Translations under genes and position numbers: made by a program
Part shown: positions 1 through 64,000 of the stretch, in pieces
Layout: every line of letters begins with the position of its first letter
Numbering within the stretch: the first letter of the stretch is position 1
The notes under the pieces: generated by a model
Seen by the model: only the letters and a program-made list of their open reading frames with translations
Told to the model about the DNA's origin: nothing
The model's database searches: none
Origin: Planctomycetota bacterium
Lineage (GTDB): Bacteria > Planctomycetota > Phycisphaerae > Phycisphaerales > UBA1924
Reading direction: 5' to 3'
Assembly (NCBI GenBank): GCA_018242605.1
Contig: JAFEBP010000026.1
Location: forward strand, 1-64,000
DNA: 64,000 nucleotides

Positions 1-855
1 CAGGCGGTGGAGGCCAAGGAGGGGCTGGAAGTGACGGCGGACCGCGAAACGCTGGCCCGCATGAGTTTCCAGCGGTACTTCCGCACGTACCCGTTCATGT
101 GCGGCATGACGGGCACGGCGGCGGACGCGCTGGGCGAGATCGAATCGGTGTACGCGCGGCCGGTGACGGTGATCCCGACGAACCGGCCGATCGCGCGGAA
201 GCAGATGCGGCTGCGGGCGTTCCGGACATCCCGCGACAAGTGGGCGGCGATCGTCAACTCGATCGAGGAGATCCACAACCAGGGGCGGCCGATCCTGGTG
301 GGCACGCGGTCGATCGCGGCGTCGGAGCTGCTGGGCAAGCTGCTGACGGCGCGGGGGCTGCCGCACCAGGTGCTCAACGCGAACTTCGACAAGGAAGAGG
401 CGTCGCTCATCGAGCGGGCCGGGCAGGGGCGGTCGAGGGACACGGGGGACCGGTCGGCGGCGATCACGGTGGCGACGAACATGGCCGGACGCGGCACGGA
501 CATCAAGCTGGACGAGGCGGCGAAGGAGGCGGGCGGGCTGCACGTGCTGCTGACGGAGATGCACGGGGCCAAGCGGATCGACCGGCAGTTCATCGGGCGC
601 GCGGGGAGGCAGGGCGACCCGGGCTCGGCGCAGATCTTCGTGTCGATCGAGGATGAGCTGGCGGTGCGGTACCTGCCGTGGGTGTCGCGGGCGATGCGGA
701 ACAGGCCGGGGCCGCCGGAGTTCGCGGACACGCGGATCATCGCGCGGCTGTTCAGACTGGCGCAGCGGCGGAGCGAGGCCCGGGACCGGCGCAACCGCGG
801 GGCGGTGCTGCGGCAGGATGACTGGATCGACAAGCACCTGCCGGGATCGGGTTGA
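1..855 (+). CDS. SecA-like preprotein translocase ATPase, C-terminal part (5' end outside window)
   Basis: This is the second half of a SecA-type DEAD motor; the frame is open from base 1, so the start lies upstream. Visible SecA signatures are QAVEAKEGLEV at the very start, YPFMCGMTGTA, the NBD2 motif VATNMAGRGTDIKL and GRAGRQGDPGS. In canonical SecA some 300 residues (scaffold, wing and C-terminal linker) follow that last motif. Here the protein stops about 85 residues after it, where the long scaffold helix would begin (AQRRSEARDRRNRGAVLRQDD). It is therefore probably a second, shortened SecA paralogue and not the housekeeping translocase, though the missing N-terminus prevents certainty. 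The motor core looks intact. The next gene is on the opposite strand. Confidence 0.85.
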   Translation, partial: QAVEAKEGLEVTADRETLARMSFQRYFRTYPFMCGMTGTAADALGEIESVYARPVTVIPTNRPIARKQMRLRAFRTSRDKWAAIVNSIEEIHNQGRPILVGTRSIAASELLGKLLTARGLPHQVLNANFDKEEASLIERAGQGRSRDTGDRSAAITVATNMAGRGTDIKLDEAAKEAGGLHVLLTEMHGAKRIDRQFIGRAGRQGDPGSAQIFVSIEDELAVRYLPWVSRAMRNRPGPPEFADTRIIARLFRLAQRRSEARDRRNRGAVLRQDDWIDKHLPGSG

Positions 856-867
856 ATCCGCGGCGGT

Positions 868-1152
868 TCAGCGTTCCTGCACGGTGACCTGGAAGAACTG
901 GAGCGGCTGAGGTTCCCATTCGCGGCGGAGGGAGAGGTGTATGACGCCGCGGCCGGAAAAGGTGAGCGTGCGTGAACCCGCGGCGCCGATGCCGGAGCCG
1001 GGAGATTGCCGATCGTTCACGAGTTGCATCGTGGTGGCGGGTTCAACGGCCCAGCGGAAGCCGGTGGTGGCGTTTTCGGGGAGTTCGATGGAGAGGGGTT
1101 CGCCGGCAGCGATGGTGACGGTCTGTCCGCTGTGGACCTGGGTGAGGTGCAT
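868..1152 (-). CDS. Chagasin/I42-family cysteine protease inhibitor
   Basis: A 94-residue protein with the three loop motifs that chagasin-type inhibitors use to block papain-like (C1) proteases: NATTGFRW near residues 27-34 (family NPTTGxxW), GAAGSRTLTF in the middle (family GxxGxxxxxF) and LSLRREWE near residue 76 (family RPW-type loop). The length is typical of the mature family. No signal peptide is visible, so it probably acts in the cytoplasm or leaves by an unrecognised route. It is the last gene of a minus-strand group that begins with a papain-like protease, about 95 bases after the preceding gene, so its natural target is very likely that protease. Confidence 0.82.
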   Translation of the reverse strand: MHLTQVHSGQTVTIAAGEPLSIELPENATTGFRWAVEPATTMQLVNDRQSPGSGIGAAGSRTLTFSGRGVIHLSLRREWEPQPLQFFQVTVQER

Positions 1153-1246
1153 GATCGAGTTCCCGTCGCGTGAGATTCAAGCGTAACCGGGGCCGCCCGC
1201 GCGAGGCGGGCGGTCCCCGGGTGATGTGGGGCGTTGGGCCGCGTGG

Positions 1247-1696
1247 TCACCAGGCGTAGATCTCGTGGATCTTGCCGTCGGATTCCTCGCGGAGGTCGAC
1301 GCGTCCCTGGGTGTTGCGGGCGCAGGAGGCGATGATGTTGAGGGCCATCACCGAGCTGTCGTTGGCGTCGGCGAGCTTCTTCCAGCCCACACCGGCGACG
1401 CCCGCGAAGACATTGCGGTTCTGGTTGATGGACCAGAGGGCGTTGATGCGCTTGTCGCTGTGCCAGGTGGCGGCGCCGGCGCTGTCGAGGCTTGCGGTGT
1501 CACCGGGCCCGGCAGCGGGGCTCGCGGCGGACTGCGTGTTCGCGCCTTCGCCGGGGAGAGGAAGGGCCGGGCTGCCGGCGTTGCCGCCCGCGGTGTCGGC
1601 GCCGGAGGACGACGAGAGGTCGGGGGGCTGGAGGGTGGGAGCGCCGACGCCGGCGCTGGCGGCTCCCTGGGTCTTTGACTTGTTGCAATCGCACAT
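1247..1696 (-). CDS. Unknown protein sharing the C-terminal domain of the adjacent cysteine protease
   Basis: A 149-residue protein of unknown family. The N-terminus is MCDCNKSK, followed by about 75 low-complexity residues rich in Ala, Ser, Gly and Pro. The last 65 or so residues align by eye with the last 65 of the papain-like protease encoded just upstream: both have LWS, RN, GW, a basic pair before A, ND, a spaced Ala/Arg helix, then G-I and a final Y-x-W at the stop. It lacks a protease domain, so it may be a decoy, chaperone or targeting partner that uses the same docking domain. It starts 17 bases after the protease stop, so co-transcription is likely. No signal peptide is seen. Confidence 0.6.
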   Translation of the reverse strand: MCDCNKSKTQGAASAGVGAPTLQPPDLSSSSGADTAGGNAGSPALPLPGEGANTQSAASPAAGPGDTASLDSAGAATWHSDKRINALWSINQNRNVFAGVAGVGWKKLADANDSSVMALNIIASCARNTQGRVDLREESDGKIHEIYAW

Positions 1697-1713
1697 GGTT
1701 CATGCTCCTGTGT

Positions 1714-2826
1714 TCACCAGACGTACACCTGCTTGATGACGCCGTTGTCCTGGAACGCGCCGACCTGACGGTTGCCGAGGCGGGCCGCGGCGAGTTGGGT
1801 CAGCATGTTGACGAAGATGTTGTCGTTGTCGTACGCGATGCGGCGCCAGCCGATGTTCTCGAGGTAGGCGTAGGCGTTGCGGTCCGAGTCGTTGGACCAG
1901 AGGCCCAGGACGCGGCCGTTGGCGAGCCAGCCGGTCTCGAGGATGCCGTCGACGCCGCGGACGTGCCAGGTGTCGATGCCGCACTCGCCGTAGGCGATGC
2001 GGAAGAAACCCTGGTCGCCCCAGGCGGCGCCCCAGCTGTTCTTGCAGATCCAGCACTGCTGGGCGTCGTCGTACCCGATGATCTCGACGCAGTGGCCGCC
2101 GGCGAGAGCGCCGGAGGTGTGGCGGTAGACGCCGGAGCGGTAGGCGAAGAAGTCGTTGTAGACGGTGAAGCAGCCGGTGAGGCTTCCCCGGGTGGAGAGC
2201 CACGTCTTCATCGCGGCGGGGTTCCCGTTGGGGTTGGTGATGGCTCGGATCCGGGTCAGGCGGTTCTGCCAGTCGGCGCAACGGTTGGAGCAGTTCTGGT
2301 CGGACCCGACGTAGGGGTAGCAGGCTTCGTCGACGATGCCGACGTCGCGGCAGGCGGCGAGGGCGGGGTCGGGGAGCCAGCCGTTGCCGCAGTTGCGTCC
2401 GGCGGCGCGGCCGTGGCAGAAGAAGAGGTGGGCCTCGCTGAAGTCGATGGCCATGGCGGGGTTGCCGCGTTGGACCTTGAACGTGGTTTCGATGACGGCG
2501 CTGCAGCCGAACGCGACGCACGAGCCGCATCCGCCCTGGTTCTTGACGCTGGTGGTGTAGTTGCGGCCGCCGGAGTTGCGCCAATCGAAAGAGGCTGGTG
2601 CGCCGGCGCTGTCGAGCGCGGCGGCGGAGATCATTGCTTTCTGTGACGCGGCGCGGGCGGCGATTTCCTCGAGTGTTCCCTCCGAGGGGTCCGGGACGGC
2701 CCCCAGCAGGCGGGCACGCTGTTCGTCGGTGAGGCGGGTGATGTTGTTTTCCGCGGCGACCCAACCGCCGCCCTGGCGGTCGATCGCCGATTGAATCTGC
2801 CTGATATTCAGGCCTTCGTCGGGCAT
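1714..2826 (-). CDS. Papain-like (C1A) cysteine protease with a C-terminal accessory domain
   Basis: A 370-residue protease. The start at 2826 is chosen because GGAG lies about six bases upstream; ATG codons at 2838 and 2907 are in frame but less well placed. Residues 1 to about 75 form a propeptide-like region. The papain catalytic set is present: Gln97 in NQGGCGSC, nucleophile Cys103, His245 in GGHCVEIIGYD and Asn263 in CKNSWG. The usual Trp after the nucleophile is Val (CVAF). Extra Cys residues suggest disulfides, yet no signal peptide is seen. The last 65 residues form a separate domain also found in the next gene. A chagasin-type inhibitor gene ends the operon. Confidence 0.88.
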   Translation of the reverse strand: MPDEGLNIRQIQSAIDRQGGGWVAAENNITRLTDEQRARLLGAVPDPSEGTLEEIAARAASQKAMISAAALDSAGAPASFDWRNSGGRNYTTSVKNQGGCGSCVAFGCSAVIETTFKVQRGNPAMAIDFSEAHLFFCHGRAAGRNCGNGWLPDPALAACRDVGIVDEACYPYVGSDQNCSNRCADWQNRLTRIRAITNPNGNPAAMKTWLSTRGSLTGCFTVYNDFFAYRSGVYRHTSGALAGGHCVEIIGYDDAQQCWICKNSWGAAWGDQGFFRIAYGECGIDTWHVRGVDGILETGWLANGRVLGLWSNDSDRNAYAYLENIGWRRIAYDNDNIFVNMLTQLAAARLGNRQVGAFQDNGVIKQVYVW

Positions 2827-3015
2827 GACTGACTCCATTCTTGAAATGTGGATTGAGCGGCGAAACAGAATCCGCAGGCGCCGTTGCGAGGTCTGCTGCC
2901 AATACAAGAGAGATTTCTCGCGGGGTTTTCGGCGCGCCCAGTTTCGCTATTTTTCCAGTCTTGCCGTGTCTGACACACGGGTGCGCGGCGATCGGCCCAA
3001 CGCCTAGCCTTTGAC

Positions 3016-3582
3016 ATGCCCTGGGGCGGTTCAATCTCGGCTCGCGTACGTGCGTGGTTGGGCGGGGGTGCGCCCGCGGGGGGCGGGGCGGCGGCCAACT
3101 CGCCGGCGAGCGAGGCGACGCGGCGCGATGTTGCGATGATGCGCGAGGCGATTGGACTCGCGCGGGATGCGGCGGTCACGGGCGAGGTGCCGGTGGGAGC
3201 GATCGTGTACGAGACGGCGAGCGGGAAGGTGCTGGCGCGGGCGGCGAACCGGCGCGAGTGCGACAACGACCCGGCGGCGCACGCGGAGCATCTGGCGATC
3301 CGCGAGGCGGCGCGGGAGAGTGGGGATTGGCGGCTCAACCACTGCACGCTGGTGGTGACGCTGGAGCCGTGCGCGATGTGCGCGGGGCTGATCGTGAACG
3401 CCCGGGTGGGGCGGGTGGTCTTCGGGGCCAGGGATCCCAAGGCCGGCGCGTGCGGGAGCCTGATGTCGCTCACGCAGGACGAGCGGTTGAATCACAGGGT
3501 CAAGCCGATCGCGGGCGTGATGGAAGACGAGTGCGGCGCGCTGCTCAAGGAGTTCTTCCGCGCCCGGAGAAACAAGGGCTGA
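3016..3582 (+). CDS. tadA: tRNA-specific adenosine deaminase TadA (A34 to inosine)
   Basis: Zinc-dependent deaminase of the cytidine deaminase fold. It shows HAEHLAI (zinc His and the proton-shuttling Glu) and EPCAMCAG (two zinc Cys), with GARDPKAGACGS after them, as in TadA. TadA makes inosine at the wobble position of tRNA-Arg(ACG). The 188-residue product has an Ala/Gly-rich extension of about 35 residues before the conserved core (RRDVAMMREAI), so an internal start is possible. A related guanine or cytosine deaminase cannot be fully excluded, but spacing and the C-terminal helix (LKEFFRARR) favour TadA. The protease operon diverges upstream; a hydrolase follows after about 40 bases on the same strand. 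Confidence 0.86.
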   Translation: MPWGGSISARVRAWLGGGAPAGGGAAANSPASEATRRDVAMMREAIGLARDAAVTGEVPVGAIVYETASGKVLARAANRRECDNDPAAHAEHLAIREAARESGDWRLNHCTLVVTLEPCAMCAGLIVNARVGRVVFGARDPKAGACGSLMSLTQDERLNHRVKPIAGVMEDECGALLKEFFRARRNKG

Positions 3583-3624
3583 CGGTCGGCGGCGCGGGGG
3601 CGCGGCACTTACTGTGTGGGCCGC

Positions 3625-4455
3625 ATGATCGATCGCTTCAAGCAGTTTCCCAGGGCGCTGGCGGCGCGGGCCAGGTCGCGGCGGCTGGCGGATGTGCCGG
3701 CGCTTCTTGCGCACCCGGACTGGGAAAGGCCGGCGCCGGTGGTGCTGTGGATGCACGGCCGGACTGCCAACAAGGAGTTGGACCCGGGGCGGTACCTGCG
3801 GTGGATCCGCGCCGGGATTGGCGCGTGCGCCGTGGACCTTCCGGGGCATGGCGAGCGGGCGGACCCGGCCATGCAGACGCTGGAGCGTTCGCTGGAAGTG
3901 CTCGCAAAGATGCTGGCGGAAGTGGACCATGTGCTCGAATCGCTGGCCGATCCGGCGCTGCATGGCGTGTTCGACCTGTCACGCGTCGCGATCGGGGGGA
4001 TGTCGGCGGGCGGGATGGTGGCGCTGCGGAGGCTGTGCGATCCGCACCCGTTCGCGTGCGCGGCGGTTGAGGGCACCACCGGATGGCTGGGCGGGCTGTA
4101 CTTCGCCGAGCACGGCGAGGCGGGCACCGAGGAACGCTGGGCGGTGGCGCACGACCGCGCGAGTGTGGCCCCGCTGGACCCGATGGAGCACCTGGCGGGA
4201 TGGAGACCGATCCCGCTGCTGGCGCTGCACAACGAGCTGGACAAGATCGTGCCGCTGGCGGGGCAGCGCCGTTTCCTGGAGGCTCTTAAGTCGCAGGGCA
4301 AGGATGGATCGCTCGTAGAGCTGCGCACGTGGGCGAAGACGGGCGCGCCGGGGGAACACGCTGGCTTTGGCGTTTTCGCGAACGAGGCCAAGAACGTGCA
4401 GACAGAGTTCCTGACGCGGTTCCTGAAGCCGGAACATCCGGGCGAACTCAACTGA
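3625..4455 (+). CDS. Alpha/beta-fold hydrolase, dienelactone hydrolase/esterase-like
   Basis: A serine hydrolase of about 276 residues. Visible elements: the oxyanion strand WMHGRTANK, the fold motif DLPGHGERAD, the nucleophile elbow GGMSAGGM (GxSxG), acid region NELDKIVP and a late His in GEHAGFG. It lacks a signal peptide and is probably cytoplasmic. The ATG at 3625 is preferred; an in-frame GTG at 3616 is an alternative. The substrate cannot be deduced. Its 3' end overlaps the convergent acetyltransferase gene by eight bases. Confidence 0.75.
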   Translation: MIDRFKQFPRALAARARSRRLADVPALLAHPDWERPAPVVLWMHGRTANKELDPGRYLRWIRAGIGACAVDLPGHGERADPAMQTLERSLEVLAKMLAEVDHVLESLADPALHGVFDLSRVAIGGMSAGGMVALRRLCDPHPFACAAVEGTTGWLGGLYFAEHGEAGTEERWAVAHDRASVAPLDPMEHLAGWRPIPLLALHNELDKIVPLAGQRRFLEALKSQGKDGSLVELRTWAKTGAPGEHAGFGVFANEAKNVQTEFLTRFLKPEHPGELN

Positions 4456-5077
4456 CGCTGACGCGCCGGGCCCAGAGGTCATGGGACGTCCAGCCCTCGG
4501 CGAGGCGGACCTGAACGGAGGGCTTCTGGAGCGTGAACTCGCACCGCTTGGCGACGGCGACGCTCGCGGCGTTGGATGGAGTGATCGCGGCGAAGACAGT
4601 GTGCAGGCCCAAGCCCGCCGGAAGGTCGGCGAGCGCGTAGTCGAGCATGGCGGAGACGCCCTCGACGGCCAGGCCGATGCCGCGGCAATCGGCGGAGATC
4701 CACCAGTTGGCTTCGGCCTCGAACGACAGGCCGCGGGTGATGCTGTTCAGGTTGAATGCGCCGGCGATACGACCGTCGTCGAGTTCGCCGATGCGGCGCC
4801 AAGCGGAGGCGGTGTCGTCGCCGCGGCGGCAGAGTTCGAGTTGACGCTCGAAGTAGGCTTCGTCGGATTCGCCGGGGCGCAGGGAACCGGCGGCGGCGGA
4901 GAGGTCGGAACGGGTCAGTGAGACCACGCGGATGAACTCGTCGCGATCGCTCTCTCGCAATGGGCGGAGCACCAGGCGCGCGGTTCGCAATGGGTTGAGT
5001 GCGAAGAGCAGAACCGGGGGCTGCTCGCGGCGGACAGGAAGCGGTCGGGTTGTCTGTACGGCGGTTCGTCGGCTCAT
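4448..5077 (-). CDS. GNAT-family acetyltransferase, RimJ/RimL-like
   Basis: A 209-residue GNAT protein. The opening TARLVLRPLRESDRDEF is the typical first strand and helix of RimJ/RimL-like N-acetyltransferases. NWWISADCRGIGLAVEGV covers the acetyl-CoA region, and NAASVAVAKRCEFTLQ is the family's late N-x-x-S...G/C-F segment. Proteins of this group acetylate N-terminal amines of ribosomal proteins, antibiotics or small amines; the actual substrate is unknown. AGGGA lies just upstream of the start. The gene converges on the preceding hydrolase. Confidence 0.8.
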   Translation of the reverse strand: MSRRTAVQTTRPLPVRREQPPVLLFALNPLRTARLVLRPLRESDRDEFIRVVSLTRSDLSAAAGSLRPGESDEAYFERQLELCRRGDDTASAWRRIGELDDGRIAGAFNLNSITRGLSFEAEANWWISADCRGIGLAVEGVSAMLDYALADLPAGLGLHTVFAAITPSNAASVAVAKRCEFTLQKPSVQVRLAEGWTSHDLWARRVSVS

Positions 5078-5252
5078 GGTCCCTCACAAAGAGACGGCTG
5101 GCACCCGTTGCGCAGCGTTGATAACCGGGAATGTGCATCGGCCCATCGCACAGGTTCTCCACAGTTTGGCCACATGCTCGCGGATCCCCGGGATGGAGTG
5201 TGCGCGCCGGTGCAACAGGCCGGGGTCTATCTCGGTAGAGCTAGTGTGTCGC

Positions 5253-5275
5253 GGGGCGGGCGAAGAGCCTGCCCC
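5253..5275. other. Stable GC hairpin in the 5078-5382 intergenic stretch
   Basis: The 305 bases between two divergent genes hold no gene I can support. They contain a 9-bp stem (GGGGCGGGC / GCCTGCCCC, one G-U pair) around a five-base loop, about 110 bases before the next start. No T-run follows, so it is not a classic terminator. It could be a leader-RNA structure or an operator. Confidence 0.4.
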
Positions 5276-5382
5276 ACACGGAGCGAAATGCCCCCAACGC
5301 GGGGCATCGCCGCGACGCACGCGAGAGCGGCGGTCCGCAGTGGGCGAGACCGGCGCGACGACACCCCTATTTGGAGCAACGA

Positions 5383-5772
5383 ATGACACGCCGCGTACTT
5401 GTTGTTGCGTTACTGGCCACGTTGAGCAGCGCCGCGATGACGATGGGGTCGACTCAGCCCAAGCCGGCGCTGGCCCCGGCGATTGCACCGGCGAAGACCG
5501 GGGGCATCCTGGTGCTCGTGACGCGGCCGGACGGGCTGGCGAGCAAGAGCACGCTGGTAGAGATCACCCGTTCCCACGGCAACGGGATCGCCAAGCAACT
5601 GACGACGGACAAGTACGGGCGTGCGATGCTGAGCGGCCTGGAGGAAGACGACTACCTCGTCGTGGCGTTCAACACTGAACGCAGCGAGTTCTCGTGGCAC
5701 CTGGTGCGCGTCAAGGCGGGGCGGACGGTGGGCGTGACGCTGACGCCGGGGCTCGACGGCACGGACCGGTGA
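5383..5772 (+). CDS. Small secreted protein with a carboxypeptidase-regulatory/Ig-like fold
   Basis: A 129-residue protein; the ATG at 5383 has GGAG seven bases upstream. Residues 1 to about 22 form a signal peptide (basic MTRRV, then a hydrophobic stretch). After a Pro/Ala linker comes a single beta-rich unit: GGILVLVTRPDG, then LTTDKYGRAMLSGLEEDDYLV and VKAGRTVGVTL. This is the pattern of transthyretin-like or carboxypeptidase-regulatory domains (G-x-A-x-L-x-G-L turn, then Y-x-V). It is probably periplasmic or surface-exposed. No operon partner is evident. Confidence 0.6.
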   Translation: MTRRVLVVALLATLSSAAMTMGSTQPKPALAPAIAPAKTGGILVLVTRPDGLASKSTLVEITRSHGNGIAKQLTTDKYGRAMLSGLEEDDYLVVAFNTERSEFSWHLVRVKAGRTVGVTLTPGLDGTDR

Positions 5773-5948
5773 AGCCGCGTCCATAGTGAACGAAGAGAGA
5801 GAGTGTCGAGGTAACGCCGACGCAGGGATGGGAGACGCGGAACGCCGCGGCGATATGCCGGGGCGGAACGTGCCGGACAAGGCGATTCCTCTCTCGGGCC
5901 GGTGCACGCGGGAACGCGCGTGCGCCGGCCTGCTCTCTTTGGGGCGGA

Positions 5949-5988
5949 GGGGAATGGGGAATGGGGAATGGGGATTCGGGATTCGGGA
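5949..5988. repeat. Tandem GGGGAAT heptamers with GGGATTC units
   Basis: Three perfect GGGGAAT heptamers run into two GGGATTC-like units in the 313-base gap between genes (5773-6085). The rest of the gap holds only the hairpin at 6029-6064. Such G-rich microsatellites can slip in length. Confidence 0.8.
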
Positions 5989-6028
5989 AAGAGAATGAGA
6001 AATGCACCACGTTGCGAATTACGAAAGC

Positions 6029-6064
6029 GAACACGGTCGCGATCGAGTGATCGCGGCCGCGTTC
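6029..6064 (-). terminator. Hairpin, probable terminator of the following minus-strand gene
   Basis: A 16-bp inverted repeat with one mismatch and one G-U pair around a GAGT tetraloop (core CGCGATC/GATCGCG). It lies 22 bases past the stop of the secreted protein gene ending at 6086. Read on the minus strand it is followed by a moderately T-rich stretch (GCTTTCGTAATT). Confidence 0.6.
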
Positions 6065-6085
6065 TGTGTGGTGGGCTGAAAAGGA

Positions 6086-6928
6086 TCAGCGGCGGCGACG
6101 CATGGAGATGAGGCCTGCGCCGCAGAGAACGGCGGCGCCGGCGGGGGAGGGGACAGCGAGGGGTTCGCCGTAGAAGAAATCGTCCATGGCGACGACGTCG
6201 CGGCCATCGCCATCGAGGACGCCCAGCCCCATGGGGGTGTTGCCGCTCACGACGCGGACGCGCTCGATGCGTTCGCCATCGGCGAAGTAGACGCCGGCGA
6301 ACGAGAGACCGCTGGGGGATGCGGGCACCAGGGTGCGGCGCAGGAGGGCTCCGCCCAGGCCGTAGAACTCGAGGAACGTGCTGTCGGTGGCATCGACATC
6401 GGTGAAGATCGCGCCGAAACCGTTGACGGTGGCGGACTGCGCTGGGGTCGTCGGAATGGAGAAGAACGTGTCGGTGGTAACGCCGCCGCGGACGGCGAAG
6501 AGACGCAGCGGGCTGAAGGCCTGGAACGAGGCGTTGTACGACGGATCGATGTCGCCGAACCGACCGTTGGCATCGGCGACTCTTTGGCTGACGAGGAACC
6601 CGGAGCCGTCGGGCGTGCTGAACGTCGCGCCGCGCTTGTTGTTGGCGTTGAAGAAGTTGGCGGGCATGAGGCCGGGGCTTTGGAACGCGTCCAGTGCGGG
6701 CGCATCCCAGTTGATCTCGCGGCGGCCGTTGGTGAAAGGGCCGGTATTGGGAGCGTTGAGGCCGCCGCCCTCGCTGATCAGCGAGCGGAAGGTGTCCACG
6801 CTGGCGGTGATCGACGCGGCATCGGGGCCGGAGGCGGTGACGGTGACGGGGCTGGCCCCGGCGAGACCGACGGCGAGGGTGACGATGGCTGCGGTGATGG
6901 ACTGGTGCTTGCGATCTGTCGTGTTCAT
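6086..6928 (-). CDS. Secreted protein with a PEP-CTERM-like C-terminal sorting tail
   Basis: A 280-residue protein of unknown function. The start MNTTDRK at 6928 is followed by a hydrophobic signal segment ending near residue 32. The middle is a beta-rich lectin-like body with NGFGAIFTDVD, LEFYG and SFAGVYFADGERIERVRV, a pattern common in exported PEP-CTERM proteins of planctomycetes. The end is VPSP, a hydrophobic stretch (AGAAVLCGAGLISM) and RRRR at the stop. This is the tripartite tail cleaved by exosortase-type transpeptidases, with PSP in place of the usual PEP. It is probably exported and surface-sorted. It stands alone, with a hairpin terminator downstream. Confidence 0.7.
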   Translation of the reverse strand: MNTTDRKHQSITAAIVTLAVGLAGASPVTVTASGPDAASITASVDTFRSLISEGGGLNAPNTGPFTNGRREINWDAPALDAFQSPGLMPANFFNANNKRGATFSTPDGSGFLVSQRVADANGRFGDIDPSYNASFQAFSPLRLFAVRGGVTTDTFFSIPTTPAQSATVNGFGAIFTDVDATDSTFLEFYGLGGALLRRTLVPASPSGLSFAGVYFADGERIERVRVVSGNTPMGLGVLDGDGRDVVAMDDFFYGEPLAVPSPAGAAVLCGAGLISMRRRR

Positions 6929-7138
6929 GGTTCTCTCCTGGCTGTTGGTGCAAGTCCCGGCCCCGGGGCGTACCGACACTGCGCCGGCGCCGTGCGGGCC
7001 GTCTTACGCGAGGGTCTTTTCAGGTGCCTTCGGGGTGGACAGGAGCCAATGTGGCGTGGGAGTGAGCGTCTTGCAAAAAAGCAGGAACAGCCGACGGGGA
7101 GATGCCCTGGGTGCGGGATGGGCGAGCCCGGAGTTGGA

Positions 7139-9148
7139 TTACAGAGCGGCTGCGGGCTTGGAGGGGCCGAAGGCTCCTTCCACCTGGAGGCGCACGAGTT
7201 CGGCGTAGCGCCCGCTGCGGGCGGTGAGTTCTTCGTGGCTACCGAGTTCGATGATGCGGCCGTCTTCCATGACGGCGATGCGGTCGGCGCTGCGGATGGT
7301 GCTGAGGCGGTGGGCGATGACGAAGCAGGTGCGGCCGCGCATCAGGCCGGCGAGACTGCGCTGGATCAGCGCTTCGCTCTCGCTGTCGAGATTGCTGGTG
7401 GCTTCATCGAGGATGAGGATGAGCGGATCGGCGAGGATGGCGCGGGCGATGGCGATGCGCTGCTTCTGGCCGCCGGAGAGGCGCACGCCGCGTTCGCCGA
7501 TAAGGGTCTGGTAGCCCTTCTCGAGATCGGCGATGAACTCATCGGCGTTGGCCGCCTTGGCCGCGGCGATGATCTGTGCGTTGGTCGCGTCGCGGCGGGC
7601 GTAGGCGATGTTCTCGGCGATGCTGCCGTCAAACAGGAAGACATCCTGCTCGACGATGCCCAGGAGCGAGCGGTACGAGCGGACCGAGATTTCGGGGAGA
7701 CTGCGGCCGTCGAAGCGGAGTTGGCCCTGGGTGGGGTCGTAGAAGCGGGCGATAAGGTTGCAGAGCGTGGTCTTTCCGCTGCCGCTGCGGCCGACGAGAG
7801 CAATGGTCTCGCCGGGCTTGACGTGGAGCGTGACACCCTTGATGACGGGCTGGGGTTCCTTGGCGGCCTGGCCGTTCTCGGATGCGCCAGGGAGTTTCTG
7901 CTTTTCACTCTTGGGGTAGGTGAACCAGACATCCTCGATGTCGATCTGGCCGCGGGCCTGGGTGCGAGTGATGACGGCACCGCCGTCCTGACCGCCGAAC
8001 TCTGGGGCTTCCGCGAGGAGGTCCAGAAGGCGGTCCATGGCGGCGAGGTTGCTCTGGATCTGGGAGGCGGTGCTGGTGAGCGTTTCGATGGGTCCCAGGA
8101 GCATCAGCAAGTACGTGCTGAACATCATGAGATCGCCGATGCTCATGCGGCCCTTGAGCACCTGGGTGCCGCCGTAGATCAGCACGCCCGCGCTGGCGGT
8201 GGGGATCATGATCGACCAGGCGATCTCGAGCACGCGGGACCACCACCAGGTGAGGACCTCGATACGGGTCATGAGGTGCTGGCCGCCGGTGAAGCGGGCG
8301 GACTCGGCGTGCTCGCGGGAAAAGCCACGGACGATGCGGACGCCGCCGAAGGCTTCGGTGGTGGCGGCATCGATGCGTTGGCGCATGAACTTCTGGTCGC
8401 GGTAGAGGGGGCGGATGCGGCCGATCCAAGTTTTGTGGGTGACCCAGACCACTGGGATGAGCAGGACCGCGCCCAGGAGCATGCGCCAATCGACGAAGGT
8501 GAGAATTCCCAGCGTGCCGACGAGTTGAACCACGGCTCGCCAGGGGTTGTAGATCATGCTGAAGAGCAGTTCGCCGGCGAGGCCGCCGTCTTCACGCAGC
8601 AGGCTGGCCATGCCGCCGCTCTTGTACATCTGGACGCGGTGCAGGGGGAGGCGACCGGCGTGCTCGAAAGCGGCGCGGCGGAGTTGGACCTGGAGGCGCT
8701 TGGTGATGCGCGTGAACTGCCAGCGCCCGACGGTGCCCAGCGCCGAGCCGAAGACGGCAAGGCCGACCATGGCGGTGCCGAGCCACCAGAGCAGCGCGAA
8801 GCGGTCGCCGGGCATGAACAACGCCTGGCGGATCGAGGAGGGGATCGCCTCGGGCCCCGGGTGATCGGTGATGATGTAGTCAATGGCGATCTTGGTGCTG
8901 GCGGGGATGAGCAGGCTCACGCAGGTCACGATGGTGAGCGTGGTCAAGCCGAGAATGACCCAGGGGCGGTGCGGCTTGGTGAACTTCCAGAACTCGGCGA
9001 AGAGTTTCAAGAAGCCGCGGGAACGCTTGACCTTGTCGAACTTGGGGTTGGCTTCGCTGTTGGAGCGTTTGGCCCAGGTGGGGTCGGTCTTGATGGATTG
9101 GCGGTATTCGCGGTATCGCTGGCGGCTGTTGGTGCGTGGGGGCAGCAT
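7139..9148 (-). CDS. MsbA-type ABC exporter (fused membrane and ATPase domains)
   Basis: A half-transporter of about 669 residues from the ATG at 9148 (an in-frame ATG at 9235 gives 29 more). About 75 basic residues precede the membrane domain, whose six helices include WVILGLTTLTIVTCVSLLIP and LLWWLGTAMVGLAVFGSALG. The ATPase domain has Walker A GRSGSGKTT, the signature LSGGQKQRIAIARAIL, Walker B LILILDEATSNLD and the switch His in FVIAHRLST. Such homodimers flip lipids, lipid A precursors, peptides or drugs; the substrate is unknown here. A 25-residue insertion (PGASENGQAAKEPQ) lies just before the ATPase core. The comEC-like gene diverges from it. Confidence 0.9.
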   Translation of the reverse strand: MLPPRTNSRQRYREYRQSIKTDPTWAKRSNSEANPKFDKVKRSRGFLKLFAEFWKFTKPHRPWVILGLTTLTIVTCVSLLIPASTKIAIDYIITDHPGPEAIPSSIRQALFMPGDRFALLWWLGTAMVGLAVFGSALGTVGRWQFTRITKRLQVQLRRAAFEHAGRLPLHRVQMYKSGGMASLLREDGGLAGELLFSMIYNPWRAVVQLVGTLGILTFVDWRMLLGAVLLIPVVWVTHKTWIGRIRPLYRDQKFMRQRIDAATTEAFGGVRIVRGFSREHAESARFTGGQHLMTRIEVLTWWWSRVLEIAWSIMIPTASAGVLIYGGTQVLKGRMSIGDLMMFSTYLLMLLGPIETLTSTASQIQSNLAAMDRLLDLLAEAPEFGGQDGGAVITRTQARGQIDIEDVWFTYPKSEKQKLPGASENGQAAKEPQPVIKGVTLHVKPGETIALVGRSGSGKTTLCNLIARFYDPTQGQLRFDGRSLPEISVRSYRSLLGIVEQDVFLFDGSIAENIAYARRDATNAQIIAAAKAANADEFIADLEKGYQTLIGERGVRLSGGQKQRIAIARAILADPLILILDEATSNLDSESEALIQRSLAGLMRGRTCFVIAHRLSTIRSADRIAVMEDGRIIELGSHEELTARSGRYAELVRLQVEGAFGPSKPAAAL

Positions 9149-9352
9149 CGGGGTGAGAGAAGGGTAGTGAAGGCGGGGGGAGTATTCCGGGGTGCTTGCG
9201 TGGCGCCGGCGCTGGGTGCGGATGCCGGATATCACGGGCGAGCGTGCGCGGCGTGAGACCTTCGCGACTTGACTTCGGGCACCGCCCCCATCATCCTCCG
9301 GGGCGTGGAAGCCGGGATAGGAGATTCACGAACAACTGTGCAAGCGGCGCGG

Positions 9353-11818
9353 ATGCGGGCCGCGGCGGCGTTTGTCGCTCTGGCAGCTGGTATTGCGGCG
9401 GCGCGATGGCTGGCGCCGGTGCCCTCGGCGGCGTGTTTCGCGATGGCGGCGGTGTGTCTGGGAGTGGCGGCTGTCGCGGGACAGCGGATGACGGGGGCAG
9501 CGCTGCTGGCAGCGATGATGACATTCGGGGCGGGGTGGTTTGGAGTGCGGGTGGAATCGGTGCCACGGGATTCACTGGCGCGGATATTGGAGGGAGGAAC
9601 GGGGAATGCACCGCTGACGGTGCGGGGCGTGGTGCTGACATCACCACGGATGATGGTGCGGGAAAGGTCGGGGTTGGCGCGATTCGTGGTGGCATCACCC
9701 CGAGTTCGGTTTGATCTTCAAGTGGACAGCGTGCTGATGGAAGGGGGCGGGTGGCAGTGTGCGAGCGGGCGGCTTTGGGTGCGGGTGGAGGGAGAGGAGT
9801 TGCCGACGGTGCGCGCGGGGGATCGGGTACGAATGACGGGGTTGGTGTCGCTGCCGGGACCGCCGACGAACCCGGGGGAGCAGGACATCCGGCCCATCGC
9901 GGCGGAACGGGGTTTCGTGGGGTCGCTGTCGCTCTCGGGGCCCGGATTGATCGCGGCGGATGAGAAGCCGACCGGGTTCGCGGCGGTGCGAGCGGCGTGG
10001 CTGGCGGGGACGGCGGCCCTAAACGATCGGGCGCACCGAGTGGTTGAGAACGCCGCGGGAGATGATCCGCTGGCGAGATCGATGCTGGCGGGTTTGCTGC
10101 TGGGCGACGACGATCCGGCGCAGCGGGATGTGTACAACGCGTTCGCCCGGCAGGGGTTGGTGCACATCCTGTCCATTTCGGGGTTTCACCTTTCGGCGCT
10201 GGCGATGATCGCGCTGGGGTTGCTGCGGCTGTCGGGGGATCGCGGGTGGCTGGAGCCGGTGATCCTCGCGGCGGTCATTCTGCTCTACTGCGCGATGCTG
10301 CCGCCGGCGTCGCCGATTCTGCGGTCGGCGGCGATGGTGCTGATCATCCTGCTGGCCGATGCGCTGGGGCGGCGGTACGACGCGGTGACGCTGCTCATTT
10401 GGATCGGGGCGGGGCTGCTCGTGTGGCGGCCGATGGACCTGTGGAGCGTGGGGTATCAGTTGTCGCTGGGGCTGACGCTGGCGCTGTTGTGGCTGACGCC
10501 GAAGGTGAAGCCTCGGCTGTTCACGGCGCGGCTGAAGGGGACGGTGCGGGAGCACCCGATGGCGGATCGGCTGGCGGACCATGTGCAGGAATCGGTGGCG
10601 GCGAACCTGGTGTGCTGGCTGGTGGCGGCGCCGGTGGTAGCGTGCCGGATGGGTGTGTTGAGCCCGCTCGCGTTCGCGACGAGCTTCGTGGTGGGGCCGC
10701 TGGTGATGGTGGTGTTGGCGATCGGCTATGTCGCGCTGATGGTGGGCATGGTGGTTCCCGCGGCGGCGGGGATGGCATCGGGCGTGTTGTCGTGGCTGAC
10801 GACGGGGGCCGTGGCGGTGGTGCGGTTCGCTGATGCGTGGTCGCTGAGCGCGGTGTACTTGCCGCCGCTGAGCGGGGTGTGGGCGTTTGGGGCGACGGTG
10901 TGCATCGTGGTTGTGCTGGCGGTGCCGCTGCGGGGGTGGAAGGGCAAGCCGCTCGTCACGATGTTCGCGGCGGGCGTGCTGGTGGTGTGGACGGGGTTGG
11001 AGTTGGGGCTGCCGCGGCGGCTAGCGGCGGGGACGCGGCTGCGGATCGACACGCTGGACGTGGACAACGGGACGTGCCACTTCCTGCGGAGCGGTGGCGA
11101 GGCGTTGATGTGGGATTGCGGGAGCCTGTCGAACGCGGGGGTGCAGGCGCGGATCATCGCGGCGGCGCGGGAGTTGGGAGTCAGCAAGGCCCCCACCGCT
11201 GTCATCACCCACCCGGACATTGACCACTACGCGGGGATTCTGGATGCGGTGCGGCCGCTGGGGATCAAGAGGGTGCTCGTGCCGCGACGGTTTTTGGAAG
11301 ACGCGAGCGAGAAGCCCAGGGGACCGGCGGCGGAAGCGGTGCGGGAGTTGGAGCGCGCGGGGGTGGAGGTGCGCGCGGTGGCGGAGGGAGAGACACTGGC
11401 GCTGGGGGAAGTGACGCTGCGGTTTTTGTCACCGCCGCGGGAGTGCGATTGGGACGAGGACAACGACCATTCGCTGGTAGCAGAAGTGCAGAGCGAGGGT
11501 GGAGAATCGCTGGCGCTCATGACCGGGGACATTCAGGACGCGGCGGTGACGAGGCTGGCGGAGGCGTATCCGGCGTTGCGGCCGGCTGTGCTTGAGGTGC
11601 CCCACCACGGTTCGGCGCGAGAGCCGGCGATTCGCTGGGTGGAGGCGCTGAATCCGGCTGTGGCGATCCAATCGACAGGTCAGCGGCGCGCGGGAGATCC
11701 GAGGTGGGCGGCGGCGCGTTCCGGACGGGTGTGGCTGACGACAGCGACGCAGGGAGCGTGCTGGGTGGAAGTTGGGACTGTGGTGCGAGCGGGGTCGACT
11801 CTTGGTGACGGACGGTGA
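9353..11818 (+). CDS. comEC: ComEC/Rec2-family DNA uptake channel with metallo-beta-lactamase domain
   Basis: About 821 residues. An N-terminal hydrophobic pair and an OB-like soluble section (LTVRGVVLTSPRMM, VRAGDRVRMTGLVSLPGPP) precede the competence core with YNAFARQGLVHILSISGFHLSALA, typical of ComEC, then eight or more membrane segments. The C-terminal third is a metallo-beta-lactamase-like domain with THPDIDHYAG and EVPHHGSARE, which in ComEC is thought to degrade the non-transported DNA strand. The protein carries single-stranded DNA across the inner membrane during transformation. No other competence gene is seen here. The start is uncertain: the frame is open from 9269 and a GTG at 9338 is also possible. 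Confidence 0.88.
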   Translation: MRAAAAFVALAAGIAAARWLAPVPSAACFAMAAVCLGVAAVAGQRMTGAALLAAMMTFGAGWFGVRVESVPRDSLARILEGGTGNAPLTVRGVVLTSPRMMVRERSGLARFVVASPRVRFDLQVDSVLMEGGGWQCASGRLWVRVEGEELPTVRAGDRVRMTGLVSLPGPPTNPGEQDIRPIAAERGFVGSLSLSGPGLIAADEKPTGFAAVRAAWLAGTAALNDRAHRVVENAAGDDPLARSMLAGLLLGDDDPAQRDVYNAFARQGLVHILSISGFHLSALAMIALGLLRLSGDRGWLEPVILAAVILLYCAMLPPASPILRSAAMVLIILLADALGRRYDAVTLLIWIGAGLLVWRPMDLWSVGYQLSLGLTLALLWLTPKVKPRLFTARLKGTVREHPMADRLADHVQESVAANLVCWLVAAPVVACRMGVLSPLAFATSFVVGPLVMVVLAIGYVALMVGMVVPAAAGMASGVLSWLTTGAVAVVRFADAWSLSAVYLPPLSGVWAFGATVCIVVVLAVPLRGWKGKPLVTMFAAGVLVVWTGLELGLPRRLAAGTRLRIDTLDVDNGTCHFLRSGGEALMWDCGSLSNAGVQARIIAAARELGVSKAPTAVITHPDIDHYAGILDAVRPLGIKRVLVPRRFLEDASEKPRGPAAEAVRELERAGVEVRAVAEGETLALGEVTLRFLSPPRECDWDEDNDHSLVAEVQSEGGESLALMTGDIQDAAVTRLAEAYPALRPAVLEVPHHGSAREPAIRWVEALNPAVAIQSTGQRRAGDPRWAAARSGRVWLTTATQGACWVEVGTVVRAGSTLGDGR

Positions 11819-12247
11819 TATTTCGTGCAGTTAGGTACATACCTAACGCTGAGCTCTTCGGCTTTTTTGGGATCCTGTCGCAAAGCTTGTGGTGGCGGCA
11901 AGGCCAAGGAATGCTGGAGGCGAGAAGAGGGAACCGGAAGTCAGAATGGCCGGGACGGCCAAGCTACGCGCCGGCGGTCGGTCAGAGGGCTATCCTGACC
12001 CCCCGGTGTTCAACCCGGACGGTGTTCTTTCTGTACACAATGGGTTGAATCACGGCTTCTGCAACGACTACCTTATTCTTCCTGTGAACTTCTGTGGATC
12101 ATCCATCCCGTCGCCTGCGAACAGTCGGTTCTTGACGGCTCTGTGCCGTTCCCGGCGTACGCTGCGAGGGTTTCGTGTGGGCTGTTTCGTGGGAGGCCGG
12201 TTCTGACCCGTCTGCTCGGTGTCCGAGTACTTGCGTAGGAGTCCGTC
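11819..12247. other. Intergenic stretch with a perfect inverted repeat and T-run
   Basis: No gene is supported in these 429 bases. At 11830-11847 there is a perfect repeat GTTAGGT-acat-ACCTAAC. It is followed at about 11853-11871 by a weaker AGCT-CTTC-GGCT hairpin running into TTTTTT. The second element is a plausible terminator for comEC; the first may be an operator or part of the same structure. The remainder probably holds the promoter of the next gene. Confidence 0.45.
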
Positions 12248-13105
12248 GTGCACGTCTTGACCAAAGTCTTCGTCGTTATCGCAGCGATTCTGAGCGTCGC
12301 CCTCTCCGCGCTCGTGATCGCCTACGCCGTCAACACCGACCGCGTCGCCGCGGCGTACCAGGAGCAGGTTTCGCTCCGGGTCGCGGCGGAGAGCAACGCC
12401 ATGGCGGCGGCGGCGGTGTCTGGCACTGAGAAGACCCGCCTGGCCAGCGCCAAGGAGCAGTTGGAGCGGGACAACGCCACGCTGGCGGACCGCATCCGCA
12501 CGCTGGAGGCCGACAACGCCCGACTGCTGACCGACAAGAAGACCGCCGAGCAGGAGCGCGACAGCATCACGGCGAAGATCGCCGAGCTGGGCGAGACCGT
12601 GAAGACCCAGGCGGCGCTGATCACTTCCTACCGCGATGAAGTGACGGGCCTGCGCAACAGCGAGCTGACCTTCCGTCAGCGCGAGATCGACCTCAACAGC
12701 ACGCTCAGCGACCGGGACAGCCAGGTCGAGGTGCTGACCCAGAGCGTGCGGGCCCTGCAGGAGCAGTTGGCCGAGATCAAACGTTCGGCCAGCGGGGCCC
12801 CCGCGGCGGGCGTGATCTCCGGGGCCGACCAGCCCTTCTCGTACACCGGTCCGGTGATCAACGGCCGCATCGAGGCCGTGAGCACCGACGCCGCGACGGG
12901 CAAGATCGTGGTGAAGGTGAACGTGGGCACGAACGACAAGGTCTCCAAGAACATGCGGTTTGCGATCGTCCGGGGCACCGAGACGTTCGTCGGGCACATG
13001 GTGATCGTGAAGCCTGACCTCAAGTGGTCGGTGGGTGAAGTGACGCTGACGGCCAAGGGCTCGTCGGTGCAGGAAGGCGACCTGATCAAGAGCCGCCTTG
13101 AGTAA
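12248..13105 (+). CDS. Membrane-anchored coiled-coil protein with C-terminal beta domain
   Basis: A 285-residue protein starting with GTG at 12248, preceded by TAGGAG. Residues 5-27 form one membrane segment (VFVVIAAILSVALSALVIAYAV). Residues from about 35 to 180 are a long charged coiled coil with clear heptads (KEQLERDNATLADRIRTLEA). After a short Ala/Gly linker, the last 85 residues are beta-rich (NGRIEAVSTDAATGKIVVKV, KNMRFAIVRGTETFVG, GSSVQEGDLI), the kind of compact barrel found in envelope proteins. The role is unknown; the shape suggests an envelope scaffold. The next gene, another small membrane protein, starts 37 bases later and probably works with it. Confidence 0.65.
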   Translation: MHVLTKVFVVIAAILSVALSALVIAYAVNTDRVAAAYQEQVSLRVAAESNAMAAAAVSGTEKTRLASAKEQLERDNATLADRIRTLEADNARLLTDKKTAEQERDSITAKIAELGETVKTQAALITSYRDEVTGLRNSELTFRQREIDLNSTLSDRDSQVEVLTQSVRALQEQLAEIKRSASGAPAAGVISGADQPFSYTGPVINGRIEAVSTDAATGKIVVKVNVGTNDKVSKNMRFAIVRGTETFVGHMVIVKPDLKWSVGEVTLTAKGSSVQEGDLIKSRLE

Positions 13106-13141
13106 GCAGCGGATCCCAATCACCCAACACGGAATACAGAC

Positions 13142-13417
13142 ATGAGCCAGTTCGGAATGCAAATGCCCGCCGGCCGCAAGCGCAGCGCTTCGCCGGATGT
13201 GTACACGGGACTCGCGGTCATCGCGACGGTGTTCCTCGCCGGGGCGTCGTTCGTGGTGTACGGCGCGGGGTCCAAGATCGGCAAGGATGGCCAGCCGTTC
13301 AGCCTGCAGTCAACGAACCCCAAGGAAGTGAAACTGAAGGACCAGCCCGCGGCGGCGGCACCGGCACCCCGGGCGGCCCCGGCCCCCACCGGAGGGGCGG
13401 CGAAGAAGGGCGCGTGA
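13142..13417 (+). CDS. Small single-pass membrane protein, unknown
   Basis: A 91-residue protein with one membrane helix (about residues 23-42, TGLAVIATVFLAGASFVVYG) after a short basic N-terminus containing MQMPAGRKR. A polar section and an Ala/Pro-rich tail ending KKGA follow. No family is recognised. It follows the coiled-coil membrane protein gene by 37 bases on the same strand, which suggests an operon pair. Base composition and codon use match the neighbours. Confidence 0.55.
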   Translation: MSQFGMQMPAGRKRSASPDVYTGLAVIATVFLAGASFVVYGAGSKIGKDGQPFSLQSTNPKEVKLKDQPAAAAPAPRAAPAPTGGAAKKGA

Positions 13418-13581
13418 CCTATCGGGCGGGCCTTGCGGGCCCGGACGGGGGGTAGGAAGCCCCGGCCGGACTGTTCGTGAGCCCCGCTGCTTGAAGAACG
13501 CGTCGCGGAGTGCTAAACTTTTGGCCCTGCGGCGGGAGCCCTTGAAAAAGAGGGTCGACCGTGGGATGGTAGAGAAATGTT

Positions 13582-13655
<74 letters not shown>

Positions 13656-13662
13656 CTTGACG

Positions 13663-13687
13663 AAGGCCCGTGCAAACGGGCCTTTTT
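13663..13687 (+). terminator. Rho-independent terminator after tRNA-Asp
   Basis: A nine-bp perfect stem (AAGGCCCGT/ACGGGCCTT) with GCAA tetraloop, running directly into a T-run. It lies eight bases past the tRNA. Confidence 0.93.
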
Positions 13688-14130
13688 CATTAGCTTTGCG
13701 GGCCTTATTGAGAGCCGCCACGTGCCGCCCGCGCATGTCTGGTCAACGGCCCACACGTGGCCAATCTCCGCAGAACAGGTTCAATATCCGGTGGTCACCG
13801 ACTTGGATCGGTCACCACCGGTCTGCTGGGGTTTCAGAGTCAGTGCCATTGGCCGTGCGCGGCCTCGCGAACGGTTTGAAGATCCGCCAGCGGGGTCGAA
13901 GAGCCATGAACCGCTCCCACGTCGCGCTCAGAGCGATGAAGATCACATGGCCCTTGCCAAGATCCGCCGTGAATTGGAGAAGGCGAGTGCTGCGTCTCGA
14001 AGTGGCATGCGGTGCGTGACGCGCGTAATTGGTCACGCGGGTGCCGCGGCGGTGAGCATCCAAGCCAGGGGCGTTCGGGGCCCGGCCTTGAGTGGTTCGG
14101 AGCATGCCCGCCGAGCCGTGGCAGACCAAC
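13688..14130. other. Intergenic stretch without supported gene
   Basis: About 440 bases between the tRNA terminator and the terminator of the next gene. Open frames exist on both strands, but they overlap the tRNA or lack any recognisable domain, signal peptide or ribosome site. I see no repeat or RNA gene. Confidence 0.5.
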
Positions 14131-14159
14131 ACGAAAACAGCCCCGGGAGGCCGGGGCTG
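14131..14159 (-). terminator. Rho-independent terminator of the metalloprotease gene
   Basis: A nine-bp perfect stem (CAGCCCCGG/CCGGGGCTG) with a GAGG loop at 14138-14159. On the minus strand TTTTCGT follows at once. It lies about 37 bases past the protease stop. Confidence 0.85.
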
Positions 14160-14196
14160 GTGGGTGGTTTGAGGCGACGAGTTTCGGGGTTGGCGG

Positions 14197-15837
14197 CTAC
14201 CGGATGCGTGCCGGGCCGGCCGCGGAGTTCCCCGTGATCGTCATGGGGCGGGTAAGGCGGGTGACCTGGTTGAAGGGAGCAACGTATTCATCCTGCACGC
14301 CGTATCCCTTGACGAAGACGGTCTGGCCGTTCAGGGCGTTGTTGTAGGCATCGAGAAACTCGAGGTAGGGGTGGTTCTGGTTGCCGTTGGGAAAGGCGTA
14401 GGGGTTTCGAGCATCGGCGTACCAGATGCTGCCCTGGTGGGCGTTGCAGGTGGCCGTCGAGTGGAACGCGCCGATCTGACTGATGGAGAGCGGCATGAAG
14501 TCGGAGTTCACGGTGCCGCAACTGACATCGTCGATGGTGGCACACATGATGCTGCAGTACCCGCTGGTGCCGAACTGGTCGCAGGTGTGGGTTGCGTTCC
14601 AGGTGTGGCCCAGCTCGTGCTTGGAGACGAGGTAGCGCATCTGGCTCTGGAAGTTCCAGTCGGCTTCGATCAGCAGGTGACCGCCGTCGGCGCCCGAGCA
14701 CGCCGAGCCCAAGTAGGCCAGCCCCACGGTAGCGCCATCGAGATTCCGCCCCGTGAACAACATCGCCTGATTCCGCGGCACGGGATTCGCGGCGTTCCAG
14801 ACGTTGTCTCGCATCGCCAGCAGCATCTGATCCGCGCTATCAGGGTTTGACGTCTGGTACGGATCGTTGTTGCACGACGTGCGGACCAGGATGTGTGTCA
14901 CGAGATGCCTGAAGCCGAAGTGCTGCGTGTAGCGGGTGTTCGAGGCGTTGATCACTTCGTAGACGAAGTCGATGGTGTCCTGCACGTTGTTGTAGTTGTT
15001 GTAGAGGTAGCAGTCCACATCGACCGCCAACAGCGAGTCCCACGAGGCCCGGGGGGCATAGCCGCCGCCCGATCCTCCCCCGCCGTCCGAGCCGCCGGGC
15101 TGACCGACGCCCTCGTCAGCGATCTGATCGATCGTCATCGTGTGAGCCTGGCCGGGCAGGGGCGGCTTTGGTACGAAGCCTTGGTCATGAGCCGGCGGAT
15201 GGTCGGGCCCGTCCACCACGCCGCACCGGCCCTGGGGCCCCGGGACGGGCCGGGACGAATCCCAGGCCATGTGCAGCCGCGGATCGCCGCCGGTGGTCAG
15301 GTCGCTGAGGGGCTGGATCTCCCAGGCGACGTCCGGGGTGAGTTGCACCAGCGCCCGCAACTTGCCGTTGCGGAACGAGGCGCTCACGGAAGAGTTCGGG
15401 AAGCCATCCACCTCGCCCGCGTACAGGTTGCTGGGCAACTGGTAGAAGCGTTCCAACGAGCCGTCCGGCAACTGGACCATGACGACGGGGTCGTGCCCCT
15501 GCAGGGCCTGTGGATGCAGACGGAGCGTGACCGCCATACCGCCGAGATCGACCTCAATGAGTGTTTCGGCGGGCAAGGTGCCGTCCGGCACGTTCAGCGG
15601 TTGCACGGTGTCGGGGCTCCAGAGAGTTTCGCCGCCCGGAACGACCATCTGCATGGGGTTGCCGCCCTTGATATCGGTGCGGAGCTGGCCCCACTCCGGG
15701 GGCAGCGTGGCTTGCACGACGCCGAGTTCCGTGAGAATCCTCGCCGATTGCCGGTCCGCGACCGGGATCGCTGGTTGAGCGTGCGCGACTCCGGCGAGCA
15801 GCGCGAGAAAGCTGATGATGGAGGCTGCGGACTTCAT
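14197..15837 (-). CDS. Secreted reprolysin-like (M12B) metzincin metalloprotease
   Basis: A 546-residue zinc protease for export. A signal peptide covers residues 1-20 (cut after AHA). Residues 85-170 resemble an ADAM-type propeptide (VTLRLHPQAL, DGSLERFYQLPSNLYAGEV). RCGVVDG with Cys205 could be a cysteine switch. The catalytic domain contains the full metzincin zinc motif HELGHTWNATH (His407, Glu408, His411, His417) and the Met-turn CSIMCA with Met431. Many Cys residues suggest disulfides. The last 70 residues (YAFPNGNQNHPYLEFLDAYN) look like the start of a beta-helix and end near a possible surface-binding unit. It lies 55 bases after a surface-protein gene on the same strand and may process it. 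Confidence 0.87.
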   Translation of the reverse strand: MKSAASIISFLALLAGVAHAQPAIPVADRQSARILTELGVVQATLPPEWGQLRTDIKGGNPMQMVVPGGETLWSPDTVQPLNVPDGTLPAETLIEVDLGGMAVTLRLHPQALQGHDPVVMVQLPDGSLERFYQLPSNLYAGEVDGFPNSSVSASFRNGKLRALVQLTPDVAWEIQPLSDLTTGGDPRLHMAWDSSRPVPGPQGRCGVVDGPDHPPAHDQGFVPKPPLPGQAHTMTIDQIADEGVGQPGGSDGGGGSGGGYAPRASWDSLLAVDVDCYLYNNYNNVQDTIDFVYEVINASNTRYTQHFGFRHLVTHILVRTSCNNDPYQTSNPDSADQMLLAMRDNVWNAANPVPRNQAMLFTGRNLDGATVGLAYLGSACSGADGGHLLIEADWNFQSQMRYLVSKHELGHTWNATHTCDQFGTSGYCSIMCATIDDVSCGTVNSDFMPLSISQIGAFHSTATCNAHQGSIWYADARNPYAFPNGNQNHPYLEFLDAYNNALNGQTVFVKGYGVQDEYVAPFNQVTRLTRPMTITGNSAAGPARIR

Positions 15838-15892
15838 CGGTGCGTTCCTTTCGTCGAGTGTGCGTCAGAGGAAGGAGTTGTTGGAGAGAGGC

Positions 15893-17896
15893 TTACTGCA
15901 GCCCCACCAGCACCAGTACCATGCCCTTGCCCGACTCCAGGCGGGACATCGCCTTGCCCAGGATCGCGCCGTTGGCCTTCGAGGGGGCGGCCTTCATGGC
16001 GTGCCCGGGCGTGTTGCTCGTCGTGAGGAGGTCGCCCGGCTGGATCGCGCCGGTGTCAGCGTCCGCCCAGCACCACACGCGCCCGACGTTCGCGATCGGC
16101 AGCGAGCCGTCCGCGACCGTGCTGCCTTCCTGGCGGAGCGTGAGGCCCACGTTCACGCCGTTGGCGCCGCTGACGATGCCGGCGACGGTTGTGTCGTACG
16201 CGCTGCTGCTCACGCGCAGCTTGCCCGCGTGATCGGGATCGATGCTCACCACCATGCCGGGCGCGGGCGCGACGCCCCCGGACGGGGCGACGCAGTAGGG
16301 TTCGGCGATATCCGAGCCTCCCATGATCTCCAGTACATTCGTGCGGGTCGTGCCCACCACGTGGAGTTCGGTACCCGGCGTGGTCGTGCCGATCCCCACG
16401 CGGCCCTGGCGGGTGATGATCATCGGGATAGCGTCCGCGATACCAAGAGCATTGCCGACGGCGAAGAGGAGGTTGCCCGTGCCCACGCCGTTCGCGGTGC
16501 CGGTGGAGATCAGGTTCCAAAAGCGACCGCCGTTGATGTCAGATCGGTTGTTGATCGCCAGCCATGTGCCCGTCGTGGCGTTGCTGTCAATGATCGTCGT
16601 GACGTTGGTGTCGCCCAGCACGTGCAATCGCGCGTCGGGCGTGGCCTCGGCGATGCCCACGCGACCGCCGGCGAGGTTCATCACCACATCGCCGTACAGC
16701 GACCCGGAGGCCCTGATGCCCTGGATCGTGGAGTAGCCGTTGGCCGACGCGCTGACGCCCAGGACCAGCTGCGTCGAGCCGACCGCCGGGGAGCCGAACA
16801 TGCCGAGCGTCGCGCCGGGCCCCGCGACGGTAAGCGGTGCGGCCGGCAGGGTGGTCCCGATCCCGACGAAGCCGCCGAAGTTGTTGGTGAAGGCGCCGAA
16901 GTTGTTGGGAGCGTCGGTGCGGGCGAGCCATGCGGGGAAACGGGCGGCGGGGATGATCCCGGTCGCGAGGTCCGCCGCATCGAGATTGGTGAGGCCGCTG
17001 CCGTTGCCGTTGAACAATGCTGCGGTGATCGTGTTGCCCGAAAAGCCGCCGGACGCATCCCGCAGCACCAGCGTGTTGCCGGTGGCGGTCGCCACGCCGG
17101 TGGTCCGGGCGTTGGCAAGGAGGCCCGTGGTGATGTTCGAAGCGTCCAGGGCCGTGAGGCCCGTGCCCACGCCGGCGAACGCATTGGCCGCGTTGCTGAA
17201 CGTGTTTGCTCCGATGAAGGTCTGCGTCGCGTTCGTGCGGGCAACCGTGGCCGCCAGGCGGCCATCGGGGATGGTGCCCGCGCTCAGGTTGTTCGCGTTC
17301 ACGTAGTATGCTGGGGACTGTCCGCCCAGGAGGTTGGCGTTGTTCGCGTTCGATGCGTTCGACGCGCTTGCGGCCGAGTTCGCGCTGCCCGCGGAAGACG
17401 CGAAGTTCGCTGTCTGGGCGGTCTGCGCGCTCGAAGCGCTCCCAGCGCTCGAAGCAAAGTTTGCATTCCCAGCGTTCGTCGCGAAGTTCGCGGTTCCCGC
17501 GGTCGCCGCCGACGATGCGAACACCGCGTTGGGCGTGGCGGTCAGGCGTTGGCGAGGCGCCAGATTCGTATACGCGTTGAGGGACCCGTTGGGTCGAACC
17601 CCGATCTCCAGGTGCGCGTTCGTATTGGAAAGCGAAGTCCCGAAGTCCAGCACCACCGTGAACTTCCCGTTCACCACGTCCACGACCGCGACCAACGCCG
17701 ATCCCACCTGAGCGCCGCCGATGGCCGCGTCATACGCCGCGAACCGCATCTGATACTGCCCGGTGGCCAGGGCGTTGTCGGTCTGCAGCTCCCCCTGATA
17801 GGTGAACTGCGTCGAAAGTTGGGCCTGGGCCGCGTGGGACATCAAAGCGGCTGCGATGCAGGCGAACGACTGACGACGAATGCGACTGATGTTCAT
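15893..17896 (-). CDS. Large secreted surface/fibre-like protein with 'VGIGTTTP' repeats
   Basis: A 667-residue exported protein. The ATG at 17896 has AAGGAG nine bases upstream. The signal peptide ends near residue 25 (AQA). Residues 29-120 are the FTYQGEL domain found in two other genes of this window. Residues 124-188 are an Ala/Ser/Asn-rich repeat. Next come units with GNTLVLRDASGGFSG, ALFNGNGSGLTNLD and GFVGIGTT, the pattern of bacterial and phage fibre shafts. The end is a distinct domain (GGSDIAEPY, VAGIVSGANGV, GDLLTTSNTPGHA) common in planctomycete surface proteins. It is probably a stalk or adhesin. It diverges from a sigma-factor gene and is followed by the metalloprotease gene. 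Confidence 0.75.
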   Translation of the reverse strand: MNISRIRRQSFACIAAALMSHAAQAQLSTQFTYQGELQTDNALATGQYQMRFAAYDAAIGGAQVGSALVAVVDVVNGKFTVVLDFGTSLSNTNAHLEIGVRPNGSLNAYTNLAPRQRLTATPNAVFASSAATAGTANFATNAGNANFASSAGSASSAQTAQTANFASSAGSANSAASASNASNANNANLLGGQSPAYYVNANNLSAGTIPDGRLAATVARTNATQTFIGANTFSNAANAFAGVGTGLTALDASNITTGLLANARTTGVATATGNTLVLRDASGGFSGNTITAALFNGNGSGLTNLDAADLATGIIPAARFPAWLARTDAPNNFGAFTNNFGGFVGIGTTLPAAPLTVAGPGATLGMFGSPAVGSTQLVLGVSASANGYSTIQGIRASGSLYGDVVMNLAGGRVGIAEATPDARLHVLGDTNVTTIIDSNATTGTWLAINNRSDINGGRFWNLISTGTANGVGTGNLLFAVGNALGIADAIPMIITRQGRVGIGTTTPGTELHVVGTTRTNVLEIMGGSDIAEPYCVAPSGGVAPAPGMVVSIDPDHAGKLRVSSSAYDTTVAGIVSGANGVNVGLTLRQEGSTVADGSLPIANVGRVWCWADADTGAIQPGDLLTTSNTPGHAMKAAPSKANGAILGKAMSRLESGKGMVLVLVGLQ
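17333..17527 (-). repeat. Ala/Ser/Asn-rich repeat encoding the fibre shaft
   Basis: Inside the surface-protein gene, short units such as NFASSAGSA and NAGNANFASS recur for about 65 residues. The DNA shows matching imperfect repeats of TTCGC/GCGTTCG. It may vary in length between strains. Confidence 0.6.
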
Positions 17897-18101
17897 GGCG
17901 TGCTCCTTGGGGTGCTTCAACTCGCGGCGGCGTGCGGGGGATGGGGGGACGGGGCGATCGCGAACGGGTCTCGTTGGGGCGTTCTCGGACCTCGCGGCCC
18001 GGCTCCAAACCGCAGACCTCCGACCGAGGAGTAGCGAAATCGCCGTCGGCCAGCCTTCACCAATCCGCCCGCGTTCTCTGGTACGATGGTGGAGAACCCT
18101 C

Positions 18102-18677
18102 ATGGCCGACGTCACCAAGCTCCTCGAGGACCTCGCCCAAGGACGCCAGCAGGCGTCGGATGAGTTGTTTTCTCTGGTCTACGAGCAACTCCGGGGGTTG
18201 GCTGCGTCGTACTTGCGCACCGAGCGTCCCGATCACACGCTCCAACCCACCGCGCTGGTCCACGAAGCCTACCTGAAACTGGTGGAGCCGGGCACAGACC
18301 AGCCCCGCACCCGCGCGCACTTCCAGGCGCTGGCCTCGCGTGTCATGCGGAATCTCCTCGTCGACCACGCCCGCAAAGTCGGCAGCCAGAAGCGGGGCGG
18401 GGACCTCCAACGGATTCCCCTCACCAATCTCGATATCCCCGAGGCTCCTTCCTCCGCGGATGTGCTCGACATCGATGGCCTGCTGAACCGTCTGGGAGTT
18501 CTGAGTCCCCGGACCGCCCGTGTCGTCGAACTGCGGTTCTTTGGAGGCCTCTCCAACGAAGCGATCGCCACGGCCACCGGGTTCTCGCTCACCTCCGTCG
18601 AGCGTGACTGGCGATTCGCCCGTGCCTGGCTGATCGAGCACTGGCCCAAGCCCGAAGGAGCCGCGGGACAGCCGTGA
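18102..18677 (+). CDS. ECF-type sigma factor (planctomycete kinase-associated group)
   Basis: A 191-residue sigma factor. The ATG at 18102 has GGAG upstream. Region 2 shows ELFSLVYEQLRGLAASYLR and PTALVHEAYLKL, followed by FQALASRVMRNLLVDHARK. Region 4 is LSPRTARVVELRFFGGLSNEAIATATG with helix-turn-helix residues TSVERDWRFARAWL. This is the group of ECF-like factors typically encoded beside large Ser/Thr kinases. The kinase gene follows with a four-base overlap, so the two are translated together. There is no anti-sigma gene; the kinase may be the regulator. Targets may include the divergent surface-protein gene. Confidence 0.88.
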   Translation: MADVTKLLEDLAQGRQQASDELFSLVYEQLRGLAASYLRTERPDHTLQPTALVHEAYLKLVEPGTDQPRTRAHFQALASRVMRNLLVDHARKVGSQKRGGDLQRIPLTNLDIPEAPSSADVLDIDGLLNRLGVLSPRTARVVELRFFGGLSNEAIATATGFSLTSVERDWRFARAWLIEHWPKPEGAAGQP

Positions 18678-21600
18678 CGCCTGAGCGATTCCAACAGGTC
18701 CGCGATCTCTTCGACCAGGCCAGCGAACTCCCCAAGGACCGGCGGGCGGCGATGCTCGACCGCGTATGCGCGGGGGATGCGGACCTTCGCGAGAGCGTGC
18801 TGCGTCTGCTCGCGCACGCCGATGAACCCGCGGCCCGTGTCGATGCGTCTCCCGTCGCGGCGGTCGTTGGGCACGCGTGGAACACCGCGTCATCGGGCGG
18901 CGGCGTGCCCGAGCGTGTGGGGCAGTTCCGGATCGTCGCGCCCATCGGTCACGGGGGCATGGGCTCGGTGTACGAAGCCCGCCAGGAGAACCCCGCGCGA
19001 TCGGTCGCGATCAAACTGATGCGGGCCGACGCGTCCGGCCCCGAGTCCTTGCGTCGCTTCCTGCACGAGGCCCACGTGCTGGGCCGTCTTCGCCATCCCG
19101 GCATCGCCTGCATCTTCGAGGGCGGCGTCGCCGACACGCCCCAGGGTCGGCGCCCCTTCATCGCGATGGAGTTGATCCGCGGCATGTCGCTGACGGCCCA
19201 TGCCAACAACGCCGGGCTTGATATCCGCGGACGCATCGAACTGTTCGCGAAGGCCTGCGACGCCGTCGAGCACGCCCACCAGGCCAACATCGTGCATCGC
19301 GATCTCAAGCCCTCCAACATCCTGGTGGACGAGTCGGGCCAGCCCAAGCTCGTGGACTTTGGCGTCGCGTCAGCGGGTGCCCTCGACGCCAGCGTCCAGA
19401 GCATGCACACCCGGGCCGGGCAAGTCATCGGCACGCTCTCCTACATGAGCCCCGAGCAGATCGCGGGGCGGGCCGGCGAGGTGGACGCGCGATCCGACGT
19501 CTATTCACTGGGCGTGGTGCTCTTCGAACTGCTCACGGGCCGCCTGCCGCTGGACCTGCGAGAACGTTCGCTGCCGGAGTCGGCGCGCATCCTTCGCGAC
19601 GAGGAACCTTCGCGATTGAGCACGATCGACCCGCGTCTGCGGGGCGATCTCGACACCGTCGTCACCAAGTGCCTCGACAAGGACCCGCAGCGCCGGTACG
19701 GCTCCGCAGGCAGCCTCGCCGAGGATCTGCGCCGATACCTCGGCGACGAACCCATCCTCGCCAGGCGGCCCACCGCCGCGTACCAGATCCGCAAGTTCGC
19801 TCGCCGGCACACGGAACTGGTCATGGCCACCACCACCGCCTTCTGCATCCTCATCGCGGGCATTGTCGCGACCTCACTGTTCGCGATCCGCGCAGAGCGG
19901 CAGCGCGCACTTGCACAACGCAACGAATCCACGGCCCGCTGGGAGAGCTACCGCAACGCCATCTCCGCCGCAGACCGCGCCCTGCAGGTCAACGACGCGG
20001 CCAACGCGATCCGCCTGCTCCAGGACGCGCCGCAAGAGCACCGCGGCTGGGAGTGGCGGCACCTGCGAACCTCAAGCGACTTGAGCCTCCTCACGATCCA
20101 CGCCCATGCGGGCCCGGTCCACGGCGTTGCCCTGGACATGGCCGAGCGCGCCGCGTACTCCGTCGGCGCGGACGCCCTGCTGAAACGTTGGAACCTCGAC
20201 ACCCGCAGCGAGGAATGGCGGGCGCGGCTTGACGCCGCCGCCACCGTCCTGATGCTGGCCGATACAGCCCACACCATCATCACGCAAACGGCGGACGGCG
20301 CGACCGCGGCGTGGTCCACGCGCGACGGCGCCCCGATCTGGTCCACACCCGCGGGGCGGTGGGGCCCGCTGCATCCACAATCCCTCTTTCCCGATCAGAC
20401 GCGTCTGGCCGTGCCCATCGAGTCCCGCATCGCGTTCCTCGATGTGCGAACGGGCGTGGAGCACTCTTCGTTCCCGCTACCGATGCGGGGCGCTCGGTTT
20501 CCCGCCATCGACGCGTCGGGCACGCGTCTGGCCTGCGATCTTCGCGGTCAGACCGTGATGTTCGATCTCGCCACCGCCAAGGAGCTCCGACGCCTCTTCA
20601 CCGCCCCCGGCGCCTGGGCCGGGGCGCAGGACGTGTACTGGATCGCCAGCCCGAACTCGCGCAGCCTCGCCAGCATCGATGTCGCGCCAAGCCCGATGCC
20701 GGACGCGACGGCCTCTCTCGCCGCCATCAGCGCTTTCACGCCGATGACCTCGCGGCAGCGGCTTGTGGGCATGGGCGGTCCGGGCGGCGCGTTCTTTGCG
20801 ACTCCAAGCCTTGAGCGACCTTTCACGCTCAAGGCAACGCCGCTGCGAGGCCCGGCCGAGAGCCTGTCCGCCGCGGCGCTCGATGAAAGCAGCGGGCGCA
20901 TCCTCACGGGCGACCGCGAGGGCGTGCTGCGTCTATGGACCACGACGCCCGAGGGCATGCAGCTCGAAATCCCACGTTCCAACGATGCGATCCTGCTCGG
21001 GGCTGTCTGTCCCGATGGGACTCGCCTCGCGACCGGCGGCTGGGGCGGCGTCAAGGTCTGGGAGACATCGACGGGCGACGAGATCGCATCGGTGGTGCCC
21101 ATGCGCAGCGAGGTCTCGGGGCTTGTGTTCGAAGACTCGGGCGATCGCTTCTTCGCGAGCGCCCTCGACGGCGTCGTTTACTCCTTCAACGCACGCGACG
21201 CGACGCCGCTCATGCGCTCTCGGCCTTTGACGAGCGAGCCGGGCAGAACGACGTTGGCGTGGGAACGCAAGACCCGGAGCTTGCTTGCCATCACCGGCAC
21301 ACCCGACCTCATCGTGCTCGATCCCGATGACCTGAGCGTCAGTCACAGAGTGCCCATTTCCGACAAGGACCTGTTCTTCATCTGCGCGAACAACGACGCA
21401 GGGCTGGTGGCGATGACGGATCGTTCCGGCGGGGTCTGGCTCTTCAATCTCTCACGACCGAAGGACCCGCCCCGCCGATTGCTCCAAGGAACTTCCGGTT
21501 CATGGCCACCGCCGGTACTCCCCACCGTCGCCTTCGATTCGACCGGCGAGTTGCTTGCCTGCATCCGCACCGACGGCGCCATCCAGATGCTCGACGTTCG

Positions 21601-22438
21601 CACCGGCGCCACGCGCTGGTCACGCGCGAACTTCTCCGCGGAGCGCATCGGCAACATGGTCTTCTCGGCGGATCGCTCGCGGCTCTTTGTCGGCTCGGCC
21701 GGCGGCATGATCGGCGTCTTCGACGTGAACACGGGCGACAAGGTGCTCTTCATCATCGACGTGTCATCGGGAATCGTCTCGCTCTCGTTCGCGCAAGACA
21801 AGCTGATCGTCTGCTCCCTGGGCCCGCGCGCGGGCTGGCATGTCATTGGTTCCGGCGCGACGCTCGAGACCATCGAACGCCGGGAGGCCCGCCTGCGTGC
21901 CGCTTCCTTCGCGCAGCGCCTTATCGAACAGCACCGCATCGCGGCCGATGCGATCGCGGCGATCAAGGAAGACGCGACCATACCCCCGGGCGATCGCGAG
22001 AGCATTGCCGCGCTGCTCGCCGTGCGGGGCGATCATCCCAACTACCTCAACAGCGACGCGTGGGCGATCGTTCGATTCCCGAATCGCCCGACCACCGACT
22101 ACGAACTTGCCGTGCGTCTCGCCCGGCGTGCCTGCGAGATTCGTCCAGACCAATCCGCGTTCCGCAACACGCTGGGCTTCGCCCTGATGAGAGTGGGAGA
22201 CTTTGACGGAGCAGAGCACGAACTGCTCGAGGGCCTGCGCATCCGACGCGAGAACGGCGAGAGCGATCACCCCGTGGACATCCTCGCCATCGCCATGACC
22301 CGCCTGGCCAAGGGCGATGCCAACGCCCGCGCTGACTTTGACCATGGAGCGGCGTTGATGCAGCAGCCTTCATATCGCGACGACGCCGATTGTCAGTGGA
22401 TCTTCGCGGAGGCCAAGAAGAAGTTCCAAGCCTCCTGA
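18674..22438 (+). CDS. Membrane Ser/Thr protein kinase with WD40-like and TPR sensor region
   Basis: A 1254-residue kinase starting at GTG 18674 inside the sigma-factor stop. Residues 1-60 form a small N-terminal domain seen in kinase/sigma pairs. The kinase domain (about 85-360) has a glycine loop GHGGMGSVY, Lys114 (VAIK), HRDLKPSN with Asp210 and DFG with Asp228. One membrane helix lies near 382-402. Residues 420-1080 are beta-propeller-like repeats (GRILTGDREGVLRLWTT, ATGGWGGVKVWETSTG). TPR-like helices close the protein (NTLGFALMRVGDFDGAEHEL). The propeller should be outside the cytoplasm and sense a ligand or surface protein. Phosphorylation of the paired sigma factor is plausible but not shown. 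Confidence 0.88.
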   Translation: MTPERFQQVRDLFDQASELPKDRRAAMLDRVCAGDADLRESVLRLLAHADEPAARVDASPVAAVVGHAWNTASSGGGVPERVGQFRIVAPIGHGGMGSVYEARQENPARSVAIKLMRADASGPESLRRFLHEAHVLGRLRHPGIACIFEGGVADTPQGRRPFIAMELIRGMSLTAHANNAGLDIRGRIELFAKACDAVEHAHQANIVHRDLKPSNILVDESGQPKLVDFGVASAGALDASVQSMHTRAGQVIGTLSYMSPEQIAGRAGEVDARSDVYSLGVVLFELLTGRLPLDLRERSLPESARILRDEEPSRLSTIDPRLRGDLDTVVTKCLDKDPQRRYGSAGSLAEDLRRYLGDEPILARRPTAAYQIRKFARRHTELVMATTTAFCILIAGIVATSLFAIRAERQRALAQRNESTARWESYRNAISAADRALQVNDAANAIRLLQDAPQEHRGWEWRHLRTSSDLSLLTIHAHAGPVHGVALDMAERAAYSVGADALLKRWNLDTRSEEWRARLDAAATVLMLADTAHTIITQTADGATAAWSTRDGAPIWSTPAGRWGPLHPQSLFPDQTRLAVPIESRIAFLDVRTGVEHSSFPLPMRGARFPAIDASGTRLACDLRGQTVMFDLATAKELRRLFTAPGAWAGAQDVYWIASPNSRSLASIDVAPSPMPDATASLAAISAFTPMTSRQRLVGMGGPGGAFFATPSLERPFTLKATPLRGPAESLSAAALDESSGRILTGDREGVLRLWTTTPEGMQLEIPRSNDAILLGAVCPDGTRLATGGWGGVKVWETSTGDEIASVVPMRSEVSGLVFEDSGDRFFASALDGVVYSFNARDATPLMRSRPLTSEPGRTTLAWERKTRSLLAITGTPDLIVLDPDDLSVSHRVPISDKDLFFICANNDAGLVAMTDRSGGVWLFNLSRPKDPPRRLLQGTSGSWPPPVLPTVAFDSTGELLACIRTDGAIQMLDVRTGATRWSRANFSAERIGNMVFSADRSRLFVGSAGGMIGVFDVNTGDKVLFIIDVSSGIVSLSFAQDKLIVCSLGPRAGWHVIGSGATLETIERREARLRAASFAQRLIEQHRIAADAIAAIKEDATIPPGDRESIAALLAVRGDHPNYLNSDAWAIVRFPNRPTTDYELAVRLARRACEIRPDQSAFRNTLGFALMRVGDFDGAEHELLEGLRIRRENGESDHPVDILAIAMTRLAKGDANARADFDHGAALMQQPSYRDDADCQWIFAEAKKKFQAS

Positions 22439-22719
22439 CCAGCGTGCAGCCGCGGCACATCATCGATCGCCGGTTCGTCAATGCCGAAACCAAGCGAGCA
22501 TTGGAACGAGCTCGGGGTCTTCGGCGTCAACGCAGCGCCCTGGGTTTGGGCAGAAGGGGACGATGCCCACTGCGACAGCGCGGGCGAGCGGGTCATGTTG
22601 ATCTCGGATAGCAACGGACCACCAAGGCGCGGGCGATTGGGTGGAATCAGGCGACCGAACGCACGAACGGGGCCACTGGAAGGCGGTCGCCGCGGCCGTC
22701 GCGACTTTGCAGCCGCGTT

Positions 22720-23775
22720 CTAGCGCGGGCCCACGGCGATGAAGGACACGCTCGAGTCCGTCGGCACGCCGGAGGCGTTGCGCGTGGTGAACGTGACGGA
22801 GCCGAAGGCGACGTTTTGGGTCACGCTGAACCCGGCGGTGCCGGGGGTTGCGACGATCGTGGGGAGGTTTGAGAACGGGGTGTTGAACGTAACGCTATAG
22901 AGGCCGGTCGCGTTGTGCGTGACGGCCCAGCCCGAGCCGGCGAATACGGTGCCCAGGATTCCAACCGTTCCTCGCACGGTACGCAGTTTCTCTTCGGCGG
23001 CCGACGCGAAGTACTCGCCAGAGGATCCGAGACGGATGTCCCCGCGGACCTCCAACTTCGCGGTGGGCGAAGACGTGCCGATGCCGATATTACCGCCGCC
23101 GAGCGTGTTGAGGATAATGTCTCCGCCGGTCCTTGCGTTAATCACAGAGAAATCGGGATCGCCGGGTGAGCCGTAACCGACCCAGGCACGCTCGATGTTG
23201 GCGTTGTCTCGGTAACTGATATAGCCGACCTGTGCTGATGCCGCGCCGATGTCCTGGATCGCGATCGTGGGTTCGAGCGTGGCGATGTGCAGCCAGTGCG
23301 TGGGCGTTGTGGTGCCGATGCCGACCTTGCCGTTGTTGTCCACGTTGACCGCGTTCGCGGGCGACCCGTCGGGGGAGGCGAGGGAGTTTGCGACGCTGGC
23401 CGCGGTGGCGCGGGGCGCGGGCGCCACGAACTGGCGCGAGAGGGTGGTGAAGCCCGTGGTGTTCGTGCAGTCGAGCCCGGAATCGGTGCGGACGTCGATT
23501 TCGAGGTATCTGTCGCCGGTTGTCAGGAACGCCGCGCCGAAGTCCACGTTTGCGGTGAAGCGTCCGGCGCTCACCTGCACGTCGTTGACGCAGACCTGGG
23601 GGCCGACGGCGACGCCGCCCGAGGGCAGGTTGAACAGGCGGAAGCGAAAGTCGTGGAGGCCGCTTACGAGTTGACCGCTTTCGTTCAGCTCGCCCTGGTA
23701 GGTGAAGGCGGTGGACTGGGCGGCGGCGAGGGAAGCCGCCGCGAGCGTGCAGAAGAGTGCGAGCGTGCGAAACAT
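22720..23775 (-). CDS. Secreted surface protein, FTYQGEL family, with C-terminal beta domain
   Basis: A 351-residue exported protein. The ATG at 23775 has AAGGAG nine bases upstream. The signal peptide ends at about residue 20 (LAAAQ). FTYQGELNESGQL starts the N-terminal domain, which includes DFRFRLFNLPSGG and APAPRATAASVAN. Middle units read VGIGTTTPTHWLHIA and IGIGTSSPTAKLEVRGDI, the repeat of fibre-like shafts. The C-terminal 70 residues (GLYSVTFNTPFSNLPTIVAT ... FIAVGPR) resemble the compact C1q-like or H-lectin-like tips of bacterial fibres. It is a close relative of the next gene and lies in the same strand group as a kinase/sigma pair. Confidence 0.72.
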   Translation of the reverse strand: MFRTLALFCTLAAASLAAAQSTAFTYQGELNESGQLVSGLHDFRFRLFNLPSGGVAVGPQVCVNDVQVSAGRFTANVDFGAAFLTTGDRYLEIDVRTDSGLDCTNTTGFTTLSRQFVAPAPRATAASVANSLASPDGSPANAVNVDNNGKVGIGTTTPTHWLHIATLEPTIAIQDIGAASAQVGYISYRDNANIERAWVGYGSPGDPDFSVINARTGGDIILNTLGGGNIGIGTSSPTAKLEVRGDIRLGSSGEYFASAAEEKLRTVRGTVGILGTVFAGSGWAVTHNATGLYSVTFNTPFSNLPTIVATPGTAGFSVTQNVAFGSVTFTTRNASGVPTDSSVSFIAVGPR

Positions 23776-23991
23776 GGGTTCTCCTTGTCGGAAAGAGCGG
23801 GTGGACTCGCGGGGGCTGCTCGGGGGCGTCCGGCCGCGAAGGGGTGAGGGAATACTGGGAGCCAATGATGCGCAGGACCGGAGCTGACGCCGTGGAGTCA
23901 CGGCTGGTGCACCACGCCGTCGCGGGCGCCGTCGACTGTGATCCTTGAATGACGAGTTGGGCCTTAGACAACGCGGGTCGCGGGCGGTGCG

Positions 23992-25197
23992 CTACCGCGG
24001 GCCGATGGCGATGAAGTCAACGTCGCGGTCGACCCAACTGTGGTCAAAGACATACTGAACGAAGAAGTCAGCGGAGTCTGTGGTAGGCCCGGCCCCGCGA
24101 TTGGTGACGTTGAAGGTCTCGTCGTCTACTCCTCCGGGGTACGCGCCGGAACACACGGTGGCGACAACGATGGGCGTGCCTGCGAACGGCGTCGCGAACG
24201 TGATCGAGAGGTGGCCCTGAGAGATCCGCGTCGAGGTGAATCCGGTACCGGCCAACCGAGATCCGTTGGCCGCGACTCGTCCGCGGATCATCCTGAGGTT
24301 CTCTTCGCCGGCGGTTGCCCGGTACTGCCCGGTGGGCCCGAGCCGGATGTCGCCGCGAACATCGAGCTTGGCGGCGGGGAAGGTCGTCCCGATGCCGAGA
24401 CTGCCCGTGATATCCGCGTTGCCGACGACCCCGAGGCGGCTGACCGGCGTCGTGGTGCCGACTCCGACATTGCCGCCCGTGGGATTCAAATATACATTGC
24501 CGAAGAAGGGGTTGAGCACGATGTCACCGCCGGGGCGGGCGTTGACGACGGAAAAGTCCGGGTCGCCGGCGGAGCCGAAGCCTACCCACGCACGCTCGAC
24601 GTTGCCGGCGTCACGGTAGCTCACGTAACCGACCTGTTGGCCGCCGGCGGTGCCCGCGGAGTCCGTGTCCTGGAGCGCCAGCGTTGGCTCCGGGTTGGCG
24701 ACATGAACAGTGTGCGTCGGAGCGGTTGTGCCGATCCCGATCTTGCCGGTGTTGTCCACGATCGCGGCGCTCGGGCGGGAGCCGTCGGGGGAGCCCAGGG
24801 CGTTGGCGACGCTTGCGGAGGTGGCGCGCGGGGCGGGGGTCACGGGCTGACGGGGCGCGAGCACGATGAAGTCGCCGGCGTTGGCGCAGTTCAGCCCTGT
24901 GCCGCGACGTGCCTCCACTTCGAGGAATCGCTGGGCCGTGCCAACGAAAGCCGGTCCAAAGTCGAGCGGCGTGGCGAACCTGCCTTCGACTACCAGGATG
25001 TTGTCCGCGCAAAGCTGGCCCCCCACCGCTGTTCCTCCTGTCGCGGCATCAAAGAGCCGGAAGCGGAAGTCGTGCGGGCCGCTCGCGGGCGTGCCGCCGG
25101 AGTTGAGTTCACCCTGATAAGTGAACGCGGTAGACTGGCCCGGGGCGACCGGGGACAGGGCAAGGGATACGAGGACGGACAGGATTCTGGCTTTCAC
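23992..25197 (-). CDS. Secreted surface protein, FTYQGEL family, paralogue of the neighbouring gene
   Basis: A 401-residue exported protein. I choose the GTG start at 25197 because GGAG sits seven bases upstream and a signal peptide follows directly (ILSVLVSLALSPVAPGQ). The frame stays open much further upstream, but that part is antisense-like Arg/Pro-rich sequence overlapping the kinase gene. The domains match the neighbour: FTYQGELNSGG, then IGIGTTAPTHTVHVA and VGVGTTTPVSRLGV shafts with one more unit, then a tip ending DVDFIAIGPR. The tip contains an insertion (VQYVFDHSWVDRD) absent from the neighbour. It begins 83 bases after the kinase stop, so it may be co-transcribed with the kinase. 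Confidence 0.72.
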   Translation of the reverse strand: MKARILSVLVSLALSPVAPGQSTAFTYQGELNSGGTPASGPHDFRFRLFDAATGGTAVGGQLCADNILVVEGRFATPLDFGPAFVGTAQRFLEVEARRGTGLNCANAGDFIVLAPRQPVTPAPRATSASVANALGSPDGSRPSAAIVDNTGKIGIGTTAPTHTVHVANPEPTLALQDTDSAGTAGGQQVGYVSYRDAGNVERAWVGFGSAGDPDFSVVNARPGGDIVLNPFFGNVYLNPTGGNVGVGTTTPVSRLGVVGNADITGSLGIGTTFPAAKLDVRGDIRLGPTGQYRATAGEENLRMIRGRVAANGSRLAGTGFTSTRISQGHLSITFATPFAGTPIVVATVCSGAYPGGVDDETFNVTNRGAGPTTDSADFFVQYVFDHSWVDRDVDFIAIGPR

Positions 25198-25280
25198 GTT
25201 GAGCTCCGGTGCGACTTTGTGCCGCGTTCTGCCCACCAAGCGGAGGGCACCGACGGAGAGCGCCAGGAATTCGTCGAATC

Positions 25281-28200
25281 TCAGTGAGATTGAGCGGTGG
25301 CTGGTGTCGGCTCGCCGCTTACGGACCGCCAGTGTGCGGCCTGATCCGCGTGCCCCGCGCCGGGCTCGAGCGAATCCCAAACGCCGTACAGCATGATGAG
25401 GTCCTGGACTGCGCGGCGGGCTCGATCGGGATTGCCTGGAGTCTTTTGAGTCGCCACGATCCCTTGGTAGCCGGCCAGGAGCAGCGGCTCGGCTTCCCGG
25501 ATGCAGGCAAGGCGGGCGGCGGCGTCCGCGGACTCGGCGACCACCCCTCGCACGATGGCGGAACCGAGGAGGCACATGGTGTAATGTCGGGCGAGCACAT
25601 CCGGGTGACCGTCGGGGAGCGACCGGCGGCGGGTATCGAGGCAGTCGCGGAGGGCGGTTTGAGCCTCTATCCGCGCCTGGGGCGTATCGATGTCGAGGAG
25701 CACGTCGGCGAGCATGAACTGGGCGGCGGCGAGTTGATCGGGATGGGCGTCGCCGACGCGAGACAAGCGAATCAGGTCGCGCCAAGCTTCGGCCGACAGG
25801 GCAGGCTTGCCCGCCTCGCGCAGGCATAAGGCGTATTGCCTGATGCAGCCGGAGACCTTGGGGTCATCGGGCGCGGCGTAGGTCTTGAGGCCTTCGACGG
25901 CGCGCGCGTACTCGTCGACCGCCTCATCCAGCCGCTTGAGGCTCCGCAGCGACTCCGCGAGCATCATCCGCTCGTGCGCCTCGTCGTACGAGCCGCCGGG
26001 GGATCGTTTGGCGTACGCGGCGATCGCGGCGCGGATGCGTGCCATGGCGTCCTCGTGTCGTCCGAGACGGACGAGCATGGAACCGGTCTCGACCACGGAC
26101 TCGATGGTCTCGGGGGCGTCTGCTCCGAAGAGACTTCGGCGCATCTCGAGCGCCTCTTCGGCGGGCTTGAGTGCCTCCTCGAACTCCCGCGTGAAATACA
26201 GAGCGGCCCCCAGATTGTGGAGGCTCAGGGCGATCATCGGGTGCGGCGAAGGAAAGATTCGTCGCGCGGTCTGAACGACCGATCGCATCTCGCGCACGGC
26301 GTCCTGGGGCCGCGTGTTCGTCAGCAGCATCGACTTGGCGTTGAGCGATTCGACGAGGAGGGGCGAGCTCGACCATTCCGGACGCGACACGATGGCCATC
26401 AGTTGCTCGATGGTCCTGGCGGCGTCTTCGTCCTTGCCGCAGAATGCCTGGGCCGCGCCAAGGCGTGAAAGACAGGTCGCCAGGAGCTGGTCGTCGTGCG
26501 GCGCGACAGCGCGGGCCGAATCGACGGCACGCCGGTGAAGATCGATCGACAGGTCGAACTGGCTCGCGTTGATGGCGATTTCTCCGAGCATGGAGAGCGA
26601 TTCGGCGCGGGCGCGATCGTCGGGTGATTCGGCCAGCACCGAATCCAGGGCCTTCTTGGCCTCGTCCCATGCGCCGGTCGCGAGCCCGATGCGCCCGGAC
26701 AAGAGGTCCAGGCGGCGAGCGAGCGGTCCGGGAAGCGCTGAACGCGGAGCGTCGCGCAATGGGCGCAGCACTTGCGCGGCGTCTTGGTATCGAGCGACGT
26801 CGGCGTAGACGCCTGCGATCACCACGCGCAGTTCGCGCTCGGCATTCGGGATGGCGTTCAACTCGCCCGCGTTGATGCGGGCCGCGGCCTTGTCCATGAG
26901 GTTTCCTACGAGCGCGGTATCACGCCCCAGGGCGACCTGGGGGGAGACGCCCTCGAAGGTGCGGGCGAGAAAGTCTCGGACCGCGGTGGCGCTATCACGC
27001 TCGTCGCTGGAGTGTCTTTCGGCGGCGCGGGCGCTGACGAGGCCCCAAGTGGTGCCCGCGATGCCCAGGAGCAGCGTGGCGAGGATGACCGAGCCGCCGG
27101 CGACCAGGACGCGGTAACGGCGCACGAACTTGCGTGCGGCGTAGGTCAGCGATGGCGGCACGGCCTCCACCGGCTGGGCCGCGAGGTGGCGTGCGACGTC
27201 CGCGGCCAAGGCGCTGGCGGTGTCGTATCGGCGTGCCCGTTCCTTGTCGATCGCCCGCATGACGATCCAATCAAGGTCGCCGCGGACCAGCGCACTGAGG
27301 CGGCGGGGCTCGGTGTGCCGCCGCGTTGCGACCAGGTCGAGAGAGGCCGACCGCGACAGACGCGTGGAAGGGCGTTCGGGATCCACCTCGCGGATGATGC
27401 GTTGAATCTCGTCGTACGCCGCGGACCGCAGCGCCCGAGCGTCAAAGGGTGTGGCGCCGGTGAGCAGTTCGTACAGCAGCACCCCGAGGCTGTAGACATC
27501 TGAGCGTGTGTCGATGTTCAGGGAACCCTCGGCCTGCTCGGGCGACATGTACTCGGGAGTGCCGACAAACTGGCGGAAGTCGGTGAAGGCGGTCTTGTCC
27601 GTCAGGGGACGCTCGGTGGCCTTGGCGATCCCGAAGTCGATGACCTTGGCGTGCGGGCGGCCGTCCTCGGTGGCGACAAGGATGTTGCCGGGTTTGATGT
27701 CGCGGTGGATGACGCCCTTTGAGTGTGCGTGCTGCACCGCACGGCAGACCTGCAGGAAAAGGTCCAGCCGTTCGGGGATGCTCAGCTGGTTCCGATCGCA
27801 ATAGGCGGTGATCGCCTCACCCCGCACGAGTTCCATGACGAAGTACGGCCGGCCGGATTCGGTGGCACCGGCGTCGAACACGCGGGCGATGTTCGCGTGG
27901 TCCATCATCGCCAGCGCCTGGCGCTCGGCTTCGAACCGCGCGATCACGGACCGAGTATCCATCCCAAGCTTGATGACCTTGATCGCGACGCGGCGCCAGA
28001 CGGGGTGTTCCTGCTGGGCCATGTACACCGAACCGAACCCGCCCTGACCGATCTCCTGAAGCAGCTTGTAGGGACCGATGCGCACACCGGGGGCCTCCGC
28101 CGCGGCGCATGGCATTGCCGGCGCGGTGGGCGCCGCGAGGAACTCCGGCCGCCGCGCGGCCGCGGCCAGGAGCGACTGGACCTCGGCGCGGAGTTCAGCG

Positions 28201-28298
28201 TTACCTGCGCATCGCTGGTCCAGAAGCCCGGCGCGGTCGCTCTCGGGGAGTTCCGACACCTCGAGGTACAGGTCTCTTACTTGTGCGCGATCGAGCAT
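25281..28298 (-). CDS. Membrane Ser/Thr protein kinase with TPR sensor region
   Basis: A 1005-residue kinase; the ATG at 28298 lies five bases after the sigma-factor stop. The N-terminal 60 residues carry the small domain shared with the kinase at 18674 (VRDLYLEVSELPESDRAGLL). The kinase core has GQGGFGSVY, Lys107 (VAIK), HRDIKPGN with Asp200, and DFG with Asp221. A membrane helix spans about 397-421 (VLVAGGSVILATLLLGIAGTTWGL). The remaining 580 residues are TPR-like helices (LGAALYFTREFEEALKPAEEALEMRR), expected outside the cytoplasm. The order sigma, kinase, surface protein, surface protein in one direction suggests one regulatory unit. Confidence 0.9.
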   Translation of the reverse strand: MLDRAQVRDLYLEVSELPESDRAGLLDQRCAGNAELRAEVQSLLAAAARRPEFLAAPTAPAMPCAAAEAPGVRIGPYKLLQEIGQGGFGSVYMAQQEHPVWRRVAIKVIKLGMDTRSVIARFEAERQALAMMDHANIARVFDAGATESGRPYFVMELVRGEAITAYCDRNQLSIPERLDLFLQVCRAVQHAHSKGVIHRDIKPGNILVATEDGRPHAKVIDFGIAKATERPLTDKTAFTDFRQFVGTPEYMSPEQAEGSLNIDTRSDVYSLGVLLYELLTGATPFDARALRSAAYDEIQRIIREVDPERPSTRLSRSASLDLVATRRHTEPRRLSALVRGDLDWIVMRAIDKERARRYDTASALAADVARHLAAQPVEAVPPSLTYAARKFVRRYRVLVAGGSVILATLLLGIAGTTWGLVSARAAERHSSDERDSATAVRDFLARTFEGVSPQVALGRDTALVGNLMDKAAARINAGELNAIPNAERELRVVIAGVYADVARYQDAAQVLRPLRDAPRSALPGPLARRLDLLSGRIGLATGAWDEAKKALDSVLAESPDDRARAESLSMLGEIAINASQFDLSIDLHRRAVDSARAVAPHDDQLLATCLSRLGAAQAFCGKDEDAARTIEQLMAIVSRPEWSSSPLLVESLNAKSMLLTNTRPQDAVREMRSVVQTARRIFPSPHPMIALSLHNLGAALYFTREFEEALKPAEEALEMRRSLFGADAPETIESVVETGSMLVRLGRHEDAMARIRAAIAAYAKRSPGGSYDEAHERMMLAESLRSLKRLDEAVDEYARAVEGLKTYAAPDDPKVSGCIRQYALCLREAGKPALSAEAWRDLIRLSRVGDAHPDQLAAAQFMLADVLLDIDTPQARIEAQTALRDCLDTRRRSLPDGHPDVLARHYTMCLLGSAIVRGVVAESADAAARLACIREAEPLLLAGYQGIVATQKTPGNPDRARRAVQDLIMLYGVWDSLEPGAGHADQAAHWRSVSGEPTPATAQSH

Positions 28299-28302
28299 CT
28301 TG

Positions 28303-28878
28303 TCATTCCGTCGGTCGCAACTCTCGGGCAAGCCAGGCCCTCGCGTACGCCCACAGGCGGTCAACCTGGCGGGGAGAGATCCCCAACGAGCCGGCGCAGT
28401 CTTCGCCGCTCAGCCCCGCGAAGAACCGCAAGCGGACCACCGCCGCGACCTCGGGCTCCACCGTCTCCAAGCGTTCAAGAGCCCGATCGAGCGCCAGGAT
28501 TTCATCCGAATCGGGGTGTTCGGCCAGATCGATCACCGAGAGGAGGTCCGACCCCGGCGGCCGCCGCTTGACCGCGCCCTTGGCCCGGGCGTGATCAATG
28601 AGGATGCGGCGCATCGCTTCCGCGGCGGTCGCGAAAAAGTGGGCCCGGTTCCGGAACGGCTGGCGCCTGCCTTGGCCGATGCGGAGATACGCCTCATGAA
28701 CCAGGGCGGTCGCCTGGAGCGTGTGCCCAACGTTTTCTTCGCTCATCCGCTGCTGGGCGATGGCCCGGAGCTGGTCGTATACCAACGGCAGTAAGGGGTC
28801 TGAGCCTGCCGGCACCTCGGCCGGTGCGGCGGGCTGTGGATCATCCGCGGCACCGGGGTTTGGCGAGGTCGGGGGCAC
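28303..28878 (-). CDS. ECF-type sigma factor (planctomycete kinase-associated group)
   Basis: A 191-residue sigma factor of the same group as that at 18102. A Pro/Ala-rich N-terminus of about 25 residues precedes LLPLVYDQLRAIAQQRM and ATALVHEAYLRI (region 2), with FATAAEAMRRILIDHARAK. Region 4 is VRLRFFAGLSGEDCAGSLGISPRQVDRLWAYARAWLARE. Its stop is four bases before the kinase start, so the pair is co-expressed. The 269 bases upstream contain an AT-richer segment around 28885-28915 that may be its promoter, though I see no clear -35/-10 pair. Confidence 0.88.
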   Translation of the reverse strand: MPPTSPNPGAADDPQPAAPAEVPAGSDPLLPLVYDQLRAIAQQRMSEENVGHTLQATALVHEAYLRIGQGRRQPFRNRAHFFATAAEAMRRILIDHARAKGAVKRRPPGSDLLSVIDLAEHPDSDEILALDRALERLETVEPEVAAVVRLRFFAGLSGEDCAGSLGISPRQVDRLWAYARAWLARELRPTE

Positions 28879-29147
28879 GACACAATGATACCTGTGAATT
28901 GATATACTGGCGTCAGAAGTCGGCCGAAGCAGGTTCGCGAACCGTCAGCGGTTGTTGGCTCTGTGACTGGCGTTCCGCCCAAGGCTGGCGCACTGATGAC
29001 GCCTTGGCTTAACACCGAAGCGAGTTCTGAGCGACATCACCACGCCCCACTTAGGCAGCGAGCAACTTGGCGGGGCGTGGTGGTCAGTTGGTGTTTGCTC
29101 GCCGGGCTCGTTTGCACTCGTGCCCATGGCTAGGAGTACCGATCCCA

Positions 29148-29372
29148 TCAGAACTTGGCGACACGCGGGGTCTTGAGTTCCTTCTCGGCCTGGGTCCAAT
29201 CGGTCAGGGCATCGCCCGGGCCGCCGTTGCGATTCTGGCAGATTTCGTAGGCTCGGGTACGGATGCTCGCGACATTGGGGACGAGGTCCGTGGCGTCTTG
29301 AGCGGGCGGCGGGGTGGTGGTCTTGGGGGCGGCGGCTTCGGTGGGCTTGTTGTGGCGGTTGTGGTGGGACAT
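29148..29372 (-). CDS. Small DUF2934-family protein
   Basis: A 74-residue protein. After a Pro/Thr/Ala-rich start (about 25 residues) the core IRTRAYEICQNRNGGPGDALTD then WTQAEKEL fits the DUF2934 pattern, in which R-AYE-W/C, a G-x-P-G turn and DW-x-AE-x-EL recur. The family has no known function and is often found near stress genes. The dps gene lies upstream on the other strand. Confidence 0.75.
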   Translation of the reverse strand: MSHHNRHNKPTEAAAPKTTTPPPAQDATDLVPNVASIRTRAYEICQNRNGGPGDALTDWTQAEKELKTPRVAKF

Positions 29373-29954
29373 TTGATTTTCTTTTCTTGTAGAAGAGCTG
29401 AGTGATGCGGCATGCCCGCCAGGATTCCGGTGACGCGCCGGAGGGCGGCATGATCAGCGAAAGAGAGCACCGACGCGACGACTCACGGGACGTCGAGCGT
29501 TGATGGACTTGCGCGAGAGGGCGCGCATGCGTCGCGGTCGACGCGGGTCGTGCCTTGCCTTTCAATGCTTACGAGAAAGGCCCGTGGTTCCGTTCGTCGT
29601 GCCAGCGGGGGTGGACCGGGCGAGCGGTTTAGCCCCGTGACAACTCTCACTGTTCCATTTCGCTTCAACGAACTCGTAACCGCCGGAAGGCTATGTGCGG
29701 TCGCAGACCGGTCGGGGTGTTAGACACGAATCGCCGAAGGAATAGAGAAAGATTCCGCCACCGAACGCGTGGGGATGTGATGACGGCGAGCAATAGAGAA
29801 GATATTCGCGTGGACAACACCGGCTCGCGGGCACACGCTCTCATGCGTTGATCGATCGGATCGCGAGGAGGCCGGCGCGCGTCGAGACGGGCCCGGCGGA
29901 TCGGCCTGAGCAAGGCAGCGAACAGCGCGAACCAGACTCAACGAGGAGACCCCA
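29373..29954. other. Intergenic stretch upstream of dps, no supported gene
   Basis: About 580 bases between two divergent genes. Open frames are short and Arg/Pro-rich. It must carry the promoters of the DUF2934 gene and of dps; I could not identify a convincing operator palindrome. Confidence 0.5.
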
Positions 29955-30518
29955 ATGTCAAGTACAAGCACCATCCGGGACGGAGCCCAGCGGCAGAAAA
30001 CTCCGACGGTTCGGCCGATCATGGGCGGGGCGAGAGAGGTCGCCTTGCAGTCGGCGCTGGGGCTCGATGTCTCGGCTTCGGGAACGCGGGTGGAGGCGCT
30101 GAATCAACTGCTGGTTGACACCATGACGCTCCGGGATCTGTACAAGAAGCACCACTGGCAGGCCGCGGGACCTGTGTTTTACATGATCCACCTTCTCTTT
30201 GACAAGCACTACGCGGAGCAGGCCGAACTGATTGATTTAATTGCCGAACGGATTCAGACGTTGGGCGGGGACGCGATCGCGATGGCGGCGGACGTGGCCG
30301 AGGCGACCAAGATACCCCGTGCGCCAAAGGCGCGCGAAGAGACAGCAGCGCAGATCGCCAGGCTTCTGCGGGCGCACGAGTTGATCCTGTGGGAAGCCCG
30401 GACCATGGCGAAGGACACACAGAATGAGGGTGACGCGGTCACCAATGACATCATCGTGTCCGATGTGATCCGCACGAACGAACTGCAGGTGTGGTTCCTT
30501 GCCCAGCATGTTCAGTAG
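29955..30518 (+). CDS. dps: Dps-family ferritin-like DNA-protection protein
   Basis: A 187-residue Dps protein; GGAG lies upstream of the ATG. The four-helix core begins at [20 protein letters not shown]. The Dps ferroxidase signature is H-W ... FYMIHLLFDKHYAEQAELID: the His, Asp and Glu bind iron between subunits. It should form a 12-subunit shell that oxidises Fe(II) with peroxide and stores it, protecting DNA. The basic 30-residue N-terminus could contact DNA. A second Dps domain, clearly related ([10 protein letters not shown] in both), is fused to a hydrolase at 47619. A membrane-protein gene follows 16 bases later. Confidence 0.92.
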   Translation: MSSTSTIRDGAQRQKTPTVRPIMGGAREVALQSALGLDVSASGTRVEALNQLLVDTMTLRDLYKKHHWQAAGPVFYMIHLLFDKHYAEQAELIDLIAERIQTLGGDAIAMAADVAEATKIPRAPKAREETAAQIARLLRAHELILWEARTMAKDTQNEGDAVTNDIIVSDVIRTNELQVWFLAQHVQ

Positions 30519-30534
30519 CGAGGAACGCAACGGG

Positions 30535-31014
30535 ATGAAGCCGATGGATTCGACATCCGGAAACACACCACCGATCAGAGAGATCGCGGACCTCGCGGCG
30601 CCGACGGCCGAATCCACGGACGCGGCGTTCGCGGGGGTGCGTGAGGTCAAAGAGCGGACCTTGACATCGGCCGAGAGCAAGGCCGTGGACGCCCGGCAGG
30701 ACGAACTGATGGCGACCGAGTCGGTCTCCGGGCGTCCGCCGGCGCATCGGGTGCGTCGGGCGGGATGGGGTGTGCTGACGATGGCAGGGACGGCGCTGGT
30801 GCTCGGCGGCACGGGGTGGGCGTTGCTCACGGGAATGAGCGTCATCGCCATGATCGGGGTGGGGTTCACGGTTCTGCTCGTGCTGCTCATGGGCGGCTGG
30901 CCGGTATGGTCCACGAGCCTGATGCGAGGCCGCGAAGAGAGAGCCGCACGAAAACAAGCGGTTTCTGAACTGCCGCGTCGCGACGGGGTTGTAGAGCAAC
31001 CGCCGCCGCGGTGA
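30535..31014 (+). CDS. Unknown two-helix membrane protein downstream of dps
   Basis: A 159-residue protein with an acidic N-terminal half (about 80 residues) and two adjacent membrane helices (WGVLTMAGTALVLGGTGWAL and IAMIGVGFTVLLVLLMGGW), then a short basic tail. GAGGA occurs upstream of the ATG at 30535. I do not recognise the family. The 16-base gap to dps suggests co-transcription, so a stress role is possible but unproven. Confidence 0.6.
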   Translation: MKPMDSTSGNTPPIREIADLAAPTAESTDAAFAGVREVKERTLTSAESKAVDARQDELMATESVSGRPPAHRVRRAGWGVLTMAGTALVLGGTGWALLTGMSVIAMIGVGFTVLLVLLMGGWPVWSTSLMRGREERAARKQAVSELPRRDGVVEQPPPR

Positions 31015-31335
31015 GCGGGTGCATCCACGCTGAATCCCGTCAGTGCCGGTGGCTCCGTGGTGCGAGATTCGCTTGCATTGGGCCTGACGAATGAGTCTGC
31101 GTGCGCCTTGAGTGGTGGAATGGAGGAAGTTTCCTTTGTAGGAGTGCCCTTCACCTTGCTTTATCATGACCGGTGGGCATGAGGGCCACCGGGCGGTTGA
31201 CCGCGACACCGAGCGGCGAGTTGGCGCTACGCGCGCGACCGCTGTGCTTGGCTATGGCCCGGACGGGCGCATGAGTTGGACAAGGCAAGAAGAGCGAGTC
31301 GGTTGGCTGCCGATCAGCACGAGGGAGAAAGGGCC
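31015..31335. other. Intergenic stretch upstream of the lipid operon
   Basis: About 320 bases with no gene I can support. It probably holds the promoter and leader of the FAAL-ACP-synthase operon. No clear repeat is visible. Confidence 0.45.
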
Positions 31336-34300
31336 ATGTCGGCGCTTGCGAGTGGGCAATCTACATCACGGTGTGTGCGCGGTGACCTGATCAGCGTACT
31401 GCGCGACCACGCCGCCTTGAATCCGAACGGGACGGCATTCTCATTTCTGACGAAAGGCCGGGACGAGCAGAGGTTGACTTACTCCGCGCTGGATCGGCGT
31501 GCGCGTTCGATCGCGGTCCGTCTTCAAGCACTGGGCCTTGCCGGCCGGACGGTGATGCTGGCGTATCCGCACGGGCTGGATTTCATATCGGGCCTATTCG
31601 GTTGCTGGTACGCCGGGAGCGTGGCGGCGCCTTCGAGCATGCCGCACCGCCGGACTCTCGCCAACTTCGAGAGGATTGTGATAGACGCCGATGCCGGGCT
31701 GATCCTGAGCACGGCTGACGGCGTGTCGTTCCACAGCTCGCGTATGCGTGAATCGGGACGGGTGACGGATGACGCGGAGCCGGTGCCGTGGCTCGCGACA
31801 GACAACGTTGCTGAAGAGGCCTGCGAAGCATGGGCCGCGTCGGACATTGATCCGGGTGCACCGGCGATGGTCCAGTACACCTCGGGCTCCACGGGTCGCC
31901 CCAAGGGTGTTGTGATCACTCATTCCAACCTGATGCACAATACACGGGCCATCCTCCGGGCCTTTGGCATGGAGAATCGCCACGACTCGGGAGTATTCTG
32001 GTTGCCGACCTACCACGACATGGGCCTGGTGGGAGGGGTGCTGGTGCCGCTGATGGCGGGCGCTGCATGCTCGCTGATGTCTCCCACCGCGTTCGCACGA
32101 AGCCCCATCGACTGGCTTTCGGCGATCAGCGATCGGCATGCGACTATTTCGGGGGGGCCTGACTTCGCGTACGACCTGTGCGCTCGGACGGTTACACCGG
32201 CCCAGAAGTCCACGCTGGATCTATCGGGTTGGCGGCTCGCGTTCATCGGTGCAGAGGCCATCCGGCCCGAGACCCTGGATCGTTTCGCGGCCGCGTTCGC
32301 GCCGTGCGGGTTCCATCCCCGAGCGTTCTACCCGTGCTACGGGATGGCGGAAGCGACGCTGATGGTGAGCGGAGGAGAGCCGGGCGCAGGGGCGTTGGTG
32401 CAGGGGTTTGATGCACGCAGCCTGAACGATGGCGTAGCGGCGCCGACATCAGCCGCGGGGCCCGAATGCCGACGCCTCGTCTGTTGCGGGAAACCGATCG
32501 GTGGTATGCGGGCGGTGGTCGTGGACCCGTTGAGCCTCACAGCGGCGAAACCGGGCCGTGTGGGAGAGATCTGGGTCAGCGGCGCATCGGTCGCCAAGGG
32601 GTACTGGCGCCAGGCCGACACGACGATAGAGACGTTCGCGGTGCATCTGGCTGACACGGGCGAGGGGCCGTTTCTTCGAACAAAGGACCTGGGATTCGCA
32701 ACTGACGACGGGCTGTTCGTGACGGGCAGGATGGACGACCTCATCATTGTTCGCGGACGGAACCACTATCCGCAGGATCTGGAGGCGACAGCTCGCTCGA
32801 GTCACCCGCTGATGGAAATAGGCCCGGGCGCCGCGTTCATCTTGAACGACTCGGACGAAACTCGCGTGGTGCTGGTCCAGGAAGTGGCGTGCAAGCCGCG
32901 GATGGATTTCTCGGCCGCGCTGTCCGCGTGCCGGGAGGCGGTGCTCGCGGAGCACGGGTTGCTCCTGGACACGATCTCGCTCGTGCGCGGAGGCACGATC
33001 CCCCGGACTTCCAGCGGAAAGGTGCGGCGTCACTTCTGTCGCGCGGCGTTTGCCTCTGGGCAGTTGAAGGAGTTGGCGCGAGATTTCCGAGGTGAAAGAA
33101 CGGAACACGGCTCGTCTCTCACCTCGGCCGCGCGCAGCGTGTCGCGCCGACAGCCGGTGGCGTCCATACCGGAGACGTCGGTGCTTGCGGCGGTGTACCA
33201 GCACGCCACCACGCTGGGCGGGGCGGCTCTCAGCGAAGCCTCTCCGGAGACGCCGCTCACGGCCCTGGGCCTGGACTCACTGCATCGCGTGGAGCTCGCG
33301 GCGGCGCTCGAGCGAACATTCGCGTGCCGCTTGCCGGACAAGGAGTTCAACCCGGAACGGACTCTGGGCGACCTCGCCCACGCGGTGCAGCGTCATCTGA
33401 ACGACCACCGAATACGTCCACGGATCGCGATGGAGTTCTCAGACGCCGCCTGCGACTTCGCCCAGTTCCCGGAGTTCCGCGAGTTGGAACGGTACGAGCG
33501 GATGCTCAGAGCGGTGACCGGCTCCAACCCGTACTTTCGCGTAGATCAGGGCGGGAGCACCACCGGCGGCGTGACGCGCGAAGCAGGACGCGACACGGTG
33601 AACTTCGGCGTGTACGACTACATCGGGATGGGTCGTGCGCCGGCGGTCGCGGCGGCGGCCAAGGCCGCGATCGATCAATATGGCACCAGCGCCGGCGCGA
33701 GCCGGTTGGTGTCCGGCGAGAAACAAGTGCACCGCGATTTGGAGCACGCATTGGCGGAGTTCCTAGGGGTTGCCGCGGCGATCGTGTTCGTCTCTGGGCA
33801 TGCCACGAACGTCACGACGATCGGTCACCTGATGGGGCCGGAGGACCTGATTGTGTACGACGCATTTGCGCACAACTCGATCATCCAGGGCGCGCAGCTT
33901 TCGGGCGCCACTCGGCGGGCGTTTGCCCACAACGACTGGCGGTCGCTGGATGGATTGCTCTCCGAGGTGCGGGGCCGCCATCGCAGGGTGCTGATCGCGG
34001 TCGAGGGCGTGTACAGCATGGACGGGGATTTCCCCGATTTGCCGCGGTTCATCGAGCTCAAGCGCAAGCACAAGGCGATGATGCTCGTGGATGAAGCGCA
34101 CTCGCTGGGAACCATGGGGCCCACCGGCCGAGGGATAGGCGAGCACTGGGGTGTGGCGCGCGCAGACGTGGACCTGTGGATGGGAACGCTTTCAAAATCA
34201 CTCGCGAGCTGCGGGGGCTATATCGGCGGGTCGGCGGAAATTGTGAAGTATCTCGCGTACACCGCGCCGGGGTTCGTGTACAGCGTGGGGCTTGCGCCAT

Positions 34301-34650
34301 CGAATGCGGCGGCGGCGCTGGCGGCGTTGACACTGCTTGCCGCCGAGCCGGGGCGGGTCACGCGGCTCCGGGAACTGGCCGCGTTGTTCCGGGCGCATGC
34401 CAGGAGCCGGGGGCTGAACACGGGCACATCGGCCGGGACGCCGGTGGTGCCGGTGATCGTGGGCAACTCCGTCAAAGCGCTGCGCCTGGCGAGCGGGCTG
34501 CTTGGGCGCGGGATCAATGCGCCGCCGATCCTGCCGCCGGCGGTGCCCGAGCAGTCCTCGCGTCTTCGGTTCTTCGTCACGACCGAGCACAGTGAGGCGC
34601 AGATCCGCAACACCGTCGACGCCGTGGCCGATGAACTTGCGAGGCTGTAG
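31336..34650 (+). CDS. Three-domain fatty acyl-AMP ligase / acyl carrier protein / alpha-oxoamine synthase (serine palmitoyltransferase-like)
   Basis: A 1104-residue fusion; the ATG at 31336 follows GGGAG. Residues 1-575 are a fatty acyl-AMP ligase: YTSGSTGRPKG, the FAAL-typical WLPTYHDMGLVGG and GGPDFAYDLC, YPCYGMAEAT, and C-terminal PRTSSGKVRR. Residues 610-690 are a carrier domain, LGLDSLHRVE, with Ser648 for phosphopantetheine. Residues 735-1100 are a PLP enzyme of the alpha-oxoamine synthase family: YGTSAGASRLVSG, VDEAHSLGTMG, and Lys954 in GTLSKSLASCGG. Together it should activate a fatty acid, load it on its carrier and condense it with an amino acid, probably serine, to give 3-ketosphinganine. 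Downstream genes supply further ceramide steps. Confidence 0.88.
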   Translation: MSALASGQSTSRCVRGDLISVLRDHAALNPNGTAFSFLTKGRDEQRLTYSALDRRARSIAVRLQALGLAGRTVMLAYPHGLDFISGLFGCWYAGSVAAPSSMPHRRTLANFERIVIDADAGLILSTADGVSFHSSRMRESGRVTDDAEPVPWLATDNVAEEACEAWAASDIDPGAPAMVQYTSGSTGRPKGVVITHSNLMHNTRAILRAFGMENRHDSGVFWLPTYHDMGLVGGVLVPLMAGAACSLMSPTAFARSPIDWLSAISDRHATISGGPDFAYDLCARTVTPAQKSTLDLSGWRLAFIGAEAIRPETLDRFAAAFAPCGFHPRAFYPCYGMAEATLMVSGGEPGAGALVQGFDARSLNDGVAAPTSAAGPECRRLVCCGKPIGGMRAVVVDPLSLTAAKPGRVGEIWVSGASVAKGYWRQADTTIETFAVHLADTGEGPFLRTKDLGFATDDGLFVTGRMDDLIIVRGRNHYPQDLEATARSSHPLMEIGPGAAFILNDSDETRVVLVQEVACKPRMDFSAALSACREAVLAEHGLLLDTISLVRGGTIPRTSSGKVRRHFCRAAFASGQLKELARDFRGERTEHGSSLTSAARSVSRRQPVASIPETSVLAAVYQHATTLGGAALSEASPETPLTALGLDSLHRVELAAALERTFACRLPDKEFNPERTLGDLAHAVQRHLNDHRIRPRIAMEFSDAACDFAQFPEFRELERYERMLRAVTGSNPYFRVDQGGSTTGGVTREAGRDTVNFGVYDYIGMGRAPAVAAAAKAAIDQYGTSAGASRLVSGEKQVHRDLEHALAEFLGVAAAIVFVSGHATNVTTIGHLMGPEDLIVYDAFAHNSIIQGAQLSGATRRAFAHNDWRSLDGLLSEVRGRHRRVLIAVEGVYSMDGDFPDLPRFIELKRKHKAMMLVDEAHSLGTMGPTGRGIGEHWGVARADVDLWMGTLSKSLASCGGYIGGSAEIVKYLAYTAPGFVYSVGLAPSNAAAALAALTLLAAEPGRVTRLRELAALFRAHARSRGLNTGTSAGTPVVPVIVGNSVKALRLASGLLGRGINAPPILPPAVPEQSSRLRFFVTTEHSEAQIRNTVDAVADELARL

Positions 34651-34653
34651 GCC

Positions 34654-35607
34654 ATGAACAACAGCGATGAACACGCCGTGGTGGTTGAATCGCTTATCAA
34701 GGACTATGGCTCGCTGAGGGCGGTGAATGACGTTTCATTCACAGTGGCCAGGGGCGGGGTGTTCGCGTTCCTGGGCCCCAACGGCGCTGGGAAGACGACG
34801 ACCGTCGAGATCATCGAGACAATCCGCAGGCCTACCTCGGGAAGAGTCCGTGTGCTGGGAATGGATGTGTCCAGACACAAGAACGAGATTCTCGCACGAA
34901 TTGGTGTACTCCCGCAGGGCTTCTGCTCGTTCGACCGCATCACGGTCGGGGAGAGCATCCGTTACTACTCGCGGCTGTTCAGACGGGGCGCGGCGGATGT
35001 CGACTCGCTGCTGGACATCACGGAACTCAGGAACACGCGGGATGTGCTGTTCAAGGACCTTTCCGGCGGGCTCAAGCAGCGGCTGGGCATCGCGATCGCG
35101 CTCGTGAATGATCCTGAAGTTGTCTTTCTGGACGAACCCACCACGGGGCTTGACCCGCATGCGAGGCGGGGCGTGTGGGACGTGTTGCGGGGCCTGAAAC
35201 GGCGGGGACGAACGGTGTTCCTCACCACGCACTACATGGAGGAAGCGGAGTTGCTCGCCGACACGGTGGCGATCATCTCCAAGGGGCGGATCGTCGCGTC
35301 CGGCTCGCCGGATGAACTCATCGACCGCCACGCGCCCTTCCTGTGCCTCACGCTCAGGCGGGTGGGCGAGGGCACCATCGCGGTGATTCGGCGGATGGGG
35401 TTCGAGCCGGTCGGGGACGCCCGAGGGGGCGTCTCGCTGCGGGTCAAGCACGCGGACAACGTGCAGGAGATCCTGCGGGCCATCGGGACGGCGGGGAAGC
35501 CTCTGCCGGGGCTGGAAGTGCGCCGCCCAACCCTCGAAGAGGTGTACCTTGAGCTGACGGACGGGAAGATGCCTGACGGAGTGTGCGTGCCTGGAGGCGC
35601 CGCATGA
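34654..35607 (+). CDS. ABC transporter ATPase, DrrA/ABC-2 type
   Basis: A 317-residue ATPase beginning three bases after the preceding stop. Walker A is GPNGAGKTTT, the signature FKDLSGGLKQRLGIA and Walker B VVFLDEPTTGLDP, with the switch His in FLTTHYMEEAE. The last 90 residues form the extra C-terminal domain usual for DrrA-like exporters of lipids or polyketides. It works with the permease encoded next (four-base overlap). In this context the likely cargo is the lipid made by the operon. Confidence 0.92.
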   Translation: MNNSDEHAVVVESLIKDYGSLRAVNDVSFTVARGGVFAFLGPNGAGKTTTVEIIETIRRPTSGRVRVLGMDVSRHKNEILARIGVLPQGFCSFDRITVGESIRYYSRLFRRGAADVDSLLDITELRNTRDVLFKDLSGGLKQRLGIAIALVNDPEVVFLDEPTTGLDPHARRGVWDVLRGLKRRGRTVFLTTHYMEEAELLADTVAIISKGRIVASGSPDELIDRHAPFLCLTLRRVGEGTIAVIRRMGFEPVGDARGGVSLRVKHADNVQEILRAIGTAGKPLPGLEVRRPTLEEVYLELTDGKMPDGVCVPGGAA

Positions 35608-36719
35608 CACCCCGCATCGTCGGAGCCAACCTTTTGGTGAGACTGAAAACGCTGAGCCGCCAGCGATCGGCGATGTTCTTCACCATCGCCTTCCCGGTGA
35701 TCCTGGTGCTGGTGTTCGGTGCGATCTTCACCAAGACCGAGCAGATGAACTTCGATCTGCCGGTGCAGGATCTGGATCAGAGCTCCGCTTCTGCCCGGCT
35801 TGTCGAAGGACTGCGTGCCGGGGGCGTGTTCAACACGACCGCCGTGCCGCCGGACACCGACGCTGTCGCGTACGCCAGGGACAAACATCTGACGCTGCTG
35901 CTGATCATTCCCAGGGCGTTCGGAGAGGCTCAGTCACGGCGGCTGGACGGGCGAGATACCGGCGCGGCGTCGGTGCTCACATACGTCTACGACCCGAGTT
36001 CCACGAGCGTGGCGACCAAGATTCAATACCTCGCCTCAACCGTGGACGCGGTAAATCACCGCATGACCGGATCACGCCCGTTCATCACATTGGCGGAGCG
36101 ATCGATCCTCACGAAGAGCTACCGGTTCGTCGAGTTCTTCGTGCCGGGGATCATCGCGATGGCGGTGATGACCTCGAGCCTTTCGGGTGCGCTGAACGCG
36201 AACGCGGAACTGCGGCAGAAAGGAATCCTGCGCAAGCTCGCGACGACCCCGATTACCCGCGCCGACTGGCTGCTGTCCAACGTGCTGTACCAGATGATCC
36301 TCGCAGCGGCGTCCACCACCTGCATCCTGCTGGTGGCGTACGCCGTGTTTGACGTGCGGCCGCGGTGCAACATGTGGCTCCCGCTGCACATCGTGCTGGC
36401 GGTGTTCGTCTTTGTCGGGATCGGCATGCTGCTCACACCTATCGCCCGGGAGGCGGAGAGCGCGAGCGCGGCGGCCAATGCGCTGCTGTTCCCGATGATG
36501 TTCCTCTCGGGAACGTTCTTTCCGGTTGAAATGATGCCCGGGTTCCTGCGGCACGTGGCGAGAGGGCTGCCGCTGTTCTACGTAAACGAGGGGCTGCGAG
36601 CGTCGATGGTCTTCGGGGATGACGCTACATCGCTGCGGTGCGCGGCCGTCACCGGCGTCGTCGCTGTGGTGGTCTTCATCGCCGGCGCGGTGGTGACGAG
36701 ATGGGATCGGGAGGCATGA
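35604..36719 (+). CDS. ABC-2 type permease
   Basis: A 371-residue membrane subunit; the ATG at 35604 lies within the ATPase stop (ATGA) with GGAGG upstream. One N-terminal membrane helix (MFFTIAFPVILVLVFGAIF), a large extracytoplasmic section (residues about 40-180), then five helices, including FVEFFVPGIIAMAVMTSSLSG and the ABC-2 hallmark LRKLATTPITRADWLLSNVL, and MMFLSGTFFPVEMMPGFL. This is the DrrB/YhhJ-type layout. Its partner is the adjacent ATPase. Lipid export to the envelope is inferred from the operon. Confidence 0.9.
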   Translation: MTPRIVGANLLVRLKTLSRQRSAMFFTIAFPVILVLVFGAIFTKTEQMNFDLPVQDLDQSSASARLVEGLRAGGVFNTTAVPPDTDAVAYARDKHLTLLLIIPRAFGEAQSRRLDGRDTGAASVLTYVYDPSSTSVATKIQYLASTVDAVNHRMTGSRPFITLAERSILTKSYRFVEFFVPGIIAMAVMTSSLSGALNANAELRQKGILRKLATTPITRADWLLSNVLYQMILAAASTTCILLVAYAVFDVRPRCNMWLPLHIVLAVFVFVGIGMLLTPIAREAESASAAANALLFPMMFLSGTFFPVEMMPGFLRHVARGLPLFYVNEGLRASMVFGDDATSLRCAAVTGVVAVVVFIAGAVVTRWDREA

Positions 36720-36721
36720 AC

Positions 36722-37687
36722 ATGCCCAAGAGGATCCTCTTCATCTGCGGCTCGATGAACCAGACCACCCAGATGCACCAGATCGCTGCGAGTCTTGGCG
36801 AGTACGAACACCGATTCACCCCCTACTACTGCGACGGCATCAACGAGTTCTTTCGAAGGCGGGGCTGGTTGGAGTTCACGATCATCGGCGAGAAACTCGC
36901 GAGCCGGTGCCGCGGCTATCTGGATGCCCATGGGCTGGCGATTGACTACCAGGGCAGGAACGGACCGTATGACCTGGTGGTGACGTGTTCGGATGTGTAC
37001 GTGCAAAGAAACATCCTTCGAAGCAGAATCGTGCTGGTTCAAGAGGGGATCACCGACCCGGAGACGATCACGTTCCGAATGGTGACATCGCTGCGGTTCC
37101 TGCCGCTGTGGCTGGCGGGCACGGCGGCGACCGGCTTGAGCGATGCGTACCACGCGTTCTGCGTGGCGAGCGCGGGGTACCGCGACCTGTTCGTCCGCCG
37201 GGGCGCGAGGACTGAGAAGATCACCGTCACCGGTATACCGAACTTCGACAACTGCGAGAGGTATCGCGCGAACACCTTTGCGCTCAAGCACTTTGTGCTG
37301 GTGTGTACATCACCGCTCCGGGAGGTGTTTCGGCAAGAGGACCGCGGGGCGTTCATACGGCGGGCGGTTGAAATCGCAGCGGGGCGTCCGCTGGTGTTCA
37401 AGCTACACCCGAACGAGAATGCTGAGAGGGCCACCGCGGAGATCGGCGCGCTGGCACCGGGCGCAACGGTGTTCACCACCGGGAGCGCGGAGGAGATGAT
37501 CGCCAACTGCGATGTGCTCGTGACGAGGTTCTCCTCCACGGCCTTCGTGGGGATTGCCCTGGGCAAGGAGACCTATTCCGACTACGACATGCACGACCTG
37601 CGGCGGCTGATGCCGGAGCAGCACGGGCGTGCCGCGGCGAATATCGCCGCGGTGTGCCGGCGGGTGATCGAGGAGCGTCAACCATGA
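36722..37687 (+). CDS. GT-B-like transferase (glycosyl- or glycerophospho-transferase type)
   Basis: A 321-residue protein. The ATG at 36722 has GGGAGG seven bases upstream; an ATG at 36716 overlaps the permease stop. It opens with a Rossmann-like strand (KRILFICGSMNQTTQMHQIA). The second half has VFKLHPNENAE, TTGSAEEMIANCDVLVTRFSSTAFVGIALGK, the HPNE and D-x-x-V-x-x-x-S-S pattern of UDP-GlcNAc epimerase-like and CDP-glycerol transferase-like GT-B folds. No precise family can be named. In this operon it may add a sugar or phosphoglycerol head group to ceramide. It overlaps the next gene by four bases. Confidence 0.6.
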   Translation: MPKRILFICGSMNQTTQMHQIAASLGEYEHRFTPYYCDGINEFFRRRGWLEFTIIGEKLASRCRGYLDAHGLAIDYQGRNGPYDLVVTCSDVYVQRNILRSRIVLVQEGITDPETITFRMVTSLRFLPLWLAGTAATGLSDAYHAFCVASAGYRDLFVRRGARTEKITVTGIPNFDNCERYRANTFALKHFVLVCTSPLREVFRQEDRGAFIRRAVEIAAGRPLVFKLHPNENAERATAEIGALAPGATVFTTGSAEEMIANCDVLVTRFSSTAFVGIALGKETYSDYDMHDLRRLMPEQHGRAAANIAAVCRRVIEERQP

Positions 37688-38844
37688 GCGGCGCCATCGT
37701 CGTGAAAACGGTGAGGTCGCGGCTGGAGCGGAGGCGATTCCAGCGTCTTGCGTGGGCGATCTATGCGCCCACGGGCGGGCCCCGTGATCCATGCTGGGTG
37801 CCGCCGGTTCTTTCCCAGGAGCGCGAGTTGCTGGGGTGGCCGGGCCTTTTGGGCTGGAAACACCCCTTCTTCGACAACGCCGAATGCACCACCCTGATCG
37901 CCGAACGAGACGGCCAAACCCTTGGCCGCGTCGCGGTGCTTGTGAACCGGGTTCATAACGCGAAGTACAACGAACGCTTGGGGTTCTTCGGCTTCTTCGA
38001 ATGCGTGAACGATCTGGATGTCGCACGCGCCATTTTGCAAGGGGGTGAAGCTTGGTTGCGTGAACGCGGGATGACAGCTGTAAGGGGGCCGGTCGCGCCC
38101 TCGCTGAACTACTCGTGCGGGCTGCTGGTGGGTGGATTTGAGCGCCCGCCCTGCATCCTGATGTCGTACAACCCGCCGTACTACGCGGCGCTGCTGGAAC
38201 GGTGCGGTTACGCCAAGTCGCAGGACATGTACGCGTACGAGATGGATATGACACTGCTGGCGGCGTTGGTGGCTCGTTACAAACCGGCGGTGATGTCGGC
38301 GCTGCGGGCGGAAGAACTGGTCGTGCGTCCGCTCGACACGGCGCGATTCCGGCGCGATATCGAGACGTATCTGGACATCTACAACCGATCGCTGGACGGC
38401 ACATGGGGGTTCACGCCCCTGCAGCCGCGAGAGGCGGCCCACATCGGGGCGGAACTGCGCAGGATCATCGTCCCGGAGTTTACGCTGTTCGCGGAGGTGA
38501 ACGGCACACCGGTGGGCGCGTTGCTCGCGCTGCTGGACTACAACGAGATTCTGCGCACGCTCGACGGACGCCTGTTTCCGCTTGGGTTCGTGCGTCTGGT
38601 GACGGGGCGCCGACGCATCGCGGCCGCACGTGTGATGGCGATGACGATGGTTCCGGGGTACCAGAGCGCGGGGCTGGCGATCGTGCTGCTCGACCGGCTG
38701 GTGGAGGCGGCCAAGTCGAACTGGAACATCAACCGCTACGAGTTCTCCTGGGTGCTGGAGAGCAACGCCAGATCACGAGGCTCGCTCGAACGCGCCGGCA
38801 CGAAGATCACGAGCACGTACCGCATGTACGACAAGGCGCTGTGA
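37684..38844 (+). CDS. Bacterial ceramide synthase-like N-acyltransferase (BcerS/YghO family)
   Basis: A 386-residue cytoplasmic acyltransferase of two GNAT-like lobes. Family features include DPCWVPPVLSQERELLG, KHPFFDNAECTTLIAERDG, LGFFGFFECVNDLDVA, MTAVRGPVAPSLNYSCGLLV, PPCILMSYNPPYYAALLERC and QDMYAYEMDM. These fit the YghO/BcerS group, whose Caulobacter member N-acylates sphingoid bases to form ceramide. The ATG at 37684 sits in the upstream stop (ATGA). Position after a serine palmitoyltransferase-like gene strongly supports ceramide formation. It is not related to eukaryotic ceramide synthases. An amino acid N-acyltransferase is the main alternative. Confidence 0.8.
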   Translation: MSGAIVVKTVRSRLERRRFQRLAWAIYAPTGGPRDPCWVPPVLSQERELLGWPGLLGWKHPFFDNAECTTLIAERDGQTLGRVAVLVNRVHNAKYNERLGFFGFFECVNDLDVARAILQGGEAWLRERGMTAVRGPVAPSLNYSCGLLVGGFERPPCILMSYNPPYYAALLERCGYAKSQDMYAYEMDMTLLAALVARYKPAVMSALRAEELVVRPLDTARFRRDIETYLDIYNRSLDGTWGFTPLQPREAAHIGAELRRIIVPEFTLFAEVNGTPVGALLALLDYNEILRTLDGRLFPLGFVRLVTGRRRIAAARVMAMTMVPGYQSAGLAIVLLDRLVEAAKSNWNINRYEFSWVLESNARSRGSLERAGTKITSTYRMYDKAL

Positions 38845-38886
38845 CATCGAGAGGTTCAACAAACGCTCTTGGATTCGGTCGGTGGT

Positions 38887-39921
38887 TCAGACCAGGCCGG
38901 CGCCGCGGTACCAATCGGCGGTTTCGCGGAGGCGGTCATCCAGAGACTCTGGTGTGCTCCAGCCGAGTTGCGTGCGGGCCTTGGTGGAAGAGCAGATCCA
39001 CGGACCGGCGATGGCTTCGGTCATCTTGTCGCTATTGATCCAGCCGGGCCGGCCTTTCAACCGCGTCATGGAGTCTGCAACGGTGCCGACCAACCGGAGC
39101 ACTGCGCCGGGCACTCTGACGACGATCGGAGCGGATCGTCCCAGAGACTTTGCAATGAGAGTGCCAAGTTCGGCGAGTGTCGGCTGTTCAGGACCAGCGA
39201 TGTAGTAAATGCCCCGCCCGGCCTCCCCGTTCGGCCGCAAGCGTTCGCCCTTGAGCGCGGCGAGGCGCAGGCCCTCCGTGCAATCGTCGACGCACCCGAG
39301 GGATACACGTCGGACACATCCATCGTCACGCGGAACACAGTGAACGCCCCAACGTGCGATCGGGCGGAACATCGCTAGTGTGGCGAGATCTCCCGGGCCG
39401 AAGACAATCGCAGGACGCACTATGGTGATCGGCATGTCGCCGGAGTACTTGGTGGCGAACTGCTCCCCCGCGAGTTTGCTACGACCGTAGTTGGAAACAG
39501 GCAGCGGAGGATCCTCTTCCACGCGGGCGCTTTCGGAGTTACAGGGGCCCGCTGCGGCGAGAGAGGAAACGACGATCAGGACCGGCGGATCGGGGCGTGC
39601 AGCGCACGCCGCGGCGACTATGTCAACGCCTCGAGCGTTGACTCGCGCGAACGCGGCCTCGTCTCTGGCCCGGAGCACGCCCGCGAGATGAAACACGGCG
39701 GTGGCCCGGGACTGATGCAGGGCCGCGGCGATGCTGTAGCGATCGGTCACATCGCCCACGATGATCCGCGCACCTTTCGGCTGTGCTGCATTGGCGGGAG
39801 GGCGTGACCGCACCAGGCAATGAACCTGATCACCATGGTCGGTGAGATGACGAACCAGTCGCGACCCGATGAAGCCGCCGGCCCCGGTGACCAAGACGGA
39901 TTGGGGCGTCACTGTGAGCAT
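38887..39921 (-). CDS. NAD(P)-dependent epimerase/reductase, CerR-like extended SDR
   Basis: A 344-residue extended short-chain dehydrogenase. GAGGFIGSRL at residues 13-22 binds NAD(P). The catalytic set is SSLAAAGP (Ser) and YGRSKLAGE (Tyr-x-x-x-Lys). The C-terminal half has the substrate-side GIYYIAGPEQPTLAELGTLI. In Caulobacter the ceramide reductase CerR is a protein of this type near the ceramide synthase gene. The gene is convergent with the lipid operon (42-base gap) and downstream of a kinase gene. A sugar epimerase is the main alternative. The ATG at 39921 lacks a clear ribosome site; a GTG at 39912 is possible. Confidence 0.7.
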   Translation of the reverse strand: MLTVTPQSVLVTGAGGFIGSRLVRHLTDHGDQVHCLVRSRPPANAAQPKGARIIVGDVTDRYSIAAALHQSRATAVFHLAGVLRARDEAAFARVNARGVDIVAAACAARPDPPVLIVVSSLAAAGPCNSESARVEEDPPLPVSNYGRSKLAGEQFATKYSGDMPITIVRPAIVFGPGDLATLAMFRPIARWGVHCVPRDDGCVRRVSLGCVDDCTEGLRLAALKGERLRPNGEAGRGIYYIAGPEQPTLAELGTLIAKSLGRSAPIVVRVPGAVLRLVGTVADSMTRLKGRPGWINSDKMTEAIAGPWICSSTKARTQLGWSTPESLDDRLRETADWYRGAGLV

Positions 39922-40139
39922 TTGACAAGGCCGAGATGTGGGAGACTCACGCCACGCGATTCGATCAGTTCAAGGGTAGGGTGAAAGTGAAGAGCTTGAT
40001 CCTGGTGCCGCGGGCAGCACGATCTGGGATCGAGGATGCGACTCACGCGGATGCGAAGCGAGACCGAGTGAACAGAAGGCCGCCGGTTCGGCATGCCGAC
40101 TCGGCGTCGCACGGCTTGATACTAAGACGACGAAGGGGT

Positions 40140-43100
40140 TTATTCGGGGGCACCGGCGGAGTTCGAACTCGAGGCGATCGCGGCGGCGGCCTCGCGGCGG
40201 AGGATCTGGGCCTCAAGCCAGTTGTGCAGGTGGATTGAGGCGGGACCGTTGTCCGGTGGGCGGTCCGGGCCGAAGTTGCCGAGCCATGAATCGGCCTTGG
40301 TGAACCAGACGCGGGATTCGACGTTGTTTCCGGTGTGGTGGCAGGCCAAGGCGAGCCAGAGCCAGTTGACAACGGCCGCGCCGGGCTTCGGATCTGCTTC
40401 GAGACTCCGCGTCAGAAGGGGGATGGCCTGGGACCAATGGCCGCTGCGGCACTGCAGCGCGGCCTGCTGGGTGAGAGACCAGGCTTGGTTCGGCGCGCCC
40501 TGAAGTTCGCGCTCGCCGACCGAAGCCGCCCGGGGGAGGTCGTCGGGCGTTGGCGATAACGTGCACGCGCGGGCGGCGTGGTAACGGCGGATTGGTGCGC
40601 CGCCGACGCATCCATCCAGCATGTGCTTGCAGGATTCGCGGAACCCCGCTTGATCGTCGGCGAGAACCTGGGCGGCGGCGAGTTCGAACCAGTAATCACC
40701 GACAGCTTCAGGATTGAGCCGGATCGACGCGGCGTAGGCCTCCCTCGCGGTGGACCACCGGCTTGCGGCCGCGTGGGTGCGTGCCTTGGCGAGCAGGTCC
40801 GAAGGATCAAGCGTGGCGAACCTCGCCACCGTGTCCCAGAGGTGCTGCACCTTGTGCAACTGATCGGTAGCGCACTCTGAAGGTTGAAGGCCGCGGAGGG
40901 AGGCGAGGGCCGGGTCTTCGAGCCAGGCTCGAAGGGTCGTGGCGATGGCGGTGCGTTGCGAGCCGGTGCCCGATGCGTGCGCGGCGGTGAGCGAATCGAG
41001 GTGTGCGGAGAGCCAATCGAGGGCGAGAGTTCGGAACGCCGCGCGATCCGGTGGCGCACTCGCCTCCGCGGCGCACGAGGCGGTGCACGCCGCGGAGTAG
41101 AGGTCCGGCGAGTCCGCGGCGGCGAACGACGGCTGAGCGGCGAACGCGGCCTGATACTGACGAACTGAAAGCACGGCTCGGCGGGCGCATCGCCAGTTCC
41201 ATTCGGCCAGGTCGCGCAATGTCGACGCATCCGCAGGCGGACTGGGATCCTCCAGCCACTGCGGGGCGCGCCCGAGGCACCGCTCGATGCCTTCGCACAG
41301 CTGCGACAGGCGGGCCATGGATCGGCGCTGCTCATCGGAACCAGCAACCGCCCGTGCGTGATCGATGTCGGCTCGTGCTTCGGTGAAGCGGCGTGCGCCG
41401 CACCGGGCCTCGATGAGTCCGGTCCAGGCGGCGAACTCGACGGGCTCCACCTGCACGGCGAGTTCAAACGCGGCGATGGCCTCGTTCAGCCGACCTCGAA
41501 AGAGAAGGAGTTGGCCAAGAGAACGGTGCAGTTGGGGAACAGAATCCCTGAGTGAGATCGCCTGCTGGAACTCGGAGATAGCGTCGTCGAATCGGCCTGA
41601 CTCCCGGTACACGCGGCCGAGCCAGGCGTGCGCACGCATGTCGGATGGATCCAGGCGGATGCAGCCCCGAAATACTGCTTCGGCTTCCTTGGATCTGCCG
41701 AGGTCGAGCAGGCAGATGCCGATGCTGCCTTGCACTCCGAGGTTGCGGAGGTCGATGAGGGCGATGCGGTTGAAGCAAGCAAGCGCATCCTCCAGACGGC
41801 GTGCCGACATGAGGCTCGCGGCGAAGTTGGTTGCGACGTGCACATCACCGGGATTGTGCTGCAGCCAGACGTCCAGTTCGGCGTGGGCCTGCGGCCATCG
41901 TCCGTTATGGGTGAGCTCGTAGATGAAGTTCTGGCGCAGGACGGGCGCGGCGGGGGCGATATCCGCGGCGCGGCGGAACATCGCCAGGCCTTCGTCGACG
42001 TCCGCGGCTTCGCACAACGCGGCGCCCAGCAGGCCGCGAGCGAAGGCGTTCGCCGGCCTGAGGGCGACCGCCGTTCGGAGGGGCGCAACAGCCTGCGCGT
42101 AGCGGCCGTTGACGATCAGATTCCTGCCCAGTTCCCAGTTGATCCAGAAATCATCGGGCCGTTGACGGAGCGAAGCCCGGAGCAGTTCGCCGCCGGTATC
42201 GGCGGCGCCCGCTTCGTTGAGTCGCAGGCCGAGCAGCGCGAGCTGGTGTGGGGCGGGCGCTGAGGAGGGTTCGTTCGAGTCCTGCGCGAGCCGCAGCAGA
42301 CTCTCCCGGTTCTTCCAGCTTGAAGTGTCCCTGAATCGGGTGCGCCAGGCCGATTCGGCGTCCACGGCTCGGGCGAGCGACAGGAGCGATTCACAGGTTC
42401 GCTTCTCGCCGATGTCAAAGGCGACGCTCGCCCAGTTGTCGAGCGCTGCGAGCAGTTGCGGTCGGACCGGCGACGCAAGGATCATCGCTTTGGCGACGTC
42501 GGCGTCGGACGTCGCAGGGATGGTTGCTTGGGCGAAGTTCTCGGCGTACCCGCGAAACACCGCGCCGAGGTCGATGCCATCCGAGAACGCTGCGACGCGG
42601 CTCTGACGGGTGACCTCGAGTGCGCGTGCGAGCGAGATAGCGGATCGGAGCGATGCGACCTGATCGGCGAGCTGAGAGGAGTTGGCTTCCTGACCACGCG
42701 ACGATGCATCGGCCAGCGTACGGTCCGCGTCGTCCCAGGACTCCGTGGCGACCAGCGCGCGAGCCTGGGCCAATGCGCCTTCGACCGCCTGGCGAGACTG
42801 CCCCTCACGGAACGCGCGTTCGGCGTGGCGCTCGGCGACGACGGTCTGGTACCAAAGTCCCACTGCGGCGCCCGAAACGGCGAGAATGATCGCGGCCGCG
42901 ATCAATGCGGAAGGGGCGGGGTGGCGCTTGATCCACTTGAGCGCACGTTCGGGTGATCCGACGGGGCGGGCGTGGATGGGCTCTGCGTTCAAGAAGCGTT
43001 GCAGATCGTCGGCGAGTTCCTGCGCGGTGGCGTAACGGCCCGCGGGGGACTTCTGCAGGCACTTGAGGCAGATGGTCTGGAGGTCGGCCGGAACCCGCGG

Positions 43101-44009
43101 GTTGAATCGGGCCGGAGGCACCGGCTCATCGGACACCACCTGGCGCTGTGTCTCCGCCGCGGTCTCGCCCCGGAACGGCGGGCGGCCCGTCAGCATTTCA
43201 TACAGGATGGCGCCGAGGGAATAGATATCGACTCCGGGGCGGAGGGCGTCGGCGGTGCCCCGGGCCTGCTCGGGCGGCATGTAGCTGGGCGTGCCGGCGT
43301 GCGTGTGCGCCATCGTGACGGATTCTGGACGGTCCAGACGCCGGGCGAGACCGAAATCGGTGATCATCAACGCGCCGTCGGCGGCGATGAGCACGTTGGC
43401 GGGCTTGAGGTCTCGATGGATGATGCCGTTGGAGTGCGCGGCGTGGACGGCGCGTGCGAGCGTGGCCACTGATTCGGCGGCTTTGCGGGCGGCCTGGGGC
43501 GCACCGGCGAGGGCCTGGGCCAGGCTGCCGTTGCGGGTAAACTCCATCGTGAAGTACGGGAAACCGTCGTGGTCGCCGGCGTCGAACACACGGACGATGT
43601 TGGGGTGGCAGATCGCCGCGACTGACTCCGCCTCCCGCTTGAAGCGTTCGAGCTCACGCGGAGCGGCGTAACCGCCGCTCAAGAGCATCTTGACGGCGAC
43701 GATGCGGTTGAGTCTGAGGTGCCGGGCCTTATAGACCACACCCATGCCGCCGGAACCGATGCGCTCGAGGATCTCGTACCCGGGAATATCGGGGAGAGCG
43801 GAAGAAGCGTGACGTGGCAAAGCTCGGGGTGACCGACCGGGCTCCGGGAATGCGAGATCAACTTCCTCCTCGATCATGCGGATATGGGCGAGTTGATCGC
43901 GGACCACGGGAAGCAACTCGGGGCAATCGCGGCAGGCTTCCTCGGCGGTGCCCCCGGAGTCCAGGATCTCTTCCAGGAGTTGGAGGATGCGTGGATCGCT
44001 GTCGGGCAT
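40140..44009 (-). CDS. Membrane Ser/Thr protein kinase with long TPR sensor region
   Basis: A 1289-residue kinase. The kinase domain (about 78-345) has GSGGMGVVY, Lys107 (VAVK), HRDLKPAN with Asp200, and DFG with Asp218. A membrane helix lies at about 367-388 (ALIAAAIILAVSGAAVGLWY). The remaining 900 residues are helical TPR repeats (AVALRPANAFARGLLGAALCEAADVDEG, LGRSKEAEAVFRGCIRLDP), presumably outside the cytoplasm. The N-terminal 75 residues have a short motif region (LQLLEEILDSGGTAEEACRDCPEL) different from that of the other two kinases. It follows its sigma-factor gene by 44 bases. Confidence 0.9.
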   Translation of the reverse strand: MPDSDPRILQLLEEILDSGGTAEEACRDCPELLPVVRDQLAHIRMIEEEVDLAFPEPGRSPRALPRHASSALPDIPGYEILERIGSGGMGVVYKARHLRLNRIVAVKMLLSGGYAAPRELERFKREAESVAAICHPNIVRVFDAGDHDGFPYFTMEFTRNGSLAQALAGAPQAARKAAESVATLARAVHAAHSNGIIHRDLKPANVLIAADGALMITDFGLARRLDRPESVTMAHTHAGTPSYMPPEQARGTADALRPGVDIYSLGAILYEMLTGRPPFRGETAAETQRQVVSDEPVPPARFNPRVPADLQTICLKCLQKSPAGRYATAQELADDLQRFLNAEPIHARPVGSPERALKWIKRHPAPSALIAAAIILAVSGAAVGLWYQTVVAERHAERAFREGQSRQAVEGALAQARALVATESWDDADRTLADASSRGQEANSSQLADQVASLRSAISLARALEVTRQSRVAAFSDGIDLGAVFRGYAENFAQATIPATSDADVAKAMILASPVRPQLLAALDNWASVAFDIGEKRTCESLLSLARAVDAESAWRTRFRDTSSWKNRESLLRLAQDSNEPSSAPAPHQLALLGLRLNEAGAADTGGELLRASLRQRPDDFWINWELGRNLIVNGRYAQAVAPLRTAVALRPANAFARGLLGAALCEAADVDEGLAMFRRAADIAPAAPVLRQNFIYELTHNGRWPQAHAELDVWLQHNPGDVHVATNFAASLMSARRLEDALACFNRIALIDLRNLGVQGSIGICLLDLGRSKEAEAVFRGCIRLDPSDMRAHAWLGRVYRESGRFDDAISEFQQAISLRDSVPQLHRSLGQLLLFRGRLNEAIAAFELAVQVEPVEFAAWTGLIEARCGARRFTEARADIDHARAVAGSDEQRRSMARLSQLCEGIERCLGRAPQWLEDPSPPADASTLRDLAEWNWRCARRAVLSVRQYQAAFAAQPSFAAADSPDLYSAACTASCAAEASAPPDRAAFRTLALDWLSAHLDSLTAAHASGTGSQRTAIATTLRAWLEDPALASLRGLQPSECATDQLHKVQHLWDTVARFATLDPSDLLAKARTHAAASRWSTAREAYAASIRLNPEAVGDYWFELAAAQVLADDQAGFRESCKHMLDGCVGGAPIRRYHAARACTLSPTPDDLPRAASVGERELQGAPNQAWSLTQQAALQCRSGHWSQAIPLLTRSLEADPKPGAAVVNWLWLALACHHTGNNVESRVWFTKADSWLGNFGPDRPPDNGPASIHLHNWLEAQILRREAAAAIASSSNSAGAPE

Positions 44010-44053
44010 GGCCGCGGTCCGGGGAACATGGGAGGAGGGGCGGAGGTAGGGCC

Positions 44054-44683
44054 TCAGGCAGAACCGTCGGCGGAGGCGAAGCGGGGATCGAGATCGGGGA
44101 GCTTCTGTGCGAGCAGGACAAGTCCGCGGGCCAGGCGGCGTTGCACAGTCTTCTCAGAGATGCCGAGGATCTGGGCGGACTCAGGGTGGGTCATGCCCTG
44201 GATGCGGACGAGTTCAAAGACCTCACGCTCATCCTGAGGAAGCTCGTCGATGGCCTGGTACATACGGTGCGCGATGGGGCTCAACTGGGTTTGGCTGGAA
44301 TCCGGCGAAGCGGGTATGAGGTCTGTCACGTCCATGGCGCGCGTCTGTTCATCTAAGCGGCGGGCCAGGTCATTGAGCTCCCATCGCATGTGCTGGTTCG
44401 CGATAGCGAAAAACTGGCGGACGTTTCCGGGCCGGGCTTGCCGCAGGGCCTTGATGAGACGCTCGACGACCGCGCTGAGCATCTCATCGGACTGAAGGTT
44501 CATGGGCGGGCGGGCCAAACGAGGATAGTTGCGGTGGAGCAGGGCGGCGCACAGCACGTGCAGGCGATCCGCCGAACGGCTGAGCAACCCTCGCACGACC
44601 GGCTCGGCCTGCTGACCTCCCGTGATGCCGGCGAGTTCATCCAGGTATTCCTGAATAGCAGCCGTTGTGCGGGCCGAGTCCAT
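44054..44683 (-). CDS. ECF-type sigma factor paired with a kinase gene
   Basis: A 209-residue sigma factor of a different subgroup from the other two. Region 2 covers about residues 35-110, with LVERLIKALRQARPGNVRQFFAIANQHMRWELNDLARR in place of the VHEAYL signature. Region 4 is IDELPQDEREVFELVRIQGMTHPESAQILGISEKTVQRRLARG. The kinase gene begins 44 bases downstream on the same strand. No anti-sigma factor is encoded. It diverges from the AhpD-like gene, so both promoters share about 150 bases. Confidence 0.85.
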   Translation of the reverse strand: MDSARTTAAIQEYLDELAGITGGQQAEPVVRGLLSRSADRLHVLCAALLHRNYPRLARPPMNLQSDEMLSAVVERLIKALRQARPGNVRQFFAIANQHMRWELNDLARRLDEQTRAMDVTDLIPASPDSSQTQLSPIAHRMYQAIDELPQDEREVFELVRIQGMTHPESAQILGISEKTVQRRLARGLVLLAQKLPDLDPRFASADGSA

Positions 44684-44834
44684 GGATTGGATGATATCCG
44701 GGTTGCCTGTGGCGACCGTGCGCGAGTGTCCACCAGCGCACGCTCAGACTTGTAGAGACTGGTGCGGGCGGGGCCCGGCCGACGCCGGGGTTTCTTCGGG
44801 TACTCCTGCACGTGTCTCGCATGAGGAGCCGCAC

Positions 44835-45296
44835 ATGTCTCGACTGGCGTATGCGAAAGTCGCACCGCAGGCCATCCACGCGATCCTGGGGGTCAAGCAA
44901 TACACGGACGGCGGTTCCATCGATCACCGGCTTCGGGCCCTGATCGAACTGCGTGTGTCGCAGATCAACGGCTGCGCATTCTGCGTGGACATGCACTCGC
45001 AAGAAGCGCGGAAGGCGGGCGAGACGCAACAACGGCTCGATTGCCTGTGCGCGTGGCGTGAGGCGCCCCTTTTTAGCGAGCGGGAGAAAGCGGCGTTGTC
45101 GTGGGCGGAAACGGTGACACTGGTATCGCAGACAGGGATTCCGGACGCCGAGTTTGAACATCTGCGTCGAGAACTGAGCGACAAGGAGATCGTGGACCTG
45201 ACTGTGATCGTGGGCATGATCAACGTCTGGAACCGCATCGCGATCGGGTTCAGGCAATCACCGGTGGCAAGGAACGAAGTCTCCGCCGCGGAATGA
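44835..45296 (+). CDS. AhpD/carboxymuconolactone decarboxylase-family peroxidase-like protein
   Basis: A 153-residue all-helical protein; GAGGAG precedes the ATG at 44835. The family's redox site is present as INGCAFCVDMHSQEA (CxxC followed by the conserved His). RALIELRVSQ before and LSWAETVTLVS after are typical of the AhpD/CMD fold. Such proteins reduce alkyl hydroperoxides or act in thiol redox reactions. It leads an operon with two unusual fusions linked to peroxide metabolism, the next starting 33 bases later. Confidence 0.87.
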   Translation: MSRLAYAKVAPQAIHAILGVKQYTDGGSIDHRLRALIELRVSQINGCAFCVDMHSQEARKAGETQQRLDCLCAWREAPLFSEREKAALSWAETVTLVSQTGIPDAEFEHLRRELSDKEIVDLTVIVGMINVWNRIAIGFRQSPVARNEVSAAE

Positions 45297-45329
45297 CAGA
45301 ATCTCGCTGGAACACAACGGAGGACATCC

Positions 45330-47585
45330 ATGAACATCCATGGGATCGGCAACTGGCGCGTTGGAATCTGGTCTCTCGTACTCATCGCGGCGTGCGGTGC
45401 GGAACTGGCCGACGGGCAAACCTCGCCCGCGCAGGAAGCCAGGCCGGAAACCGTCACTTTTGCGGACGCGGCGGCCTCGGTCAATGGCGTGAAGATCCAC
45501 TACACCCAGGGCGGGAGTGGTCCGGCGGTGGTGCTCCTGCACGGGTACGCGCAGACCAGCCACATGTGGGGACCGCTGATGCCGGAGTTGGCGAAGAACC
45601 ACCGGGTGATCGTGCCGGACCTGCGCGGGGCGGGGCGATCCGAGAAGGCTCAAGGCGGCTATGACAAGGCCACGATGGCCGCGGACATCCACGAACTTGT
45701 TCGATCACTCGGGATCGATCGGGCGAGCGTCGTTGGGCACGATATCGGCCTGATGGTGGCGTACGCGTACGCGGCGCAGTTCCCGGGGGAGACGGAGCGG
45801 GTGGTGCTGATGGATGCGTTCCTGCCGGGGATCGGCCGTTGGAATGACGTGTGGCTGCTGCGCGACAAGTGGCACTTTAACTTCTACGGTGATACGCCGC
45901 TCGCGCTGGTGAAGGGGCGCGAACGCACGTACCTCGAGCACTTCTGGAACGATTTCGCGGCGGACCCGGGCCGCTCGGTCTCGGAAGAAGACCGGAAGCT
46001 GTACGCAGCGGCGTACGCGCAGGAAGGGGCGATGCGCTGCGGGTTTGAGTATTTCCACAACTTCGAGAAGGACGCGGCGGATTTCGCGGAGTTCGGTAAG
46101 ACCAAGCTGCGCATGCCGATTCTGGTGCTGACCGGGGAGAAGGCCAGCGGTGAGTTCCTCATCGATCAGGCGCGGCTGGTCGCCACTGATGTTCGAGGTG
46201 AGGTCGTCAAGGGCGCGGGCCACTGGCTTATCGATGAATCGCCAGGGGTGGTGATTCCGGCGATCGTGTCGTTCGTGAACGAACCCGCGGACGGCGCGGC
46301 GGTCGTGCGGCGGGTGCGGTCTGAACTACTGGCCGAGTTGCCCGGACAACGATTGACGGCTATGACCGTGTCGTACGGGCCCGGTGGGAAATCCGGCCCC
46401 CATCGCCATGCGGGGAGCGTGTTCGCGTATGTGCTGAGCGGGGCGATCCGATCCGAGAACTCGGCCACAGGCCCGGCCCGGGTCTACCGAGCCGGTGAGA
46501 GCTTCTTCGAGCCGGCGGCAAGCGAGCACCTGGTCAGCGAGAACGCGAGCGACACCGATCCGGCGAGCCTGCTGGCGGTCTTCATCGCGCCGGAAGGTTC
46601 GGTGCTGACGACTTCTCACGACGACAACAACGCGGTGGAAAAGGAGGCGGGGACGGCCGCGTCGCTTGTCGATGCCCTCAACCAGCTCTTTGGTCCACAG
46701 ACGACCGGTCGAGCGGTGCACACCAAGGGCGTGGTGCTGGAAGGGCGATTCACACCCGATCCGGCTGCCCGCGCATTGAGCCGAGCGCCGCACTTCCAGG
46801 CTCCGGTGGCGGTAACCGTGCGGTTCTCCAACTTCGCCGGGGTGAAGTCTGTGGCGGACACCGATGCGCTCGCGAACCCCCGGGGCGTGGCGGTGAAGTT
46901 TCAACTTCCGGACGGAACGCAGACCGATCTCGTGATGCACTCGTTCAATGGATTCCCCGCCGCGACGGCGGAAGAGTTCCGCCGGTTCTTGATTGCGCTC
47001 GCCACGAGCGGCCCCGGAGCGGCGAAGCCGACACCCGCCGAGACGTATCTGGCGGCGCATCCCGTCGCGAAAGCGTTCCTTGACTCGCAGACGCCCGCGC
47101 CCTTGAGCTACGCGACATTGCCCTACTTCGGCGTCAACAGCTACAAGTTCACCAACTCGGCCGGGCAGGAGCGGATTGGACGATATCGGATTGAACCGGA
47201 TGCGGGGGAACAGTTCATGCCGGCCGAACAGCTGGCAGGAGCACCCGCCGACTACCTGGCACGCGAGATCCGCGAGCGTGTGGCGAACGCGCCGGTGCGG
47301 CTGCGGTTGCGGGTGCAACTAGCGCAGCGTGGCGATGCGATCCAGGATCCGTCGGTCGCGTGGCCGGAGGGTCGCGAGTTCGTGGAGCTGGGCATGATCG
47401 AGCTGAGAACGGCCGTGCCGAAGAGCGACGAGGCGGAGCAGCGGCTGCTATTCCGACCGGGATCGCTTCCGACCGGGATCGAAGCGGCGGACCCGATGAT
47501 CGAACTGCGGGATGGAGCGTATCTGGAGTCGTTCGCGCGGCGGCATCGAGCATCGACGGCGCCCGGGCAGAACCAGAATCCTTGA
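45330..47585 (+). CDS. Lipoprotein fusion: epoxide hydrolase-like domain, cupin, catalase-like peroxidase
   Basis: A 751-residue fusion with GGAGG upstream. Residues 1-22 form a lipoprotein signal with lipobox IAAC, so it should be membrane-anchored outside the cytoplasm. Residues 40-320 are an alpha/beta hydrolase with an Asp nucleophile (VVGHDIGLM), HGYAQTSHMW and GAGHWLIDE, as in epoxide hydrolases and dehalogenases. Residues 335-430 are a cupin (GPHRHAGSVFAYVLSG). From about 445 to the end is a catalase-related peroxidase: AVHTKGVVLEG with distal His, VRFSNFAG, and ELRDGAYLESFARRH, where Tyr should bind haem. Operon with ahpD-like and Dps-fusion genes points to peroxide defence. The joined reaction is unknown. 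Confidence 0.85.
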   Translation: MNIHGIGNWRVGIWSLVLIAACGAELADGQTSPAQEARPETVTFADAAASVNGVKIHYTQGGSGPAVVLLHGYAQTSHMWGPLMPELAKNHRVIVPDLRGAGRSEKAQGGYDKATMAADIHELVRSLGIDRASVVGHDIGLMVAYAYAAQFPGETERVVLMDAFLPGIGRWNDVWLLRDKWHFNFYGDTPLALVKGRERTYLEHFWNDFAADPGRSVSEEDRKLYAAAYAQEGAMRCGFEYFHNFEKDAADFAEFGKTKLRMPILVLTGEKASGEFLIDQARLVATDVRGEVVKGAGHWLIDESPGVVIPAIVSFVNEPADGAAVVRRVRSELLAELPGQRLTAMTVSYGPGGKSGPHRHAGSVFAYVLSGAIRSENSATGPARVYRAGESFFEPAASEHLVSENASDTDPASLLAVFIAPEGSVLTTSHDDNNAVEKEAGTAASLVDALNQLFGPQTTGRAVHTKGVVLEGRFTPDPAARALSRAPHFQAPVAVTVRFSNFAGVKSVADTDALANPRGVAVKFQLPDGTQTDLVMHSFNGFPAATAEEFRRFLIALATSGPGAAKPTPAETYLAAHPVAKAFLDSQTPAPLSYATLPYFGVNSYKFTNSAGQERIGRYRIEPDAGEQFMPAEQLAGAPADYLAREIRERVANAPVRLRLRVQLAQRGDAIQDPSVAWPEGREFVELGMIELRTAVPKSDEAEQRLLFRPGSLPTGIEAADPMIELRDGAYLESFARRHRASTAPGQNQNP

Positions 47586-47618
47586 ACAGAGTTGACCAAA
47601 CTAACGAGGAGGCGACAC

Positions 47619-49073
47619 ATGAACACACACCTCAGCAATGGCAGTTCTGAACATTCAACCGGATCGTCAATGCAGCATTCGGACGCTGCGGCGCTTTTCG
47701 GGCTGGCGGATAGCGTCCTGGCGAGAAGCGCCCAAAATCTGAATGGCCTGCTGGCGGATACCGTTGCGAGGCGGGATCTGTACAAGAAGCACCACTGGCA
47801 AACGAGTGGTCAGGGGTTTCACCAGTTTCATCTTCTGTTCGACAAACACGCCGCGGAGCAAGGTAAACTAGCTGACGATATTGCGGAGCGTGTGCAGGCA
47901 CTTGGAAGCGTGACGGTCGCGGCGACGCAGGACATAGCCGAATCAACGCGGATAGAACGTGCGCCGTTCGCGAGAGAGCGGCTGCGGGATCAGATTGTGC
48001 GTTTGCTCCACGGGCACGCTGTCGTTCTGAGAGCGGCCCGAGAAGCGGCGAGGGCCGCGGCGGCGGATGGCGATGACGGTACGAATGACTTGCTCGTGAG
48101 CGGGGTGATCAGGACCAACGAACTGCAGGCGTGGCTGATCGGTGAGCATCTGAGGGAAGTCGGCGAGTTAGATCGCGCCGGCGCGGCAACGCGATATGCG
48201 GGGGCCGGCAATCAGCAACAACCTCGCACCAACGGAGACTCGTCCATGAGCAACTTCACGACCAGAGACGGGACGCGGATCTATTACAAGGACTGGGGAA
48301 AGCGAGACGGGCGGCCGGTGGTGTTCAGCCATGGCTGGCCGCTGTCTTCGGACGCTTGGGAGGATCAGATGCTCTTCCTCGCGGAGCGAGGTTTCCGGTG
48401 CGTGGCGCACGACCGGCGAGGGCACGGCCGGTCCGGCCAGCCATGGAACGGCAACGACATGGACTCGTACGCCGACGATCTCGCGGAACTGGTCGGTGTG
48501 CTTGGTCTGCAGGGCACGGCGCACGTGGGTCACTCGACGGGCGGCGGAGAAGTGGCGAGGTACATCGGGCGTCACGGCACGGGGCGGGTGAGCAAAGTGG
48601 TGCTGATCAGCGCGATCGCGCCGCTGATGCTCAAAACGGAAGCGAATCCTGCGGGAACGCCGCGGGACGCATTCGACGGCATCCGGGCGGCTGTGCTGAA
48701 CGATCGGTCGCAGTTCTTCAAGGACCTCTCGGGGCCGTTCTACGGCGCCAACCGACCGGGGGCAAAGGTCTCGCAGGGTCTGCGTGATTCGTTCTGGATG
48801 CAGGGGATGCTCGCGGGGATCAAGAACGCGTTCGATTGCATCAAGGTCTTCTCCGAGACAGATCTCACGCAGGACCTGCGGAAGTTCGACGTGCCAACCC
48901 TGATCATCCACGGCGATGACGACCAGATCGTGCCGATCGCGGCGTCGGCGATGCTCAGCGCGAAGCTCGTGCGCGATGCAAGACTGAAGGTATACCAGGG
49001 CGGTCCGCACGGGCTGTGCTCAACGCACAAGGACCGAATCAACGCGGACTTGCTTGAGTTCCTTGAAGAGTGA
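47619..49073 (+). CDS. Dps-haloperoxidase fusion protein
   Basis: A 484-residue fusion; GAGGAGG precedes the ATG at 47619. Residues 25-175 are a complete Dps domain with [20 protein letters not shown] and [15 protein letters not shown], including ferroxidase His, Asp and Glu. A linker of about 35 Gly/Asn/Gln-rich residues leads to a cofactor-free haloperoxidase-type hydrolase (about 212-484): [16 protein letters not shown], nucleophile Ser in GHSTGGGEV, Asp in HGDDDQIVP and His in GGPHGLCST. No stop exists between domains. An internal ATG at 48246 with its own ribosome site could also yield free hydrolase. Peroxide used or made by the enzyme may serve iron oxidation in the Dps cage. Confidence 0.87.
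48234..48248 (+). promoter_or_regulatory. Internal ribosome site and ATG at the hydrolase domain of the Dps fusion
   Basis: GGAG at 48234-48237 stands eight bases before an in-frame ATG (48246) that begins [14 protein letters not shown], the natural N-terminus of haloperoxidase-type enzymes. It looks like the relic, or active copy, of the start of a once separate gene. Confidence 0.55.
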
Positions 49074-49197
49074 CCACACTCAAGCGTCAGGGACTTTGGA
49101 TCCGCTTGTTCCCACCTGGGCAAGGACGGTTTGGCCCACACAGCTCCTTTGCACATCAAAGGTGAACGACAGGAGGGTTGGCGGACCGGAGGATAAC

Positions 49198-49503
49198 TCA
49201 TGCGACCGCGCGTCGTGTGCGGATCGCCCCGATCCGTCCGAGGCGCATGGGAGCAGCTCTTCGCTCGGCCGAGCGTGCGGCCCGGTGCGATCTGGACGCG
49301 CGTCGTGCGGCCACGACAGAGATTCCGGCGAAGGTGCTGAATAGCGCGACCACGATCGGGACCAGAGTCGAGCCGAGTGTGGCTCTCGCGAAGACGATCA
49401 CGATCTGGCCACACAGCGCGAGCACAGGCAGAGCGAGCATGACAAGGGCGGTGGCGAGCACAGCGTTCAGCAAGCATTTCGCCAAGCGGTGGTAGTTCTG
49501 CAT
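49198..49503 (-). CDS. Small membrane protein, unknown
   Basis: A protein of about 101 residues; the ATG at 49503 has TTGGAG eight bases upstream. Two hydrophobic helices (LLNAVLATALVMLALPVLAL and IVIVFARATLGSTLVPIVVALF) are followed by an Arg-rich cytoplasmic tail. I do not recognise the family. It lies alone between the peroxide operon and the respiratory operon, so its existence rests on the ribosome site and hydrophobic pattern. Confidence 0.45.
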   Translation of the reverse strand: MQNYHRLAKCLLNAVLATALVMLALPVLALCGQIVIVFARATLGSTLVPIVVALFSTFAGISVVAARRASRSHRAARSAERRAAPMRLGRIGAIRTRRAVA

Positions 49504-49823
49504 GGAGTATCTCCAAGATCGCTCCATCGCAGCGGCGCGAGCGTGAGCCCCGCGGGCCGATCACCGTGGCCCGCGAACAAGAGTTGGTCGCGACGCTCGG
49601 TGGGGCGAACCACCAGGGATCGGCGATCGCGCAGCGGGCGCTCAACAAAGCAGGCGAGCCGAATTTTGCGAGACGATCTGATCGTCGCGGGCGGCAAGAA
49701 CGGATCTATTTCGCTGACGAGATTGCCACGAGTGAGGCATCAACCATGCGCACCAGTTCGCCCGCTGTTCGCTGGCGCAGTCGCCAGGCCTCGTAGCAAC
49801 GTTGGGGAATAGGCCACGGGTGC
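49504..49823. other. Intergenic stretch, no supported gene
   Basis: About 320 bases between the small membrane protein gene and the end of the respiratory operon. Open frames are Arg/Ser-rich and match no family. No clear terminator hairpin was found. Confidence 0.4.
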
Positions 49824-50279
49824 TCACGAGTGGCAGAGGGTCGGAGCTGATATCGAGTCGGCGAGTTCGCACAGGGATTCGTAGTAATCCTCGGGATGCA
49901 TGGCCAGCAGAGTGGCGCCGAAGAGTTCGCAGTCATCGTGCGTGGCGATGGCCGCGTCGTTGATGAAGGGGATGTGGTAGGCGATGAGCAGCGGCCATAC
50001 ATCGGGCCGGTGCTCGAAAGTAGGATCGATGTAGAGGCAGAAGCCCGCGCCGGGGTAGTCGCCGATGGGTTCGGCGTGTGCGAACTCGCCATACTCGAGT
50101 GCTTCACAGTCAAAGCGCAGACGCACCGGGTGCCGGACAACTTCACGATCCTGCAGGATCCGGAAGATGACGGAAGCGTTGATGACCGGGCCGTAACGGC
50201 GACGTGCCGTCTCGGCCTGCTCCAGAACACGATCCCGAACAGACGGGCGTGTGCGCGGCTCGGTGCAAAGCTGGTGCAT
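49824..50279 (-). CDS. Unknown soluble protein at the end of the respiratory operon
   Basis: A 151-residue protein starting at ATG 50279, 14 bases after the octahaem cytochrome stop. It has no signal peptide or haem motif. Residues 30-60 (INASVIFRILQDREVVRHPVRLRFD) and 75-120 (YPGAGFCLYIDPTFEHRPDV) look like an ordinary alpha/beta fold. Near the end is HPEDYYESLCELADS. I do not recognise the family. Its position suggests a regulatory, assembly or maturation role for the cytochrome, which is inference only. Confidence 0.6.
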   Translation of the reverse strand: MHQLCTEPRTRPSVRDRVLEQAETARRRYGPVINASVIFRILQDREVVRHPVRLRFDCEALEYGEFAHAEPIGDYPGAGFCLYIDPTFEHRPDVWPLLIAYHIPFINDAAIATHDDCELFGATLLAMHPEDYYESLCELADSISAPTLCHS

Positions 50280-50293
50280 TTCGGGGCCCTCGT

Positions 50294-51742
50294 TTACTCC
50301 TTCTTCTTTTCGTAGCGCTGTTTGAACTCTTCGGCGGCCTTGAGGCGTGCCGCGGCTTCGGCCGGGTCCATGCGGCCGATGTACCACTTGTGGTCGTCGG
50401 AGCCCAGCACCTCCTCGAGCTTGAACTTGAGAACGGAAGCGGCCTGCGCTTTGGCGGCGTCGGAGTCCTTCTGGTACTTGGCGGCGAGCGCTTCCAACTG
50501 CGGGATGTACTCGGAGTAGAAGTGCTTGGCGACTTCGTAGGTGCCGTGCCAGTGGGTGTAGTCGGGGGCCATCATGGAAGCGCCGTGACGGGCGCGACGT
50601 CCCTCGTGGTGCCAGATCTCGTACCAAGTCCAGTCGATCTCATTGGAGAACTGCACCGGGTTGAGCAGGGGCTTGGCGAGGCCGTAGAGGTCCTTGCCGG
50701 GCTTGCCGAACTTGTTGTTGTACATCTCCACGAGCGCATCGTACTGGGTGTAGAAGTTGCCTACCCAGGTGGCGTCGTGGCAGTTGATGCAGACGTCGGT
50801 CATGTTGGCCCGACGCGTCTGCCACGGGACCTTGGCGCCGGGGAGGTTCATCTTGGCGTCGGCCACTTCGGGGCGGATGGAGATTTCGGGCCGGTTATTC
50901 CAGGAGATGCGCAGGCCAACGTCGTGGGTGTTGGGCTGCTTCTTGGTGGCGCCCATGTGACACGTGGCGCAGGTCGGGGCACTCCAGTAGTCTTCACCCA
51001 CGATCCACTTGGCGTTGTCCAGGTTCATGTGGTTGATGTTTGCGAAGAAGTTGGCGCCGTGCTTGGACTCCTCGTAGATCTCCTTCTGCGGGTGGTCGGG
51101 GCCCAGGTGGCACTTGCCGCAGGTGTCGGGGTATCGGGCCTGCGCGGCGGAGAAGGTGTGCCGCGCGTGGCAGGCGTTGCAGGAGCCCTCGGAGCCGTCG
51201 GGGTTGATGCGGCCGATGCCGCTGTTGGGCCAGGTGGCGGGGTCGAGCTTGCCGTCGGGGAGCACCTTGACCTCGGTGCCGTGGCACTGCCAGCAGCCGT
51301 TGACAGCCGCAGCGGAGACGCCGCCGGCGAAGGAGGGCGTTTTCATGGCGTGGTTGCCCTCCACGACTTCGGCCAGTACGTTGTCGAGAGAGCCCAGGAT
51401 GCGGGCCGCCTTGGAATGGCGGGACGCGGAGAACTCCTCAACAGCCCGCGAGTGGCAGCGTGAGCAGTCCTTGGGCGTCACGGGGGTGGCGATGAGCTGG
51501 CCGTAATGGGTGTAGGCGTCGGGCTCGCCCTCGTTGGCTGCGTGGCACTCAAAGCACGCGACGTTGGCGCGAAAATGCTTGCTGGCCCCCCATTGCTGGT
51601 AGAGCGCGGGGCTGTGCTCCTTGTGGCAGGCGATGCACTGCTTGCTCTGCTCGGAGAGTTCCTTGGGCCCGAATACCTGGGCAGAAGAGAGCGACGCGGC
51701 GGCGGCAACGAGCAGAAAGGCGTTTCGAAGGAGCGCGTTCAT
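50294..51742 (-). CDS. Octahaem cytochrome c, hydroxylamine oxidoreductase (HAO) family
   Basis: A 482-residue exported cytochrome. The ATG at 51742 overlaps the NrfD-like stop (ATGA). The signal peptide ends near residue 21 (LSSAQ). Eight CxxCH motifs are present (CIACH, CFECH, CSRCH, CWQCH, CNACH, CGKCH, CATCH, CINCH). HAO-family signatures are TPVTPKDCSRCH, VEEFSASRHSKAA and MMAPDYTHWHGTYEVAKHF. HAO proteins convert hydroxylamine to NO or nitrite, or reduce nitrite when the active-site Tyr cross-link is absent; I cannot decide which from sequence alone. The linked NrfCD-like pair favours quinol-driven reduction. Eight haems exclude the five-haem NrfA. Confidence 0.86.
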   Translation of the reverse strand: MNALLRNAFLLVAAAASLSSAQVFGPKELSEQSKQCIACHKEHSPALYQQWGASKHFRANVACFECHAANEGEPDAYTHYGQLIATPVTPKDCSRCHSRAVEEFSASRHSKAARILGSLDNVLAEVVEGNHAMKTPSFAGGVSAAAVNGCWQCHGTEVKVLPDGKLDPATWPNSGIGRINPDGSEGSCNACHARHTFSAAQARYPDTCGKCHLGPDHPQKEIYEESKHGANFFANINHMNLDNAKWIVGEDYWSAPTCATCHMGATKKQPNTHDVGLRISWNNRPEISIRPEVADAKMNLPGAKVPWQTRRANMTDVCINCHDATWVGNFYTQYDALVEMYNNKFGKPGKDLYGLAKPLLNPVQFSNEIDWTWYEIWHHEGRRARHGASMMAPDYTHWHGTYEVAKHFYSEYIPQLEALAAKYQKDSDAAKAQAASVLKFKLEEVLGSDDHKWYIGRMDPAEAAARLKAAEEFKQRYEKKKE

Positions 51743-52989
51743 CGACGGATCTCCATGGGATCTTGGACTGCTGGAGCGGGTTCGGCTTCGTACGGACGGT
51801 CGAAGGAGAGGCGGCCGGCGAGCACCGGGATGGTGACGCGGACCAGGATGGTGAAGACCAAGAGGCCGAACGCCCAGATCCCCAGCGACACGAGGGATTC
51901 GTTCAGGGTCGGCTTGTATTCGACTATTTCGCCCAGGGGCGTGGGAACAAACGCGGGGATGATGAGGCCCATGCCCTTCTCGATCCACACACCGGCGATG
52001 AGCAGAACGCACGCGGTGTTGAGGTAACGGTTGGCGCGGGAGAGAGGCGTGTAGAGCAGGACCAACGCGATGGTGTTGATGGTGATGGCGGTCCAGATCC
52101 AGGGCACCAGGGCGTGGCGGCCCTCCAGGCCCAGGAAGAGGTAGCGGGCGGAAGCAACGTGGGCCGAGTCGGTGTAGAACTCGGTGAAGACCTCGCAGCC
52201 GAGCAGGAACATGTTGATGCTCATGGCCACGGTCACGATGTTGCGGAGCGTCAGCAGGGCGCGGGCCGGCACGTTGTACGTGGTGGTCGCGCGGATCACC
52301 TGGAGCGAGAGGATGAGGAACGCCGGCCCCGCGGCGAACGCCGAGGCGAGGAAGCGTGGCGCGATGACGGCGGAGTTCCAGAAAGGTCGCCCGCCCAGGC
52401 CGCTGTAGAGGAAGGCCGTCACGGTGTGGATGCTGACGGCCCAGGCGATGGCGACAAAGACGAAGGGGATGTAGAACAGCTTGCTCGGCTCACGACGGCG
52501 GTAGGCGCAGTAGATCAGGTAGCCGCAGATATGCAGATTCAGCACCAAATACCCGTTCAGGACAATGACGTCCCACGTGAGCATCGAGATGGGGAAGTTG
52601 AACCTCAACATGAGGTGGTGGAAGCGGTCGGGGCGGCCCAGGTCGACGGTGACAAAGAGAAGAGCCATGACGATCGCCGCGACGGCGAACAACTCACCGA
52701 AGATGACCAGGTCGTGCAGCTCGCGGTTGTGGTAGATGTAGACGGGGATCACGAGCATGACCGCGGCGGCCGCCATACCCACCAGGAACGTGAAGTTGGC
52801 GATGAACAGACCCCAGGACACCTGATCTGTCATTCCGGTCACGCCAAGCCCGAGCACGAACTGCTTGCAGTAGGCGTTGATCCCCAGGAGCACAATGACA
52901 GAGAGGAAGAACATCCAGGCGTAGTACCGCCCGTCGCCCACGAAGCTCAGGCGGAAGCAGCGGATGAGGAACGTGAGGTACTGTTTCAC
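51739..52989 (-). CDS. NrfD/PsrC-like membrane quinol-interacting subunit
   Basis: A 416-residue integral membrane protein with about eight to ten helices (YYAWMFFLSVIVLLGINAYCK, SWGLFIANFTFLVGMAAAAVML, MLTWDVIVLNGYLVLNL). This is the NrfD/PsrC/DsrP fold, which passes electrons between quinol and a periplasmic Fe-S partner and carries no cofactor itself. Overlaps with both neighbours (ATGA) show tight co-translation with the Fe-S protein and the octahaem cytochrome. The C-terminal tail is acidic and cytoplasmic or periplasmic, about 25 residues. Confidence 0.88.
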   Translation of the reverse strand: MKQYLTFLIRCFRLSFVGDGRYYAWMFFLSVIVLLGINAYCKQFVLGLGVTGMTDQVSWGLFIANFTFLVGMAAAAVMLVIPVYIYHNRELHDLVIFGELFAVAAIVMALLFVTVDLGRPDRFHHLMLRFNFPISMLTWDVIVLNGYLVLNLHICGYLIYCAYRRREPSKLFYIPFVFVAIAWAVSIHTVTAFLYSGLGGRPFWNSAVIAPRFLASAFAAGPAFLILSLQVIRATTTYNVPARALLTLRNIVTVAMSINMFLLGCEVFTEFYTDSAHVASARYLFLGLEGRHALVPWIWTAITINTIALVLLYTPLSRANRYLNTACVLLIAGVWIEKGMGLIIPAFVPTPLGEIVEYKPTLNESLVSLGIWAFGLLVFTILVRVTIPVLAGRLSFDRPYEAEPAPAVQDPMEIRR

Positions 52990-54065
52990 CGGTGGCCCTC
53001 CTGCGGGGCGGCGGGCGCCGCGGCGGGGGGTTGGGCGTGACCGAGGGACTTAGCGACACTTTCGGCCTGGGGGTCCAGCGAGCGCGGATAGCGTTCATCG
53101 AAGTAGTAGAAAAACCGCGGGAGGGTGCCGACCTCTTCCTTGAGCACGAAGACACGCTTGGTGCGGAGAATCTGTGAGACTTCGCTGTCGGGATCGAGCA
53201 CGTTGCCGAACTTGCGTGCCCCGGTGGGGCAGGCCTCGAGGCACGCGGGCAGACGACCCTGGCGCGTTCGGTGGAGGCAGAAATGGCACTTCTCCATGAC
53301 GCCCTTAGGGCGGGGGCGGTTGGAGAGGTACGACATCTCCGGATTGAGGCGGTCGGCGGGGACAGAGGGCTTGGTGAAGTTGAAGCGACGCGCCCAGTAA
53401 GGACACGCGGCTTCGCAGTAGCGACATCCGATGCACCAGTCGTAATCGATGACGACGATGCCGTCGAGTTCCTTCCACGTCGCCTCCACGGGGCAGACCT
53501 TGACGCAGGGCGGGTTAGCGCACTGGTGGCACTGCACGGGCATGTAGAAGTGGCCGGCATCGGGGACGGTCGGACGGTTGTAGTGGTGGTTGCCCTTTTC
53601 GAGGTCGAGCGTGCCGCGGGGCATCTCGACGACGCGGATGTACTGGATCTCGGGGTCGCGGCTCTGGTTGTTCTCGTTGACGCAGGCGTGGACGCAGCGA
53701 CGGCAGCCGATGCAGCGGCTGAGATTGAGGGCGTAGACGAACTCCACACCGGCCATGGGCTTGATGTCGCGGATGTCGGGGCGGATGTTGTACCGCTTCT
53801 CGACGTCTGCGGAGATGCGGGCGAGGGCGGCCTCCATCTCCTTGGGAGTCATTTCCTTGTAGTGCTTCTGGAGGAACTTGTCGATGGAGACGGCGTCGTC
53901 TTCCTTGAGGTCGCGGAGCGGGCTGAGAGCCGCGGCGAGCGCGGCGACGCCGCCGACGGCCGCGCTGCTTGTCCGCAGGAAGCTGCGGCGGGTGACCGGG
54001 GCCTCGCGCTGTGGTTCGGGCGGCGGATCATTGAACGACTGGCCCTCCCAGATGCGGATGGTCAT
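52986..54065 (-). CDS. NrfC/DsrO-like periplasmic Fe-S protein with Tat signal
   Basis: A 359-residue ferredoxin-type subunit. The Tat signal is TRRSFLRTSSAAVGGVAALA near residues 25-45, so it is exported folded. Four [4Fe-4S]-type cysteine groups are visible: CIGCRRCVHAC, CHQCANPPCVKVCP, CIGCRYCEAACP and CHFCLHRTRQGRLPACLEACP (the last is spread). This layout is that of NrfC, DsrO and PhsB. It should relay electrons from the NrfD-like subunit to the adjacent cytochromes. A C-terminal tail of about 50 residues with an Ala/Pro run is unusual. It overlaps both neighbours by four bases. Confidence 0.9.
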   Translation of the reverse strand: MTIRIWEGQSFNDPPPEPQREAPVTRRSFLRTSSAAVGGVAALAAALSPLRDLKEDDAVSIDKFLQKHYKEMTPKEMEAALARISADVEKRYNIRPDIRDIKPMAGVEFVYALNLSRCIGCRRCVHACVNENNQSRDPEIQYIRVVEMPRGTLDLEKGNHHYNRPTVPDAGHFYMPVQCHQCANPPCVKVCPVEATWKELDGIVVIDYDWCIGCRYCEAACPYWARRFNFTKPSVPADRLNPEMSYLSNRPRPKGVMEKCHFCLHRTRQGRLPACLEACPTGARKFGNVLDPDSEVSQILRTKRVFVLKEEVGTLPRFFYYFDERYPRSLDPQAESVAKSLGHAQPPAAAPAAPQEGHR

Positions 54066-54817
54066 TGGTGATCCTCCTTGGCCGGGGTGGTCGGTTCAGG
54101 GCCGGGCTGAACCGGGCCCATCAGCTCTGGCTCGGGCATTTCGGGGAGCGACCACTGGCGGAGCGGCATGTGGCGGTGTTCTTGCTCGGCCGCCGGTTCC
54201 TGATTGCCCATGCGCAGGGTGTTGGGCGCGGGCAATGGGATGATGCCCTGGTAGGCCGGGGCGTGCGGGTCGTGGCAGTCGTTGCAGCTCAGGCGGTGCT
54301 GCTTGCCGCTCGCGGCGTTCCAAGATCCCATGGTCTTGCCGTGCATGCCTTTCTGCCAATCACGGAAGACCGTGCCGTGGCACTGCGAGCAAAGGCGCGG
54401 CACTTCCGAGAAGGGCAGCAGCGTTCCGTCGTGCAGCACGAGCTTTTCGCGGTTCTTGCGGTCGTGGCAGTTGAAGCACTGGTTGTTCATGCCGTGGTTC
54501 AGCACGATCGCGGTGTGCTGCATCAGCGTTCGGCGGGAGACGGGGGGCGAATCGAACAACCGGTGGCACTCGTTGCAGGCGTGGGAGAATCCGCCCACGT
54601 TTGTGGCGGGCGGGTCGCCGATGGGCTGACGCCGTGCACCGGGAAGGAACCGATCGCGAGACACCGTGGCGACGCCCGCATGCGGAACTTCGACTTTGGG
54701 CGACCAGAAGGACAGCCACACGGCCACGACCACGAAGAGCGGGCCGATGGCGCCGATGGGCAGGCCAAGGCGTGTGGCCGGCGGAGGTCTGTGTGGTTGT
54801 GGGGCTGAGTCGATCAC
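54062..54817 (-). CDS. Membrane-anchored tetrahaem cytochrome c
   Basis: A 251-residue cytochrome starting at GTG 54817. One N-terminal helix (about residues 16-36) anchors it or is a signal. Four CxxCH motifs follow: CNECH, CFNCH, CSQCH and CNDCH. It also has several spare His (HGMNNQ, HGTVF, HGKTMGS) that may be axial ligands. The Pro/Glu-rich tail after residue 190 has no haem site. It probably carries electrons between the Fe-S subunit (overlapping, downstream) and the octahaem enzyme. A gap of 44 bases separates it from the preceding redoxin-TPR gene. Confidence 0.85.
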   Translation of the reverse strand: MIDSAPQPHRPPPATRLGLPIGAIGPLFVVVAVWLSFWSPKVEVPHAGVATVSRDRFLPGARRQPIGDPPATNVGGFSHACNECHRLFDSPPVSRRTLMQHTAIVLNHGMNNQCFNCHDRKNREKLVLHDGTLLPFSEVPRLCSQCHGTVFRDWQKGMHGKTMGSWNAASGKQHRLSCNDCHDPHAPAYQGIIPLPAPNTLRMGNQEPAAEQEHRHMPLRQWSLPEMPEPELMGPVQPGPEPTTPAKEDHQ

Positions 54818-54861
54818 ACGGTCATCCTCGGCGTGAGGCCGGGCGTCGGTCCCGGGGCGGT

Positions 54862-55860
54862 CTAGCGATCCAGCAGGAGTTCGGCGGCTTTCTTGTACTC
54901 GGCGAGCGCAGCGGCGGGCTCGCTGCGACGTTCAAGGACCATGCCCATCACGTAACGAGCCTTGGGGTCCTTGGGGTTCTTGTCGATCAGGGCCTTGGTC
55001 GTGGTGTAGGCCTTGGTGAGGTCGTCGCCGCCGCGGCGGAGTTGAACGCCCGCGATGCCCAGTGCCGCGTCGAGAGAGTCGGGGTGCGCGGTGAGCACAG
55101 AGCGGAATAGAGGTTCAGCTTCCGCCAAGCGGTCCTGACGGAGCATGAGTTCGCCCAGACCGATGGTCGCGGCCACATGGCCGGGGACGAGGGTCGTGGC
55201 TTCGGTATAGCGGGCCTCGGCCATCTCGTACAGCCCGTGCTTGGTGAGTTCACCGCCCAGATGGGCCAATCGGTCGGCGCGAAGAGTCTGGTGAGTCTCG
55301 GGGCCGGCCTTGGGATCGATCGACTGTTCGAACTGCTCGGGGGGCTCCTTGCCGATGGCGACGAGGATCGCCTCGGCGAGCATTTCTTTGGATTTCTGGA
55401 GATACGCGGGCATGGCGTACACCACCTTGCCCTTGCCGTCGATCACGACGATGGTGGGGATGACCAGGACGCGGTACGCGCCGAAGGCCTCGCGCTTGGG
55501 GTCCAGCAGCACGGTGGCCGGGAAGCGCCCTTTGGCGAGTTGGTCCTTGATCTGCGGGGCGGGAGTGTCGCCGGCGATGAGGAGAATCGCCGCGACCGAG
55601 TCCGGCGGGAATCGCGGATCGGCCATGACTTCGACGACGTCTCCGCAGGCCTGCCGAGCGCCCTCATGATTGATCTCGCCGAACACCAGGACCAGGGCAC
55701 GGGGAGCGAGTTGTTCGGTCGAGACGGGCACGCCTTCAATGTTCTTGAGCGTGATCGGCGGGGCGGGCGAGCCGCGGGGCGGAGAGGCGAACGCATCGCC
55801 GCCCAGAAATGCACAGGCCGCGAGCAGAAAGGCGGCCACACGATGGAGCAGTTTGGTCAT
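54862..55860 (-). CDS. Exported redoxin-fold protein with TPR repeats
   Basis: A 332-residue protein with a signal peptide (residues 1-26). Residues 35-165 form a thioredoxin/AhpC-like fold: VSTEQLAPRALVLVFGEINH, LLDPKREAFGAYRVLVIPTIVVIDGKGKVVY with the usual cis-Pro after Ile. The expected CxxC is absent; only one Cys (QACGD) lies near the active-site position. Residues 195-325 are TPR helices (YTEATTLVPGHVAATIGLGELMLRQDRLAEA). It overlaps the 15-haem gene by four bases. It could be a scaffold or one-Cys redox helper for cytochrome assembly. Confidence 0.78.
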   Translation of the reverse strand: MTKLLHRVAAFLLAACAFLGGDAFASPPRGSPAPPITLKNIEGVPVSTEQLAPRALVLVFGEINHEGARQACGDVVEVMADPRFPPDSVAAILLIAGDTPAPQIKDQLAKGRFPATVLLDPKREAFGAYRVLVIPTIVVIDGKGKVVYAMPAYLQKSKEMLAEAILVAIGKEPPEQFEQSIDPKAGPETHQTLRADRLAHLGGELTKHGLYEMAEARYTEATTLVPGHVAATIGLGELMLRQDRLAEAEPLFRSVLTAHPDSLDAALGIAGVQLRRGGDDLTKAYTTTKALIDKNPKDPKARYVMGMVLERRSEPAAALAEYKKAAELLLDR

Positions 55861-57251
55861 GGCTGACCTCCTAACGAACCGGAGAGGAGCGGCTTGGCCG
55901 CGTCGCGCTTGTACTCACGCTGGACATGGCACGCCGGCGCGCAGCTTCCCCCGTCGGGGGACCGCTCGTAGTTGATCTGCAGCAGCCATCCGTTGGTGCC
56001 AAAGGGAACGGCCTCGCGGATGTGGGAGGGGCGCTTGGACGCGTGCACCTCGTGGCAGGCGCGGCACGTGCGGCCCTTCTTCTGGTTGACGTGCAGCCAG
56101 TGCAGGTTCTTGTCACCATCGCGGAACTGGGTGAGCCCCTGCGCGGACTGCTTGAGCACCAGGTCGGGGATGTGGCATTTGAAGCAGAGCTTGAACGTGT
56201 CGATCTGGAACGGGGCGTAGAACTGCGGGGGGTAGTCTTCGGCGAGAAGGCGGAACTTCTGGCCCGCGTGGGGCTCGTGGCAGGCGGTGCATGCGCCTTC
56301 CCGGATTGGTCCGTGGCGGTCGGGGTTGGAGGCCAGCAGTTCGGTCATGTTGGCGATGGCAGCGCCTTGGGCCGTCTTGAGCGCCTTGTCGTGGCAGACC
56401 AGACACGTGTCGGGTTGCTTGCCGCGCAGGAGAGAGGCCTGGCGGGAGGCGTGCGACTCGTGGCAGACGGTGCACCCGCCCTGGGCGGTGATGGCGCCGT
56501 GAACGACCTTCGCGCCGGCGGTAATCTGATCAAACCGCTCCTTGTGACACTGGAGGCAAAGGCCGGGGGCCTCTTCGCGCAGTTGGAAGTGATGATCTGA
56601 TGCGTGGGGATCGTGGCAACGAATGCAGCCTTGTTCAAGGGCGGCGTGGGCGTGCATGCCCTCCTTGGCCTGCACCTCCGCGTGGCACGTGAGGCACAGG
56701 GTCTTGGGATCGTCGATCAGGAGCTTGGGACGCGGGGAGGAGTGCGGCCGGTGGCAGACGATGCAGGCCCCCACCGCCACCGGACCGTGGACGAACTGCG
56801 ACCTGCGGAAATCGGCCTTGTGGCAGCGGAGGCACAGGTCTCGTTTGGGGTCGGCGAGGAGTTGCTTGGGATGCTGAGAGCCGTGGGGATCGTGGCACTC
56901 GAGGCAGCGACCTTCCTTCACGGGCTGGTGCATCACGGTGTCGTGAGGAAGCGCGTGGCACTTGGCGCACAACTGCTCCTTGGGCACCACGAAGGCGAAC
57001 TTGTGGTCGGCCGGATTGCCCGTGATGACGTGGCAGTTGCCGCAATCCTGCTTCGCAGGGCCGTGCATGACCTTGCGTTCCAGGATGTCCTTGTGGCACT
57101 CCCCGGCGCACGTTTGAGGAGTGAAGTCCTGCGGTCTTTCACGAGGAGCGGGAATTTGAGCGGCCACCTTCCCGCCACCGGGACTGGCCAGCACCGCCAT
57201 CGCGGCGACCGCCGCGCACAGCCACCGCCCTGAGGGCCGAGGGATGCCCAT
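55857..57251 (-). CDS. Exported 15-haem cytochrome c with two CX3CH sites
   Basis: A 464-residue cytochrome, first gene of the operon. The signal peptide ends near residue 32. Thirteen standard CxxCH motifs run evenly (CGNCH, CAKCH, CLECH, CLRCH, CIVCH, CLTCH, CIRCH, CLQCH, CTVCH, CLVCH, CTACH, CFKCH, CRACH). The first and last sites are CAGECH and CAPACH, with three residues between the Cys. Many CxxCH are followed by D/E-P-H, as in long wire-like cytochromes. It probably moves electrons along the periplasm or to the surface. Whether the CX3CH sites bind haem needs proof. Confidence 0.85.
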   Translation of the reverse strand: MGIPRPSGRWLCAAVAAMAVLASPGGGKVAAQIPAPRERPQDFTPQTCAGECHKDILERKVMHGPAKQDCGNCHVITGNPADHKFAFVVPKEQLCAKCHALPHDTVMHQPVKEGRCLECHDPHGSQHPKQLLADPKRDLCLRCHKADFRRSQFVHGPVAVGACIVCHRPHSSPRPKLLIDDPKTLCLTCHAEVQAKEGMHAHAALEQGCIRCHDPHASDHHFQLREEAPGLCLQCHKERFDQITAGAKVVHGAITAQGGCTVCHESHASRQASLLRGKQPDTCLVCHDKALKTAQGAAIANMTELLASNPDRHGPIREGACTACHEPHAGQKFRLLAEDYPPQFYAPFQIDTFKLCFKCHIPDLVLKQSAQGLTQFRDGDKNLHWLHVNQKKGRTCRACHEVHASKRPSHIREAVPFGTNGWLLQINYERSPDGGSCAPACHVQREYKRDAAKPLLSGSLGGQP

Positions 57252-57783
57252 GAACCCTTGGGTGCAACCGTCGTGCCAGCGGAGTTCTCATAAATCGATG
57301 CCACTATCCATAATTAGGCCGCCCCGCCCGTGCTCGAGGCGTGCAAGCCATTCTCAATGATGGGACGAGCATCGGACATCGGCTCCCGGATTCGACATCA
57401 CGCGAGGCGAGTCGACTGCGCGAGCGTTACATGCGGCCGGGCACGCGTTCGCATGTTCGGTCTTCCAGACAAGAATAATTCCAATAAGTAGCACTGACTT
57501 CGGTCGCATTTTGCACCGCGTTAGGCAATGAGCGGTTGCTGTGGGGCCCGGGAATTGGTTGCGAGCGAAGAAGGATGCCGGTCGGGGCGGCCTGCGCAGC
57601 ACGGGACCCCGCGGTTGGATTCTCACACGATTCAGAGTGCCCAGGCGTGCAGCGTGCGTCCGCCCCACGATGGTCTGGGTCACCCATTCACGCTGGTGAG
57701 AATGTGGATCGTGAGACCGCCGGGAACGTGCCGGCCGCGACAACAGCTCGCGGCCTTGTCGATCCCGGGGCTTACCGATTCAT
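57252..57783. other. Upstream region of the respiratory operon
   Basis: About 530 bases with no gene I can support; frames are short and Arg-rich. AT-richer segments near 57295-57320 and 57470-57500 stand out from the GC-rich background and probably include the operon promoter. I could not assign a sigma-54 or FNR-type site with confidence. Confidence 0.45.
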
Positions 57784-58155
57784 TCACGCTGCCTTGACCA
57801 GGCCGACTGTCTTCTCGATGCACTTGGAAAGCGTCTCGGGAGTAAAGGGCTTGATGCAGTAGTTGTTCACGCCGGCCTTGATCGCGTCGAGCACGCGGGT
57901 CTTCTCGGCCTCGGTGGTGACCATGATGACGGGGGTCTTGTTGCCCTGGCCACGGATCGTTGTGAGGAAGGTCAGCCCGTCCATGACAGGCATATTCCAA
58001 TCCAGCAGGATCAGTTCGGGTTGGTAGGACTCGACCTTGGTGAGCGCCTCGGCGCCGTTGCCGGCTTCCTCGACGTCGGTCAGACCGAGTTTGGCCAGGA
58101 TTCCCTTTTCCACGTTCCTCATGACCTTCGAATCATCCACGAGCAGAACTCGCAT
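57784..58155 (-). CDS. cheY: Single-domain CheY-like response regulator
   Basis: A 123-residue receiver domain only. The acidic pair is in LLVDDSK (residues 7-8), the phosphorylated Asp is in LLDWNMPVMDG near residue 52, the Thr of the switch is in IMVTTEA, and the Lys in CIKPFTPE. No output domain is present, as in CheY. It lies 45 bases after cheX in the same direction, and CheA is encoded next to them, so it should carry signal from CheA to a motor or other effector. Confidence 0.92.
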   Translation of the reverse strand: MRVLLVDDSKVMRNVEKGILAKLGLTDVEEAGNGAEALTKVESYQPELILLDWNMPVMDGLTFLTTIRGQGNKTPVIMVTTEAEKTRVLDAIKAGVNNYCIKPFTPETLSKCIEKTVGLVKAA

Positions 58156-58200
58156 GCTTGTGCTCCTCCGGGTAGTTGTTCTTGGAAAGCCCTGACCAGA

Positions 58201-58701
58201 TCAATGCGCGCCCGCGGCGGCCAACGCGTGAGAAGCCAACGCTGAACCCTGGCTCTGAATCGCCAGGTTGATGGCGAAGTCACCGAGCGGCGAACCGCAG
58301 GGGATGCAGATGCACGCGGCGGCGCTGGGTGTCTGCACCTGGTGCACCGACGCCACGACCACGGACGGGCAGCTGATGTTGACGTTTTTTCCCTCGAACT
58401 TGGCCTTGGCGCCGCCGGCGATCATGTTGACGAGTTCTCCGATGGCGTCGGCGAAATCGCTGCCGCCAAACTCCAGGGGCGACCCGGCGAACCGCGAGAC
58501 GATCTCGAGGGCCGACGCCTTGGGCAGGCAGAGCACGACTGAACCCACGACATCCCCCGAAAGGCCGATGATGCCCGAGACGTCGTACTTGGTCAGACGG
58601 TCATGCACGTGCGGCTTGCCGAACGTCACGGGCGCGCTGAGCATCGTGGAGAAAAGTGTGCGGGCAGATTCCAGAAACGTATTGATGAAACGTGCATCCA
58701 T
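58201..58701 (-). CDS. cheX: CheX-like CheY-P phosphatase
   Basis: A 166-residue member of the CheC/CheX/FliY group. The N-terminus (RFINTFLESARTLFSTML) and the catalytic helix with DAIGELVNMIAGGAK (Glu and Asn of the E-x-x-N motif) are typical of CheX. GLSGDVVGSVVLCLPKASA is the family's first strand pair. The protein dephosphorylates CheY. It starts 225 bases from cheA on the opposite strand, sharing the promoter region. A Cys-rich stretch (ACICIPCGS) near residue 130 is unusual. Confidence 0.85.
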   Translation of the reverse strand: MDARFINTFLESARTLFSTMLSAPVTFGKPHVHDRLTKYDVSGIIGLSGDVVGSVVLCLPKASALEIVSRFAGSPLEFGGSDFADAIGELVNMIAGGAKAKFEGKNVNISCPSVVVASVHQVQTPSAAACICIPCGSPLGDFAINLAIQSQGSALASHALAAAGAH

Positions 58702-58925
58702 GGAAGTCCTTGTGCTCTGCGTGCGTTATTTGCCACGAACCGTTGGCACGATCGACTGGATCATCTCGCAACCCCCTAAGGGGCTGAGTGCGAGCCTCCA
58801 TCGACAATCTCCGCGAATGCCTCAAGCGATGCCGCGCAAAATCGGCCGCGTGCGCGCTGAAGTCGGGCTTTTCCTGGTCCGATACAGGTCCACCGTGTAC
58901 GCGAAGACTTGCTAAAGGGCCCAAC

Positions 58926-61493
58926 ATGTCGCTCATTCCCAAGATCGAATCTCTCTGCAAGGCGGCCGTGCTCACCGATCCGAGCGATCTGCAGGCCCTG
59001 GCGGCGATGCACGATCAGCTCACTTCTCTCGAAGAAGAACTCTCCGCCTCCGATCTTGATTCAATCGCGGAATGCGTGGAACGCGCCTCGCGGCTCGTCG
59101 AGCAGATCGTGCTGCGTGAAACGCAGGACGAGCAAGCAGCCCTGGACTTGGTGCGGCGGGGCATCGAGTACGCGCAGAACGCGGTCCTGGCGGAGCAGCG
59201 TGGGCAGACGCTCTCGGAGATTGGGCCCTCTCCCTTCAGCCATGACGGCGCGGCGCCCGCGAACGAGATCAATACCGACCTTCTCGCATCGTGGCTGAAT
59301 GAGTGCGGCAAAACGCTGGACGGGCTTGTCGCGACCGCGCGCGGCGCGGCGAGCGGCGACGATACCCAAAGCGCGGCGGCGGACGCACGCCGGCACCTTC
59401 ACACCCTCAAGGGTGAGTGCGGCGTGATTCCGCTCCATACGGCCCAGCACCTGTGCGGCGCGGCGGAGGCCGCCCTGGACCGGTGCGCCGATACCGGCAC
59501 ACCCTTCCCCACCGAGCTTGTCCTGGGGGTCGCCGACTGGATGATCCGGTACACCAACGCCCTGCGGAACGATCCCGCCGCTGCCGCGCCCGAACACACC
59601 CACCTGGCCGCGAACCTGGGCGAGGTGGCACCGCGACCAACGTCGGGAGAAATCAAGTCCCTGATTGCGACGACCGCGACGACGTTGCCCGCGACGCAAG
59701 ACGATCCACAGACAGACGAGGGCGACCCCACTCCGGTCACGTTCCCCGCGGACGCGGACACGGGCACGATGCTGGCTGAGTTCCTGACCGAGTCGCGCGA
59801 GCACCTGGCCAACGCCGAGCAGGCTCTGCTCCAACTGGAGAAGCAGCCGGAAGACCTGGAGCTGATCAACACGGTGTTCCGCGCGTTCCACACCATCAAA
59901 GGCGTGGCCGGTTTCATGAACCTCAAGCCGATCGTCTCGCTGGCGCACGAAGGTGAGTGCCTGCTCGACGCGGCCCGGAGCGGGAACCTCAAGCTCGACA
60001 GCGGCAACCTGGACCTGATCCTGAAGGCATGCGATCTGTTGAGCCAGTTGCTGGCCGCGTTGGAGGGCGGCACCGCCCCCACCACCGGCCGATTCAACAA
60101 CCTGGTCCACAGACTGGGGCGCGCGGTCAAAGGCGAGAGTGCCGCGTCGCAGCCCTCCACGCCAGGCGTCTCTGCTTCGACAACGAGTTCCTCTCGGGCG
60201 GCCTCACAACCCAACGAGACACCCGCGGCGACGAACACAAACTCCGGTGCGCCCAGCATTTCAACGGACACCACCGCAAAGAACACAGCGACCGCCAACA
60301 CGAACAGCAAGTCGACCGACCAAACGGTCAAGGTCAGCACAGGCCGCATGGACACGCTCGTGGACCTGGTGGGTGAGTTGGTGATCGCACAGCAGATGGT
60401 GGTGCAGGACCCGGCGATCCGCACCAAGACGGACCAGCGGTTGCAGCGAAATCTCTCGATGGTGGGCAAGATCATCCGCGATCTGCAGGCGGTTTCGATG
60501 TCGCTGCGGATGGTGCCGATCAAGGCCACCTTCCAGAAGATGGCGCGGCTCGTGCGCGATGTTTCCGCCAAGGCGGGCAAGCAGATCCTGCTCCACACCG
60601 AGGGTGAGGATGTCGAGCTTGACCGCAATGTCGTTGAGGTCATCGCGGATCCGCTGGTGCACATGGTCCGCAACGCGAGCGACCACGGCGTCGAGACTCC
60701 CGAGGCACGCAGAGCCGCGGGCAAGCCAGAGTCCGGCAACATCTGGCTGCGCGCGTACCACTCCGGCGGCTCGATCGTGGTGGAGATCGAGGACGACGGC
60801 AAAGGACTTTCAAGGGAGAAGATCGTCGCGAAGGCCATCGAGAAGGGCATTTACACGCCGGACCGCCCCGTCGCGGACATCCCCGATGCTGAGGTTTTCA
60901 ATCTCATCTTCCTGCCGGGGTTCTCGACGGCGGACAAGGTGACGGACATCTCCGGCCGCGGCGTCGGGATGGATGTGGTGCGCCGGAACATCGAGGCACT
61001 ACGCGGCAAGATCGACATCCGATCGACGGCGGGCAAAGGCACCGTCTTCTCGATGCGGCTGCCGCTGACGATGGCGATCATCGACGGCATGGTGGTCCGC
61101 GTGGGGAGCCAGCGGTATGTCATCCCGACATTGTCGATCGAACGCAGCTTCCGCCCGCAGCCCAAGGACCTGCACTCGGTGGTGGGCAAGGGCGAGATGG
61201 CGATGGTCCGGGGCGGGCTACTGCCGATCTACCGCCTGCACCAGGTGCTGGGCCACGACACGAACGGACAGACATCCTCCGGCGATCTGCTGATCGTCGT
61301 GGAGTCGCAGGACACCCGGGCGTGCCTGGCGGCGGATGAGATCATCGGTCAGCAGCAGGTAGTCATCAAAACACTTGGCCAGGCAACTCAAGCCATCCGG
61401 GGGGTCTCGGGCGGCGCCATCCTGGGTGACGGGCGTGTCGCCCTGATCCTCGACATCGGCGGGATTCTGAAGGAAGCCACCGCCGCGGCTTGA
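58926..61493 (+). CDS. cheA: CheA chemotaxis histidine kinase with two Hpt domains
   Basis: An 855-residue kinase; the ATG at 58926 begins MSLIPKIESL, preferred over the upstream low-quality frame. Two phosphotransfer domains carry HTLKGE (His159) and HTIKGV (His322). A Ser/Thr/Ala linker of about 90 residues follows. The dimerisation helix starts at MDTLVDLVGELVIAQQMV. ATP-binding boxes are PLVHMVRNASDHGVE, EDDGKGLS and GRGVGMDVV, then GKGTVFSMRLPLTMA. The C-terminal CheW-like domain (residues about 715-855) binds CheW and receptors. A P2 (CheY-docking) domain is not obvious. CheW is encoded 31 bases later and a receptor-like gene after that. Confidence 0.93.
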   Translation: MSLIPKIESLCKAAVLTDPSDLQALAAMHDQLTSLEEELSASDLDSIAECVERASRLVEQIVLRETQDEQAALDLVRRGIEYAQNAVLAEQRGQTLSEIGPSPFSHDGAAPANEINTDLLASWLNECGKTLDGLVATARGAASGDDTQSAAADARRHLHTLKGECGVIPLHTAQHLCGAAEAALDRCADTGTPFPTELVLGVADWMIRYTNALRNDPAAAAPEHTHLAANLGEVAPRPTSGEIKSLIATTATTLPATQDDPQTDEGDPTPVTFPADADTGTMLAEFLTESREHLANAEQALLQLEKQPEDLELINTVFRAFHTIKGVAGFMNLKPIVSLAHEGECLLDAARSGNLKLDSGNLDLILKACDLLSQLLAALEGGTAPTTGRFNNLVHRLGRAVKGESAASQPSTPGVSASTTSSSRAASQPNETPAATNTNSGAPSISTDTTAKNTATANTNSKSTDQTVKVSTGRMDTLVDLVGELVIAQQMVVQDPAIRTKTDQRLQRNLSMVGKIIRDLQAVSMSLRMVPIKATFQKMARLVRDVSAKAGKQILLHTEGEDVELDRNVVEVIADPLVHMVRNASDHGVETPEARRAAGKPESGNIWLRAYHSGGSIVVEIEDDGKGLSREKIVAKAIEKGIYTPDRPVADIPDAEVFNLIFLPGFSTADKVTDISGRGVGMDVVRRNIEALRGKIDIRSTAGKGTVFSMRLPLTMAIIDGMVVRVGSQRYVIPTLSIERSFRPQPKDLHSVVGKGEMAMVRGGLLPIYRLHQVLGHDTNGQTSSGDLLIVVESQDTRACLAADEIIGQQQVVIKTLGQATQAIRGVSGGAILGDGRVALILDIGGILKEATAAA

Positions 61494-61524
61494 ACGGTTG
61501 AATATCACGGAACAGGAGCACTTC

Positions 61525-62112
61525 ATGAGCACGACGATCCAGGCAAGCAACAACTCCCGCACAACATCCCGCACCGACGACGGGAACCACGACAAGTTCC
61601 TCACCTTCTGCCTGGGAAGGGAGGAGTACGGACTTCCGATCCTGGCCGTCCGGGAGATCATCGGGCTGATCGACGTGACCCCGCTCCCGCAGACGCCTTC
61701 GTACGTCAAGGGTGTGATCAATCTTCGCGGCAAGATCATCCCGGTCATCGAGCTGCGCGCGAAGTTCGGCCTGCCCACCGTCGCGTACACCGCCGAGACC
61801 TGCATCCTCGTTGTTGAAGTGGAGAGCGAAGAGGGCGCCGGGGCGTTCCAGTTGGGGATCATCGTCGACTCCGTGCGCGAGGTGCTGGACATCAGCCGCT
61901 CGAACATCGAGCCGCCCCCGAACTTCGGCACCTCGATCCCGCTCTCTGCGATCCAGGGCATGGGCAAGGTCAAGGACAAGGTCGTCATCCTGCTGGACAT
62001 CAACAGCGTTGGCGCGGCGCAGGGCCTTGAGAAACTGACCACCGACGCGGAGTCGGTGCACGCCACTCCCGGCGCGGCGGGCTCGATCGGTCTCGCGCGG
62101 GCCGCGGCGTAA
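61525..62112 (+). CDS. cheW: CheW chemotaxis adaptor
   Basis: A 195-residue adaptor. The ATG at 61525 has GGAG eight bases before it. The CheW fold runs from FLTFCLGREEYGLPILAVRE through PLPQTPSYVKGVINLRGKII to GIIVDSVREVLDIS and KVVILLDINSV. It links CheA with chemoreceptors at the membrane. N- and C-terminal tails of about 25 and 30 residues are low complexity. A strong terminator follows, so cheA-cheW form their own unit. Confidence 0.92.
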   Translation: MSTTIQASNNSRTTSRTDDGNHDKFLTFCLGREEYGLPILAVREIIGLIDVTPLPQTPSYVKGVINLRGKIIPVIELRAKFGLPTVAYTAETCILVVEVESEEGAGAFQLGIIVDSVREVLDISRSNIEPPPNFGTSIPLSAIQGMGKVKDKVVILLDINSVGAAQGLEKLTTDAESVHATPGAAGSIGLARAAA

Positions 62113-62140
62113 CCACGGTTCGCCAACTTGAATGGAGTCG

Positions 62141-62173
62141 ACCGGGGACGCGCAACGCGTCCCCGGTTTCATT
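62141..62173 (+). terminator. Rho-independent terminator after cheW
   Basis: A 12-bp perfect stem (ACCGGGGACGCG/CGCGTCCCCGGT) with a CAA loop, followed by TTCATT. It separates cheW from the receptor-like gene. Confidence 0.85.
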
Positions 62174-62318
62174 GCGCGCAGCCTTGCGGCTTCATCTGCG
62201 TTTAGGGTAAACACCGCATCAGGCAAAGTCGGCCCGTGGACAGACCGATCCCGTGTGGTTAATGAGCCCTGCGATGTGGGGGGCTTTGCCCAGTAACCAG
62301 TTCGCGGAGACACGGATC

Positions 62319-64000
62319 ATGACCTTGAAGACTCGAGCGGCGTTCACCTGCAGTCTGCTGATGTCATTGGCGGGCACGACGCTCGCAGGGCCCGCGGAAG
62401 ACGGGCTGACCTCGCTTCGGGAGGGCAACGCACGCTTCGTGACGGGCAAGACTCAGAACCCGCACACCGGCATGGATCGTGTGGCGGAGACGGGAGCGGG
62501 CCAAAAGCCGTTCGTGACGATCCTCAGTTGCTCTGACTCGCGACTCCCGCTGGAACGGATTTTCGACCAGGGCGTGGGTGACATCTTCGTCGTTCGGGTG
62601 GCGGGCAACGTCGCCGACACGGACGAAATCGGCTCTGCCGAGTACGCGGCGGGCCATCTCAACACGCCGCTGCTGGTCGTCATGGGCCACAGCAAATGCG
62701 GGGCGGTAACGGCCGTCGCCACCGGCGCACAGGTCCATGGGAGCATCCCCGGCCTGATCGACAACATCATCCCGGCCGTGGAATCGGCTAAGAAGAAGCA
62801 CCCGGGTGTCACGGGCAAGGACCTGGTGCCGTTCGCCATCGAGGAGAACGTGTACCAGAGCATCGCTGACACGCTGACCAAGAGCGCGGAGATCCGCGAG
62901 CTGGTGGGCCAGGGCAAGTTGTTGGTCGTGGGCGCGGTGTACGACGTTGACACCGGCAAGGTCGCTTGGCTTGGCCAGCACCCCAACCAGAGCGGACTGA
63001 TGGCCGCGCCGCACGAGACCGCTTCCGCCGAAGGCGGCGAGCACGGCGGCACGCAGCAGCCCGAGACCAAGGAGACCCAAACGGCGGCGAGCGGCACGCC
63101 GGGCGAGAGTTCGGCGCAAACCTCGACGCTCGCCGCGACGGGCAAGTTCACCGAGCCGGAGTTCAAGACCGTGGCGCGCGCCGCGTTCGGCGCGAAAGCG
63201 GGCAAGGCCGAGACGTTCGAGCCCCCAGCGCAGCTGACCCCACCCACCAACACGCTGTTCCTGGTGTTCGCGTTCGGCGCGGGTGGAGCACTTCTTCTCA
63301 CAATCGGCGCGAGCCTCGCGCTGGCCAAGGTGACGAACAAGGACGGATCTTCCGGGCGGGCCCTGACGCTGGGCGCCAAGCTCGCGTGCGGCTTCGGCCT
63401 CCTCTCCACGGGCGTGATGACCGTCGCGGCGGTGGCGAACCGGGCCAACACGCTGGTGGCCACCGGCGTGTGCGAGATCGCCGCTCACTCTTCAAACGCG
63501 GCGGTCGTGGAAGACCTCAAGGGCGATCTGGCAACCATGCGGCTGGCGGTCAAGAACTTCCTGCTGAACAACAGCGACCAGTCGCTCGCGAGCTTCTCCA
63601 ACGCCGCGGCGACATTTGAATCCCGGCTCTCGGCGGCCCGGACCGCGTTGGCGGGCACCGAGCACGCCAAGGGGCTCGACGAGATTGCCGACGGCTTCAA
63701 GACATACAACGAGACCTTCGAGAAGGTGGTCACGCGGGTGGACGAACGCAACGCAACGATCGACTCGCAGATGGGCCCGTCGGCCGCCCGGGCGTCGACG
63801 CTGCTCACCGAGATCTCCCGAACTGCGCACGCCGACGGCGACACAGTCAAGGCGCTGGTCACAGCCGAGGCCGGCGAGCACCTGCAGAGCGCACGCCTCA
63901 ACTTCTTCAAGTACCTCCGCACGCACGACGAATCGCAGGCGGAGCAGGCGCAGAAGGACGCCGAAGAGATGACGAAACTCGTCGGCGAGCTCAAATCCCA
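62319..64000 (+). CDS. Secreted beta-carbonic anhydrase fused to a chemoreceptor-like membrane sensor (3' end outside window)
   Basis: The frame runs open to the window end (560 residues visible). The ATG at 62319 has GGAG upstream. Residues 1-23 are a signal peptide. Residues 27-222 are a beta-carbonic anhydrase with zinc residues Cys71, His124 and Cys127, the Asp73-Arg75 pair (CSDSR) and HSKCGAV; the core looks active. A linker of about 85 Ala/Thr/Glu-rich residues leads to a membrane helix (312-336), a short polar loop, a second helix (353-374, LGAKLACGFGLLSTGV), then a long extracytoplasmic helical bundle (380-560) like methyl-accepting chemotaxis receptor sensors. A third helix, HAMP and signalling domain would be expected beyond the window. 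CheA and CheW are encoded just upstream. Confidence 0.82.
   Translation, partial: MTLKTRAAFTCSLLMSLAGTTLAGPAEDGLTSLREGNARFVTGKTQNPHTGMDRVAETGAGQKPFVTILSCSDSRLPLERIFDQGVGDIFVVRVAGNVADTDEIGSAEYAAGHLNTPLLVVMGHSKCGAVTAVATGAQVHGSIPGLIDNIIPAVESAKKKHPGVTGKDLVPFAIEENVYQSIADTLTKSAEIRELVGQGKLLVVGAVYDVDTGKVAWLGQHPNQSGLMAAPHETASAEGGEHGGTQQPETKETQTAASGTPGESSAQTSTLAATGKFTEPEFKTVARAAFGAKAGKAETFEPPAQLTPPTNTLFLVFAFGAGGALLLTIGASLALAKVTNKDGSSGRALTLGAKLACGFGLLSTGVMTVAAVANRANTLVATGVCEIAAHSSNAAVVEDLKGDLATMRLAVKNFLLNNSDQSLASFSNAAATFESRLSAARTALAGTEHAKGLDEIADGFKTYNETFEKVVTRVDERNATIDSQMGPSAARASTLLTEISRTAHADGDTVKALVTAEAGEHLQSARLNFFKYLRTHDESQAEQAQKDAEEMTKLVGELKS

Follow-up and report, generated by a model that had tools for sequence, protein, structure and literature searches.

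Chemoreceptors such as McpS, McpQ and McpK from Pseudomonas have in common an HBM sensor fold and the layout TM-HBM-TM-HAMP-MCP, and the characterised HBM receptors mostly bind organic acids (PMC5126104). A bicarbonate-responsive chemoreceptor is known from H. pylori, in which TlpA recognises arginine and bicarbonate; however, its sensor is of the dCache type and the respective paper describes no enzyme domain (PMC8406319). Among the β-carbonic anhydrases (CAs), Rv3588c (CanB) of M. tuberculosis is an active enzyme that is switched by pH (PMC6834203, PMC7287614). The vertebrate receptor phosphatase RPTP-gamma is a membrane receptor whose outer part has a CA fold, and sensing of CO2/HCO3- has been proposed for it (PMC7541084, PMC11215419). 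This CA-like domain lacks the catalytic histidines, however, and signalling proceeds by tyrosine phosphatase activity. It is of the α-type and therefore not homologous to the β-CA of the fusion described here. In fungi, CO2 sensing involves a bicarbonate-activated cyclase. The Cryptococcus protein Can2 is a β-CA taking part in CO2 sensing according to the title of PDB entry 2w3q, but it is a separate protein and not part of a chemotaxis receptor.

Here, we analysed a stretch of 64,000 nucleotides from a Planctomycetota bacterium (hereafter the window, which denotes this whole stretch), at the end of which a β-CA and a chemoreceptor are encoded in one frame. Compared to McpS-type receptors, the protein has an additional signal peptide, CA, linker and membrane helix at its N-terminus. 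Its CA resembles Rv3588c in fold and active-site residues, whereas Rv3588c is a stand-alone enzyme of 207 residues without a receptor part. In the titles and abstracts of the open-licence literature that we searched, no published CA-chemoreceptor fusion was found.

The fusion protein and its chemotaxis neighbourhood

The open frame begins at position 62319 on the plus strand and is uninterrupted up to the window edge at 64000. The contig (C18) extends to base 66467, i.e. 2,467 bases beyond the window, and the frame closes at C18:65384 (stop included), giving one protein of 1,021 amino acids. An early stop beyond the window was thereby rejected, and the single continuous frame claimed by the first-pass annotation was borne out as far as its natural stop. 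The protein comprises, in this order, a signal peptide, a β-CA, a linker, two membrane helices, an HBM domain, a third membrane helix, HAMP and MCPsignal. The signal peptide (residues 1-23, 62319..62387, plus strand) was recognised by eye from its basic start, hydrophobic core and small residues before the cut. The CA domain (residues 27-222, 62397..62984, plus strand) matches Pro_CA (PF00484) at residues 67-215 of the whole protein (E 2e-36), and the zinc ligands Cys71, His124 and Cys127 as well as the Asp73-Arg75 pair are complete, each at the position given for it previously.

We predicted the structure of residues 27-690 with 12 homologous fusions as input (mean pLDDT 82), and the folds of both the CA and a McpS-like sensor were recovered. 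The CA part matches Rv3588c with a Z score of 25.7 (190 residues, 1.9 Å, 38% identity), which is likewise the nearest solved CA by sequence (E 5e-39). In three close pairs of fusions, the dN/dS of the CA was 0.18, 0.10 and 0.16 and lower than that of the HBM domain and the linker; the CA domain is under purifying selection. The pair L048-L050 was left out of this comparison, since a chance earlier DSR in L048 misplaced the CA region, and no weight was given to the MCP values obtained for L043-L054, a distant pair.

The CA is followed by a flexible linker (residues 223-311, 62985..63251, plus strand; defined by pLDDT, alignments and dN/dS), whose pLDDT is below 50 at model residues 205-244 and whose first part evolves fast according to dN/dS. 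In the alignments, it ends in a conserved F..P......FG...G.A motif, which is common to CA-less receptors as well. The two membrane helices expected upstream of the sensor bundle were found by hydropathy at about residues 312-334 (63252..63320, plus strand; helical in the model) and 353-374 (63375..63440, plus strand). They enclose a short basic loop, presumably cytoplasmic, of the sequence LAKVTNKDGSSGRALTLG (residues 335-352, 63321..63374, plus strand). The sensor bundle itself (about residues 375-640, 63441..64000, plus strand, cut at the window end) gave a weak match to HBM (PF16591) at residues 394-596 (E 2e-6), with 27.7 bits for the whole protein and 30.1 bits for the window part at a cut-off of 29.8. 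The model superimposes on the McpS ligand-binding domain (2yfa) with a Z score of 19.1 (230 residues, 2.0 Å) and reproduces the six-helix bimodular HBM fold, which identifies the predicted bundle as an HBM domain of the McpS type.

Past the window, in the part of C18 up to 65384, the third membrane helix (about residues 641-662 by hydropathy), HAMP (661-713, E 2.6e-12) and MCPsignal (PF00015; 776-932, E 2.7e-51) complete the protein, including the MCP hairpin tip EIAFQTNLLALNAAVEAARAGE at residue 818. All three elements anticipated beyond position 64000, namely the helix, HAMP and the tip, are therefore present, and the Pfam search on the whole protein matched Pro_CA, HAMP and MCPsignal. The N-terminal signal sequence suggests that the CA and the HBM sensor face outward and the HAMP-MCP part inward.

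The fusion gene lies next to chemotaxis genes, as had been claimed, and Pfam confirms their assignment. cheA (58926..61493, plus strand, start codon by eye) encodes two Hpt stretches and dimerisation, ATPase and CheW-like domains, and cheW (61498..62112, plus strand, start codon uncertain; Pfam CheW 1e-37) lies between it and the fusion. Genes for a CheX phosphatase (58201..58701; Pfam CheX 1e-22) and a CheY-like response regulator (57784..58155; Pfam Response_reg 2e-29) are encoded on the minus strand, divergent from cheA. Elsewhere in the window (52986-57251, minus strand), genes resemble an iron-sulphur respiratory subunit and proteins rich in CxxCH haem motifs.

Searches of the genome that contains the window (assembly 86.6% complete) revealed one copy each of CheA (that of the window), CheR and FliG, together with two MCP signalling domains above the cut-off. 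The receptors found in this genome are very few, and the fusion is among them. Since single copies of CheA, CheR and FliG were found, the fusion receptor very likely feeds into this one CheA pathway. A RuBisCO search in the same genome gave no match. SBP_bac_10, a family that occurs mainly in planctomycetes, has 11 matches in this genome and none in the 14 control genomes, which agrees with a probable assignment to the Planctomycetota. A second receptor gene is located in tandem downstream of the fusion (L004:8583-9466) and is cut at the contig end. At the end of contig C29 of the same assembly, the tail of an MCP gene precedes cheR, a receiver-domain gene and cheB. In genome G011 of the same order, the same three kinds of gene come after a CA-less receptor, which occupies the place directly behind cheA-cheW that the fusion has in the window. 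By comparison with this locus, we infer that C18 and C29 adjoin in one cluster, with the break inside the second MCP; an end overlap between the two contigs was not found. The fusion (L043), the G011 receptor (L044), a receptor in G398 (L071) and the MCP tail of C29 (ending L153) carry an acidic stretch and an ASF C-terminus (e.g. DDSLASF, EESFASF), which is absent from most other receptors of the family. This ending might serve in the docking of CheR or CheB.

Distribution and ancestry of the fusions

A linker-HBM profile search over 400 genomes of the order defined a receptor family, 12 members of which carry an N-terminal CA (window, G045, G174, G211, G112, G081, G092, G186, G353, G254, G231 and G086). 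Other members, for example in G011 and G049, lack the CA but have the conserved linker motif, and their start resembles a signal sequence. Since the same receptor thus also occurs without CA, the CA has to be regarded as an accessory module; it is not the only candidate for the sensing part of the receptor, nor does the receptor need it in order to be retained. Fusions also occur outside the order. In G519, which belongs to another class, HAMP and MCP are preceded by a signal peptide, a CA, two membrane helices and a short sensor without HBM match in Pfam. The gene lies directly before cheA-cheW, and cheR and the last part of an MCP-like frame belong to the same row. G857 contains a relative with 53% identity. 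The search for similar fusions thus yielded a total of 14, i.e. that of the window, the CA-HBM-MCP fusions of 11 further genomes of the order and the separate CA-MCP lineage in two genomes of another class.

All five catalytic residues are kept in 13 of these fusions. The exception is G086 (L063), in which the first zinc cysteine is replaced by serine and the zinc histidine by asparagine, while the aspartate, the arginine and the second cysteine are retained; its fused domain is possibly CA-like without catalysis. Around most of the remaining fused genes, che genes were absent from the several kb inspected. The neighbours scanned encode, for example, an aminotransferase, a release factor and a cysteinyl-tRNA synthetase, and no conserved CO2-related gene was found among them.

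In the receptor tree, which was computed rapidly and in which some branches are long, the starred branches require five or more gains or losses of the CA. In the CA tree, one supported group unites nine fused CAs (families f1 and f2). The two f6 fusions cluster with free CAs from other families, and those of G086 and G519 are placed elsewhere. AU tests rejected a single clade of all fused CAs (p 1e-5; p 5e-4 without G519), and thereby a single origin of the fusion, although free CAs might in part have been released from fusions. As the fused CAs do not form one clade, the CA was probably joined to chemoreceptors more than once, in a history in which gain and loss are not separated. For the fusions, the CA tree also conflicts with the receptor tree; for example, the CA of the window groups with that of G353, and their receptor halves fall into different clades. 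This disagreement suggests that the CA acts as a module that was captured repeatedly and perhaps exchanged between receptors.

Putative mode of action and its alternatives

The enzyme-receptor architecture proposed in the first-pass annotation is supported by the uninterrupted frame, the signalling half beyond the window and the homologous and separate fusions elsewhere. We consider the chances to be about even that the protein works as an enzyme-equipped chemoreceptor, in which an active, exported β-CA is tethered to an HBM-HAMP-MCP receptor signalling via CheA and CheW, and in which catalysis makes CO2 readable. The β-CA would be exported to the periplasm and held at the receptor by the flexible linker and a membrane helix. 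There, on the surface of the array of receptors, it would convert CO2 to HCO3- and H+ and vice versa. The resulting change in bicarbonate or protons, perhaps along with organic acids, would be read by the HBM bundle, so that the signal would pass from CO2 via the CA to HCO3- and H+, the HBM receptor and finally CheA. Hydration of CO2 takes tens of seconds without a catalyst, whereas a swimming cell compares concentrations over about a second. Uncatalysed hydration is therefore too slow for such a cell, and a receptor-borne CA could let the sensor track CO2, ambient or from its own respiration, as bicarbonate or proton changes. A CA merely accelerates the equilibrium and its products diffuse off quickly; a local signal would therefore require an imbalance between CO2 and bicarbonate.

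The most likely reading of the fusion receptor is a putative sensing of CO2, bicarbonate or pH. The complete architecture with its intact active site, the fold matches of CA and sensor, the low dN/dS of the CA, the one CheA, CheR and FliG found, the recurrent, separate fusions and the free CA between a cheW-type and an MCP gene in G678 count in its favour, and the CA-less relatives, the G086 fusion with its lost zinc ligands, the mostly che-less loci and the organic-acid ligands of HBM receptors count against it.

The CA domain could itself be the sensor, if a pH- or bicarbonate-dependent switch between an open and a closed form, and not turnover, were relayed to the receptor. Such a switch is known from the closest solved CA, Rv3588c, which changes between active and inactive states with pH (PMC6834203, PMC7287614), the RPTP-gamma ectodomain is a putative bicarbonate sensor despite its lack of catalytic histidines (PMC7541084), and G086 keeps its CA domain without the complete set of zinc ligands. 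However, the active site is intact in 13 of 14 fusions, and a long, fast-evolving linker of low confidence and two membrane helices separate the CA from the sensor bundle, which disfavours rigid coupling; we regard this explanation as unlikely.

Also rather doubtful, in our opinion, is an anchoring function, in which the receptor array is only a scaffold that places the CA at one spot of the membrane, e.g. for respiratory CO2, without any input into signalling. The receptor half that can stand alone in the CA-less relatives, the exchangeability of the CA indicated by the conflicting trees and its stronger constraint compared to the sensor in three pairs would agree with such a function. A link with signalling is suggested, however, by the separate joinings specifically to chemoreceptors and by the CA gene inside the cheW-MCP row of G678.

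A further explanation, which we consider improbable, is a common McpS-like receptor for organic acids, the CA of which only steadies the local pH or bicarbonate. The HBM fold does match McpS, and organic acids are the ligands of characterised HBM receptors (PMC5126104), but other HBM receptors work without a CA and the G519 lineage has a CA yet no HBM match in Pfam. Finally, a chimera or frameshift that fused two unrelated genes, for which nothing speaks beyond the frame reaching the window edge, was rejected as almost inconceivable, because 11 other genomes share the identical architecture and both halves are under purifying selection.

If the enzyme-equipped chemoreceptor exists as proposed, bacteria would steer by CO2, bicarbonate or pH using a receptor-mounted enzyme, which would be a prokaryotic parallel to the vertebrate receptors with CA-like ectodomains. 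Somewhat more tentatively, and with odds that we put a little short of even, the fusions may represent a class of enzyme-coupled chemoreceptors, in which CA catalysis makes CO2 readable as fast as swimming demands and thus provides bacterial CO2 taxis, and in which the module was captured repeatedly by different receptors. Since one receptor occurs in nature with CA, without CA and with a CA devoid of zinc ligands, the family lends itself to testing the role of catalysis in chemoreception.

Other carbonic anhydrase genes in the searched genomes

In a phylum-wide sample of 392 genomes searched for CA, the other matches examined were mostly free enzymes. The genome of the window itself encodes a second, free CA (L005:6415-7524, on contig C22), which has a long N-terminal extension and all motif residues. 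In one scan of named genomes, a Nitrospinales MAG contained a free CA; four matches in viral contigs comprised the CA only, and no plasmid record covered 80% of the query in one place. The free CA of G678 (L156:6594-10304) lies between a cheW-type gene and an MCP gene in the same orientation, and the open frames are a few bases apart. A general rule that free CAs adjoin chemoreceptor genes was rejected, as this was the case at only one of 20 loci examined, namely that of G678.

Two frames contain tandem CAs (L119:8293-10200 on G519:C204 and L155:237-2357 on G867:C233), behind which a long stretch rich in His and, at the C-terminus, a hydrophobic segment follow; the latter may be a membrane anchor. 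In four further frames of 700-900 residues (L024, L026, L081 and L146), the CA is located C-terminally behind a long N-terminal part.
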